Below, one piece after another: positions 1 through 64,000 of a stretch of DNA of 64,000 nucleotides. The notes under the pieces are model-generated. The model searched no databases. It worked only from the letters and a program-made list of their open reading frames with translations, and had not been told where the DNA came from. Position 1 is the stretch's first letter. Each line of letters opens with the position of its first letter. The DNA is from Siphonodentalium dalli (Eukaryota > Mollusca > Scaphopoda > Gadilida > Siphonodentaliidae): NCBI GenBank assembly GCA_032622095.1, contig CP136064.1:218688205-218752204 (forward strand), given 5' to 3'. Made by a program: the position numbers and the translations under genes.

Positions 1-86
1 TATTTTACTATTATTTCTGTTTATGGCGGTTTTTGACGGAGGTGAATATTTTAACAGCATACACACCGCCAACGCCGCCCGTATCT
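1..86 (+). mobile_element. 3' end of TTAA-flanked MITE (family A), cut by window edge
   Basis: The sequence ends in a CCGTATCT terminus followed by TTAA at 87-90. It matches the 3' ends of the copies at 8413-8915 and 20144-20663, including the stretch with TTTCTGTTTATGGCGG and the CACCGCCAACGCC motif. The 5' part lies outside the window. Confidence 0.7.
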
Positions 87-139
87 TTAAACATAAGTAC
101 GTTCCGGTGATCAAAATATAGCGCACACTTACAGCGTAT

Positions 140-960
140 GGATAATAACGGGACATAAGTCCACTATGGGCTTATTTAAGATCAAATAATCCAATATGAA
201 CATATGTGAATATTATAGGTCGATTATGAAACTATTTGCGCGAGGATATCTTGCAGCGGTACACACATTGTATTTTTACACGTATAGTCATGTTTTTCTC
301 TGCATTATCCCCAGTGTGTATATGATTATTATCAGATGAATATAACTGGTGATACGATTTGCACTGTTTTGCAGCTCTGTTATGCCTAACGGTAAATAAT
401 CCTATGTTCGATGCCACGCCTGCAAAGCAATTGTCCTTCCAACAACAGACTAATTATCTCCATCGACCCTCTCATCCCGCGGCGGCGTATATATGATTTT
501 AAACTACACATCCGCGTTTCTATCTATTGATTTCTGACTTATTAATCATAAGACACCTTTCTGAATCTACGCAGCCGATCACAATGCACACTACAGTATC
601 ACACACAAGACGCTCCATTCACGTCGATAATTTACATATTCGTTTGGGATAAAATAATTTTCGATAATTGTTGTGAGTATATATTCGCAGAATTCTAATC
701 ATTGGGCAACATATCCTCTTGCACATAGGTTCACAATGGACCTAAATATTCACAGGTTCATATTTGATTCTAAAATAAGCCCACAGTGGACATATCTCCG
801 TTATTCCTTTGGTATGGCGCGGGCCGCAGTGAAAACAAATAAAGAGCGTGAATAGTGTCGATAAAAAAAGGTAGATTTAATAGTGTCAATATGGGCCTAT
901 TTCGTATGGAAATATATAGTCCCATATTGGACTGTTTTAAAAAAGCGCGTTTTATGTCCA
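140..960. repeat. Long inverted-repeat element (dispersed, second copy at 18.0-18.24 kb)
   Basis: A segment at about 148-262 recurs as an imperfect reverse complement at about 715-830; both contain ATATGAAC, TGTGAATATT and a run close to TCCACTATGGGCTTATTT. Sequence at 850-910 recurs inverted at 17998-18070, and 150-260 recurs at 18125-18235. This suggests a non-coding foldback transposon with arms near 110 bp. No target-site duplication is obvious. The short open frames here are shadows of the repeat. Confidence 0.55.
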
Positions 961-1507
961 TATAGAGCGTATGTAGAGGTTAATTAATGCCAATGTGAGC
1001 TTATTTCGCTCTTTAAAATAAGCGCGTTATGTGCTTATTTCACAAGAACAGGCTGTCTTGGGGCTTTATTACAGCGGATGGTTCTCCCGTGTTTTACGGG
1101 CGGAGGGGTCGGGGTGTGGGATGTAGGATAGCGCCGAGGTTTGTAAAACTGGTATTTTAGTACCCAGTTTCGCTGATATATTTGTACACATGATGACCAT
1201 CTCTCGCCAATTTTGAACATTTTGGAGTTACTTTCACCAATTCGTACATTACCTTTCCGTCAGCCATAACGTGTCTATGAATACAGTTTCTTTATATTTT
1301 GGGTAGCAATACACAATTTCCAGCTTTTTGGATGACTTGGGAGGGGGTAGTGCACTTCAAATCTAAGCTGAGCCATTATCTTCGGCGTAGGTACCATCAT
1401 TTTGTTTTATTTTCGACAGGAATGGTAGGTGTAATAAAATGTCGGATCTTTAGCTTCTTCGTATAATTGTTACTGAGTCCCTTGGTTTGCACACACAACG
1501 CTTAATT
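961..1507. other. No recognised feature
   Basis: AT-rich sequence with scattered GCGCGTTATGTGCTTATT-type fragments of the preceding repeat. No exon-like open frame with splice borders is seen. Confidence 0.5.
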
Positions 1508-1643
1508 TTAAAGGCACGCGAGGCCTTAATTGTCGAAAATATTCATATTTGTTCCAAACACCGTAAACAGAAAAACATTAAAACGCATACAGTTTCGTTC
1601 ATATATATCATGACCATCGCGTAAACAGCATGTTATCATAAAG

Positions 1644-2763
1644 GAGGGCATCTCCCCCCCCCCTTTGAGTTCGGAATCCAGTTTTAAAATGACGCTGGAA
1701 TCCGGAATCCAGCTTCAAATTGACCCTGGAATCCGGAATTCAGTTTAAGAAACAAATACCGATTTCACGTTCAGTTTACATGATATTATAGATCTTATAT
1801 TCAATACAATGGAACCATGATCACGGAAACAAGCCTTTGGCTTTATGGTGTTATCCTTGGTTTTAAATAGATGAACATTCTTAAAAAGTGTGGCGTATCC
1901 ATCACCTTTTCTACAGGAAGTCGAAATTTTTTATCATTAAGGTATCGGTAAGTGGTGATGGATACGCCGCATCTATTTATAGGGTCGTATCATTCCCTGC
2001 TCGCTTCGCTCGCGAGCCCCAATACGACCCCTAATCTGTCTCAGGGTACATATACATGACCTTCGATGATGACGTTCCAAGCTCCCGTGGTACCGTGACT
2101 GTGTGAGTACGACAGTAAACAGTACTCACCGTGTAAGCTGTGGGTGGTCGGAGTGTTCGAAGGTAATCCCCGGACGTTGGTCCATTCCGTTTCCGTGCAT
2201 TTGGTACAGGCTGACCCCCCTGGCCTTCACCCAGGAGTCAATAGCATATTTCTCCTTTAACATCGCTTTCAACTCAGACAGTTTTATAGTGTTGCTCAGT
2301 TCAGCAACAAAACTCCTCATCTCGGGGCGAGTTCCGTCCCGAAATGACAACCTACACGCTGTTTCTAGCAGCATACCGGTAAACACGCGAAATTTATGGG
2401 AATCCAATTTCGATGCAATGGCCTTGACACTAATTAGGAACCGTAAACGGTAAATCTACACTTCGGACAACCGCCGCAAATAATGATCAATAATGACCGG
2501 AAAGATAAAGAGCACCGTATACAAACGAATATATACGGACTAAGTCATATAAGATTGTGCATCAGATTGGATCCCATATAAAATTCATGATATTATGATC
2601 TATTATGACCAAATGAGGAACCAAATCGCAATATTTCACCCGAAATGGAATCCGTTTATATAAATACATGAATCCGGAATCCAGCTTAATTTGTGTCTTG
2701 AATCCGGCATACGGGTCCAAAATGGGTCGAATCCGGCGTACGAAAAGAGGGGGAAGGGGGCCC
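1644..2763. mobile_element. 1120-bp insertion with 8-bp target duplication carrying an exon-like ORF
   Basis: The uninterrupted copy at 8413-8915 shows where this sequence landed: TCATAAAG stands at 1636-1643 and again at 2764-2771. An 8-bp duplication fits hAT-type elements; a 6-bp reading (ATAAAG) with GAGGGC ends is also possible. Both ends carry C/G-rich tracts (GGGCATCTCCCCC at the left, GGGGGAAGGGGGCCC at the right). Near each end there are repeats of GAATCCGGAATCCAG in the same orientation. A 15-bp inverted repeat (GGCGTATCCATCACC) lies at about 1892-1906 and 1954-1968. No transposase is visible, so the element would need help in trans. Confidence 0.65.
2130..2429 (-). CDS. Exon-shaped open frame inside a mobile insertion (captured exon?)
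   Basis: On the minus strand an AG at 2431-2430 is followed by 300 open bases ending at a strong donor, ACG|GTGAGTACT (GT at 2129-2128). Splice phase is 2 at both ends, so the exon is symmetric and its length is divisible by three. It encodes 100 residues, including DSHKFRVFTGMLLETACRL and ELKAMLKEKYAIDSWVKARG. The stretch is well mixed in composition, mostly helical in appearance and unlike the flanking AT-rich DNA. No family was recognised. It could be a host-gene exon carried by the transposon or a leftover exon of the transposon's own gene. No partner exons were found within the insertion. Expression is not shown. Confidence 0.4.
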
Positions 2764-3133
2764 TCATAAAGAGTTACTATATTTTACCTAAGAAAGAGCC
2801 TGATTGTGTTACAAAAGACAGCACAATGCTACTGGCTAATCACACACAAATGGCATAAACGCTCTTTATTAGTTCCATATCAGAAATTCACCCACAAAGA
2901 ACGCTCTTTATGTTTACCATCATAATATAAACAAACACCAGAAAAGTAACTTTTTATGCTTTTGTTTACATAACAATAGTCAAATATATGACAATAACAT
3001 ACTGTTTATGCGATATTTCTTATTTGCATACGGACAAAGTCTGTCTACATTTTGATGTTCTTTCTGTTTGTGGCCGTTTTTGACGGGTGGAAATATTTTT
3101 ACAGGATACCCACCGCCAAGGCCAACTGTACCT

Positions 3134-3641
3134 TTAATCAGGATTAAATAAAATTGACCATTTCAACCATGGCAGCGAAGATCAGTACCTAAGCTTCTTC
3201 TACCCATTAGAGCTATATTAGAGCTGAGTAATATTTAAAATAGAAAAAAGTTAATGTAGCAATTTAAAAACAAATGTCTTGCAAGCACAGATGACAGAAT
3301 CCAAGAAGGGAAATCGGGCTATTTTCCTGTAACCAAAACACATGGATACGAAAATCATGTTACTATCCAAATTATTTACTTTTTGTGAGTTGTCCCAGTT
3401 TTGTAAAAAATAATTAAACCGTCAAACCAGTAATGTCACATTTAACACAAGCTCCACTGGCAGTCACCAGAACGCATGTGGGATCTTGTGTGTAGTGCAT
3501 AGTCAATGGTTGCCACAAATGGTATTTAGAGTATTATCTGTAAACTTGAATATCATGGAAAAGAACACAAATTTCAGCCACTACATTGAGAGGTAGATAT
3601 GGTCTGAGTACGGCCCATGTGTTAACACTTGCCGTTAGTAA
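3134..3641. other. No recognised feature
   Basis: AT-rich non-coding sequence between the MITE and the next inverted repeat. No supported exon or repeat boundary is seen. Confidence 0.5.
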
Positions 3642-3756
3642 GTCTGGCAATTCCCAATTATAGTTACATGTAGCTATTGTAGCTACATTTGACTGTCGTA
3701 GAACATTATTTTACCAAATTGCATTTCATGAAAGCATTACCGCGGGCTGTTTGATT

Positions 3757-5260
3757 TAAACATATTTTATTAGTATAATGCATAAATAATACATAACATA
3801 TAAGGGATTGGAGGACAAGTTCTTTGAAACTTAGATGGACCTCCGCTCCCTACAGATCATGCATGAAACATAAATATAACAATATATTTTGGATTTGTAT
3901 CAGGTTTTGGTAGGGCGGGTAGAATTGTGAATGCGTGAGTATAAGATGATAGTACGTGGGGTGTTAATTATTATTAATCAATGGTGTGGTGGGGATAATA
4001 AGTTTAATTATACATACATATGAATAATCAGCCAACTGGCAGCATATATATGTATAAGGTGGGGAGAGCGTTAGTTGGTGTGTTTGGGGAATTGTAAATA
4101 GAAAGGGGTCGTTTGAGTAAGTAACAGAACAGGATATTTGGGCACCAAGTACATTTATGGTAGATAGTTCAGATTTTGTGGGTTTACAAGAGCTTATTCG
4201 TTGCACGACGCAAATCGTCCGGAAGATTTTATGAATTTTAAAGCTGTATCTGTTAGAATGCAATTCTCGTTGGCGGTTAAAGTTAGATCTCCGTTTAAAA
4301 GCGCTTTGTATGACGTGACTCGAAATGATCTCATAACATGTGACAGTTCTATGCGTTGTTGTGAATAAAGGGCGCAATACATGAAGTAGTGTTCTGCATC
4401 TTCCACACGGCTTCCACAACTACACATGGGGTTATCACCAATGTGATTTTCAACTTTGTCATGATTTAGATTGCTACAATTGTTTCTAATTCGACAGTGT
4501 ATGATATTTGTCTGTCGGTCACCGAGATATACATGAGATGAAATTTTTCTCTTGGGTAGAATTGTTGATTTGAAAGCCTCGTAAGATTTTATTTTGATGT
4601 CATTTGCCAAGCAGTTCCAAACTTCGATTGTTTTTGGAAAGAAAGATTTCTTGAAGGTTTCTATGTGACAAAAGTAGTTCTCAAAATCGTCCGCATTGCG
4701 CAAAAAGTAACGACTCGTATCACCGACGCGTGGAAGAAGAAGATCGGATTAAAATTGAGGGGCTTTACGATTGACAATTTTGTGCATAAGACATAATTTT
4801 TGTGCATCTCGACGAATCTGGAGGGGTTTCCATCCAAGTTCGTTAAGTAAATTGGCGTTCGATGAGGATCAAGTTAGGCCAGATACAACTCGCGCTGCAT
4901 CGTAATACAATTTGTCGAGTGTCGATTTTGTGATGTCAGGGGCAGAGTCCCAGACACAACTGCCATATTCTAGTATGGGCAATAAATGTGTTTTGAATAA
5001 TGTGTCGAGGGTCTTTCGTGATAACATATACTTTAATTTTCGGAGTTGTGAAAGCACAGTGCAAGCATTTTTGTAGATGTGTTCTATGGCAAGGTCCCAC
5101 TGAAGATCGGATTGCAGTACGATTCCTAGATGACAGTGATCTTCAACTATTTCGAGTTTGTTGGAACTGAATATGAGGTCTGCACTGCGCGGGAATGTTG
5201 ATTGGTGGCCCTGACATATCATTGCTTTCGTTTTTGATGAGTTGTTGCAACTAAGGGTGC
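3757..5260 (-). mobile_element. 5'-truncated non-LTR retrotransposon (LINE), minus strand
   Basis: The insert keeps the C-terminal third of a reverse-transcriptase polyprotein (see the pseudogene entry) plus a 3' UTR ending at about 3757 in AATAAAATATGTTTAAA. The 3' UTR contains CCTCCAATCCC, as does the related plus-strand copy ending at 21122. 5' truncation is the normal outcome of target-primed reverse transcription. No clean target-site duplication was identified. Confidence 0.75.
4194..5260 (-). pseudogene. LINE ORF2 C-terminal fragment (reverse transcriptase tail and zinc finger)
   Basis: One minus-strand frame runs from about 5260 to the stop at 4194 with only two internal stop codons (a TGA at about 4876 and a TAA at about 4743) and no frameshift. 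In order it shows NSSKTKAMICQG (after the RT active site, which is missing), HLGIVLQSDLQW, LSQLRKLKYMLSRKTLD (thumb), LLPILEYGSCVWD, LLNELGWKPLQIRRDAQKL, and a CSCGSRVEDAEHYFMYC finger near the C terminus. This series is typical of jockey/CR1-like elements in invertebrates. With no catalytic core and two nonsense codons it cannot be active. Confidence 0.8.
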
Positions 5261-5650
5261 GGGGTATTATGTTGTTACAACTTATGAAACCACTGCCGAT
5301 GACATTTCGGTTGGACCAGCTTGCGGAATATCCGAGAAGCATAGTTAAGCACATGTATCTGTTTAGAAATGTGTTATGCTATGTGAAATGGGATTCGGAT
5401 CCATCCATATGTGATATATTCTTCTATTAGGAACAGTTGTCAGGAAAAAGTAACAATGTTGGAATATTTTGTCAATTATCCATGCAAATGGCAAAGAATA
5501 TTAATTTATTAAGAGTATAACCATGTTCTTGTATATTTAATTGATTGTTTGCTGGGTTGGGTTATCTCTCTTCAACTTGATTCATCCATCATCAATAGCC
5601 ATATATAGCTACATATGGCTATTGTAGCTATATTTGGGAATTGCCAGACC

Positions 5651-6239
5651 TGGTTCAGCGAAATAGAATATTAGGAACTGAAGTTATAATAGAAGTTATA
5701 TTATAAAACTTGCTGGACCATGGTGTGATATTCGGATTGATCCACAGTATACGTTGCAGAAATACGTTGGAGTGGCTCCATATGGTATGGGTTAAATATA
5801 CCCAACGGTCGGTATATCTTGTCTGTTTTGGAGTTTATTCACGATGGAGCATACGGTTGTATACTATGAGCGAAATTTCGGTGAAACCGCCTTGATCAGA
5901 CTGCAGTTGATGACATTAACAGTCATGTGACCGTTGGTGTTGGACATTATAAATAAATGGTATCTGTATCTATAGATATTTCAGTGCAGGAACCAATTAT
6001 GGTTATATACGCACTGGCCCAGATACTACCACGACCGAGTAACTTTATAAACCAGTGGTGACTCCAGTAGCGTTCTTTAACGTGCACACACCATTAACGT
6101 TGGCGTCAGATCGGACAGCGTACTGCACCCACGGTAACTGGTATGGACAAATGTTGTAATGGAGGGAAGTCGGCATTTTGCATTCGGATCTTTATTCAGT
6201 TATCTCGAATGAGACTTTCAGCCCGACAAACTTGGTACC
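5651..6239. other. No recognised feature
   Basis: No coding exon or defined repeat is supported in this stretch. Confidence 0.45.
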
Positions 6240-6330
6240 TGACAGTGTTCTGATTTTTGTCAGAAAACCATGACCCGGTTGCGATCCCCGGTCGGCTTGC
6301 ACGATAGACCAGTAAGCTAACTATCGCTGA
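6240..6330 (-). repeat. Possible tRNA-derived SINE head
   Basis: On the minus strand TAGCTTACTGG resembles a pol III A box and GGGGATCGCAACCGG lies about 30 bases later, where a B box would be. The spacing suits a tRNA-like promoter but the B box is degenerate. No tRNA cloverleaf was confirmed. Confidence 0.25.
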
Positions 6331-6590
6331 ATGGGTCACTCTCACCAAAAATAATGCTGAAGGGTACACAGGTTTTGAAAATGTGCCATGATTTATGTTA
6401 GATAATAATTGTTTACGTTCAAATGAACATTAAAATGAACTGCAAACAAACTGCTGATAGACGACAGACTTTAAGTAACTGTGTTAGTGCCGATCACAAA
6501 CCCTGTGTACCCTTCAGCACATTTTCAAACCATGTGTACTCTTCAGCACTATTTTTGGTGAGAGTGAGTCATTCAGCCTAACTATCGGCT
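6312..6590. mobile_element. Short MITE with ~55-bp terminal inverted repeats
   Basis: CACTCTCACCAAAAATA at about 6338-6354 is mirrored near 6545-6570 (TATTTTTGGTGAGAGTG). The similarity extends on both sides through CTAACTATCG...CTGAATG and TGCTGAAG.GTACACA. The GTGTACCCTTCAGCAC unit is repeated a second time in the right half. Non-coding. Confidence 0.55.
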
Positions 6591-6779
6591 ACACACATCC
6601 CCCTCAATGGAATCCACCACCTTCCGCTTGTGGAAGTTGCTTCCAGACGTGATAACATTGGTATCATTGGGAATTATTGTGTGTTGATTGTTGCGACAAT
6701 GTTCTTGTACCGCTGAGACTGTTGACTCTGGTATTCCTTGAGACTCGTCTGCAAAGGTCTAGCAGTTTCACCGATGTAA

Positions 6780-6930
6780 TCGGATATGGCTCATTCGAGC
6801 TTCCAAGTTTTGTCTACGTAATTTTGAAGGAGGTATAAAATAGGATGGTAATGCACGACATATTGATATACCGGCTTCATATGCTCTGAAACAGCTGTAT
6901 TGAATTTTCTACCATATCAGGAATAGACTA
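6780..6930. repeat. Dispersed repeat, copy 1 (copy 2 at 8970-9190)
   Basis: ATGGCTCATTCG, TTTTGTCTACGTAATTT and CCGGCTTCATATGCT occur in the same order here and at 8970-9080, so both are copies of one element. No coding potential is conserved between them. Confidence 0.55.
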
Positions 6931-6988
6931 ACACGGAACGCTCTTTTCTGTCCCATGGCGTGCGCATGGCTGTAAACAACGTATTTAC

Positions 6989-7473
6989 GTGCGCTCGCGC
7001 AACAGTATGGCGATCAGACAGATTCGTAGGTTGGTGTCACCCTACTCCGTTTCACTCCATGACGTCACCAAAAACGACGTAAAACCTCGTGGCGTTCTGA
7101 CATTTTTACTGTGCCGCGTTCTTGCTATGTTTATTTTATGTGTTGTTTTCGATTATTTGTTTGTCGCCGATATCGCCATTTGTCGGGATTCCCTGTTTCT
7201 ATATTTAAAACTGGCATGCTCGTAGTGAGCCTCGATTTCGATTTTTTCTGCCAGGTCAAAATACGTCTCAGAGTTATGACAAAAATAGATCGACCTACAT
7301 TTTCTCCATCAGAACTCTACATCAAAGAGTCTATAGACTCCTTCGGGACCTACACAGACTCCTTCATTTGGGTATTTTTACTTATAATTGGGATGTTTTA
7401 TCATTTTTGGTTCGTGCGAAGACCTCTTTTTATCGTGCGGGAAAAGAGAGACATTCAAAACGCGATTTCGTAA
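6989..7473 (+). other. Unassigned open frames, probably not a gene
   Basis: Two overlapping plus-strand frames (6989-7225 and 7111-7473) encode cysteine- and phenylalanine-rich peptides of 78 and 120 residues. The longer contains a hydrophobic stretch near its C terminus (SFIWVFLLIIGMFYHFWF). Neither has a recognised family, a visible splice border or a good context. They may be transposon remnants or chance frames. Confidence 0.2.
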
Positions 7474-8408
7474 TTCGACGCAATAGGCTGAATATCCTAA
7501 CCTTCAGCCGATTTCCGGGTCAAATACGACGAATGACGTAACACAAAACAAAACGCATTTGTTGACACAAACACCGTTTGAAGAGTTTATTATTACATAA
7601 AATGATCGTTATTGATTAATTATTGATTAATTATTGATATTTATTGTTGCATATTGGTTGCTATCAATATTTACACAAATGGTATTAATTATTTCTTATA
7701 ATTGCTCCTTTGGTCAACTTTGACTATCGGAAAATGAAAATGAAAATATGCCGCTGAAAAAAATGTAATCGATATTAAAGTCTCATCCTTTCGGCAACAT
7801 GGAATTGGTTTTAATTACTTAAATGATTAATATAGTATTTGCCTTTTATCTGTGATGAAATGAGAAATGGTAATTGTCTTTTTTTGCTAACATTAAATTA
7901 AATTAAATAAATTAAGTAAAATACAGTGAAATTATTTTTTAAATGATTGTTTATTACATTTTTGCGCACGTTGGCATCTCTCTGAGTGCATTCTAGTTTA
8001 TTATGAATTCAATACGTCTTTCTGTGACATATAATGTCCATACAAAGGTAGTTCAAGCATTTATCGACCTATTTCGATACCGGCAAAAATTCAAAAACGA
8101 ATATTATTAGGTGTATTTTGGAACGCAAACCGCCATGTGGCTTTAATAAATAAATGTCAATAGCCGTTAACACGGGGAAGACAAGACAACCGTTCCATCA
8201 CCTCTCGATGGACTGATTTTTGTTGAATAACGTTATGGAAAACCCGATAGGAGATTTTTACATTTTGTGCTGATCATACTTCCGGAATAAATGTCGAATT
8301 TGAATGACCAGTAATGTCGGCAGATCGTTTACGTTGTTGTGGTTGATTGGCGTTAACATGATTGGACACACACCTCTGTCGCGGTAGATTACATAATAAA
8401 TCTGCACA
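7474..8408. other. AT-rich non-coding stretch
   Basis: Contains ATTGATTAATTATTG direct repeats at about 7610-7640. The segment 8060-8145 (CCTATTTCGATACCGG through AACCGCCATGTGGCTTTAA) recurs at 9285-9365. No exon is supported. Confidence 0.45.
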
Positions 8409-8412
8409 TTAA

Positions 8413-8915
8413 AGGCACGTGAGGCCTTAATTGTCGAAAATATTCATATTTGTTCCAAACACCATAAACAGAAAAACATTAAAACGCATACAGTTTCGTT
8501 CATATATATCATTATTATCATGACCATCGCGTAAACAGCATGTTATCATAAAGACCTACTATATTTTACATAAGCAAGAGCCTGATTGTGTTACAGAAGA
8601 CAGCACAATGCTACTTGCTAATCACACACAAATGGCTTAAACGCTCTTTATTAGTTCCATACCAGGAATTCACCCACAAAGAACGCTCTTTATGTTTACC
8701 ATCATAATATAAACAAACACCAGAAAAGTCACCTTTTATGCTTTTGTTTACATAACAATAGTCAAATATATGACAATAACATACTGTTTATGCGATATTT
8801 CTTATTTGTATACGGACAAAGTATGTCTACATTTTGATGTTCTTTCTGTTTGTGGCGGTTTTTGATGGGTGGAAATATTTTTACAGGATACCCACCGCCA
8901 AGGCCAACCGTACCT
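8413..8915 (+). mobile_element. Intact TTAA-flanked MITE (family A), 503 bp
   Basis: The element is bounded by TTAA at 8409-8412 and 8916-8919 with termini AGGCACGTGAGGCC and, read inward from the right, AGGTACGGTTGGCC. It is the best reference copy, since it lacks the 1120-bp insertion of the copy at 1512. Internal AACGCTCTTTATG motifs and the ACACCAGAAAAGT block are shared with the other copies. No transposase frame is present. piggyBac-like ancestry is inferred from TTAA only. Confidence 0.78.
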
Positions 8916-8919
8916 TTAA

Positions 8920-9370
8920 AGGTACTGAAGTCCTTTCATGCGAAATAACAAAAAATGTCTTTAAACGGACATGGCTCATTCGGACCTCCAAATTTTGTCT
9001 ACGTAATTTGGAGGGACGGATACAATAGGTCGATATATACACGAAATATTGATATGCCGGCTTCATATGCTTTGAAAAAAGCACTTGCCAAAGGCACATA
9101 CATTTCCCAGCCGTTTTCAATTATTCGCACCAAGTCAGACAAATGCTCTTTAATGATACCAATAACACGAAACGGTCTTTTATGTTCCATGTCGTGCTAT
9201 CTCGTTCATAGTTGCATTTTTCATTACTTCAATGCTCGTCTTTTTGTGTTACAGAATGCTCGTAGAAAGGTAATTAAGATATTTATCGACCTATTTCGAT
9301 TCCGGTAAAAATTCAAAAGCGAATACTAATATTTGTATTTGGAGCGCAAACCGCCATGTGACTTTAAAGC
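8920..9370. repeat. Dispersed repeat, copy 2
   Basis: Shares blocks with 6780-6930 (GGCTCATTCG, CTACGTAATTT, CCGGCTTCATATGCT) and with 8060-8145 (ACCTATTTCGAT, CGCAAACCGCCATGTG). The three segments look like pieces of one longer repeat. Confidence 0.5.
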
Positions 9371-9559
9371 ATATATTATTAACAAGTACATGAAATGGAA
9401 GTGTCATTGACACTGTAGCTCAACTTGAGAGGCGTTAGTAGTTTTATGCTGAGCAGTCAATAGAATGATAAAGAAGGAAAGTCAAAAAGCTTAGGTAAAT
9501 GGATTGTATTGTGTAAATACAAATATTTGCATTTTAAACATGTCTCCAATAAATGTGGG

Positions 9560-10797
9560 CTGCATGGTTCGCCGATGGATTCAATGTGAAATCAAAGACG
9601 GCTGCAGGGGGGACATGTTTTTAAAAACAAATTTCGTGAATATTGGACAGCCTCCGTCTAGATGTCACAACAAAGAACCAAACGAAGTTTGGATTAGGGA
9701 TGTGGCATGTATGGTGTGTCAAAGGATTTTAGTCATGAAAAGAGTAAAACCCAAGATGCCCGCTGGCAACAATGTATTTCACGATATTCGGAAAATATCA
9801 CTGGGTCCCATCTAGAGGTCATCCCGAAGTTCCTTATGGAATTTGGTGACGATCGGATGAGGGATGTGGCTTGTAGGTTGTGCTGAATGATTTAGTTTTG
9901 CGAAGAGTAAAACCTAAGATGGCCGATGGCAGCAATGTGTTTCGAACAAAAATTGTCACCCTGAAGATGGATATAAAGTTTGGTGAAGATTGGACGAGGC
10001 ATGTGGTCTGTAGAGTGTGCCAAAGGATTTAATAATGCAAAGAGTAAAATACAAGATTGTTACCCGCGGCCATGTTTTTCACCGAAAATCGCTCAAATTC
10101 GATAGCTCTCATTTAGATGCGATCCAATCATGCCTGTACATTTACAAAACATTTCTTCTGTATACTCGGGCTCCAGGGTGTGCAGATGGATTCTGATTTG
10201 AAATCCAAGATGGCTGCTGGCGGCATATGTTTTTTTATAACGAATTTCAGAAATAATCGATGGCTCCCATCTAGAGGTCACCCCGAAGATCCGTATGAAG
10301 TTTGGTGACGATCGGATCAGGGAAGTGGCCTTACGGTGGGCCGAAGTATTTAGTCATATAAAAAGAAATTCCAAGATGTTTTTAACGAGTTTCGGAAATA
10401 ATCGATGGCTCCCATCTTGAGGTAACCCCGAAATTACGTATTTGGTTTGGTGGCGATCAGACGAGGGACGTGGTCTGTAGGGTGTGCCAAAGGATTTAGT
10501 CGAGCAAAGAGTAAGATACAAGATGGATGTCGGCGGCCATGTTTTTCATCGAAAATCGCTAAAATTCGATAGATCCCATCTGGAAGTGATCATCAACATG
10601 CCTGCATGTTTTTTGACGAATTTAAGAAAAAGTCGATGGCTCCCATCGAGAGGTCACCCCGAATATCCAGTTTGGTGATGATCGGATGAGGGATGCGGCC
10701 TGTAGGGTAAGCCAAAAGGAAATTGTTGACGGATGGTCGACGGACGCCAATCCATGGCAACAGCTCAAGCTTGACTTCGTCAAGTGGAGCTAAAATA
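9560..10797. mobile_element. Tandem-core element ending in hairpin-CTAA (Helitron/'pearl'-like)
   Basis: Degenerate units of about 150-170 bp recur at least six times. Each carries blocks such as AAAGGATTTAGTC, AGAGTAAAAT.CAAGATGG, CGGCCATGTTTTTCA and ATGGCTCCCATCTAGAGGTC. The 3' end has a TTGACTTCGTCAA stem-loop within AGCTC...GAGCT, followed by CTAAAA at about 10790. A hairpin a few bases before CTRR is the Helitron 3' signature, and mollusc 'pearl' elements have central tandem arrays of this size. Short open frames here only reflect the repeated unit. The 5' boundary is not defined. Confidence 0.5.
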
Positions 10798-10909
10798 TGT
10801 TATCATATTTTCATTATTAATGCTCCAGAATAATGAGATTTCGCATGTGAAAACAGTTGTTTTATGTAAACATTGGTGTTACAGTGCAACATACACTGAT
10901 AAAACTCGA

Positions 10910-11642
10910 TTATGTTTGTTTGTCCGATTATAGGCGACCAAACGGCTGGACCATCAGAGCTGAAAATTTGTAAATAGGGGTAATTTGACCCGTGGAGCGT
11001 TATTAGATAGGCCCCGTCACCTCGTATGTCTTAGCAGAGCACTACTAATTTGTTTTATATAGTCTGGCTATAGGCGACCAAACGGTTGGACACTCAGAGA
11101 TGAAAATGTGTACATATGGGCAATTTGCCACGGGGAATCTTATTAGATAGGTCCTGTTGACCTCAAATGTCGTAAAAGGGCACTAATAATTATCTAAATT
11201 AAATAATTAATAATATACCAAAAATGGTTGCAATCTGGTCGGTGAAAATTTAAACATGCGATATAAATTTACCCGTGGAGTGTCGTCGGATAGGCGCCAT
11301 TCACTTCTGACTTAACGGGTGGGGATAATAAATTATATGATCAATAAAGAGCGTTTACTATCGGTCCAGAAACTATGTGGGAAAATTGCTGCACAAAAGT
11401 AAAACGATTCGGGAATGTCACGGTTAGCTGCTGTTGACCTAAAATGACAAATGGGCACTGATAATTAGTAATAAAGAGCGTTTATTATTAACTAAAAAGA
11501 TAGATGTAACTTTATATAGAGAGTCTGCAGTCATGCAGTATGTGTTGTTTGACTCGGATGACTATTGATATTTAAAATGACTTTAGGGGCCACGAACAGT
11601 TTACGCATTATTCACCCGAGGAACACTGGGTACCCCAGCTAG
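10910..11642. mobile_element. Second tandem-core element ending in CTAG
   Basis: A unit of about 145 bp containing TATAGGCGACCAAACGG and GACC.GTGGAGCGTTATTAGATAGG starts near 10920 and 11065, with a weaker copy from about 11220. The 3' side carries GGTACCCCAGCTAGT; CTAG ends at 11642 and is followed by T. This matches a Helitron-like terminus. A related CGACCAAACGG block occurs inverted in the array at 50430-51060. Confidence 0.4.
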
Positions 11643-12180
11643 TTTCCGATAAAGAGACAATAAGATACCAAGATTTAATCAAAACCTGACGGTAAACATG
11701 GGAAAAGTTCAAAGCATTGAGAAAATTATTCTAACTAATATACTTTGTACACGTTTATCAATGTTTGTTTTACATATCGCTGTAACAGTTTTGTTTACAT
11801 AACAATGGTTTAACACGCAAACTGTCGTTATCGGAGAATAATCAATACTGAATATAAGAATGTAGTTTTATCTATTTTTACGTGTTCTTAACGGTGATGA
11901 TTAATATTTGCCGACAGCGAGTGTCTTTGGTCCCTTTAAGACAGAGACCAATGGCAGCAAGATTGTTATTAAGAATAAGGCGATTGTCTTAATATATGAC
12001 GTTAAGCTGGCAACAGAAGTCCAATAATCCTATGTAACATGTGTTAACATATATATATATATATATATATTACCCCAGGGCATGTATATCGCCATACCGA
12101 ATGGACATACAGTGGTTTCCCGTGTTTAACTCGTTTGGGACGTGATTCTTTTGAGAAAACATTACTCACAGACGAGATTG
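11643..12180. other. Non-coding with a TA microsatellite
   Basis: A (TA)n run of about 11 units lies near 12049-12070. Nothing else is supported. Confidence 0.5.
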
Positions 12181-12184
12181 TTTG

Positions 12185-12960
12185 CAGAAATGCTCATTTT
12201 TATATAATTTTATAGCAATTTATGCGTTTATTCAATGTTGGGTCAGACCATTTGCCATGGCAGAATTCTCCGCGTGACAACTCATACAATATGAGTGATC
12301 ATCCGTAGTCTATAAATTTTCTAGAAATTTTGGGTAGATACCAACAAATTGCGACCGGTTACCATAGCAACATATTTTCGGAAATGTATGCGTTCGGGGC
12401 TGTAATTTCGCTATATGACGATACCTTTGCGACATTTTGAATCAAATATAAATTATTTCCAAAGTTAAATGATCCAGGAATATTTTGCCAACATCTGGAA
12501 CTAGCCTTGCTCAAAAATCACCCATCACCGACAGAGGGCGCCATTCAAAATGGCCGCCAAACCCCCGTTTTCTAACGTTAAAATGCTTACTTTCATATCA
12601 TTTTATAGCACTGTATGCGTTAATTTAATGCTGGGTCAGACCATTTGACATGACAGAATTATCCACATGACAGCTGATAATATATGGGTGATCATCCGTG
12701 ATCTATAAATCTTCCAAATTTTTTATTTGGGTTTATTCCACCAAATTGCGACTGGTTGACATGGCAACCGATTTTCGGAAAATTTTGCGTTTGGGGGGCT
12801 GTAATTTCGCTATACGAGATGTCTGCGTGCGAAATTTTAAATCAAATGTAATTAATTTCCAAAAAATTGGATCCAGGAATATACTTAAATTGCTCTCGCT
12901 TCTTGTTCCTTCTGCTGAAGGGGTCAAGATTCACCTGCCATGGTGATTGACAACCGAAAA
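12185..12960. repeat. Direct duplication of a ~380-bp unit
   Basis: Unit 1 (about 12190-12560) and unit 2 (about 12585-12960) share in order ATTTTATAGCA, TGCTGGGTCAGACCATTTG, GTGATCATCCGT, TCTATAAAT, AAATTGCGAC.GGTT, GGGGCTGTAATTTCGCTATA and GATCCAGGAATAT. Units are diverged. The open frames at 12698-12946 and 12733-12927 lie inside unit 2 and are broken in unit 1, so they are not treated as genes. Confidence 0.65.
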
Positions 12961-13175
12961 AATTGTCTACGCGTCTGCGGCTTAGGCTACTGGGCGCCGC
13001 CATTTTGGAACAATGACGTCACGAATCACGGCACGCGACCCCCACTTGACGCCAAAAATAGGTTACATCTACATGGACCCCTCACTGAGTGATCGGCCTA
13101 TATTGAATACATGATACTATGCGCAAAAACATTTAAATATAAAAAATTAATTCGCTGATAACATGTGCATGAAGT

Positions 13176-13242
13176 GGGAAACGGATATATCCGTTTCCCG
13201 TCCTGTAGGTAATGTTTTGGGAAACGGATATATCCGTTTCCC
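13176..13242. repeat. Two identical 24-bp perfect palindromes
   Basis: GGGAAACGGATA followed by its exact reverse complement occupies 13176-13199 and again 13219-13242, each followed by GTCCT. The second copy is followed by AAACGAGTTAA, and TTAACTCGTTTGGGA occurs near 12127, hinting that this is the hairpin end of an older element. Confidence 0.7.
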
Positions 13243-13318
13243 GTCCTAAACGAGTTAAGTGAGACACGGGAGATTTGTCGCCCGCTCGAGACCGGTCCTA
13301 CTAACATCCGACCGTACC

Positions 13319-13335
13319 GCCCCCCCCCCCCCCCA
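13319..13335. repeat. Poly-C tract
   Basis: An uninterrupted run of about 16 cytosines. It is prone to length error in sequencing, so frames crossing it are unreliable. Confidence 0.8.
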
Positions 13336-13463
13336 GGGGTTCGAGCGAGATGGGGCATGCACTTTTGTACAAAATAGACCTGAATGTACCAAATTTCCAA
13401 CCCCAAGTCCATAGCACGAGCGGAAACGCCACTATTAACCCCTAAATTGCGGCCGTTTTCGCA

Positions 13464-13877
13464 GTTACACTGGTGTAAATAGGGTTCGGAGTGACATCTA
13501 GCGGATGCGGGAGGATTATATAGGAGAGAATAAAATAGACACTGGGCCCTGATCATCACACCTCTTCCCTATGATTTCCCATAGGTAAAATAACCATTGA
13601 CACAGGAATTAACCCTTTGTAGTGAAGTTTGAATTTTTTGGTGTGGTATAAAATATGACAGTATTTTTTTATGCGATTCTGACACAAGTTACGAAAACAC
13701 AAGATTTAAAGGCAAATTCCCTGCTAGACAGACATGATTTTTTTGTGTAAAAAGTTTCCCAATATGTCAATTTTTCAGATTTAAAGAAAATTTTGGACCC
13801 AACATTTATATTGCCAACAGTATACGCTAAAACGTTAGCACTGAGGCCTATGGAAAACATTTACACCAGTGTAACCT
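13464..13877. mobile_element. TTACACTGGTGTAA-ended repeat, copy 1
   Basis: Begins with GTTACACTGGTGTAAAT and ends with its reverse complement. The 14-bp core is itself a palindrome. Copy 2 at 14782-15183 shares the inside in the same order (GGAGTGACATCTAGCGGATG, AGACACTGGGCCCTGAT, TTTCCCATAGGTAAAATAACC, AACATTTATATTG). Its size and the terminal inverted repeats make it a MITE. No open frame is conserved. Confidence 0.6.
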
Positions 13878-14781
13878 AAAGGGAAAAAAATGCTTTTTGG
13901 CATTTTTGATTCCTGGGAGTCACTTTAAAGCATTTTAATGCATTTTTCAGAGCCTGGTCTTTCAGTCCAATGAATATATCATGTATGGTGTGGCTATTCT
14001 TGCTGCTGATGTCTTCTTTCACTTACATCAGGCAAAAAATAGTATGATTTTTCATAAAAAATGCCAATTTTTCAAGGTATTTTCAAATATTTTCAATGTG
14101 GTAATAGTCACATGATAATGAAAATGACCCATAACATGAGCATGGCAATGACACACATATCAATTGTTATAAGAAGCTAATCTAACAAGTATTTTGGATT
14201 TTATAGTCAGTGATATACAGATATATATCATAAAAGTGTGTCATTTGCACTGGTGGGTATGGCCATTTGAAGGTTGATAGCACTATAACTTGGACACATT
14301 TAAGAAAATGCTTCAGCAATTCAAAGAGAGCATATCTTTATTCAACTAATTCAATATACACCCACATCCAGTTATCTTGGATCACCCTTGCAGACCTGAA
14401 AATGTCATATTTTAGTCTTCCATGCGCTGACAAAGTCATGCGTTTCATGCTCAGCTGATCAGATCTGGATTCAATGACCTCACATCACCAGAAGTTCTTT
14501 CATGGAATGAATCTTGTACAATCTTCCAAAGCTGATCCAAGTTTGCAACACCAGACCCCAAAAACTGAGTGAAAATGGGGCCTGAACATGAACTGGTGGT
14601 GGAAAATTGTGCTTTTTTTATGAATAATGTGTTAAAGGGGGTGGGGTTAAATTGTGTATGATAAATAAAGAACCACAGAAAAGATATTGTTTTTGAATAC
14701 ATTTTTTTCATTGATGGGTAATTCTGAAGGAATGTAGGGAGTTACAATTATTCCGTGAAAAAGCGGGCTATCGCTTTTGGC
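13878..14781. other. No recognised feature
   Basis: Moderately AT-rich stretch between the two MITE copies. Short open frames at 14267-14458 and 14451-14898 lack recognisable motifs or convincing splice borders. Confidence 0.45.
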
Positions 14782-15183
14782 TACACTGGTGTAAATAGAA
14801 TTCGGAGTGACATCTAGCGGATGCGGGAGGAATATATAAGAGACAATAAAATAGACACTGGGCCCTGATTGGTCATTAGCCTTTTTTGCTTTTCGCATAA
14901 AAAAATCATCTCACCTCTTCCCTATGATTTCCCATAGGTAAAATAACCAGTGGCACAGGAATTAACCCTTTGTCGTGAAATTTGAAATTTTTGGTGTTGT
15001 CTAAAATATGACAGTATTTTTATGCGGTTCTGACACAAGTTACGAAAACACAAGATATAAAGGCGAATTCCCTGCTAGACAGACATGATTTAAAGAACAT
15101 TTTGGACCCAACATTTATATTGTCAACAGTATACGCTAAAATGTTAGCACTGAGGCCTATGGAAAACATTTACACCAGTGTAA
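14782..15183. mobile_element. TTACACTGGTGTAA-ended repeat, copy 2
   Basis: Same architecture and internal blocks as 13464-13877, with an insertion (GTCATTAGCC region) after the GGGCCCTGAT block and a deletion after the GACAGACATGATTT block. The left terminus has lost its first bases (CTACACTGGTG). Confidence 0.6.
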
Positions 15184-15339
15184 CCTCCTACGCCACTCCG
15201 TTCTTATTATATGTCGTTCCGTGCCACTGCACACTAATGTTCCTTGTTTTAAGATTGATTCCTGCAGTTATCCTTCCTGTATTCTTTTCACGCATTGTAT
15301 TGACATCTGCGAAATATTTGGATTAAAGTTAGTAGTTTA

Positions 15340-15590
15340 GTTCTAAGCGTGATTTATCGATGATTCTACGACTGGGGAAGTCCGATACAATAACGCTAGA
15401 TGTCTGACCGCGAATGTTATTTATTGTCTGTGCTTTACGTACATATATACATAGCGAATTCGACCGCAATGTTTGGGTTAATATATTAACTTCCGGTATA
15501 GCTAGCGACTTTACCGATTCGCTGAATGATATGTCCCTTTCCGTGGTCAGACAGCTATAAGAGAGGTTCCGTAACTGCGGAAGCGGCCGC
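15340..15590. repeat. Left flank of the 23-bp satellite: dispersed repeat
   Basis: Matches sequence before the single 23-mers at 38464 and 38791: ATAGCGAATTCG.CCGCA, GGGTTAATATATT, GGTATAGCTAGC, TCCCTTTCCGTGGTCAGACAG and CGGCCGCAAGTTAGGGG. It fixes the array as an internal expansion of this repeat. Confidence 0.7.
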
Positions 15591-17890
15591 AAGTTAGGGG
15601 TTAACAGTGCCGTTAGTTAGGGGATAACAGTGCCGTTAGTTAGGGGATAACAGTGCCGTTAGTTAGGGGATAACAGTGCCGTTAGTTAGGGGATAACAGT
15701 GCCGTTAGTTAGGGGTTAACAGTGCCGTTAGTTAGGGGATAACAGTGCCGTTAGTTAGGGGATAACAGTGCCGTTAGTTAGGGGATAACAGTGCCGTTAG
15801 TTAGGGGTTAACAGTGCCGTTAGTTAGGGGATAACAGTGCCGTTAGTTAGGGGATAACAGTGCCGTTAGTTAGGGGATAACAGTGCCGTTAGTTAGGGGA
15901 TAACAGTGCCGTTAGTTAGGGGATAACAGTGCCGTTAGTTAGGGGATAACAGTGCCGTTAGTTAGGGGTTAACAGTGCCGTTAGTTAGGGGATAACAGTG
16001 CCGTTAGTTAGGGGATAACAGTGCCGTTAGTTAGGGGATAACAGTGCCGTTAGTTAGGGGATAACAGTGCCGTTAGTTAGGGGATAACAGTGCCGTTAGT
16101 TAGGGGTTAACAGTGCCGTTAGTTAGGGGATAACAGTGCCGTTAGTTAGGGGTTAACAGTGCCGTTAGTTAGGGGATAACAGTGCCGTTAGTTAGGGGAT
16201 AACAGTGCCGTTAGTTAGGGGATAACAGTGCCGTTAGTTAGGGGATAACAGTGCCGTTAGTTAGGGGATAACAGTGCCGTTAGTTATGGGATAACAGTGC
16301 CGTTAGTTATGGGATAACAGTGCCGTTAGTTAGGGGTTAACAGTGCCGTTAGTTAGGGGATAACAGTGCCGTTAGTTAGGGGATAACAGTGCCGTTAGTT
16401 AGGGGTTAACAGTGCCGTTAGTTAGGGGATAACAGTGCCGTTAGTTAGGGGATAACAGTGCCGTTAGTTAGGGGATAACAGTGCCGTTAGTTAGGGGATA
16501 ACAGTGCCGTTAGTTAGGGGTTAACAGTGCCGTTAGTTAGGGGATAACAGTGCCGTTAGTTAGGGGATAACAGTGCCGTTAGTTAGGGGTTAACAGTGCC
16601 GTTAGTTAGGGGATAACAGTGCCGTTAGTTATGGGATAACAGTGCCGTTAGTTAGGGGATAACAGTGCCGTTAGTTAGGGGATAACAGTGCCGTTAGTTA
16701 GGGGATAACAGTGCCGTTAGTTAGGGGATAACAGTGCCGTTAGTTAGGGGATAACAGTGCCGTTAGTTAGGGGTTAACAGTGCCGTTAGTTAGGGGATAA
16801 CAGTGCCGTTAGTTAGGGGATAACAGTGCCGTTAGTTAGGGGATAACAGTGCCGTTAGTTAGGGGATAACAGTGCCGTTAGTTAGGGGATAACAGTGCCG
16901 TTAGTTAGGGGATAACAGTGCCGTTAGTTAGGGGATAACAGTGCCGTTAGTTAGGGGTTAACAGTGCCGTTAGTTAGGGGATAACAGTGCCGTTAGTTAG
17001 GGGTTAACAGTGCCGTTAGTTAGGGGATAACAGTGCCGTTAGTTAGGGGATAACAGTGCCGTTAGTTAGGGGATAACAGTGCCGTTAGTTAGGGGATAAC
17101 AGTGCCGTTAGTTATGGGATAACAGTGCCGTTAGTTATGGGATAACAGTGCCGTTAGTTAGGGGTTAACAGTGCCGTTAGTTAGGGGATAACAGTGCCGT
17201 TAGTTAGGGGATAACAGTGCCGTTAGTTAGGGGTTAACAGTGCCGTTAGTTAGGGGATAACAGTGCCGTTAGTTAGGGGATAACAGTGCCGTTAGTTAGG
17301 GGATAACAGTGCCGTTAGTTAGGGGATAACAGTGCCGTTAGTTAGGGGTTAACAGTGCCGTTAGTTAGGGGATAACAGTGCCGTTAGTTAGGGGATAACA
17401 GTGCCGTTAGTTAGGGGATAACAGTGCCGTTAGTTAGGGGTTAACAGTGCCGTTAGTTAGGGGATAACAGTGCCGTTAGTTATGGGATAACAGTGCCGTT
17501 AGTTAGGGGATAACAGTGCCGTTAGTTAGGGGATAACAGTGCCGTTAGTTAGGGGATAACAGTGCCGTTAGTTAGGGGATAACAGTGCCATTAGTTAGGG
17601 GATAACAGTGCCGTTAGTTAGGGGATAACAGTGCCGTTAGTTAGGGGTTAACAGTGCCGTTAGTTAGGGGATAACAGTGCCGTTAGTTAGGGGATAACAG
17701 TGCCGTTAGTTAGGGGATAACAGTGCCGTTAGTTAGAGGTTAACAGTGCCGTTAGTTAGGGGATAACAGTGCCGTTAGTTAGGGGATAACAGTGCCGTTA
17801 GTTAGGGGATAACAGTGCCGTTAGTTAGGGGTTAACAGTGCCGTTAGTTAGGGGATAACAGTGCCGTTAGTTAGGGGATAACAGTGCCGT
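15591..17890. repeat. Satellite/minisatellite: 100 tandem copies of a 23-bp unit
   Basis: The unit is AGTTAGGGG(A/T)TAAC followed by AGTGCCGTT. The array holds close to 100 units with almost no length variation. Three main monomer types can be read: GGGGATAAC (about 75 units), GGGGTTAAC (about 20) and TATGGGATAAC (6). One unit has GAGGTTAAC and one has GCCATT. The order of types is not random (see findings). Every unit contains TTAGGG (or TTATGGG) but not as a telomeric run. The unit length is not a multiple of three, and stop codons recur on both strands, so it is not coding. Confidence 0.97.
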
Positions 17891-18240
17891 TCCCGCTTGA
17901 TATATCGACTTGGAGACTGGAACTTTGATACATACATGTCTATTATGCACGATATTGCATGACCCATCTCCTGAGGGCACGCGGTCGGCATTTAGCAGGA
18001 CAATTTCCATACGAAATAAGCCAATATTGGCATTATTTAATCTACATATACCTTTTTCATATACGCTCTTTATAATATGTTTTCCCTGCGTCCCGCGCAA
18101 TTCAACCAACGGCATAGCGGGTATAAGCTCACTATATTGGCATATTTCAGAATAAAATCAGTGCAATATGGACATATGTGAATATTTAGGTCCAATATGA
18201 ACCCATTTGCACGATGATATGCTGCAGCTCGCACATCGTC
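17891..18240. repeat. Right flank of satellite and inverted-repeat remnant
   Basis: 17890-17960 (CCGCTTGATATATCGACTTGG onwards) matches sequence after the single 23-mers at 38.49 and 38.81 kb. From about 17998 it becomes a copy of the element at 140-960. Confidence 0.6.
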
Positions 18241-18283
18241 ACTCAAAATACATATAGATTGAAATAACAGCATTGCACGCATA

Positions 18284-18496
18284 CAGTAATGCCCTAATTA
18301 ATCGACTCCATAACCACAGCAGAATTATGGGTAACTTTTCAGGATTTAGTCGGAAATATGGCTTGTTGTCATTCATCGGAAAGCTCTCCCCGAGAGCATT
18401 CCGATGAATGGCAACAAGCCATATTTCCGACTAAATCCTGAAAAGTTACCCATAATTATGCTGTGGTTATGGAGTCGATTAATTAGGGCATTACTG
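18284..18496. repeat. 213-bp near-perfect palindrome
   Basis: CAGTAATGCCCTAATTAATC at 18284 is mirrored by GATTAATTAGGGCATTACTG ending at 18496. The ~100-bp arms match at nearly every base (one visible difference is AGCAGAATT against AATTATGCT) down to a small GCTCTCCCCGAGAGC tip. No target-site duplication is apparent. Arms this similar imply a young foldback or recent arm-to-arm conversion. Confidence 0.85.
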
Positions 18497-18717
18497 AACC
18501 TAGTATGTTACTAGAAATAACCACGCACCAGCAAGAATTTATAACTTACCACAAGCCATTGACTCGATCAATCTCACTTCATAATTTCGATATGAAGATT
18601 TGGAATGACTCAATTATTTCGATGTAAAACGTACATAATAACGACTTGCCGACAAAAGTATCAACAAGTACCACAAGTTCACAATGTGCGCTTTTTGCGG
18701 AACGGTGGGGGTGTATA

Positions 18718-19130
18718 TATATACAGAACAACACGATGTGTAAATGGGTTTGTCGATACAACACGAGTGCTGTCGCGGAAGGATAGAACGAGAGGCGCAA
18801 GCACTCGTGCCGTATCGACAAACCAATTTACACATCGTGTCGTTCTGTGTTTATTACACGCTTCGCGTCCTAGCATCCGTGCATTAAAAATACAGACTTA
18901 GAAGGTTTATTTAGGCATATATATAGAGTGCGTGTTTAGTCATGTGCATTTGATGATGCTTTTATTTTATAGTTCCGGTTTCATGGTTGAGGCGAACGTC
19001 GTGTACGTCATGCGTATGGAACGTACGTTCCATACGTATTTGTAAATATGGAGCAGCAATAACACTGTATTTCCGGGAACAAGCGTGTAATAAAATACTT
19101 TATTACATGATCCTACCCTTATTCCATTCA
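18718..19130. mobile_element. Foldback element, copy 1 (copy 2 at 47452-47870)
   Basis: Arms of about 48 bp (CAGAACAACACGATGTGTAA at the left, mirrored to CATCGTGTCGTTCTG at the right) enclose a short centre with CTGTCGCGGAAGGAT. The sequence to the right (TTTATTACACGCTTCGCGTCC, GGTTTCATGGTTGAGGCGAACG, AATAACACTGTA) also recurs after copy 2, so the mobile unit is larger than the hairpin. Confidence 0.7.
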
Positions 19131-19171
19131 ATATAGCGGAATTTACAAAACGAGTACAGTAAATTAGGTAA

Positions 19172-20788
19172 ATGGGCCTCTTATGTTTTTTCATATATAT
19201 AAATGACATTGCGGACAATTTAGAGTCCCGAGCTAGACTATTTGCCGACGATACATGTCTCATGAATGCAAACTCTGATCTACAAACTTTAGAATCGTCG
19301 ACAAATAATGACATGCGGAAAATCAGTGAATGGGCTGAAAAGTGGATAGTCAAATTCAATAGTGCCAAAACGAAAGTACTGCTGTTTACAAGTATAGAAA
19401 ATATTATAAAACCAGATATAGTTTTCAATGGAGCTACCCTTGATTATACGTACAGTCACACACACACCTGGGTATTGAAATCTCAGAAGAATTATTATGG
19501 AATATTTATATCGAAAATATATTTACTATAAAGCCTATGCAAGACTTTCCCAAATGAGAAAACTGAAATATCTTCTCAACCGTCAGACTCTCGAAATGCT
19601 CAATGAACTCGGATGGGAGAAGCTGGAAAGTAGGCGATATGTTAAACGAATGAGTATATTTTACAACATTGCAAACGGCAAAACCCCCGCCTACTTAACT
19701 CAGCTTCTTCCATCAAAAGTTAAGGATAAATGTGATTACGAACTGAGAAATGCATCGAATTTGAATCGTCCCATTTCTAATAGCAAAAGAACAGATAAAA
19801 CTTTCTTCCTCACATGCATGCGTCATGGATTGGAACAAATTGGATGAAAAAAAAGTAAGAAACATTCCACTCGATAGGTTGAAGAAAGCACCAGTAACTA
19901 AGCCATTAAAACATATTTTTCACATGGTAAACGGCTATTAAACGTCCTTCATTGTAAACTGAGGTGTGAATGTAGTAATTTACAAGCAGATAAACTTCAA
20001 AATTGTATAGCAATCTCTGCTACATGTAGGTGTGGACATTCTGTAGAAAACGCTTTCCACCATTTTTTTGAATGCCACGTATACTTTGAAGAAAGAATTA
20101 CACTTCGTAATATTCTTCTGTGTTTTAATATTCATTCAGTTAAAGGCACGGGCGGCATTCGTTACAGAAATATTCATATTTGTTCAAATCGCCATCAACA
20201 GAAGGAATATTAAAATATATATAGATTTGTTCATATGCCAAACATAATCAGCGCTTAACTAGTATATTGTCATCAAGACGTACGATGGTGTACGTAAACA
20301 AGAGCCTGCTCGTGTTGCAGAAGTTGTGCTTCTGTTTACATAACTCGGCGAAATTCTATTGGTTAATCAAACACAAATGATATAAACGCTCTTTATTATT
20401 TCCATATCAGGAAAAGAGTAACAAATAACGTTCTTTATGTTTACCATATCCGGATCTAAACAAAAGCCAGGTAACGTAACGTTTTTTGCTTTTGTTTACA
20501 TAACAAAGGAAAACAAATTGACAATAACATACTGTTTAGGCCATATTTCTGATTGGTATAAGAACAAGGTCTGTCAACATTTTACTATTCTTTCTGTTTA
20601 TGACAGTTTTTGACGGAGATGAATATTTTAACAGCATACCCACCGCAAACGCCACCCGTCTCTTTAAGACATTACTATTTGGGGACCCGAACTTAAACAA
20701 TTAGAAAATGAAAATATCTTCAAAGCTGTGCAAAATTACTTACGAGATACAACGCACGAGGACAATCCGACAAAGTTCTATTAAGACG
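19172..20788 (+). pseudogene. LINE ORF2 remnant: RT palm, thumb and zinc finger, broken
   Basis: The first frame (19172-19531) gives IYINDIADNLESRARLFADD, with the catalytic FADD box (the YxDD position) and SEWAEKWIVKFNSAKTKVLL. The frame then shifts near 19480-19500 into 19497-19847 (LSQMRKLKYLLNRQTLEML, NELGWEKLESRRYVKRMSIF). Compared with the minus-strand copy at 4194-5260, about 49 codons between TLEM and LNELGW are deleted. A CRCGHSVENAFHHFFEC finger follows near 20025-20075, then the MITE, then about 38 more codons to a stop near 20788. Frameshift, deletion and insertion make it dead. Confidence 0.8.
20144..20663 (+). mobile_element. TTAA-flanked MITE (family A) nested in LINE ORF2, 520 bp
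   Basis: TTAA at 20140-20143 and 20664-20667; the LINE reading frame resumes after the element. Termini are AGGCACGGGCGGC and, inward from the right, AGAGACGGGTGGC. It belongs to the same family as 1512-3133 and 8413-8915 but is a diverged subfamily, closer to the copy at 1-86. Confidence 0.85.
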
Positions 20789-21201
20789 CTCGCATCAAGA
20801 TATAAATTGTAAAATGTTATCAATGCACAATGAGGTACATGTATCACATTTAAAACAGCTACTCGATAATCTTATTGAAATTATGTAGAATTGGTGGGGT
20901 GGTGAGACTAGACTACAAACTATACTTCAAATAATATACAATGATATATGTATACACTTGTAAATATGTTATACCTATTGTGTTGACAACCCAAATTATT
21001 ATATATCAGTGTTATACCGGCAATTGGGAGAGGGGGTTATGCATAAGTGGATAGCACTTGTCCTCCAATCCCAATGCCAGTCTGTATTGTAATATACTTA
21101 TTGGTAATAAATATGTTTAAACCAGTAAATTAGGTCTGGACCGAGGCTTTGGCGAGGTCCAGACCTAATTTACTGGACTTGTTTTGTCAATTCCGCTATA
21201 A

Positions 21202-21829
21202 ACTGGGACTCGTTGTAGATCCTCTATTTGCTATGTACACATAGTATAAGTAGAACTGATATGTTTTTTAAAACAATAATAAGAACAGGAATGTTAAAGG
21301 TGCTGAGGAAAAACTTTAGTAATTTGAACATTGATCAATTTGAAAATTAAATAGCGGACTCGCCGACATGCTTTTGTGGTGCGCTTGAATCTACCCACCA
21401 TTGCTTTGATTGTCAACAATACATCGAATAAAGACATTTCTTATTCGCCATATAACATTGGAAACTACTTATTCCCGTCACCTGCGTGATAATGCCAGAT
21501 TAAATCTAGTTTCGCCATTCGAAGTGCAATCAGTAACTCCACTCGGCGTTTCGCAGATAATCCTCATTCAGAACTGATCACACTCCAATAATTCTGGATT
21601 CAACATTCGTAATTTGAGTACACATATACACCTTATTTCTCTATGAGTTCCTATTAATCTGAGGCATATGTATGTAAATTTAGTTTAAATTGTGTGTGGG
21701 GGAGAGTCGTTTCTAATTTATTTGAAAACTGATACCACATTCCCTTTAGCTTTTGCTAATAAAATATGTTTAGACCAAATGCGCTGGAAGCTCGGGATGT
21801 ACACATCAGAATAAGCGAGATCACTGAGT
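21202..21829. other. Probable degraded LINE fragment, otherwise nothing
   Basis: 21355-21430 contains a plus-strand trace resembling a LINE finger (ADSPTCFCGALESTHHCFDC, broken), followed by about 300 bp ending in GCTAATAAAATATGTTTAGACC, which resembles the LINE 3' ends at 3757 and 21122. Low-quality remnant. Confidence 0.35.
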
Positions 21830-21980
21830 CGCTACCATATTGGATCCATCCAGCCCAGTTCCGCGCATATATGGAATTCATGAATATTCAAAACTCCATA
21901 TATGGAATGCTACTCTAGAACTTTGACCTGTAGCACTTAAACCGCGGAATGGGGGGCTGGATGGATCCAATATGGTAGCG
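21830..21980. mobile_element. 151-bp MITE with 7-bp target-site duplication
   Basis: ACTGAGT at 21823-21829 and 21981-21987 flanks arms that read CGCTACCATATTGGATCC and mirror exactly at the right, continuing with small mismatches through CATCCAGCCC.. TTCCGCG. The centre has a second palindrome (CCATATATGGA). No coding content. Confidence 0.8.
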
Positions 21981-21987
21981 ACTGAGT

Positions 21988-23605
21988 GATCGCGCTTATT
22001 ATGTACGATATTAACCATGCATATACGACCCACATTAATTAACATGTCAGAGTTAATATCTTATATACATATATCATCTAAATATATACCGCACCCAATA
22101 AAAGTACTTTCCTACAAATATTTAGAAAAAGACGTTTTTCATTGTGAGCCTCAAAAGAAAATAAGCAACAACCCGCGTTTATCGCAAAACCATTATCGCA
22201 GGATATACAGTAGGCCGATTTACATTTAAATTTGAAAAAGCGTTTTGTATACTCCAGACTTATTTGTCCACGCACGTGGTTGGTTTGTACTGCTTACCGA
22301 CAGCGTGGCTTTGAATAACAATTAGGTTTGAAAGGTATCATTCGCACTTCAACTGAATAAAACATCCATGCTCTTATGGGAGTTCTCGGTGGTAAATATT
22401 GTGATTAACTGGAGTTTCCCATAAACGAGAATGATAACGCATATTTATAAGGACTACTTCATGTTGACTCGTCTGCGTGTATATATAACCATGTGTTCGT
22501 GACGAGGAATATGTTGAAGTAAGTATATTATTTTAGGTGGCCACGATGAAGTTCAATAGCCACACACAGCAGCGAACCAGTCGGAAACCGACTAATATGG
22601 CTTAATGCGCCTACGTATTGGTTTAGTAAGCTGTCTGGTATACTTGCTATTTTAGGTTAGAAATTTACCGCTTAATTGTGGATAATACGATATTTAACTT
22701 TCAAGCACGTGAGTGTGAATTCCCAATGTGCTGCTGTTCAAATGTTTGGTCATGCATGTTGCAGCAAAAACGCCGCGACTAAATTCATGTCTCAACTAAC
22801 TGTGAAGAGTTTGATGCCCAGTACGAGTATACACCGGAGAGAAAACTTCAAGTAAAACGGGAGATTTTAGTTAATTCACATTGAAACAGTTTTGGTCCAC
22901 CGACATACGGAAATTTACTTTGTCTACAGTTTTTGTATGTATCGACCAAACGGGTGGAATTTCTGTTCAATTTAAGGTTTGAAGACTACTGGTCTAACCA
23001 TTTCTTTTTTTGAATTTTTTATCTGAATATTTTGCACCAACGAATATTAAATGAATAATAGGTTATTACAATCTATATATATAAATGTACTTGAATAACT
23101 GATGGGGTAATCCATTTAGCAAAGAAAGAGTTAAAGACATATTATGGACTTGTTCGGGTGCATGAAACTGATAAGTAAGTATTCAGGTGTTATGCCAGCT
23201 GGCGGTATGTGGAATTCTACTTGCATCGCCGAAAATATCAAGCAATTAGATCATACCACACCATAGAAAACATTGTCTGAAATATTCTCAAATGTAAATA
23301 TTTACTTCTCGATTCGGGATGTAACTATCGGCGATAAAAAAACGAAAACGATTTCGCCATCGAGATTCCCAGCATTTAATAGATATATAAGAATGACGGT
23401 GTATGTTGTCAATTTGGATATAATATTTGTAAAAATAAACACATTGAGAAAGATTATTTGCTCCTTTCTATTTGATCATCACAACGGAATGTTTCACATC
23501 ACTTTAAACCAAAGTCGTGAGATGTTAGACACAAGTATTTTTGTTCTTTCAACAAATAGCCTGTGTCATTGGATTACTGGTCGAAGATTGGAGGTGGCAT
23601 AAAGT
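21988..23605. other. Upstream region of the membrane-protein gene
   Basis: No confident exon. 22860-22960 (TTGGTCCACCGACATACGGA, GTATGTATCGACC) resembles 46700-46760, so a dispersed repeat is present. A 109-codon open frame at 23273-23602 ends just before the start of the next gene. It has no recognised motif and may be 5' UTR or chance. Confidence 0.4.
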
Positions 23606-23720
23606 ATGTCGAATGACGGTTCTTGGTATCATGGAGCTCCATTCGTTGCCGGGTTCCTCTGCGGGATTCTGCTGGTACTAATGTTTAGAATATGGTGCAC
23701 GGAGAAAACGTTATCTGAAG
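23606..23720 (+). CDS. Membrane-protein gene, exon 1: signal-anchor
   Basis: The ATG at 23606 is the first after an in-frame TAA two codons upstream. It opens 38 codons that end at a strong donor, GAAG|GTATGTGAG (GT at 23721). Residues 13-28 (FVAGFLCGILLVLMFR) form one transmembrane segment. The short N terminus has an acidic residue, while Arg and Lys follow the segment, which by the positive-inside rule puts the C-terminal part in the cytosol. Splice phase 1 matches the acceptor at 26038 exactly. An upstream non-coding exon or an upstream signal-peptide exon with a different start cannot be excluded. Confidence 0.65.
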
Positions 23721-26037
23721 GTATGTGAGTATCTTTGATGTATACATCATACGTTGAGTCATCTGATAATATAACGACACAGGAAAGTGATTGATTTCGA
23801 GGAGAGAGAATTCAAACAAAAAAAAGGTCATACATGGTTACAACATTAAAACTTTAACACTTAAAGTATCGCAGCCAACTCGCCGTATTTTTTGGCTAAA
23901 AAGGTGGCCTTTCGACATGAAATTGGTAACAGTAAAATCACAACCAAACGGAAAAATATTTTCGACAACTAATGATTGTAATTTTTTAGACTAACCGGAC
24001 AGTTATTTTCGAAGTGAGTACATTTATAAAAAGAGGCGATTTTGACCACTGAGATAATCTATGACACTGTTCAATATGGGCATTATGGGAAGAACACACC
24101 ATTCAATTTGCATAGAGATAATGATACAACAGGCTGGGATGCTTGTGAAAAGTTACATTGTTGTGATATTTTGACGAAAATTTGCCAGACGGCGATGATC
24201 GAACTGCATTTTTCTGCAATAGAACTCTGACTGACAATAATTATTGGTACCACTAATGGTCCTGGCAAAATATATCACTGATAAAATATTACCGCACCTT
24301 CAAATATTGCACGTGGACAGTTAAGACGCCCTAACTTGGAACAATTCGAGTCTTCACGCTGAACAGATTTGCTAAAATTGATTTTATATTATTCTCTCGC
24401 CTAGAAATTAATCACTTCCTGTGGCTATTTTTGTCCGATGATTCACTGTGTGGTGTGTGATATTTCCTGATATATCTACGTACATGTGAACAATTCCGTG
24501 CTGCTGCTGTAATAAATTTCATTCTTCGACATTTCACCTTTTTACACGGATATACTGCATCCATGGTATATCGCCATACACGTTTTTAGAACGTAATTTC
24601 AATCAAAATATGGAGGGATTGGTATCCATCCATTTCCCTATATATGGACTCTTCGTCGTCAGTCAAAACAGTAGTTATCGTTAGCTTTGATGCGAATAAT
24701 TTCGCAATTCATACATTGACAGGCTATAGTAGTCAGATGACTGTATTGGTTTTAAGCAAGAATAGTTTGACTTCTTTATCGACAGCGATATTTGAAACAC
24801 ATTAAAAGTACTTCATTGTTCGTAATAATATGCGACCGATAATCATACGAAACGACTCACACTAGAACTATGTTGGGAAGTCTTCAGTGGATTGTAGTTT
24901 CGCTGCAATTGGGTTTCCAGTAACTCATAAAGAAAAGTACAGTATTTTCAATAACACATCATAGTCTGATTAAAACCTGAATATTTTCACGTTGTTTAGA
25001 AGTTATAAGACACATTGGAACATTTAAAAATAAAACGGTTTTGTTGGTTGGCTCTATTTAAATTGACGGCGGAATCATATGATTCTCCAAATTCGCCGGT
25101 CAGTTAGTGTGGAATTCACACACCGATTGTTGCGACTTTCAAGTTTCCAGACGCGAGCGTATGCAGCATGATTACTTCACACACAGTACATAATTTAAAA
25201 CCCCTTACACCGTGTCGACGAACATCTAGTTTTCTTGTCATGCATGCAGCTGAGTGTGAAATGCACTGTTTGACTGTGCAAACATTAAAATAATCCCATA
25301 CTGTTCTCCTGCTGTGAGATAGAATTGCGGTGTCAAAATATCAAATTGGTCGGTTGCACCTTCTGTCTAATAAGAGGATAGAAGAACAAATTTGATCTAG
25401 ATCGCTGATAAGCCGATTCAACCGACGAAGAATTGAAATTAAAAACCAAAATATAAGTAAGTTATCTCTGACATGTTTTAAAGTCTCAACGTCCGATGTC
25501 GATTTCCAAGATAATATATTGTACGTATATAAACCTCAAAATATGTAAGTTCACCTGACATATTACACATTATCTTAAGAATCATGAGACCGATTGTCGA
25601 GCAATATGCCATGTTTATTCAGTATATTAGGACTGCTAAAGTGAGCTAATGTCGACCAACTGAGTGCTTGCACGCTTGAGTGACCACCGTTTGTGTGGAG
25701 GTAGTGCTCTTTCAAATGTCACAAAGCCATTATGAGTTTAGACAACTCAATTTAGAGACTCGTGTGAAGACCAGCTTGTCAGGACAAGACTGTAAGGCAC
25801 CGTGCCATATGGTTGTCACACCCCCAATTTCGCATGCAACATTTATCTGGGGAACGGAAAATAGTACGCTCGATTTAACAAATGCTTGATTCAAGAACAC
25901 ATGCATATTTGAACGTTGTCTGTCAAGAAGCACTTCTTTATGTTCGTAATATATTACACTGTGATATTGGTTTTCCTTTAAGTTTTCTAAATTCTGTGCT
26001 TTATTCTAAAAAATAAGAATATTTTTGTGCTTACCAG
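23721..26037 (+). other. Intron 1 of the membrane-protein gene
   Basis: Bounded by GTATGTGAG and TTTTTGTGCTTACCAG. No internal exon is supported. A short plus-strand frame at 25680-25889 has no splice context. AT-rich, otherwise featureless. Confidence 0.55.
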
Positions 26038-26432
26038 CTCTCACCAAGGAGTCATTTCATCAGAGAAGTTTTGCAGTGACGCATATTAAAAACGAGCCAC
26101 CAATAGTGTATGTTCTACTCGCACTGGACCAATCGAGTGATCCTTACGAACAAATCCTGCGTCATTGCTCGGCTATTTCTGGACTTTACGGTATCCACGT
26201 TATAGTGGCCATTCGTGAGGATTTATTATCAATTGAGGACGGGGAAAGGTTTCTTCTGTGTCGCCACCTGACCATATTAGTGTCTGACAGAATAGAGTCA
26301 TGGGGCGTTGATAGTCCCTATGACCAATGGAACACAGCACTGGAACGGCTGAGAAGGGAAAGAACTCCGTCACACGGTGTAGTGTTCCTGTTAGAGAATT
26401 ATTGCTGTTATAACTCGTCCATTTTTGAACAC
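26038..26432 (+). CDS. Membrane-protein gene, exon 2: cytoplasmic alpha/beta domain (SEFIR/TIR-like?)
   Basis: The acceptor TTACCAG|CT is followed by 131 open codons with coding-like composition and the donor GAACAC|GTGAGTATT (GT at 26433). It enters in phase 1 and leaves in phase 0. The peptide alternates hydrophobic strands and helices: PPIVYVLLALD (strand), DPYEQILRHCSAISGLYG (helix), IHVIVAIRED (strand), RFLLCRHLTILVSDRIESWG (helix-strand), YDQWNTALERLRRE (helix), HGVVFLLENY (strand). This order, following a single transmembrane segment, recalls the SEFIR/TIR fold of cytokine-receptor signalling domains. No diagnostic box was firmly recognised, so the family assignment is a guess. The exon itself is well supported. 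Confidence 0.75.
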
Positions 26433-26495
26433 GTGAGTATTAAATTCAAACACCTCTATTCAATATGGTCGATTTCGTGAGGTGTTTAATATCCT

Positions 26496-26664
26496 GTGCC
26501 AGTGCATTCTATTATATATGCGAGTCTCCCATAGGGAGCCTCGCATATATAAGATAATGAACTCGCTTACAAGGTCAAGGTTAATTTTGCTAGGCCAATG
26601 TATGCTCTTATACATGCGAGGCTCTCTATGGGAGACTATCTTATACAATAGAATGCATTGGCAC
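26496..26664. repeat. Composite foldback in intron 2
   Basis: GTGCCAGTGCATTCTAT at 26496 mirrors ATAGAATGCATTGGCAC ending at 26664. Inside, CGAGTCTCCCATAGGGAGCCTCG forms its own hairpin, and its pieces recur near 26615 (CGAGGCTCTCTATGGGAGAC). It starts 64 bp after the exon 2 donor. Confidence 0.65.
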
Positions 26665-27576
26665 CGGGTTTTCGTAAAGTTTCAGGAAGCTCCAGCCATG
26701 GAAGGGTTAACAACTCCTGGTTGAAAGAAGAATCAAAGTCCATCTGCAAATATGCATGTGCGTTGTAGAACTTGGACAGGGACGTGGCTATATGGTCTCC
26801 GTTGGGAGTATTCATCATGAAATTTCCAACTATATCTGCTCACATCTCTTGTAACCAGACCAGACTCCCATGTTAGCAATATAACATTTGCACCCGCCCC
26901 TTTGGGTTGGAATTTCAACTGGTACTTCAAACTTTCCAACTGTTGAAATTTTCCTGACACCTCCTAACTGTTGGCCAATTCAGACCAACATTTTGACCAA
27001 AAGTATAAACATGCTGCTGTTGGTCTAACACATACATATTAGCCACTGATTCATGGTTGATAAATCAAATGAACAATTTAAAGCTATATATAGTATAAAA
27101 TTTCCAACTAAGTTGGTGTCAAGCATGAAATTTTCAACTGTTGATAAATTTGGATCAAAGTTAGGAGTGAGACTGCCCCCTCCCATCCCATCGCCACGTG
27201 CCTTGTATGGAACCAAATTACAACGCTCTACCAGAATAGAATTGAAATGGGCTCTAAATGCTCTTTTAAGGCGGGAATTCTTCCAAATTTATAACTTTAA
27301 ATAGGTCGCACTCAACAACATATGACAAGAGATCAGAAGTGGAGTGGGTGAGATTTGAGGATTAAGGTCAGTCAAGAAAAATGAAGGCTGCAGTTACTGT
27401 CAGTTAGATTTAAGAAAGGTTTTTGGAAGAGATGGTGGTCAGAAGTGTAAATTGGAATATGAAGGTTGAATAAAATTATGCACGTACGTGACAAAAGAGG
27501 CGTACAAATACTACACTGAATCAGGCCTTCCAAATTAGGACCTGATGTATCGCTCTATTGCCGAACACGCGTGACA
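26665..27576. other. Intron 2, diverged AAATTTCCAACT repeat
   Basis: 26880-27180 contains several AAATTTCCAACT/AAATTTTCAACTGTTGA motifs and GACCAAAGTT-like blocks that recur at 44310-44600. This is a dispersed repeat of unknown class; no exon is supported. Confidence 0.4.
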
Positions 27577-30562
27577 TCTTCTATATCTATATTTGCGAAT
27601 GTCTGTCTGTCTGTCTGTGTTCTATAGAAATTCACAGGGGACCATCTAGATGATGCAAAAGGGGTCTACTAGGAGTAGCTTTTTACGAGAAAGATAATGG
27701 TCGGGGTTTTTAAATTTTTAAATTTTCTAAAGTGACGCCGTTGTTTTCAGGGGCAGAAAAGGGGGGAGGGGCAGAAAACAAATTTGTCGCCGATTGCCAC
27801 CAAACTTATATATAATCATCCCCATAATGTGAGAAATCTAATGGCGTGGTTTAAATATGGCAAAAGTCGCGCCGTTCGCGTCAGGGGTGCCCGGAAGGGG
27901 GGTGGGGGGGGGGCAGATTTTTGTTATGTCGCCGATTGCCACGAAACTTACATATAATCATCCCCATGATATGAAGAATCCAACGGTGTGGTTTAAATTT
28001 TAAATATTTCAAAAGTGGCGTCGTTTGAGTCAGGGATGAACGGAAGGGGAGAGGGGCACACAAATTGATAAAAACTAATTTTAGCGCCGATTTCCACCAA
28101 ATTGATATATATTCTTCTTCATGATACAAGGAATCTAATTTTGCGATTTAACAACGCCAAATTGTTGTTTTTGGATGAGAGATTGGGAGGGGTGGGCACT
28201 AAATTTGATAATAAGTCGCCGATTGCCACCACACTTATACAAAATCGTCCCCATGGTATGAGGAGTCTAATGATGTGGCTTTTATCTGTCAAATGTGGCC
28301 TTATTCGAGTCTGGGTTGCATTGAACGGGACAGGGGCACCAAAATTGATGCACAATTATTTTAGCGCCAATTTCCACCAAATTGATACACGTTCTTATCC
28401 ATGATACGAGGAATCTAATCGTGATTTAAAGACGCCATAGTGGTGCTGTTTGTGTGAGAGATGGAGAGGGGAGGGATTGGCACCAAATTTGATAAAAAAA
28501 ATTGTTTAGTCGCCGATTATCACCAAACTTATAAACAATCATCTCCATGATATCAGGAGTGTGATCGTGTGGTTTAAGGATGTCACAAGTGGGGCCATTC
28601 GAGTCAGTGGTGTATAGAGATGAGAGGGACACAACAAAATTATATCTATATGTTTAGTGCCGATTTCCACCAGATTGATACATATTCTTCTCCGTGATAC
28701 GAGGAATCTTATCGTGTGGTTTAGATACACCAAATTGGTGCCCTATCGTTAGGGGGTGACAGTAAGACAGTCTAGCCTGACTATGCCACCCCCTCGAATA
28801 TACATTACAATATTTGTCAAATGTATTATGTATTAATTTATATATGTATATTGAAATAAAATATCCTATCCTATCCTATCCTATCCCTATGGGTGAGAGA
28901 TATGGGGACCTTAAATTTGATACGAATTTGTATACTCGCCAATTTTCACCAATTTCATATATATGCATCTCTAATCTCTAATGAGTCTTAGTGTGTGCAG
29001 CTTGAGTCAGAAGTAGGGACGGCAGGGTCACCAAAACTGATACAAAATATTTGTAATACCAATTACCATCAAATTCAGACACGTTCTTCTCAAATGATAC
29101 AAGAAATAAAATCGTGCTGTTTGTCTGTCTTTTTGTCTGTCTGTGTGCGTTCTATATATAACTTCACGCGGTACAATCGAGATGGCACCAAGGCTTTCTA
29201 AGAGGGGTAACTTTTTACAAGGAAGATAATGGTGCGGGTTAAAATTTTCTAAAATGACGCTGTTGGTGGGAGGGGAAATTTAAAAAATAAGGTGAAATAG
29301 TTTTGTCGCTGATTTCCACCAAACGAATACATAATTACCTTCGCAATATGGCGTTGTTCGAGTCAGCGTTGCATCAACAATTGATTTAATAAACCAAATT
29401 CCACCAAATTCATACACGTTTTTCTCTAATGATATACCATTAATTAAATCACATTTGGTGTCGTTTGCGTCACGGATGGCGAGCGGATATGCACTATCAT
29501 TGATAAGATTGCTATTCGCCGATATCCACATATAAGTTATATACAGTCACCAGGCCATCTCCATATCATTTTAAGTAGTTGGGCGTTCACATTTCACAAT
29601 CCCGACATATGGTGACCCACATAAGTCACCTGAACAATTATATCTTCTTAACAGTCATATTTATATGGGTGTGGCAATCAAGGCATTCGCACAATGAGCT
29701 AGCAAACAGAGATAACTAGAAGAAGCATTAAACGTATATTTATCATTCTATTGAAGAGATACATATATTCGTGCACACTGAGAGACCCCGAACCGTCAGA
29801 GGATTGCATATATATAATAACAAAATTTAGTCTGTTCCATTCAATACAGTTTCCACAAAAAGTTACAATTTGTCAAGAGATGTGGTCACAGTGTGCAGTC
29901 AAATATAGTTTCTTCTGATATACAAGAAAATGCAGTTAGTAGCACAAGACTTTTCAGGATCCTACCAATACTGACATCTGACAAGGGTTTTAGAACAGAC
30001 TCATCGACTGACATAAACTCAAAATCTCGCTCTGCGCCTGGCACATGTAGCTGATATATATGCGCAGCACATTTCGTTTAAACTAAGAATATTTAGCCAA
30101 TATATAGCACCATGAACATGAACCATGAACAGGGGAACACCTGGAAATTTCTTTAAAACATCTGTATCTTCATGGAGATATGATAGCCAGGTGACCTCGA
30201 GATCTTAGTCCAACCCACTAGATTGATTGATACATCTCAATATGTAAAACCCAATTATCATCTTTTATCGAACTAATGTGTTTATGATGTTCATGTATCA
30301 TATTATAACGTCTAATGTATACGCAGTTGTAAATAAATAAATACTTCATTATTGGTGGAACGGATTAATCGCGATAAACAGAATGACAATTGACAAGGTG
30401 AGCCACTACTTATATTCCATGACTGTAATAATCATGTTTTGTGATGCTATTTGAATATACAATTTATGAGAAAACGTATAACACTTTAAGCAGAGCATTC
30501 TCTATTCCCAACAAATATCCACAGCATACATTAACCTGGGCAACGCCGGGTAACCCTGCTAG
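27577..30562 (+). mobile_element. Helitron-like element with ~145-bp tandem core
   Basis: The left end A|TCTTCTATATC is followed by TTTGCGAATGTCTGTCTG. The right end has a degraded CTGGGCAACGCCGGG stem and CTAG at 30559-30562 followed by T. This fits Helitron insertion into AT. Between about 27780 and 29530, roughly ten degenerate units carry GTCGCCGATT.CCACCAAA, CTTATA..AATCATC, CATGATA.GAGGAATCTAAT and GTGTGGTTTAAA. No Rep/helicase frame is visible, so it is non-autonomous. Related units occur at 40291-41118, 44937-45752 and 53220-53370. The outer borders are inferred from consensus ends only. Confidence 0.5.
28749..28888 (+). mobile_element. SINE-like insertion with (TATCC)n tail
   Basis: It interrupts one tandem unit between GGTGCCCTAT and CCCTATGGGTGAGAG, leaving a possible CCCTAT duplication. 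It contains GGGGGTGACAGTAAGACAG and CTGACTATGCCACCCCC, an AT-rich stretch and four to five TATCC repeats. A short tandem tail is typical of SINE/LINE 3' ends. No pol III boxes were recognised. Confidence 0.45.
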
Positions 30563-32250
30563 TACTTAATATAACCGTTTTGTATTAATTAATTAAGTAT
30601 CTTTGTGTGGCCTGGAATATTCAGATTTTCCCTAATGGAAATTTCTGGGGAGCCTGGGGGGATCTGCAGAAAAAGTCCAGACACAGAGACGGGGTGGATG
30701 GGTGGTTCGAGGTCGAAAAAATGTGTGATGGAATTTTTTTCCAATCAACCTATTGATCAAAGATTAATTAAGGTATTGGAATTACATTGCTTGGTTTTGT
30801 ACTGTGCTTACCTGTTGCATGATATCTGAGTATGATATGACCAAATAGTGACTAGAGAACACTGTGTCCATCACCCGGTTGGACACTCATGATATTAAAC
30901 CGGTACACGTAGCGCAGCTGAAAAGCTATTGAGTTGGTTGATTTTATTTAACTCTTTCGCTGCCACTCAGCACCACAGGCAGATTCCCCACTGCCAAGCA
31001 TGCCACTTAAGTATATAAGCATCATTGTTGTATATGGGTAACATAGTGTGTCTCAAGTATCGCTTGGAATAATTTGTCGAAACTTCATATGTGATTAGAC
31101 AAAAGCATCGCAAGTTCAGAGCCACGCATGCCACCCCATAGAGGTCATTTTGCCTTGGCAGCCATCCTGGTTTACACACTATTGGCTATATTTCATGTTT
31201 ATTCATGCTATGTGTGTATACTATCAATGCAGAAATTCAGCGTTTTTTTCTTCACATTACCTTCATTAGTTGACATCTTTCAGGGAGGCCCCATAACGGG
31301 CCTATATGTGCTATACACACAAGTATTTGAAGATGTCACGCCACCATGGTGATTACCATGCAGTTCTGTGTGTAGTCACATTCCACGTACACACATGTAT
31401 ATGTATGGGTATATAACGCATTAACATTTCAGTATATCGCAAGTGTCTTTGTATTATGTTGATGAACTTATAACTATATTTCGACATGTCACTGGTTACC
31501 AAAACCATTTTATTTTGTACAGGATGGTAGATCACACATAAGCAATCAAATAATCACTGGCACACTGCCCAGTCCATTAGGATGCCACATGGAGTGCATT
31601 TGCCAACAAACGTGGACACTATATGTGCACGTCATGCATCATTAGAATTGAGGTGAATGTTACAGGCATAAGATGAAATCCCTATTCATATCTTTATATA
31701 TTCACTCAGAAGTACTAGTATTTCAATGTTGGCAAACAGATTGGAAGCAGATACCAATGGGAACTGTTTTTTTTATGATTTTGCTTCCGATCACACTACT
31801 ACCATTCCACTAGTTTGTGTTGTATCAATATGTTGGAATATGCAAAATAGTAATTTCTAGAAAGAAACAGGTTGAAATCTTTTGTTCATATTATTCTGAT
31901 TCATTTACTAATTTTAGGGGGTGGGTCCCAAAAAGTCGGCCTGGATTGTTTTTTAAATTGCACAATGGGTGGGGAGTGGGTGGTCAGGTAGCGGAAATAA
32001 TTTTTTTTAACACTTGTCTGCAAATATTGTCACGAACCCCCTGGGGGAGCCTTCAAATAGGAAAATGTTCCAGCGTGTGGACGTATACATATGGTACATT
32101 TCCGTAACAAGAGCAACTCCACGACAATGCTATAGCAACACCCACGTCAGGTGTACTGTATATAGTTACATAGGAACCTTCAATGTGAAATATGGGTGTA
32201 CTGGTTATATATCAGACTGCAATTAATTAGGATTTTGTTAATGGAGTTTC
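30563..32250. other. Intron 2 continued, no recognised feature
   Basis: Plus-strand open frames at 30605-30829 and 31128-31352 and minus-strand frames near 30967-31535 have no conserved motif or paired splice sites. Confidence 0.4.
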
Positions 32251-32259
32251 GTTTCGTTT

Positions 32260-32445
32260 GCAGATGCGCTATGCCAGTGGTTTGTTGGTGTGGCCTGTTG
32301 CTACTTTAAACAAGATGGGATATAACCTCGGTTGTAATTTAACTGTGAGTATGACCGAAAGAGAGAATACGTGGACTTTAGAACAACTGGGCTTCACTAA
32401 TGTTCAACGCGAACCTCTTGTAATATTCGGGATATAATACACCAG
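32260..32445 (+). repeat. Dispersed repeat related to 49700-49880 and 48700-48770
   Basis: Shares GCC(T/A)..TTTAAACAAG.T(G/A)GGA.A.AACCTCG, TGTGA(A/G)TATGAC(T/C)GAAAGA and ACTGGGCTTCA(C/T)TA with 49730-49840. The stretch reads open for 59 codons after a TTCGTTTGCAG, which looks like an exon, but its repetition elsewhere argues for a transposon piece. Confidence 0.45.
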
Positions 32446-34066
32446 AAAAACAAATATAACTACAGTTTAACTCATTCGCCCCTGAATAGATTCAAATCAA
32501 CAATTTAAGTTTTGTCGAGATTGTGCAAATATGCCCAAAATACACGGCATGAGCACCACAGCTGTTACTTGCTAGTAAAAAGCCTGGTATGTTCACCTAC
32601 TATTTTGGCTGGACGATATGTGAACGTGGTCTTAATAATCGGATAAATATGAACAGCGATCTTAAATGCCATTATTTGGTCTTATGTAAAAACCATAATA
32701 TTTTCAGCCATACTCGCGGCATTATGACAAAGTAAGCCCAGTGCTTGGTACATCCATTACACACATCACATATACATCATGTAAATGCTTAGCCGGTATA
32801 CCACATTGTGATATTTTTCATGTTGTTTCATGCATTTCAACGTTATTCTAGTTAGTTCACGTTGTCGCTTTTTCTGTTTGAATTCCATTTTCATATCTGG
32901 AAGACGGCCATGTGGCCATGCCGCTACGGTACAATATAATCATGTTTATTTTCCAAAAAAATTCACTGTTACCATGTTTGTAAATAAATTTATCAATCAT
33001 TTTCCGACACAAACGTATGGATCGTCTTATAATACACCGGAAAGGTGTAGGCATTCTACTCTTAAAGAGTGAAGTGTGAGCCCTTCTTTATTTATGTAGA
33101 AATTGAGAATCACCATGAACCACCGTGACAAGAGGACATCGAATTGTAGGATTGTGTTTCGTGTATATCGATACTTTTAATATTCCTGTCAATGCTCCAT
33201 GGGGAGTGGCGATAAGGCCTATAATATAACATATTGATGGTGTTGACTACATATTTTGTGTAGTGTGCGATAGTGCTAATATACTAGTGCTCATATTCTG
33301 CTAAATATTTAGTATGGACCTTTTCCCCACCAAACTCAATTTCGCGTTATTTGACTTAAACTAGAGTATTTCATGCCGTCAATGTAGAGCACCTGCGACG
33401 ATGATGCGTGGATGAGAGACAACGACCACGTGTCTATACACAAATACGGATTTACGCTGTAATAGTAGAATTCCTGCACTTTAGTTACGTGTATTTGCAT
33501 GACGCCCGACAAGTTTCCGTTCAAAACAACTCAATCTTTTTTGTTCAGCGGTTAGCTACTCTTGCCAGAATTAACTCACCACTGATAATGAAATGTTACA
33601 AGTTGAAGTTAGTTTAAACACACTTTATTGCCAACAAAATTTACATTTGATTGACAAAGAGATTGGTGCTATATACACTCCTAATTGGAGGCCTGTTTAT
33701 CACGTAATGAGTTTGTGTGCGTGCACCAGAAATGGCCAAGTGCACTGTGGGAAATCACATGGTTTCGAGTTGATGAGTATCACTCATTCAAAATAGCCAA
33801 GGCAATTGCAAATGTGATAAAAATGTAATAAACTATGGTAATGATATAATTATTACATATTATTTTGGCATCTACGAGCATATGATAAACTTGTTTTCAA
33901 ACAAGCTGATATCTCATTTGTGTCCAAACTCAGTTGTTTTCTCTAACTGGTAACTTTGGTCAGAATGTTACAGAAAACTACTGAGTATTTCCAAACAAAT
34001 AAGGTATAAACTTGTTTTAAAAATAAACTAGCATATGCTCGTAACAGTCAAAATGCTATATTTTGT
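32446..34066. other. Intron 2 continued, no recognised feature
   Basis: AT-rich. Short open frames at 32830-33072 and 33408-33796 lack splice borders and recognisable motifs. Confidence 0.4.
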
Positions 34067-34157
34067 GTCAGTTGCTCGTATATTATGTTTCTGTGCCGAT
34101 GCCCTCGCCTCGTCAGTTGCTCGTATATTATGTTTCTGTGTCGATGCCCTCGCCTCG
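34067..34157. repeat. 45-bp unit in two tandem copies
   Basis: GTCAGTTGCTCGTATATTAT through GCCCTCGCCTC occurs twice in a row with one substitution (TGTGCCGAT against TGTGTCGAT). Confidence 0.85.
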
Positions 34158-34184
34158 TCCATTTTGAATGTGTGGTGTTCACCG

Positions 34185-34604
34185 TGAAGATGGATTGTGA
34201 GTGAAGATGGATTGTGAGTGAGGGTGGATTGTGAGTGAAGATGGATTGTGAGTGAAGATGGATTGTGAGTGAAGATGGATTGTGAGTGAAGATGGATTGT
34301 GAGTGAAGATGGATTGTGAGTGAAGATGGATTGTGAGTGAGGGTGGATTGTGAGTGAAGATGGATTGTGAGTGAGGGTGGATTGTGAGTGAGGGTGGATT
34401 GTGAGTGAAGATGGATTGTGAGTGAAGATGGATTGTGAGTGAGGGTGGATTGTGAGTGAAGATGGATTGTGAGTGAGGGTGGATTGTGAGTGAAGATGGA
34501 TTGTGAGTGAAGATGGATTGTGAGTGAAGATGGATTGTGAGTGAAGATGGATTGTGAGTGAAGATGGATTGTGAGTGAAGATGGATTGTGAGTGAGGGTG
34601 GATG
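34185..34604. repeat. 18-bp minisatellite, about 23 copies
   Basis: The unit is GATGGATTGTGAGTGAA with a second form GGTGGATTGTGAGTGAG. The two forms differ at two bases and are intermixed. Because 18 is a multiple of three, the minus strand stays open across the array (a repeated SLTIHLHSQS pattern within a 223-codon frame), but there is no sign that this is a protein. Confidence 0.95.
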
Positions 34605-34979
34605 GCAGAGAAGTAATTTCAGTAATCATTAGCAAACGGAACACATATATGACTTTTAGTTTTGTTATGGTTTCAATTTTGCGACTTTCGAAACCTATGA
34701 GGTTAAAATATATATGCAAATAAGAAAAACCACAAAAACAAGACGTGAAAATGAATGGTGGGTAATATTGAAGTTAGGTGTCCAAATGTGCTGCCCTGTG
34801 CTGGAATCATTGAGATTAGTGTGGATTTTATGTATCCACGCTGTCTATAGCTTGATTATGTTATCTGATTAAATGTCCGTTTAATCTTTGCCTCGAGTTA
34901 TGCAGAACAAACACATACATGTATGCATTGATACGTCCTGGTTTGAAATAATTTAGCATTTTCCCTTGTTTACATACAG

Positions 34980-35183
34980 GACAGGTCAGCCAGCCAAGAA
35001 ATGCATTCAGTTATTTATAATATCGGACCCTGTGGCTATGCATTCCATGCTTCTCGTCTGGTGCATTACCCTGAAGCATATTTCCGGTCACATGCCTCGC
35101 CATGGAACCGACACGTGCTTTTGTTGCAGAGTCTCGGTTTCGAAAATACAGATGCCCGCCCTCTCCACGAGGCCAATCAGAAG
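34980..35183 (+). CDS. Membrane-protein gene, exon 3
   Basis: The acceptor TTTACATACAG|GAC and donor CAGAAG|GTATGTTG bound 68 open codons, phase 0 at both ends. Phase 0 matches the exon 2 donor at 26432. The peptide begins DRSASQEMHSVIYNIGPCG and contains HYPEAYFRSHASPWNRHVLL and a hydrophilic C-terminal helix. The strand-like HSVIYNIG would add a further strand to the domain begun in exon 2. The 8.5-kb intron between them is filled with the Helitron-like element, minisatellites and a foldback. Additional small exons in that intron cannot be excluded. Confidence 0.7.
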
Positions 35184-36324
35184 GTATGTTGAATACCCGC
35201 TTTAATACGCAAAATTATATACCTAATAACCAGAAATTTTGAAATAAACTTCTCAAGAGTTCATATACGTACGCGAAGAACCTTTGTAAATATTATATAA
35301 TGAATATCTTTTTACTGTACCTGAAATGTTGGTTCGAAAACAGAACTGACATTATATTTTCGGGATTCGTAGCTGACAGACATTTCAGCATTTTATTTTT
35401 TTTGATAAAGCGAATAAAGTTGCTGGTACATTTCACTGCCATATAAAATTGACAGAAACATAAAATATCCCGGATAACTCAAATCGTTAAACAATGCATT
35501 CATTTTGCAACAAGAAATAGACACTGTGGCTACATATTGGTCCTTTTTTGGTGATTACACGATGCGACCTCTCTTAATATCGCTATAAAAATAGTCACTC
35601 GTGCATAAGATTTTGTCCGAAATAACATAGCACATGCGACAATCGCCATAGTGATTGGTTCTGGGATCGGCTGATATCACTATTTGTTTTCTAGTTTTTG
35701 CTAGTACATATGGTACTCACAGAATGACCAGCGCCCCCAATGATGACCCGGTCAATAAATAATAGGTCGAAACAATGAATGGAGCCCCCGAATATAGTGT
35801 GTGATATACCACTTTTGCGGTTAAATGATGGACATCTATAATCATGGAATAGCGATGTAGTTAGCCATTCATTGTCGGGCGCCGACCAGATGTGATGTAA
35901 CCTGATGTGTCAGACTTTTAGGTAGAAAAGGATTTCATTTACATACACCATTAGCCAGTCAGATCAACACAAGATGAAGTATGTGCACGTCTGGTGTCGG
36001 TTTGATGCCGGTTTTATGAGCAATGCACCAACTCGGCTGAGCCATCTGGGCCGTTAACGACATAACTAAGGGTACGTTGATACGCTGGAAAGTTTACACG
36101 GTATGTTTTGCAGGCATTTCGTCATAGAAAACCATATGGTGACATAATATGAAAGGAAACGTGCGTATATCGTGCATCTTTACCAACGCGAACGACATGA
36201 GAAGTAAAATGTCTTTTTTCTTCCACCTGTAACGGTGCTACTAGCATTTGCCTTAAATTACCTGTATGATTGATTCTTGTGAGATAATTACATGCTATTT
36301 ACATGCCAATGCCGATCGTTACAG
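35184..36324 (+). other. Intron 3 of the membrane-protein gene
   Basis: Bounded by GTATGTTG and GATCGTTACAG. No repeat or exon is recognised. Confidence 0.5.
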
Positions 36325-36378
36325 GTGGAACTACAGAGATTTTACTTCGCACGTACTATGTATTTAGCTCTGGTATAG
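36325..36378 (+). CDS. Membrane-protein gene, terminal exon (proposed)
   Basis: ATCGTTACAG|GTGGAACTACAG gives VELQRFYFARTMYLALV and a TAG stop, in the phase 0 required by exon 3. The product would then be about 255 residues. An alternative is splicing out at CTG|GTATAG (36372/36373) into the open stretch at 36846-37049, which is also phase 0. No AATAAA was noticed shortly downstream, so the true 3' end is uncertain. Confidence 0.45.
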   Translation: MELQRFYFARTMYLALV

Positions 36379-36845
36379 ATGCAATCCATATGCATGTTTC
36401 CGTTCATATTCTGGCATCATATCGTTTTCTACGAATAACTGCCTGCAAACCATACCGCACATACTTGCCGGTGTATGAACGTACCCTAAACCGGGTGTTT
36501 CAATCTCAAATTCTATAGTCGTCAATAATTAATACTAAAATCCAAGGTATGTCTTTTATTTCTAGTTGTCGGTTTGGCGTTTGGTAAACAATTTACCTGA
36601 AGGAGACGTGACTTGATAATTAATCTCACTCTGATGATTGGAATAGGCCACAGGGCACGTGGATGAACTCCCCATGCCTCCAAGTTGCTGGGATGCCATG
36701 GAGATCTTGTGATTCAAAACCGATAATGGATAATGACTTCTCGTTATGGAGACTCGGGTGTTAATTATTCATGAATATGCTTCTGGGTTTTCTTTTCACG
36801 TTTCGTTGCATGAAGTTGTTTCCACATGCTGTTGCTTCGACACAG

Positions 36846-37049
36846 TATTATCCCGATGCAATGACTTGGCATGGAAGTGGACACGTTATGACAGGAGACG
36901 AGACGTATGCCAATGTGTTGACGACAGGACTCAGGAGCTGTCCCAGAATGCCGCTGTGTGAAACTGAGAATGCAAATGAAGACACAATCGTCCATGTGTC
37001 CGCTAAATGCACGTTTATATCACGCTGTTGTCATAGTTTGGTGTTATAA
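36846..37049 (+). CDS. Possible alternative last exon, 67 codons
   Basis: A pyrimidine-rich stretch ending TTCGACACAG precedes an open frame starting YYPDAMTWHGSGHVMTGDE and ending in a Cys-rich tail before TAA at 37047. Codon use looks coding-like and phase 0 would fit the preceding exons. It could be an alternative 3' exon of the same gene, an independent gene's exon, or chance. Confidence 0.3.
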   Translation, partial: YYPDAMTWHGSGHVMTGDETYANVLTTGLRSCPRMPLCETENANEDTIVHVSAKCTFISRCCHSLVL

Positions 37050-37584
37050 TAATGTTACACTATTTATTTACTGTCGCAGTTGATAAAATGTTAGTCAAAA
37101 TCGGCTAGAACACATCGAAGATTCAGTAAAGAATTACACTTCAAATAATATTTATAATCAGGGATTATATTGTGTATATTTTGGGTGTTTTGTTGTTTAT
37201 TTTTTTACTCATTTTTTTCCATTTACATGGTATTCGGTATCTGTAATCTTGTGAAGTCGGTACAGTATCTTTGTGGTTTTAGTTTTTCGCATTTGCTTGA
37301 ATTTTACATAAATATGTTCCATTTACTATAATGACTAATTTATAAATTTGAGTGCATGACATGGGGTTTGTTAGTATTATAATCATCTCACGTTGAATCA
37401 CTGCGTCGATGCCATGGTGTGGATGCACGGAAGTAAAAATTGACATTACCCTATGATATTTGGCATGCTGGCATATATGGTATATGCATAGTTTATTTAT
37501 TGTCGACGACGGTTCTCCACGTGAAAAAAATGTTATGTTAATATACAGTTGTCGCCCGCGTTTCAGTGAGACACTGGGCTTAAT
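37050..37584. other. No recognised feature
   Basis: AT-rich sequence downstream of the last proposed exon. Confidence 0.45.
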
Positions 37585-37591
37585 CACCTAA

Positions 37592-38169
37592 TGCGCATAA
37601 GATTGTCCACTTATAAATGGACAATCTGTACCTAAAATGGTCGTTAATAAATGGACAATCCGACCACGCATGGCACGCGAGCTTGCGATTGTCCACTAAA
37701 TCACGACATATATAGATAATGGTGCATGTTAGCTTCATATTAAATCTGAAGGGTAATACTTCTATAAAGAATGTACCTTTAATAAATGACGGAGATTTGT
37801 ATGAGAAATTTGCAACACCACATCAGATAAACTTTTGTGAAATATAAGTCAAATTCTTCCCTTGCGTGGGTGGGTTTGGGGAGGTTTTGGGTACGCTCTT
37901 TAAAAACACTTCTTCGAATATTTCCGTTATTTCGTCAAAAACTCTTCTTCAAATATCTCCGTTATTTCGTCAAAAACATTTCTTCTCATACAAATCACCG
38001 TCATTGAGCAAATTAACATTATTTATAGAGTTATTGCCCTTCATACAGGATTAACAAAACATGTCTTCATTTAGTGGACAATCCCAAGCTCGCGTGCCAC
38101 GCGTAGTTGGATTGTCCATTTATTAATGACCATTTTAGGTACCGATTGTCCATTTATAAGTGGACAATC
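37592..38169. mobile_element. MITE with ~105-bp terminal inverted repeats
   Basis: The left arm 37592-37697 (GATTGTCCACTTATAAATGG onward to GGCACGCGAGCTTG) mirrors the right arm 38071-38169. Each arm starts with its own palindrome, GATTGTCCA..TATAA.TGGACAATC. The centre (37890-38000) holds three copies of a ~36-bp direct repeat, CACTTCTTC.AATAT(T/C)TCCGTTATTTCG. A rearranged relative lies inside 45871-46410. Confidence 0.75.
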
Positions 38170-38174
38170 CTTGA

Positions 38175-38960
38175 AGAATTGCCTGGCTTATTCGCCCTAT
38201 CTCGCCCTGGAATACATACAGGTCTATTCTGCGCGATAGCACGATCTCGCTCGGTCCAATGGTCGTGTACATGAATAGCGAATTCGGCCGCAGCGTATGG
38301 GTTAATATATTCACTTCAGGTATAGCTAGCAACTTGCCAGATCGGCCATGGATGCAGTGGGGTATTCGCTGCATGATATGATGTCTCTTTCCGTAGTCAG
38401 ACAGACAGGAGAGGTGCGGTCGGTGCCTTTTTTTATTTTGCGTACCTGCCGGAATCGGCCGCAAGTTAGGGGTTAACAGTGCCGTTTCAACTTGAGATAT
38501 CGACTTGGGGACCGAAACTTTAGTACACACAGGCCTATTCTGAAATAGGACATGCTCCATCTCGCTCGGTCCCCTGGTGGCGGTATGGTCGGTGGGTGTT
38601 ATTTTCTCTGTTGAAGTCGACCGCCGCGAATGAGTTAATGTATTCACTTCCGGTATAGCTAGTAACTTGCCCGATCGCCCATGAGTGCAGAGGTGTATTC
38701 GCTGCATATGTCCCTTTCCGTGGTTAGACAGCTAGGATAGGTGCGGTCGGTGCCATTTTTGATTTTTCGTACCTGGCGGAATCGGCCGCAAGTTAGGGGT
38801 TAACAGTGCCGTTTCCGCTTGAGATATCGACTTGGTGGTTGAAACAGGTCTATTCTGCGCGATAGTACAATTTCGACCGGACCTCTCGGGACGGTGCGGT
38901 CGGGTACGGTAGGGTGCGGTGACCTGGGGTCGGGGCTTTCTAGGACCGGTTCGCCGTATT
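38175..38960. repeat. Tandem pair/triplet of the satellite-donor repeat (~325-bp period)
   Basis: Blocks GGTATAGCTAGC, GATCG.CCATG, CCTTTCCGT.GT.AGACAG, AGGTGCGGTCGGTGCC, CGGCCGCAAGTTAGGGG and GATATCGACTTGG occur at 38.33-38.51 and again at 38.65-38.83, with a partial third copy of the flank after it. Each full copy holds exactly one 23-bp satellite unit (38464-38486 and 38791-38813). The minus-strand frame at 38135-38707 only reflects the duplicated units. Confidence 0.7.
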
Positions 38961-39029
38961 CGGTTCACGGTGTTGATATAAAACTGCCCAATAGAAACCG
39001 TACACAATAAACTTATTTATCTTAGTCGT

Positions 39030-39905
39030 AAAAGCATTTATTCACAACTCAATTTAGTTGTAAAATTAAAAACAGTAAGTATGCTAGTAGTCAGTGACAG
39101 TATCTATGAAATCTACCAGTTCTCTCAATGTAAAGTTGAACTGCTTGAAATATTATAACATTTTCTTCAACTGATAAGTTATATGTTAGAGTATATGGTA
39201 AATTCTCGATGACTTTTATACTTTGCTCCCTAAATAATCGGCAATGTAAAATGTAGCTATCGGCAGTTCCAATGCGTCACATGCAAGTGGTGGGTCATCT
39301 TTGAGAGTTCTTTGTCAAACCTGAATTCAAATTCCTACACCTTGTTCGTATCCTAGTATGATCAATTAGGCTTTCTCTGTTGGACGATGTGTACAAAATA
39401 GGGCTTTGGTTCAGATGAATCGTTGTAAATAAGTGATTTGGTGATTTGAGTGATTTCTGTATAGTACAATTGTTCATATTATCAGGCAATTCGATGGTTG
39501 AAGGAGAAAAGTGTCCATGTAAGCATTGTAATTGTGTGGAGGTACCCGTATACCCATAGGGGGATATATATCATATCATAGTTGTCTGCTGATCGCGACG
39601 TTTTAGGGAATAGATGATAGAGATAGGATTGTGCTTTACCATATGTCATTTAACAAAATATACCAGTTTAGCCTTTTGTCCACGGGCTGCAAGTGGCTCC
39701 CATCCTTCCTCTTCAAGAATGTTTTCCTTTTTTAAACTTGATGTTGTCCCAGTAACAATTATGGCGGTTTCACATTGTAATTGTTCTAATAGTCTTCAGT
39801 CCTCAACTGAACTATTCTCCCAAGGAGGGCTAGCATATTCTACTAAGGGTCGAATGAACGCGATATATATACTCCCGATGCTCTCCTGTGCAACTGAAAC
39901 TTATG
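39030..39905 (-). pseudogene. Degenerate LINE ORF2 C-terminal fragment
   Basis: Read on the minus strand, pieces of the RT tail appear in order: EYASPPWENSSVED, LEQLQCETAIIVTGTTSSL, EEEGWEPLAARGQKAKLVYF, then (39489-39295) NMNNCTIQKSLKSPNHLF and DHTRIRTRCRNLNSGLTKN. Frameshifts and stops separate them, and the zinc finger is barely recognisable. It is a different, older lineage from the copies at 4.2-5.3 and 19.2-21.1 kb. Confidence 0.65.
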
Positions 39906-40290
39906 CTTTATAAGGATACCCACTCATTTAAATCCCAGGGAAAGTATGTCCTCAATATTATTCTCCACTCACCCTGGTCAATAAATATCACTCTTATTTG
40001 TTTGTGTATTTTCACCTCTTGGCTTATCAGTTCCATACAGTGTCTAATGTTTGAGAGATACGTTTGGTCCACTTATGCAGCCGGAGCGAGATTTCATAAT
40101 AAATCACCACATTAATTTAATATCGATTTAATATTCAATGCTCTTATTTCTGAGGCGCATTATATGGTAATATATGGCGTTAAGTTGACAACAGAATGCT
40201 GGAATACCATGTACGCCTATAAAATATTTGTAACATGTGTTCACTTAGACATTTATTGTTCGTTATTTGTTTAAAGTATAGTTTCCATCA
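39906..40290. other. No recognised feature
   Basis: Continuation of degraded LINE or anonymous sequence; no clear signal. Confidence 0.4.
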
Positions 40291-41118
40291 ATTCGAAGTA
40301 AATCCACATCCAATTGACCCGAGTGTCACATGGAAAACGTGGCCATATGTACAGGTATCATATATATTTAGCGAGTGTCTGTCGTTCTCTCTGATAGTCT
40401 GTCAGCTATAGAAATTAACGTGTGATATCTAGAGGGCACCAGTTCTAAATGTTGTAACGTTTTGCGAGGAACATAATGGTACAGGTTAAAAATTTGGAAT
40501 GTGACCCTGTCTTATCCAGGGTCGGCAAAAGGGAGGGGCACTACGATCGATTGTTTTTTTCACCCAGACATATATACAGTCGTATCTATGATATACGGAA
40601 TATATTGTGTGATTTAGAGATACATAGTTACGTGGTGTCGTCCGATACCCGAGTGGCTGATGGAGGGGCGCCCGAATAAATAAAACTTTTCGGGATTTCC
40701 ACTGTAGGCTTATATATCCGCATACCTATGATATGCGAGGAGTCTAATGGTGTAAATCAAAATTTCGAAATTAGTGTTATCCTGGTGGAGGAGTAACATA
40801 TATATAACTGTTTTGTTGCTGATTTCCGCCATAATTATGATCACTTTTGTATAGGCATCTTCGTGGTATACGAGGATTCTAGTGGTGTATATGGTTTAAA
40901 TTTTGTGAGGTGGCACCCATCATGAGATAAGGAACATAATGCCGTAGTCTTATGTTTTCGTGTAGCGCAGTTTGGGTCAGGATGGGGATCGAATGGTGGG
41001 GCATCAGCATTTTTAAAAACGAGATTATTTTTTTCGACGATTTTACTACAGACTTATGCCGATATATAGGTATCTCAATGAAATATACAAGGAATCAAAT
41101 GGTGCGGTTTATAATGTG
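40291..41118 (+). repeat. Segmental duplicate A (Helitron-like units)
   Basis: Nearly identical to 44937-45752, from ATTCGAAGTAAATCCACATC to GTGCGGTTTATAATGTGC, with scattered substitutions and small indels. It includes TTTAGCGAGTGTCTGTC, comparable to the left end of the element at 27577, and units with GATTTCC.CC and GAGGA(G/T)TCTA. Short open frames (40476-40679 and 40952-41158) are shared by both copies but have no recognised family. Confidence 0.75.
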
Positions 41119-42179
41119 CAAATATTTGGGGGGATATCTCAATGGCCATTGCGATTGATACATGGCCATTTCGATAATAAATGAGAATTTGTTCATGCTC
41201 ACTGAATTAAGTACAGACGAGGTTGGTGTGGGTTCGAATACCGACATGGGTGAAAATCGGGACAAGCTTGATTTGAGTTTAGAGACATCTCAATGTGCCA
41301 TTATGATCGATACATAGGCATTTCGATCAGAACATGTACCCACAAGTCAACACCAATCAACTTGAGTGTCCTGGAAATTATCTCTTCACCAATTCGAAAA
41401 CTCACTTAGTTATTATAACCGGAAAAACGATACCCCCGCTAATATCACAATGCCGTCTATAGTTAGATGTCGTACCGACACGCTTCTGCAAAGTAAATCC
41501 TGCTGACGAAATTTGATGGCTAAATGGTCCATGTTAGTTGAAACCCCATCTATAACATATTGCATGCATTAGAGTATGCCATCAACCGACTATTGTTGTT
41601 ATATAGCACATAGTTTTATTTCCCCAAATGAAAAACCAATTACAACTTGTGATATTTTGAAGCAGTAATCTGCATCCTTCCTTTAGCATAAACATATGTA
41701 GAATGAAACCCACGAATTGAATCGTATAAATTGTTAAAAGCTCAATGTGATTATACTACCACACTCAGACTTTAATCTGAAATAATATCATCTCTGCGAA
41801 TTAAATACTATTATATATGGACAAAAAAAACAAGTATATGCACACTTTATATAGCTTATCAGTCGTATATCATAGCGCGGAACCGAGGCGCTTGTCTTAT
41901 TTCTTAAGCTGCTTTCACGTACATGCGTTTAACACATGCGTTTAAGTTACGCACGGTGCGTACACCTGTCACATAAGTGCGTTGAACTATCCGTTAGCTT
42001 TCCGCATAACGCAAGCGTTTCACACCCATGCAATGCATTTAGCTTCAAATTGGATTCATCAAAAGATGTAATATTGTATGTAGAGTTAATATCCCGAGCA
42101 ATTGTGGGCCGAGAAACTTGGTCTAATTATATTGTAGAATAATCTAGTCTAATATGATAAATGACACTTTACAACGGCA
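41119..42179. other. No recognised feature
   Basis: A GGTTCGAATACC at about 41230 looks like a pol III B box but no matching A box or tRNA fold was found. Confidence 0.4.
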
Positions 42180-42184
42180 TCAAC

Positions 42185-42625
42185 TGTAACATTGTATTTT
42201 ACCATAGTACGTACTTTCCATGGTAGTACAATGATAGTTTTCACGTTACCGTGGTAATATCATGCGGGGTAGTATACCATACTAAAATGCATGGTAGTAC
42301 CAACTGTAACCAAAAGCATGGTAGAGTACTTTAGTACAGTGCCATGGTATAGTACATGATATATATATATATATCTATCAATTTAACGTGGTTGTACCAT
42401 GGTAGTATACCGTGGTAGTACTATACTGACATGGTAGTACCAAACTGCCATTGTAGTATCATGGTAAAGTATGCCCCTACCCTAGTAGAGTTCCAATGTA
42501 TCTTGGTAGAACCATGGTAAATATCACTTATCGTACCATGTTAGTACGACACTCCCATGGTAGTACCACGGTAGTACCATGATAGTACAACGGTAGTACC
42601 ATTGTAGTAACATGATATTACAATT
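42185..42625. repeat. CATGGTAGTAC-rich cryptic repeat
   Basis: About 20 imperfect, irregularly spaced copies of CATGGTAGTACCA in both orientations (the core GTACCATGGTAC is palindromic) fill this tract, with a short (TA)n run at about 42359-42375. It is not a regular tandem array. Confidence 0.7.
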
Positions 42626-44175
42626 GTGCTCTTTTATATGGGAGTCTTGATCTCGTCACATAAATTTGTGCATTTATGGGCATCGCGCAATGCGTTCACA
42701 CACCAATTTGCTGATTGTTTAGTAAAGTTGTCCACTAAAATTAACGGACGTCTTTTTATTCAGTTATGTGAAAGGCCCAGTGCTGACTCTATTGTTTAAA
42801 CCAATGCGCCTTGTGTGCGCATAACGCTGAAACCCCTTAGGTATGTACTCTATGTCGACCATATTATGGAGGTTTAATATTTTTTTCTAATATTGAAAAC
42901 CGGTGCGTGTGTTATTAAACATGTTTGCTTAACCTAAGTGCGTGGTGTTCGAAACCGTTGTACGAGTTCTTGCAGAAATAATACTGGATTTCAAAATGCA
43001 TACCGTATACATGCCTTTCATCTTGTTATAACATCTGAGTTCAACATATAAGTATGCTGAGATGCTAGCCTATTTGGAGACAAATAACATACATTCAGAG
43101 AACAGCCGACAGGGTCTCACCTAACGATTGAAATCGTAAACTTGGAAATTATTCAAGAAATAAGGTATATAAATCTCTTTTGTGACAAGATTAAGACATT
43201 GTTTCGGCAATGGATTACTTCTTCCCATAGATGTTCATTCTCACATCTTTTTAAATTAATCTGATATTGATAATATCATTGTTTTGTTTAATACTCACCG
43301 TTTTTGTGCAGTAGCTTCGACGTGAAAATTAAACAAATGACCGTTGTACTTAGTTCGCGTAACCGTAGATCGATTTCACGAATCTCCAGTGTGATCGTAT
43401 GTTTTATCTTATAACCAGTTTCCTAAAACAAAACCGATGATCGCCGCTATCTGCCACATATAACTGATAGCAAGTTTGCACCCCATGAATTATACCGATA
43501 ATTGGAGGGAGGGACGCAGCTATGGTATATACACAGGAATGATAGTATCCCCTTGAATATTACATTGAATCCCCCCTGAAATGAAAACTCTTTTGTGAAC
43601 ACCAGAGATATGTCATTTTATTATACAAATATGAACATTTGTGCAAGCATCTCTAAATGTATCAAAATGATCGATTGCCAGCGAAACATTATCGTGAACT
43701 TGAAGCTTCTGATGCCTTTCGGTGGATTGAAATACGTATCACTCGATATGTACCCGGTACTCAATGTGTCTGTGACTACAGCTTATGTTTAAAATCGATA
43801 GGTACAACTGGCCACGGAGTGTCTTAGCTACTTTTGAAAACACACTTGACACCACATATGACTCTGGCTTGCCGTTAAAAGCTGTATATGCATCCTTCGA
43901 CGTGCAGGAATGTTATATATTAGTCGGGCCCTGACACCAGCAATATTTGTCCGCGCATTGATTATGGGTGCATTTACACTGTGTATAGATCTGTATACAG
44001 ATATGTATGAAGTCACGTGTCGTGCATCACTGTCATCACAACACGATGACTAATAGTGAACGTGCGCTGACCAGTATTCTGGTAATTGACAACTCACTAG
44101 GAGTCGTTTCAGTTTAGGCCAGACATAAAAATGGATCAACTACCAGCAGACAACAGCGATTTGGTATGTGCCGCG
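42626..44175. other. No recognised feature
   Basis: AT-rich; the short frames at 43595-43792 and 43828-44016 have no supporting context. Confidence 0.4.
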
Positions 44176-44178
44176 TCA

Positions 44179-44219
<41 letters not shown>
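44179..44219. repeat. (TA)n microsatellite, about 20 units
   Basis: Uninterrupted ATATAT run; the flanking frames on both strands encode alternating YI through it and are spurious. Confidence 0.95.
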
Positions 44220-44221
<2 letters not shown>

Positions 44222-44936
44222 TCTCCTGTTGACACCATCTGGGAGGTGGTCATTTTGGATTGGTATGGAGTGGGTATCCATGCTACAACACCCTGTATTT
44301 GACCAAATGAAGCAAAATTTCCAACTGATGACTATTCTAATGACAATGTTGACCAAATGTAGGACAATATCGTTTTTATTAAATTAACTAGCAGTTTTGA
44401 CTGGCCACGGGGAGGGACCAGGGCACAATCTTTCCATATAAGGTAGGAAATTATGCAACTATTGGTCAGAAAACAATACTCCAAAATGTTTGAAAATCAA
44501 ACTACAATATCATTTTCAACATATTGTTGGTTTGGAAATTACAACTAATGTTTTGTCAGGTATGAAATTTCCAACTGTTGAAAATTTTGACCAAAGTTGG
44601 GGTGAGACACCCTCACCCCGGTTGACACGTCCCTGTCCATCTTGAATATACGAAATACATGGGTTGAAATGACAACGAAAACTGTAATACATTATTCGCC
44701 AAGCCCGAGTAACAATTAATCAACTAGTTGGGTAATGACTGAGGAGTACTCACTTATCAAATTGATTCACCAAATGACATACTATATAGTATATATGTCT
44801 TAACAATATATTACCCCTATATGGATAGATAGCTAGAAATACCAGAATTGATATAACCGTTTTGTTTCCGAAATTTCCTCTAAGTTAGACATCCGCATGG
44901 TACGAGATATCTAATGGTGTGGTTTAAATTCGAAGT
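44220..44936. repeat. Diverged AAATTTCCAACT repeat, second locus
   Basis: 44310-44600 shares AAATTTCCAACTGTTGA, TTTTGACCAAAGTTGG and GTGAGAC.CC blocks with 26880-27180. The rest shows no feature. Confidence 0.45.
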
Positions 44937-45752
44937 AAATCCACATCCAATTGACCCGAGTGTCACATGGAAAACGTGGCCATATGTACAGGTATCATAT
45001 ATATTTAGCGAGTGTCTGTCGTTCTCTCTGATAGTCTGTCAGCTATAGAAATAAACGTGTGACATCTAGAGAGCACCAGTTCTAAATGTTGTAACATTTT
45101 GCGAGGAACATAATGGTACAGGTTAAAATTTTGGAATGTGACCCTGTCTTATTCAGGGTCGGCAAAAGGGAGGGGCACTACGATCGATTGTTTTTTTCAT
45201 CCAGACATATATACAGTCGTATCTATGATATACGGAATATATTGTGTTATTTAGAGATACATAGTTACGTGGTGTCGTCCGAGGTCCGAGTGGCTGATGG
45301 AGGGGCGCCCAAATAAATAAAAACTTTTCGGGATTTCCACAATAGGCTTATATATCCGCATACCTATGATATGCGAGGGTCTAGTGTAAATCTAAATTGT
45401 CAAATTAGTGTTATCCTGGTGGAGGAGTAAAATATATTTAAACTGTTTTGTTGCTGATTTCCGCCATAATTATGATAACTTTTGTATAGGCATCTTCGTG
45501 ATATACGAGGATTCTAGTGGTGTATGGTTTAAATTTTGTGAGGTGGCTCCCATCATGAGATAAGGAACATAATGCCGTAGTCTTATGTTTTCGTGTAGCG
45601 CAGTTTGGGTCAGGATGGGGATCGAATGGTGGGGCACCAGCATTTTTAAAAACGAGATTTTGTTTATCGACGATTTTACTACAGACTTATGCCGATATAT
45701 AGGTATTTCAATGAAATATACAAGGAATCAAATGGTGCGGTTTATAATGTGC
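44937..45752 (+). repeat. Segmental duplicate B (Helitron-like units)
   Basis: Direct-orientation partner of 40291-41118, offset by about 4.65 kb. Divergence is low by eye, so it is one of the youngest events here. Outside the borders the two loci do not match. Confidence 0.75.
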
Positions 45753-45870
45753 GTAACGTTAAAATGTTGGGTCACGTTGGAACATAAACATCAAACGTGA
45801 ATATTTTGATGCTCAGGGTGAAAATCCAATTAAATATATGAGGTCTTAAGTATGAATTACGATTACAGGA

Positions 45871-46410
45871 CCACTTCCTATAATGTCGCTTCTGTCACGC
45901 GCCGAAATTAGTCGCGCGACAGAAGCTCTTTAAACACACTTCTTCAAATATTTCCGTTATTTCGTCAAAAACACTTCTTCAAATATCGCCGTTATTTCGT
46001 CAATAACACTTCTTCAAATATCTCCGTTGTTTAGTTAATACAAATTAAATTAAATGATTAGCGTTAATGGTTCTTTCTAAATGGACAATCCCAAGCTCAC
46101 GTGGCACACTCTTTAGAAAACACTTTTTCAAATATTTCCGTTATTTCGTCAAGAACACTTCTTCAAATATCTCCGTTATTTAGTTAATACAAATTAAATT
46201 AAATGATTAGCGTTAATGGTTCTTTCTAAATGGACAATCCCAAGCTCGCGTGCCACGCGTGGTCGGATTGACCATTAATTAATGAAAACTTAGATACGTA
46301 TACATTGTCCATTTATAAATGGCCAATCCTTAAAGAATTGCCTGCTTTCGGTGCGTGATTAATGTCGCACATGTTGTCGCTTCCAGCGCGCGACAGAAGC
46401 GACATTAGGA
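45871..46410. mobile_element. MITE with ~25-bp terminal inverted repeats, housing parts of another MITE
   Basis: ACTTCCTATAATGTCGCTTC at the left mirrors GAAGCGACATTAGGAAGT at the right. Each side continues with a GCGCGCGACAGAAGC motif. The interior contains the CACTTCTTCAAATAT.TCCGTTATTTCG direct repeats (five copies) and GGACAATCCCAAGCTCGCGTG blocks of the 37592-38169 element, including a duplicated AATTAAATTAAATGATTAGCG segment. Confidence 0.65.
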
Positions 46411-46483
46411 AGTTGCCATAATAATATAATAATAGACTAACGGTTTGACTAAACTCCCTAATGTTACAAAATGTATTGTCTTA

Positions 46484-46700
46484 AAGGGGTACTGTACACT
46501 AAATACGGCCATTTGTGGGACCATCTCATTTTATATCCAACATAAATCAATGAAGGGATTTGAGCCATGGATTAGTACAAAATACACTCATGTGCTCTAT
46601 GAACGTTGAAATCAACATGGTAATTATAATGAAAATGAGTTTATAACTCGAGTCATAAACTCATTTTAAGTAAGAGAATGCATTGGAAGGGTTGAGGTTG
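46484..46700 (+). mobile_element. Possible TTAA MITE, family B (AGGGGTAC end)
   Basis: TTAAAGGGGTACTGTAC at about 46483 resembles the inverted end CAGTACCCCTTTAA near 57772-57785. Both loci contain a hairpin of the form GAGTTTATAACTCGAGTCAT...AAACTC or TTAATTTATG...CATAAATTAA. The opposite end is not defined. Confidence 0.35.
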
Positions 46701-46975
46701 TGTTGGTCCATCGACAATACGGAAATTCACACTTCTGTCGTTTTTGTCTGTATCGACCTTCAGGAATACGACAAACTCTGTCTTTACTAAATGCATGGAT
46801 TCTCCCATTCAGTTATAAGATTTTACATTGAAATGCTCAATTATTCACCTGGAGGGGTGTTCAGGAAATATGAGAAGACGACAGACAGAACAATTGAAAA
46901 TGCAAGTGCAGATGCAGTCTGGGCGACTGCAAAATATAGTTTTGATTATACAGATAATCTACAATGAGTCCCCAG

Positions 46976-47088
46976 TGTATAGCGATATTTACAAAACGAG
47001 TCCAGTAAATTAGGTCTGGGCTGAGCCTATATATGGCGAGGTCCAGACCTCATTTACTGGAAGAGTTTTGTAAAGTTCGCTATACACC
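46976..47088. mobile_element. Hairpin MITE, unsplit copy
   Basis: Outer arms TGTATAGCGATATTTACAAAAC / GTTTTGTAAAGTTCGCTATACA and inner GGTCTGG/CCAGACC form a ~113-bp foldback. The same element is split by the LINE at 19132-21201. Confidence 0.75.
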
Positions 47089-47451
47089 TCCATAAAACAT
47101 ACTTAAATCAATAAATGGGATGTGAAACTAACAGCGGCTTATATAAGGCGTGCGATGGCGTTTCACGTATAATTATGCATTATTTGCCCGATTAAAGAAA
47201 TAGTCCCTAGACAAATAAGACTTTTTGACGTATTAATTGTCGTAAATTTACTGAAATAAACTTCCAAACCATATCAAAATCAGTCACAGACACAGATTCT
47301 TCTTCATCCATCGTCCCCCGATTCCGAATCATGTTTGCGCAACAATAATACATTTGGGTACACTTGGCACTATTTCCTGTTATGCAATGACCGTTGCATA
47401 TCATTATTATAGAATGGGTTCAATGAATGGAATAAAGGTGGGGTCATGTAA

Positions 47452-47870
47452 TAAATACACAGAACGACACGATGTGTAAATGGGTTTGTCGATACGGCAC
47501 GAGTGCTGTCGCGGAAGGATCTTGCGCCTCGAGTTCTATCCTTCCGCGACAGCACGAGTGCCGTATCGAGAAATCCATTTACACATCGTGTCGTTCTGTG
47601 TTTATTACACGCTTCGCGTCCTAGAATCCGTGCATTAAAAATACAGGATTAGAAGGTTTATTTATGCTCATATATACAGGGCGTGTTTGTCATGTGTGAT
47701 GATTCTTTTATTTAAATAGTTCCAGTTTCATGGTTGAGGCGAACGTCATGTACGTCATTTTATGTCAACGAGATGCGTGCGGAACGTACATTTGTAAATA
47801 TGGAACAACAATAACACTGTACTTCTTGGAACAAGCGTGTAATAAATTGAATAACTGGTCTGCTCGATGT
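47452..47870. mobile_element. Foldback element, copy 2
   Basis: Arms of about 61 bp run from CAGAACGACACGATGTG to GCGGAAGGAT and back (47460-47600), longer and better matched than in the copy at 18718. The shared non-palindromic part follows (ACACGCTTCGCGTCC, GTTTCATGGTTGAGGCGAACG). Confidence 0.7.
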
Positions 47871-47929
47871 TGTGGAGAAATAACAACACGGGACCTACGA
47901 TCAATTTATATCCATAACAATATGACTAG

Positions 47930-48475
47930 ATCCTGCCATGAATCTCTACTCTGGCTAACGCCCGTAGAGATCATATTCCACTGATACAAACTGATACAAA
48001 ACCTTGGAACTTTTTGCGGTTTTGACAGGGAACAGCTGCAAGGAACCTATATAATAAAGTCGAAAAAATAATGCGGGGAATTTATTTCTTAATTTTTATC
48101 TGTACCTTAATAATGTTCTTCACTGTATAGGTGAATGTGACAATTGCATGCTTTTCCGCAGTATTTGTGAGCCGATATCCCAAATAAACAATGAATTAAT
48201 TAACCAGGAGAAATTCCTCAATTGTATAGCGACGCAAAGAAAAATCGCCCACAAATTTATTTAAATCATGAAATTTCGAGTTGGGACCTTCACCAACAGT
48301 GAAGTACATTATTAAGGAACACATAATAATTAAGAGATATATTCCCTGCGTTATTTTTTCGACTTTATAAGGTTCCCTGTCAAAATTTGAAAAAGTTTCA
48401 AGGTTTTGTACCGGTGGAATATAATTTCTACGGCCGTTAGCCAGAGTAAAGATTCATGGCATGATCGACAATATG
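47930..48475. repeat. Long inverted repeat, ~145-bp arms
   Basis: TGCCATGAATCT.TACTCTGG, ATATTCCAC, CAAAACCTTG.AACTTTTT, TTTTGACAGGGAAC and AAAGTCGAAAAAATAA at the left appear reverse-complemented at 48336-48475. The arms are diverged. The ~240-bp centre reads open on the plus strand for a short LINE-like stretch (ECDNCMLFRSICEPISQINN) that I could not assign. Confidence 0.6.
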
Positions 48476-49700
48476 ACTGGATATATGGTCTGCTCGCTAG
48501 TCGTCGAGAAATAAAATAATTATTTTAATTAAAATAGGTCCATTTTGATTTGAAATTTTATAACGTAGATATCTTCACACTGAGAACGGTACATGTGACA
48601 CAGAACCGCATTCAAGTGATTACAAAGTGCGATATTCAGGTCGATATGTGAAGATAGAAATTATAGTTTTCTTCATAGAGTTACATCGCTTAGATATACG
48701 TTGTGCCAGCGACCTGTTGTGTGGCATGTTGCTGCCTTAAACCACAGGCACTTTGTAGAAAACATTATTTACATAATATATAATATATAAGAATAATATA
48801 AGACAAGGCCAGACATCTTTCGGTTTCCGATTCCCGAAATTTGCTGCATTTCTGACTCACCGAACCGATTATGGCCGCGTAAACGGCATTATCGCTTATT
48901 TTTCTTCTTTCAAACGTCAATAAAACCCCCCTTACACTGTCAAATGCAGTGAAATGTCTAAAAACAACTGTTGTATACTTTGAAGTGAGAAAATTGCTTC
49001 AAACCAGACCGTGAACATGCACTCCACGGTTGGTGATTAACGGAATACGATAGGGGAACACTCCGACGTTCGTACTCAGATTTCACCAATTTTCGTACCT
49101 TTCTTGCCTGTACCAAGAAAATGACCAATTTGATTCTATTTGTCGTTATATATAGTTATTACCCCATTTGTTATTCCTTTTCATAAAAATAAAAGAAAAC
49201 AAGCCGAAGATGATATGTTTAAAATGTCTTAAGCATGAAATTGGTGATAAGTTGTTATCAGAGTACGTTATACTTGTGATAGTTACGTTACGCACACGGT
49301 GTTCCCCTATCGTATTAGCAAATGTGACTCTTTCTCATTGGTCGATATTTAATATACTTAATGTTTTTTTTCTGACCGTGTTTTCGTAAACAAACCCACT
49401 TGAATATCGACCAATCAGAAAGAGGGCATATTTTGTCATGATTAATGGCGAATCAGGCCATGTTTATGGTTCGATTAGAAAGATTTCTTCCACTTGAAAG
49501 TACAAAACAGGTTTATATCGGCATTCTACAGCACTTTACATGGTAAGGAGGGTTTATATCACTTTTGGAAATAGCAATATACGTGACAATACCGTTTATC
49601 CGACCAAAATCGGTGCAGTGAGTCAGAAAATCAACGTTGACAGAGTTCGGCGCTATTCGGTACCGAATTAGTGACCCCCCTGTGGTAGTATATGAGGTAT
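48476..49700. other. No recognised feature
   Basis: A short block near 48700 (GTTGTGTGGCATGTTGCTGC) is related to 32260-32300. CGGTGTTCCCCTATCGTATT at about 49300 mirrors GAATACGATAGGGGAACACT at about 49045, bounding an inverted pair of unknown nature. Confidence 0.4.
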
Positions 49701-49880
49701 ATATTTCAATATGTTTTTGCTACAAGTTCCCCGTGCCTTAAACAAGCTAGGAGACAACCTCGTTTGTCGTCCAAATGTGAATATGACTGAAAGAAAACAT
49801 GGAATTAAGAACAGTTGGGCTTCATTATTTGGACTTGCATATGTTATTATGTGAGATATAACATACGAGCAAACCCACCT
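49701..49880. repeat. Dispersed repeat related to 32260-32445
   Basis: Shares the CCTTAAACAAG.TAGGAGACAACCTCG and GAATATGACTGAAAG blocks and the TTGGGCTTCATTA ending. Confidence 0.5.
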
Positions 49881-50429
49881 TAATACCATTTAACCCATTC
49901 TCTGCATGGTGGTACGGTTTACACACATACGCTCTGTTCCGGTTAGCGGTCGTGTTGGGTAGAATCGTTGTTTTGTTTTGATTGTCACACAGCGAGCGAG
50001 AAATTTACGTCAACGATTGGTCCTATTCATATATATGTTTGACATATGCTTTCTCATTGGTTCACAATTGAGCGGAACAATACTCGAAAAGCATGTGTCA
50101 AAACTATGTTATTAAGAACATGGTGTGCAAGAGTCGTCTAGCTCGTTGTGTGACAATCAAAGAGAAAAGCCGATTGACCCAACTACCGTCGCTAGCCGCG
50201 ACACAGCGTTGCGTGTGTAAACAGTGTCATGTGTCAACTCAGAATGTCTGGATCAGCTAGACAGGTTCAATAGCCTGGAACACATCATACTCAATTTTCA
50301 GCAGTGATCTCCATTTCATAGGCGCGATAACACTGCTGAAACCGGCTGCCTCATCACATTGAGATTCCAAGATATTAAAGTAAATTAGACATTTGCCAGA
50401 ACATACCACACACAAAAGTGTTAGACAGT

Positions 50430-51065
50430 GATTTGTCCCCAGGGTGGCTATGGACGAATTCACCCCAAAAGTGACCACCAATTAATATCATATATCACTC
50501 ATAACCGGTAATTTAATAGCATTTTAGGACCCGTTTGGTCGCCAGACTCGAGTTACGCCCAATTTGTGGCCGGGTATAATGAAATACGATGGTATTTTTT
50601 TGGACAATGATTTATTTACCCCTATGGTGACTATGGACGAATTCACACGTAAAGTGGCCACCAATAGCATAGATCTATCTCTCACAATCGGGAATTTACA
50701 AACATTTGGGGTCCCGTTTTTGGTCGCCAGACACGAGTTCCGCCATATTTGTGCCGGGTATTATGGGGTACCCGGTAATGTTTGGTCATTGATTTGACTC
50801 TATTGTGGCTATGGACGAATTGACACCAAATTTTAAAGTAGCCACCAATAGCAATCTGGAAATAACCAACAGTGTAGGGCCCCGTTTGGTCGTCAAACTC
50901 CAAACGCCCTATTTGTGACCGGCTACAATGAAATATCCGGGTGTTTTTTGGACAATGATTTTCCCCTAGGGTGACTATGGTCGAATTCACACGAAAAGTG
51001 GCCACCAAGAGCATGGATCTCTCACAATCGGGAATTTACGGACATTTTTGGGGGCCGTTTGGTTT
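50430..51065. repeat. Tandem array of ~180-bp units (about 3.5 copies)
   Basis: Each unit holds GGTGACTATGGACGAATTCAC, AAAGTGGCCACCAATAGCAT, AATCGGGAATTTACA, CCCGTTTGGTCGCCAGAC and GCCGGGTATAATG. The CGACCAAACGG core also occurs, inverted, in units of the element at 10910-11642, which suggests a common Helitron-like source. Confidence 0.7.
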
Positions 51066-52398
51066 CCTTTTCCCTTTGGTGATTTGTCCACAGCCTTTAT
51101 TAATAAAGTGGTAAAATCTTTAACCATCTTTTCTATAATTATATTTTTCCTCCACAGATTAATGTATAGTATCCTTACCATCCTTACCTTACAGTCGATT
51201 TTAATACATTTTAGAGTTTGAAAATATTATTTTCTTGTTCTGTCTCTTTCGGTACCAAGAACTGCTAGAATAATTAACAATTTCACACAAAACTTCAATC
51301 ACCAAATATATTAATGTCTTGGCTCTATGAACTGCACTTTTGAAAAATACCTTTTTATGGTAGTTCTTGGTACTTCAAAACAGTGAAATTTTAAATATTG
51401 TCATGGCATAAAAGTAAAGTAATGAGGTTATAATATCCTATGGGTCGATTGTTCTGAAATTCTTAAATATTGTGTAAAAATAATCGCTTATACCAACTTA
51501 CACAAATAAAAGAAATTCCTGACTGAATTTGAGAAAAATTCATTTCGAAATACATTAACTATATGTAGAATAAACCACATCAATGGCAAAACCATGACGT
51601 CATTCGGCATGCTACAGTGAAATAACGATTCCAAACATGCTATAGTGAAATAACGAAAGTTACAGTGAAATAACGAATTCGTATTTCACTCTAGCTTCGA
51701 AGAGATACTAACGACGCTTCGCCAAAACTTATTATGAATTATAAATAAAATTGATGAAATTCTAACGATGTATACAATCAAGACGACACATTTAGCAAAC
51801 TTTTGGCACAATCTCCTGTGTCGGATACAAACAGTGGAAATGTACACATGTACATCTGTCACAGGCAGGTCACTCACTATCCATGGGTGACAAGTATATT
51901 CGGGTACTGCCTGTCACTTGTGACAGGCTTAGTCTGCAGACGCCTATTTGTAATTTAGAATACTATATAAGCACTTAAGTCAGTGTGAGATACATCTTAT
52001 TCCTAATTTTATATTTTCAAGTTGTTGGGAATTGTCTGTACTGTTACCCACCCCAAAATTATAAATGGGAATATACTTAATAATGGTATTGATTATCCCG
52101 TTATTGTGGAGAAGCCTGGATGAACTGACAATTAAAATATTCACAATATAGGTATGATACTTTTGGTTGTAGTATTGAAGATTAGAAAATTATAGGAAAT
52201 ATAATGAAGAAATCAGCTGATTTGCTCATTCTTCAAATATATGTAATATTGTCCCACATAATATGGGTATGCATATTTAATATTCTAAGCTGACATATAG
52301 GAAATAACTCTACTTGCCTTCAGTGACAATTAGAAATTTCACAAATTTTGAGTCCTGGTAACTACACCAGTGGTGTGACCACACGCGTGGTATAAACT
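51066..52398. other. No gene; short ACAGTGAAATAACGA triplet
   Basis: 51612-51676 has three near copies of CTA(C/T)AGTGAAATAACGA. 51850-51930 contains an inverted CTGTCACAGGCAGGTC / GCCTGTCACTTGTGACAGGC pair. Nothing else is supported. Confidence 0.5.
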
Positions 52399-52735
52399 CT
52401 AATCTCGCCTCGACCATTTCGAAACTACTTTCTCCCTCCCTAATATATTGATTGACCGATTTAGTTTGAACACATCGTTAGTCTTGCTATGGTAGAGGGG
52501 ATTTGTTTCCTTTCTTAATGTGTTAATTGTTTCCTGTAAAACAGGAACGACTCGACGTGGTTTGAATATATACTGCCAATGTGAGTCGCACTGCTCCACT
52601 TTTAGAAAGTTCATATCTGAAACAGTAGTTGGAAATACAGATTGACACCAGTCCGCAATGACGACATCTAGATTATCTCCCCATTCCCCGATAGTTTGTC
52701 TAGCCCAATATTTTACTTGTACTTATAATTTCAAC
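52399..52735 (-). other. Unassigned minus-strand open stretch (~110 codons)
   Basis: The frame reads VKYWARQTIGEWGDNLDVVI, then WCQSVFPTTVSDMNFLKVEQ, IFKPRRVVPVLQETINTLRK and NRSINILGREKVVSKW before a TAG. Composition looks protein-like. I recognise no family, and good splice borders are not evident at either end (a weak AG lies near 52736). It could be an eroded transposon gene or an orphan exon. Confidence 0.3.
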
Positions 52736-54882
52736 CACAGAATGTCACATATTTATATTTGAAAAGTAAAAGTTCACAACTTGCCCAATTATTGTTAACA
52801 AGTCACCATTCACAAAATATACCGAATTTTCATAGGAAAATAATAAGAGTTAATGGTACTCAATCCGATTAAGCACCCCTAAATTAATATTTCTTTGGCT
52901 TCGGGGGTAAAAAATATTTGATTCGAGTCGAGGTACCCACACATCAAAGCTCAGAGTGATCAGATATCGATTTTTGAAGTTCGTTAATTTCTCGAGATTT
53001 GGGCCAGTAATTTAGTCTGCCTCGTGCTCAAACAGACAAATTGCGGGTGTAAGATGGATAACTCTAAAATCAAGTGGTTATTATTGTTAATAACTACGAG
53101 AATGGGATTTTCTGGCGTGCAGGTATCATATTTTGATTGAAACCAATAAAGTGTATCAGTGGAAGCATCTTCTCTTCGCCGTCGACAATGCTATACACCT
53201 GTTGCTACACGTTGGGTTGATATTGACCATTTGGGTCAAGAATAGGGACCAGGGTAGGGGAGCACCAAAATTATTGAAGAATATTTTCCTCCGGATTGTA
53301 TACAGACTTATATATAGGCGTCTCCTTGATATGATGAATATGATAGTGTGTCGTTTGCAGATTACCCGGTCACGCCAGGCACGTATGGTATTTTTTCCCT
53401 TTCGATCATTTTTTGTACCCACCCACCCCCACTGCCAAATTTTTTTCCGTTTTCGGCAGTTTTTTCCGACCATTTTTTGACACCCACCCCCCCCCTTTAA
53501 CACTAAAAATGAGATTTCCGGGGGGAAATTCACTGCAAACAGCTGTATATGAATTTCTGTGCATACTATTTATCATGGATGTTAACATGGACTTGTAAAT
53601 AGGAATGAGTCATTTTTAGGTCATTCGGCCAAAAAAACATGGCTGCCAGCGGCCATCTTAGATTTCAAAATTTGCAACAAAATACAACACGATAACTGCC
53701 TGCAGTCAGTTTACCAGTTAGAATTACATTATTTCTCTCATTCAAAGTGGTTTTGAAGCCCAACTTATTGTCAAAACACTAAAAAAACAATCAGGAAATT
53801 TTATTTTAGTTGCGGAAAAAATTGCTTGTTGGTGGCTTTGACCACCCACCCACCCCGGCATACGTGCCGGAATTTTTTTTTTCACCCCTCCCTGGTCACG
53901 CAGAGCATTGCTGCGGTAAATTCCTGCCGCTTGTTAACACGAATTGGAATCACGCCCATATAATTGCATGGATATCCCAGAATTGTACATTGATACTCAG
54001 CACATAAAATTTAAAAAGACATTTATTAACAAGATATAAGCACCATAAAAAACAACACACCTGACGCTCTCCCTCTCCTAGACAGTTATTGTCTAGGAGG
54101 AAACATTGATATTAGTAATTATGGATGTTTGGATTGAAAACGTCTCACTTCGCCCGTCCAGCAATATCGGAGTATGTATTCATCATGGTGTGGCGGAAGA
54201 TCGTGGCCAATGGTAGACCAACCATAGTCTGTTGATAAACTCTGCATAACATACAGTTTTGATTCTTACGAACGAAGAACGGCTTTCTTTAATGCTGACT
54301 TTAGTATCACACGTTCCGTGTCTCATTGAAAACTAACGAAATCGATGTATTATGCTGCATGAACATCGTTTGGAAATATAACATAGCTGTCTGTGATTAC
54401 TGAATAATATTTTCCAGACTCTGACGCAGAGAATTATAATCTTTTACGCTTCACTGGCGAAGGTATAAGTTGTTTTCAATCTAAACCTCCACATTAGCAT
54501 TCTCTGGGAAAATGAACATATACGCGGATATATTTTAAGGCCAAGACGCACGTGGAATTTCTAAAGTTGCTGGTATTTCAATGTTAATTTATTCAATATG
54601 AATCTCGAGAATGCAGTTGTATGATGGTGAATTTGATAAATTGACAACTTTGAAAGAAGTTTAAAAAATGTGACCAATATAGGCAGACGTGCCTCTTGAC
54701 CTCAATATGCACTTGAACACAGAAAGCATGTATGATGTACGAGTAGCCACAATTCTAACGGGAAACCGGCCTGTCGTCCGTCTTTACATAGTATTGTGGG
54801 AAGATTATGCAGAATGGTGTTCACGTGGTTCATCAACACGCTATCAGCTTGTATCCCTGTAAAAAAAATTAAAACGATACAA
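52736..54882. other. Anonymous stretch with Helitron-like unit remnants
   Basis: 53220-53370 resembles the 145-bp units of 27577-30562 (TTGGGTCAAGAATAGGGAC, GCACCAAAATTATTG, ACTTATATATAGGCGTCTCC, GATATGATG). 53405-53520 and 53810-53900 are C- and T-rich tracts sharing CCACCCACCC. The overlapping open frames on both strands there follow from the low complexity. Confidence 0.4.
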
Positions 54883-54891
54883 GGTTAAAAG

Positions 54892-54961
54892 CAGTCTGAT
54901 TAAAACCATACTCAATATCTAACGATATTGTTATATTTTGAGTATGGTTTTAATCAGACTG
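54892..54961. mobile_element. 70-bp miniature element with 9-bp target-site duplication
   Basis: CAGTCTGATTAAAACCATAC and its exact mirror form 23-bp arms with a 24-bp AT-rich centre. GGTTAAAAG stands immediately outside both ends (54883-54891 and 54962-54970). A 9-bp duplication is typical of Mutator-like elements, though the size is extreme. Confidence 0.8.
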
Positions 54962-54970
54962 GGTTAAAAG

Positions 54971-56392
54971 TAGAAATAATCTGATAATATAATTTCATCC
55001 CTAATTAATAACCACATGTCGGGGGTTGAGAAATGAGTTCTGTCGTTCCAAATAAGTTTTAAAAGGTGATGTTGATCAAGTTGGATCTCTTAGCGATCTC
55101 TTCGTCATTCTATTTTAAGGGAGCTACATACTTAAAAACCGACATATGTGAAGTGAAGAGATTTGAGTTCAGTGTACATGTTATATACATACGTGTACAC
55201 AGAGTTATTTATAATAATACAACTATAGTAACATTAGTAAAAATTATGTTATAAATTATACATTTACGTTCTTTGTTTATCCGGCATAACCACAGTTAAT
55301 TAACGTATGTGGATTGGTTAACGTGTAATCCACTTCATATAACATTTCCCTGAATAGCAACTTCGACAGGCAACATAATACGAATCGTACGTGGGATGTA
55401 GTGGAGCAACCACACATGCTGTGCCTCAAATATTTTCCTTTTATCGGCGACATGACGCTAATAATAATGTATGTTGACATCAGGCAGTGGTCCCAACGGG
55501 GACGACATGACAAAACTTGTCGTGGATTGTGCAATCCTGTCTGGATTCTGGCCCACAAATCAAAATGGCGTAAATGACATCACGAAATTGGTCCCCAAAT
55601 GAAACTAATAATCCGAAATCACATGGAAATTCTTCGTAACTTTTGTATTAGCTAATTTAATTTCCATCGCGATGGTCCATTCCAGATTCCACGTTTTGGT
55701 AATCGCCACACAGTTGCTAATTGGAAGTCATGTGATATTTCTCCAAAATCCATACCCGCGATCTGAAAAATCACTGATGGATATAGAAACAAATATATGA
55801 CGTCATTCACCTGCCCCTATAGGTATAAACAACCATGCTGGTGGTTGCTAATAGTACCGGGACACCCAAGTGGGTGTTTTGACCAGTTTGAAACAAAACA
55901 GAAGAGCGTATAGTTGTACTCACATTAATTGCGGTACGCCTGTAATCATCAGCAGAAATACCTCCGACAACTACAATGATTGTATATCATTATCATTACT
56001 ACATTATCGATATAATTTTAAATTATTCAAAGATTGATAATTATTTATATCCAGCCAATACTCCAAACATTATATAAAACAATATAAATCGGAATTCACG
56101 ATTAGGTATATCATGGTATTCGATCTGAACACTTGTCATATATCAAATTATAGCTTATCAATATAATCTAATCGGAGGGGGCATAACAGAGCCACTACTA
56201 TATATATAGTTAATTCAGAAATATTTCTTACTTTTGAAATGATTGTATTGACTAAATAACGGAGATATTCAGAATTGTTATAAAGAAAAATTGTTTTCTA
56301 AAGAGCCGCCAACCACGTGCAGGACAAACTCACACAATACAGTTCATTAGACAGAGTTGATTAAGTGCATAATATCATGTCATATCAGAGTT
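54971..56392. other. No recognised gene; 3' side of the EF-hand gene
   Basis: No exon completing the EF-hand gene was recognised. A minus-strand frame at 55277-55558 has no EF-hand or acidic character. No AATAAA was seen just below 56393 on the minus strand. Confidence 0.4.
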
Positions 56393-56424
56393 TCAAATGT
56401 TACTAAAACAACTACTCAACCCAC

Positions 56425-56583
56425 CTCCTTCTCGTACAATGTTTTCTGCCACATCACTCTGTGTGATTACGCCATCCTTGTTGGCGTCAGATTGTTTGAA
56501 GATCTTTGAAGCCGTACACCACGAATCCCCCATCACTTCGCCCGAGAATTCCATAAACTCACACCTTGTAATTGTTCCGTCAC
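56425..56583 (-). CDS. Acidic EF-hand protein gene, exon 3 in window (EF-hands 2b and 3)
   Basis: The acceptor TTCGTTGCAG|GTGACGG opens 53 codons. The first two bases complete the codon begun at 59391, giving the loop DGNGDGTITRCE across the junction, a canonical 12-residue EF-hand. A second loop, DANKDGVITQSD, follows about 30 residues later (Asp instead of Glu at position 12, tolerated in the family). A donor GGAG|GTGGGT at 56424 would lead to another exon, not found. If unused, the frame continues 11 codons to TGA at 56393 (end GLSSCFSNI). A single Cys precedes each hand (RCEF, WCTA). Confidence 0.8.
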
Positions 56584-56599
56584 CTGCAACGAAGAGCAC

Positions 56600-57385
56600 A
56601 TCGCCTCCTTAGAATCAAAACTATAACAAAGAACATATCGCCGACTTACAACGTAACAAAAAGCATATCGTCGCCTAACAATCAAAACCACGAAACAAGG
56701 AGCATATCGTCGATTCATCGCATTACAATCAAAACCACGTAACAAAGAGCATATAACCGCCCCACAGAGAAAAACCGAGAAACAAAGAGCATATAACCGC
56801 CCCACAGAGAAAACCCGCGAAACAAAGAGCATATAATCGCCCCACAGAGAAAAACCGCGAAACAAAGAGCATATCGTCGCATTACTGTGAGAAAAAAAAA
56901 CACGAAACAAAGGGCATATCACCGCCTGACAGTGAAAACCACATAACACAGTGCATATTGTCTCCTCACAACCAAATCCACGTAACCAAGAGCATATCAC
57001 CGCCTGACAGTGGAAAAAAACACATAACAAAGAGCATATCGTCGCCTCAAAATCAAACCCACGTAACAAAGAGCCTATCGTCGCCTTACAGTGAAAACCA
57101 CGTAACAAAGAGCATTATCGTTACAATAAAAACCACGTAACAAGGAACGCGCCGTCGCCACACAGTAAAGAGCATATTACCGTCTTATAGTAAAAACTCG
57201 TAACAAGGAACTTACCGTCGCCTTACAATCAAAACTACGTAACAAAGAGCATATCGTCGCATCACAATCAAAACCACTTATAGCAAAGAGCATATCACCG
57301 CCTTACAATCAAAACCACATAACAAAGAGTATAACGCCGCCTTACAATGAAAAAACACATAGCCAAGAGCATATCGTCGCTGATG
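56600..57385 (-). repeat. ~43-bp minisatellite in the EF-hand gene intron
   Basis: About 17 degenerate units, each reading (minus strand) GGCGA(C)GATATGCTCTTTGTT, CGTGGTTTT and GATTGTAA. Periods vary between 40 and 46 bp. The last unit merges into the splice acceptor of the exon at 56583 (AGGCGATGTGCTCTTCGTTGCAG). Open frames in several phases across it (CSLLRGF-type repeats) are by-products. Confidence 0.85.
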
Positions 57386-57589
57386 AGAGTCAAAATACAC
57401 CCTTTTATGATATGTAACTTTGTCCCTATAGCCGACCTGATAGGCCACCAGTATACACGTAAAATTAGTTGTAAAGTCACTAGTCAGTGAGTGGCTTGAG
57501 TTTACGACCAGTATTAACATAATTTTTTACAAGATCATATATGTGCCACTATCCGAGAATTATTTTCACTACGTCTTTTACACGGAAAT

Positions 57590-57790
57590 TCGTAATTTAA
57601 TTTATGACTCCAGCCATAAATTAAATTTATATCAAATTATTAACTTTGATTTTAAGATAACTTATTAACATGAAAGTTTACAGAATACATCTTCGGCTCA
57701 AATTACTTAGTTTTCTATATATTATCGATATTAGATCGTTGTTATCACCGGGAATATATTGAAAATGGCGCACCAGTACCCCTTTAAAAA
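57590..57790 (-). mobile_element. Possible TTAA MITE, family B, inverted
   Basis: Ends in CAGTACCCCTTTAA, the reverse of the AGGGGTACTG end at 46484, and contains an AATTTAATTTATG...CATAAATTAAATT hairpin. The far border is unclear. Confidence 0.35.
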
Positions 57791-59390
57791 TCGATGAATC
57801 GTCGATATTTCATGAGACGATCGCGACAATCACTGATTCAGTGACATTCGAATAATTTTGAGCCCGACAGTCCAATCTACAGGCATAACGAGCTTGTGTT
57901 ACCGGGAAATATTTGTTCCGCGAACTGGGACAAGAAATGTTACTAGTTACCGTGTTTGCCAACGATACTGGTGGGTACTATACTGGTGCAAAGGAAAATT
58001 ACCGTTAGTTTTTTTTAACGTTTTCATAGTCTCAGTCTTTGGCTAATCCGAGTAATTTGAGAGAAAGCCGGTGAAAATGTTTATTTTGAAATAGTTTAAT
58101 CAATGCCGCCCTGATGATTGAAATTTGCAAACGACAGGAATAGCTTTCTTGGTTATGGTATTTTCGCGACAACCAACAGTTCCATTATTAACGTAATTTA
58201 CAATCTATACATCCACTATTATTTTCATCCGACTATTACATTTATTTCACCTGGGTGGTAACCATGCACAGATGTACATTTCTTCTATTCCCCCAACACT
58301 TTCTGTTTTTTATCTGTTATCCAGACGCTTTAAATCAGATGGGAGGAGACGTGTAAAAGCAAGTTATGCTTGTCCGATCCCCTCTTCATGCATCCATGTT
58401 TACATGTATATGTGATGGTATTTGATGAAAATGACAATGACAACGTTAGAACAAATAACAGTATTATATATTAACTATATAATTTTTCAACAAAAGCACC
58501 ATATCAATCCAGTATGACCCACAAGCACGATAGCGAATTAGCCGGACCACTTAACCTCTCACAAAATATTTACCAAGCAAATTTGTCACAATTGTGCAAA
58601 CATACTGGGACAATTGTCTTGTGAATTATGACATTTCGCCGGAGAAGACTATGACGTACTACAACGTGTACGCTAAACTCTGTATACAATGCTGATTATC
58701 GAGCCCTAGTAAGGAATTGAAAAGCAAAGTTGCCATTATATGAACGAAGCGGCCCTTTAACTTTACTGTGAGATTAGTTGAATAGTGTAGCAGTACATGA
58801 TTTATCTGGTTGTAGGGGGTCTGAAAAATAGAAAAATAAGTATCTGGGGGCATAACAGCCAGTCTAGCATGTGTTAAATGTGTCATTTACTGGTTTGAAG
58901 GTTTAATTATTTTACAAAGGTCAACTCTGTGTTATTGGTTACAGTAAAATAGCCCGAGTTCTATCTCCTGAATTCTGTCATCTGCATTTGCAAGACATTT
59001 TTTTTCAAATTCATTTTTTTCTATTTAATTTCAAATATTTCTCAGCTCTAACATAGCTATATCAGGTGGAAGAAGCTTATTTGCCGACATTCGTTCTGTC
59101 ATGGTCTGTTTTGGGGTTGAAAATGGTCAATTTGAGTAAAATTGAGCGTTTTATGAATGCAAACTAATGGGCATAACTCATGATCAATGACAACATTTTC
59201 AAAGAAGCTAAAGTACAGACATATGATTACACCTACACTTTCTTGATGGGACCTATGCCAAAGATAATGGATTAGCATAGATTTGAAGTACAGTACCCCC
59301 TCCCAGGTTGGCCAAAATTTCTGGAAATCTTGTATTGCTACCTAGGAATGCGGACTAGTGGCGTGTTCAGGTCTAAGCTACCATACTAAC
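57791..59390 (-). other. Rest of intron between EF-hand exons
   Basis: Together with the minisatellite this forms a 2.8-kb phase-1 intron (donor ACG|GTTAGTATG at 59390). No further exon is seen. Confidence 0.55.
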
Positions 59391-60147
59391 CGTTTCCATC
59401 TACCAATGATAGACTTTGTTTCATCTCATCCTCAGTTAAATTCCCGTCTCTGTTAGTGTCCACCAAAGAAATTAAAAGATTCGTCCTTTTAGTGATTTTC
59501 ATCTCCTTCAGCTTCTGGACGTTCTGTTCGTGAGCTACTAATCCTTTTACCATGTTCATTAGTTGGTCGATGAACCCTCCGCTGTTTTCGAGGAGAGATC
59601 CCATGAATTCGCCCAGTTTGTCTTTCGCCTGATCGAGAGCCTCGTGATCAGCCCAATCTCTATGATGCAAAAGCGGGTGGTCTTCGGCGTCATGGTGCTC
59701 ATTGAATTCGGCCTTGACCTTGTCTGCGATCAGGTTCTTAACTTGTTCCATGAAAGGCCTTTCTTCTGATTTAATATGTTCCACTAAATCCCTAACGGAA
59801 TTGTGGACATCGGCGTTTCTCCAATCATGTTGTCGTCTGCTCCATGGGCGGCCATTGAACTCTTCATTGTCTTCTTCATCGTCATCATATTTTTCGCGCT
59901 TCTCCAATCGTGACTTGAAGAACTTTAGAGCTCTGTGGTGGTCGTCGTTGTATGTAGATGCGTGTGAAAATCTATGGAACCTGTCGTCGTCGTGGCGACG
60001 GCTTGAATCATGACGTCTTCTGAACATGAACTTTGCAAACTCTCTCAGTCTGTCGTGCCTATCTTCCTCCTCGTTATCGTCGTCGTCCTCGGGTGCTGGT
60101 TCTTCCGCTTCTCTCTTGTGTCTGCTGACAAACAGCTGTTTTAATGC
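59391..60147 (-). CDS. Acidic EF-hand protein gene, exon 2 in window (His/Asp-rich region, EF-hand 1 and first half of EF-hand 2)
   Basis: Acceptor ATTTCAG|GCATTAAAACAG at 60148; 252 codons plus one base; donor AAACG|GTTAGT. The N-terminal part is charged: ALKQLFVSRHKREAEEPAP contains RHKR, a possible furin-type site, then DDDDNEEED and RHDSSRRHDDDRFHRF. The middle region is more helical (NSVRDLVEHIKSEERPFMEQ, GEFMGSLLENSGGFIDQLMN). The C-terminal end holds the EF-hand loop DTNRDGNLTEDE and then SLSLVDGNG, where the intron cuts the second loop after residue 4. Family knowledge: paired EF-hands bind Ca2+ cooperatively, and the acidic/His tracts would add low-affinity, high-capacity binding. 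The likely role is calcium buffering or matrix binding in the secretory pathway; this is inference. Confidence 0.85.
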
Positions 60148-61919
60148 CTGAAATCCAGATTAGTATTGATTAATTAAAGCAACTTGATGGATTGAATGTT
60201 TAAATTATGCTTGTTATTTACATCTCGATCCGGTTCCAGGGACCAACTTATATAGGTCGATAAATATGTTAAATACTCTTGTATGGACTATGTATACCAA
60301 CAGAAAGAATAATACAAGTGATCGAATTCAGAAAGTTTGGCATGGAACAAGCCACTCTTGTTAGTCTATAACTGATATATGGTAGACATAGATAGCGTTT
60401 ATTAATTTGGTTCACGTCTGAACGAAAACAGCTGGAGCATTGGCATGTATTTTAGCACAAGAAGCCCGTATATTAATAGTTCGTGTATTTATCAGCATAT
60501 CCAAACATTTGGCAGTTGTATTGAGCCATGTCCGTTAAATATATATTGAGATATTCATGAAGTGTCAGCGGTTCAGGTGTTTGTCTCGGATATATACACA
60601 TGTCGTGTCAATGAAACATGCACGAGGCATAAAGGATTAATTCAAAATTATGCTTTAATTAAAGATATGATATTATTCGGCCAATATAGGTGGATGTTAC
60701 ATGTTTATAGTTTTTTATTTTGCGCTAAATATAGTACAATTGGATCATTTGAGTTTCTCAAAGTTCCGAAATTATCATACAGATGGCATCAAAATTGCTA
60801 AATCTAACAAACCCCATTCGCAATCCCATAACTTTTAGATATGCTACCGACTACAGTGAGACTTAAATTCCAATCAATGAAACAGGTATATTGACATGAG
60901 AAGGCAACGTTTCCGGACTTTTATATTGATAAATGTTCTAACATCGCCAGTAAATAATAACAGCCTATAATTATTATTGCCTGACGCTGGACGTATTAGG
61001 CAGAAGTCAGCCCGCTATGTTCTATTTACAAACGAAGTTCGTGCAACATATCTTAGTGATTTATTCATATCATAGTTATTGAGACGCGAAACATGTCTTG
61101 CTAACTACAATATCAACTATCGCCGCTACTGGTACGTATCATTTATATGTCAGAGGCGATCAACAAACTATATAGTCCGTGGGCCAAATTTCATGAGCGC
61201 TTCAGTTTTCAGACTCGATTTGATAGTTGTGCGGGTTAGAAAATAGCACAAAATCCTAAAACAAATCCGGATTGAGGGGATGGGTAGGGGGTTACGTTTT
61301 ATTCGAAATCTCAAACTTATCACAGCTTTAGATTCTAGACACTTATAGCGTCGTGAAGTGATGATGTTTTCAGTATAATTGTAACCTCATATAATCTGGA
61401 TAGTTTTCTTTTGGCATGGTGTCAAATTTTTAAAAAAACATTATTTTTGTGTTTTTTTGCACCAATTCTACAATTTCAATGAGATTTTTCCACAAATGTG
61501 TAACCATAAGTCAGGAAAGTATATGCTGTTTTGTAGGTGATCATATTTTTAACGATATATAACAATTTTAGATCAGTGCTCCTTCATCGACTGCCACCCA
61601 CCGGGGCGGTATATCATACTTCGGTAAGATCCTATATTTTAATAGAGGCAGGACTTATCTCCCGTAATTTTCGCCATGTCTGGACACTTTGCCAACCTGG
61701 CAACATGTATTTTCTGATGCGGGAGATAACAACCTTCAATTTGATATATAGAAACCTTTGTTCGATCAAAGTGGAGCAAATGTGTTTTTTTTTATATTTC
61801 CCGACTGGCGAAGAAGTTTTCAATCTAAACCTCCCTACTGGCAGCTGATTGGATACCTGAAGCAATTCTTGAAACCAAATTTAAGCATGAAATAAGATCG
61901 GTACATGATGGGCACGGAC
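60148..61919 (-). other. Intron between the two charged exons
   Basis: 1.77-kb phase-0 intron, donor CAG|GTCCGT (weak at +3) and acceptor ATTTCAG. No conserved feature is recognised; the frames at 60562-60801 and 61537-61865 have no support. Confidence 0.55.
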
Positions 61920-63570
61920 CTGTAGGAATGCTGCGTCGTTGTCTTCCTCTTCCTCTTCTTCTGTTTTGGGCGCCTCCATAGCCATCACTTCATCAACAAA
62001 CTCCTCCTCTGGTGCAATATCCATCTCCTCCTCGGCCTGGACAAGCTGATCCTCCACGTCGATCTCTGGTTGTTCAATCTCTTCCATATCATCGCCTTCT
62101 TGGGCGACCTCTTCGTCCTTGTCGTTTTCAGTCGGCTCTTCAATTGGTTCTTCATCTTCCTTAGAATCCTCGCCAAAGAATTTCTTGAAGTAATTCAACC
62201 CTTCGAGGTGTTGTCTTTTGTGTTCCTTTTTGTGCTGATCGTTGTAGTATTTTTTCAGAGATTCAGCAAAATTTCTGTTCTCATAGTCATCATGAGATTC
62301 ACCATGTATGCCGCGGTAGATGTTTCTTCGCCTGTCGTCTTTGTCGTCATGGCGATTTGATTTGTCTTCGTCGTGGAATTTCTTGAGGTCGTCGTCGTGT
62401 GTGGTTTTCCTCATAAAGTGTTTTCTGTTGGCGAACCTATGGCTGTCTTCTCCACTGTGTTCGTCGCGATGGCCACTTGTCCGCTCGTGATTGTCATGGT
62501 GATCCCTCTCGTCGCGGCGATCATGACGATCGCGACGACCGAAGAAACCAGGCCGGTCTTGCTCTTCAGATATGTCGTGTCTCTTATTACTGCCATGACG
62601 TCCATAGTTCTCATGTGAATCAAATCGACTATTTTCGCGTTTCTCTTTCAAGTGCTCGAAGAACTGCTTGAGTTTGTCGTGTTTATCGCCCTTCACTTTA
62701 TTGTCGTCTTTTTCATCCATATCGGCATCATCTTTCTCATTAGTGTTTTCGGACATATCACGAGGATAATGGCGGTCCGATCTGTCGAAGTGTCTTCGTT
62801 TTGCGAATCGATGACGGTCTTCTTCGCTGTTATCGTCATGGTGACCTCGTGCACGTCCGTGGCTATCACGGTGATCTCTCTCGTCACTGCCATGGCGTTC
62901 GCTATGTTTCTGTGAATCAGATCGACTGTGCTCGCGTCTCTCCTTCAGATGTTTGAAAAACTCCTTCATTTTATCGTGTTTGTCTTCATTTTTTTCCGGT
63001 TTGCTCACATCGTCATCCATTTCTTTTTCATCATCGCCATCATTTTCCTGATTGGCATCGTCTTCTCGTTCTCGCTCCGCAAAATGGCGGGACTGGCGAT
63101 GTCTGCTATCGCGATGATCGTTGTCATGTTTGTCGTCACGCTGACGTCTTGTGAACAACCCCTTCACGAAGTCTGCGAATTTCGACATTCTGTCAGCGTC
63201 GTGGTGACCGTCCTTGCGTTTCTCAGAAGAGTCGTCATGGTGATCAAACTTGCGTTCGCGAGAGTCGTCATTGTGTCGCGTCTTGGTGTCTCTAGGGTGA
63301 TCACGCCTGTCTTCGCGAGAGTCATCTCTTTGTCTCTCGGATGAATGGCGGTCGTCATGACGGTCGACCCTGTGTTCTCGTGAATCATCATGCTGTCTAA
63401 CATGGAAGCGGGATCTTGGATGACCGCGGTAGCCACGGGAACCGTCCCGTCCCCGCCATTGCTCTTTCTCTGCAATTAATTCTGGCTCTTCATTCTCTGC
63501 AAATAACAATTCTGGCTTTTCGTCACCCGGCATTAGTTCGTCGCCATGAGACTCTGACGTCACTTGGGTC
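61920..63570 (-). CDS. Acidic EF-hand protein gene, exon 1 in window (550-codon Asp/His/Arg/Glu-rich exon)
   Basis: Acceptor ATTCACAG|GACCCAAGTG at 63571; a stop in frame just upstream shows that translation must come from an earlier exon beyond the window. The only apparent start is a GTG and is not real. 550 codons, exit phase 0. Residues 1-35 are acidic (SHGDELMPGDEKPELL). About 45-125 are RHDD/SRE-type repeats. Residues near 190-260 and 290-380 form two diverged copies of one module beginning DKHDKMKEFFKHLKERRE and DKHDKLKQFFEHLKEKRE and ending in HRFAKRRHF / HRFANRKHF. The last 90 residues are strongly acidic (DVEDQLVQAEEEMDIAPEEE). It resembles in style the histidine-rich calcium-binding (HRC-type) and mollusc acidic matrix proteins; no orthologue is claimed. 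Confidence 0.85.
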
Positions 63571-64000
63571 CTGTGAATTATACGTTATTATATATAGTTC
63601 CATTTCGAATTGCTAGATAAGACAGTGTGCATATTTATCATTAATATATCAGCAGTAAGAGCTGTCACATAATATTCTGACAAACTGTATTTACACTGAG
63701 CAGTTATGTTATGACACTCTGCGTGCCATAACCGCGCGGCGAGCGACAAACTTAAATACTTATTCTTTATAACACCACATCAGCTATATGTTTGGTGTGC
63801 CGCATGAAGTGTTCCCATGATAGTCATGAACGAAAATACAAGACTGATTGACAACGTACACGTTATGATTCATGCAAAAGTACAATTGAGACATAGAATT
63901 CCAGCAACGAGAATATTGTGTCTGAGAAATAAACCATTACATATAACTGCCCAGAAACACAGTGACGTCGTATTTGGCGGCAGTTTAGCGTATAAATATA
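63571..64000. other. Upstream intron of the EF-hand gene
   Basis: The signal-peptide exon expected upstream is not recognisable here, so the 5' end lies beyond the window. A TATAAATATA string at 63991 is on the plus strand and is not taken as a promoter. Confidence 0.45.

Follow-up and report, generated by a model that had tools for sequence, protein, structure and literature searches.

A 23-bp, 100-unit minisatellite very probably born inside an inverted arm of a foldback-like DNA transposon in Siphonodentalium dalli

The window, a 64-kb stretch of the Siphonodentalium dalli genome, contains a 23-mer repeated head to tail 100 times over 2,300 bp, with 97% matches. The array sits within a plus-strand arm at 15410–18002, and the arm, its opposite number and the intervening sequence are composed as follows.

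13294–13462, minus strand: opposite (left) arm, with the terminus GGTCCTACTAACATC, which differs at 2 of 15 bases, and the end of one sub-repeat.
13425–13447, minus strand: single diverged 23-mer of the left arm, with 3 mismatches, overlooked in the earlier, sequence-only reading of this DNA.
13464–15186, unstranded: other repeat between the arms, matching sequence found next to an arm at locus L003 as well.
15190–15395, unstranded: 206-bp dispersed repeat beside the array arm and distinct from it, 84–95% identical in L012–L022.
15410–15591, plus strand: upstream part of the right-arm sub-repeat, ending in CGGCCGCA, placed by family sub-repeat alignment and by genome matches to query 232–425.
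15592–17891, plus strand: minisatellite array, 100 × 23 bp, delimited by Tandem Repeats Finder and by a direct count of its units.
17892–18002, plus strand: downstream part of the right-arm sub-repeat, then GCATTTAGCAGGACA, a decayed terminus 4 of 15 bases off that of the family.

By type, 73 of the 100 units are A-type (AGTTAGGGGATAACAGTGCCGTT), 19 are T-type, carrying T at the variable base, six combine TATGGG with A, and two are single variants. The HpaI site GTTAAC is found 20 times within the array, never in an A-type unit. A minisatellite is defined by units longer than 10 bp and shorter than 100 bp arranged head to tail (PMC3389668), which describes the present array; in addition, the unit and both flanks come from one transposable element (TE) copy and unexpanded copies lie elsewhere, as expected of a TE-derived minisatellite. 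Satellite DNA, by comparison, forms abundant long arrays, usually at many or heterochromatic loci, and the search of 2.23 Gb found a single array of 2.3 kb. The label of satellite given in the sequence-only reading is therefore replaced here by single-locus minisatellite; the span given there, 15340–17960, does hold the array but also takes in flanking sequence. Secondary structure of the unit, considered as a driver of expansion, is unsupported, because in three stretches, including one on the minus strand, four units fold on a par with shuffled sequences (z of 1.23, 0.24, and 0.93).

The units also show a higher level of order, a 36-unit block present about 2.8 times, the three blocks having like starts.

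15592–16396, plus strand: higher-order block 1, units 1–35 (35 units).
16397–17224, plus strand: higher-order block 2, units 36–71 (36 units).
17225–17891, plus strand: higher-order block 3, truncated, units 72–100 (29 units).

When units 1–61 are aligned with units 36–99, 58 of 65 columns are equal, with 2 mismatches and 5 single-unit gaps. In an information-weighted local alignment, in which rare unit types count and single-unit gaps are allowed, the self-alignment of the blocks scores 37.5, compared with maxima of 19.1 in 500 shuffles and 27.7 in 500 first-order Markov strings (0 of 500 under each null). This test was selected once a simpler one had failed: among the array units, the longest run was matched by 77 of 1,000 shuffles and the best lag by 121 of 1,000, neither of which is significant. 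The block structure itself is evident, and from it, in this one assembly, we infer that a block of ~36 units (~830 bp) would have been duplicated before single units were gained and lost, an order of events that fits unequal exchange or gene conversion.

The arms at 13294–13462 and 15410–18002 are likely the two ends of one insertion. The arm-to-arm alignment extends to 18001, and a second terminus-like match, equally distant, lies at 18342; no target duplication was seen around the element when the sequence was read by eye. Between the arms, 13464–14456 matches L003 at 90% and 14779–15186 at 84%. Pairwise divergence among the array units averages 2.1%, compared with 18.6% at the aligned bases of the two arms, and the expansion is therefore much younger than the insertion.

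Outside the array, exact AGTTAGGGG occurs on either strand of the window at two positions only, where it is single and T-type.

38464–38486, plus strand: T-type 23-mer, present once, in a paralogous arm.
38791–38813, plus strand: single-copy 23-mer, T-type, in the next sub-repeat of the same arm.

The sequence-only reading had noted that the flanks of the array recur at 38.46 and 38.79 kb around one 23-mer each, and this is confirmed: the array and both copies have in common CGGCCGCAAG before the 23-mer and TATCGACTTGG after it. The two copies, 327 bp apart, are adjacent sub-repeats of one other arm and not two independent loci. They are also paralogues, or cousins, of the array, whose source is its own locus before expansion, so that source and product do not lie side by side in the window as had been proposed.

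Three other features of the window may be mentioned. A 17-bp minisatellite at 34184–34603, taken as a yardstick, runs to about 24.7 copies, whose units are of a GTGAAG and a GTGAGG type, and all 12 exact genome matches of its 17-mer junction fall within 34184–34603, so that by this test it is also single-locus. A cluster of diverged 39–40 bp tandem repeats occupies ~0.75 kb at 56624–57380. On the minus strand, 59386–63584 holds two long reading frames with many charged residues; one of them weakly matches an EF-hand, at a level below Pfam's cutoff.

The flanks belong to a dispersed repeat of ~353 bp, the sub-repeat of which the inverted arms of a foldback-like DNA transposon are composed; in this family each arm sub-repeat carries a single 23-bp box. 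In L001–L010, a non-random set mostly picked because minus/plus 23-mer pairs had been listed, 23-mers run first on the minus strand and then on the plus strand, i.e., the arms are inverted with respect to each other and each is built of direct sub-repeats, the arrangement of foldback-like elements. The two inverted arms of L001 contain 5 and 15 23-mers and are 92% identical across 1.7 kb. The commonest spacing of the 23-mers is 353 bp (6 of the 22 spacings of 300–399 bp, in a search that lost matches), and further ~353-bp steps are abundant in L001 and L002. The family termini, GGTCCTACTAAAA...TTTTAGTAGGACC, are both present in 11 of 42 retrieved loci, and these complete copies include ones with target-site duplications, a second trait of foldback-like transposons: 8-bp duplications identical at 8 of 8 bases flank six of the 11 (L001, L002, L004, L006, L035, and L036), and weaker ones are found in L007, L024, and L033 (7 of 8 bp) and at the one place represented by L026/L029 (6 of 8). 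No transposase was recognized, as two interior reading frames (in L002 and L004) lack a Pfam match at E 0.1 and the other interiors were scanned for long frames; the family is apparently non-autonomous. At the arm ends of L001 and L002, GGTCGGGTGC-like tandem units of 10 bp adjoin TTTTAGTAGGACC, bringing to three the tandem-repeat scales in the family. In part of an arm of L025 (C9:48175–48177 kb), the sub-repeats are shortened from ~353 bp to ~282 bp and may represent a variant that was homogenised locally.

Genome-wide counts were taken from an assembly of 2,226,750,531 bases in 9 contigs, in which N stretches are invisible to the search. The exact 14-mer AGTTAGGGGTTAAC has 876 matches compared with 6 for its reversed control, and the 23-mer at up to 3 mismatches has 4,418 in 2.23 Gb, compared with none for the reversed control. 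Judging from the unit types, none of the 100 array units exceeds 3 mismatches, which leaves ~4,318 matches outside the array. The head-to-tail junction, by contrast, is confined to the array: its 91 exact matches all lie inside, as do all 99 matches of the junction 29-mer at up to 3 mismatches (reversed control, 0 in 2.23 Gb) and all 87 pairs of exact cores GTTAGGGGNTAAC separated by 0–30 bases. Given the reversed controls, the recurrence of both the 23-mer and the junction is far beyond chance. Duplications diverged beyond these mismatch limits would escape such searches.

A search by exact flanks, in which the 23-mer itself is unused, gives the same picture. CGGCCGCA and ATCGACTTGG are spaced by 20–45 bases at 868 places, the first 100 of which were listed, and by 46–76 bases at one place, C8:147309990. 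At that place, C8:147309990–147310082 is a tandem partial duplication with a period of ~40 bp and a phase unlike the array's. In the window and 32 loci, pairing of flank probes found one 23-mer in 99 of 106 pairings and none in 4, and the remaining 3 jumped whole ~282 bp sub-repeats in L025; some units are counted twice in these 106 (through the overlap of L026 with L029 and the near-copies L031 and L032), and these probes left the array itself and the 38791 copy unpaired. Two sets of the retrieved loci are best matches, from 40 of 1,076 and 37 of 1,890 candidates scored, and as such a non-random sample.

One-copy loci thus predominate as the sequence-only reading had predicted, with ~4,318 23-mer places to one array, and the outcome that it named as contrary, arrays in most copies of the flanking repeat, is not what the genome holds, since the 99 junction matches belong to this array alone. 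That interpretation is partly supported as a whole: birth of the array from a single copy within a dispersed repeat is strongly supported by the genome counts, and the satellite label and the source within the window fail.

The polarity of the variable base can be read from the same assembly. The 18-mer with T has 690 matches, 671 of them outside the array, counted irrespective of family, and the 18-mer with A has 83, of which 9 are outside. Four of these 9 are in the transposon family; the other five (one each in L038, L040, and L041, two in L042) belong to a different repeat, in which the 18-mer is also found. The ratio of T to A outside the array is thus 671:4, and T is therefore ancestral, as had been suggested before these counts were available. 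The earlier argument for this ancestry was that the first unit of the array is T-type; the observation is correct, but as an argument it is weak, because 19 of 100 units are T-type and the start recurs with each block. It is plausible that the A type arose during the expansion. We note that in L038, L040, L041, and L042 the different dispersed repeat starts at or near the 18-mer AGTTAGGGGATAACAGTG, which is identical to the A-type unit. Three upstream sequences border this AGTTAGGGGATAACAGTG repeat, one of them common to L038 and L040, and a near-palindrome of 169 columns lies just inside it in L038, L041, and L042.

Taken together, these observations make it very probable that the array is a single-locus minisatellite that was born in a non-autonomous foldback-like DNA transposon, within one of its inverted arms, and grew in situ to 100 units. 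The first step would have been a 23-bp tandem duplication in one old, decayed copy of the transposon, presumably via slippage or template switching and perhaps helped by GCCG repeats 23 bp apart. The duplicated locus would then have grown in place to its 100 units, and a T-to-A change would have spread through most of them. A biological function of the array is neither needed nor indicated. The window's single copies have one GCCG 3–6 bases ahead of the unit and another, exactly 23 bp away, at unit positions 18–21. The repeated motif is 4 bp long, and 62 of the 116 sub-repeats have GCCG-N19-GCCG, which therefore cannot alone explain a single expansion. The array junction has TT in place of CA beside the first GCCG, a mismatch of two bases, and in GCCG phase the array finishes with an incomplete unit. 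The GCCG pair is at most a help in the first duplication.

The same block structure could have another origin, as a circular intermediate of ~830 bp copied ~2.8 times would also yield it. The array would then have been imported from elsewhere, from an existing satellite or a rolling-circle extrachromosomal circle, and inserted or converted into the element. We regard such an import as improbable: no donor array of the unit was found elsewhere in the assembly, the array is in register with the single copy of the family, and both family flanks are continuous with it. In a variant of this scheme, the circle may have been excised from the array's own locus.

Few parts of the sub-repeat are as well conserved as the 23-mer, whose mean column identity is 0.931 compared with 0.812 in the upstream part outside the probes. 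This conservation, together with the internal arm repeats of Galileo that carry extra transposase-binding sites in the account of PMC4079207, would be in keeping with selection for amplification of a putative box bound by transposase or a host protein. Of the 311 windows of 23 bases, 26 reach the identity of the 23-mer, 12 being the box or overlapping it and 14 lying in the downstream probe stretch. The profile, however, is built on units chosen by flank, with probes derived from the consensus of an earlier profile chosen by the 23-mer, and the two probes by which the units were picked flank the box, so that its conservation is not fully independent of that choice. Moreover, amplification occurred at one locus out of thousands, and the host copy is decayed, has no target duplication in sight and is unlikely to be mobile. 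Selection is thus a very improbable cause.

Slightly less probable again is an artefact of assembly, by which the copy number or the array itself would be wrong. Tandem arrays are a usual place for assembly error and the array is known from the assembly alone, but ordered variants, non-identical blocks and family flanks on both sides are not expected of an invented array. Finally, although tandem arrays can collapse to one unit, the single copies can hardly be collapsed remnants of ancestral arrays that were nearly all deleted, given that no junction at up to 3 mismatches occurs outside the array among ~4,318 23-mer places, that only 1 of 869 exact-flank places (20–76 bp) exceeds one unit, with a different period, and that thousands of reductions to exactly one unit without intermediates are not credible; the junction, core-pair and flank-spacing counts rule out one-copy forms as deletions.

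Under birth and growth in situ, the seeding frequency would be ~1 in 870 flank-intact places, or 1 in 4,300 of all places. No states of 2–99 units were seen in the array phase, and a tentative reading, one that we would sooner doubt than accept, is that the copy number is bistable, the first exact 23-bp duplication being rate-limiting and all but barred, and later growth by blocks fast. If so, the family would be a natural replicate experiment on minisatellite birth. Minisatellite origins are hard to study for the reason that the starting state is rarely known; here thousands of paralogues still preserve it, including hundreds with identical exact flanks, so that a single genome shows how often a copy gives birth to an array, which way the variants changed and in what phase the first duplication fell. 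TE-born minisatellites are already well known, and this array is a clean but ordinary example that leaves the accepted picture of how such repeats arise unchanged. What makes it useful is the denominator, a single expansion set against thousands of similar copies.

Long inverted arms with internal repeats are also described for Galileo and Foldback of Drosophila (PMC3573991, PMC4168063), a likeness drawn here on arm structure; Galileo is assigned in these papers to the P superfamily by its transposase, and none was found here. In the human genome, a survey attributes 7,276 tandem repeats to TEs, which amounts to 23% of all minisatellites and satellites that it studied (PMC3389668, which cites Jurka and Gentles for Alu), and as in the examples described there, a short piece of a TE turns into a tandem array in place. 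According to the same survey, 6,817 repeats are unexplained by its two mechanisms and mostly have two units, whereas the present array has 100 units with blocks; in the survey's passages on them, those repeats are not tabulated against every unexpanded copy. In the noncontiguous-repeat slippage model presented in that work, slippage between short direct repeats makes the duplication (PMC3389668). The GCCG direct repeats that flank the single unit one period apart resemble this arrangement, but they measure 4 bp compared with 5–20 bp in the human survey, and two adjacent bases mismatch. A close likeness in arm structure is with Tetris of Drosophila virilis, in which satellite arrays are reported to arise from the foldback arm repeats TIR-220 (PMC4079207). 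To judge from that account, the two families share long inverted arms of variable sub-repeat number (sub-repeats of ~220 bp there and ~353 bp here), copies in which, as far as studied, a transposase was not found, and tandem amplification within the arm. In Tetris, as described there, the whole sub-repeat forms kb-size arrays of up to 66 copies on many contigs (PMC4079207), whereas here a 23-bp piece inside the sub-repeat has expanded at one locus.
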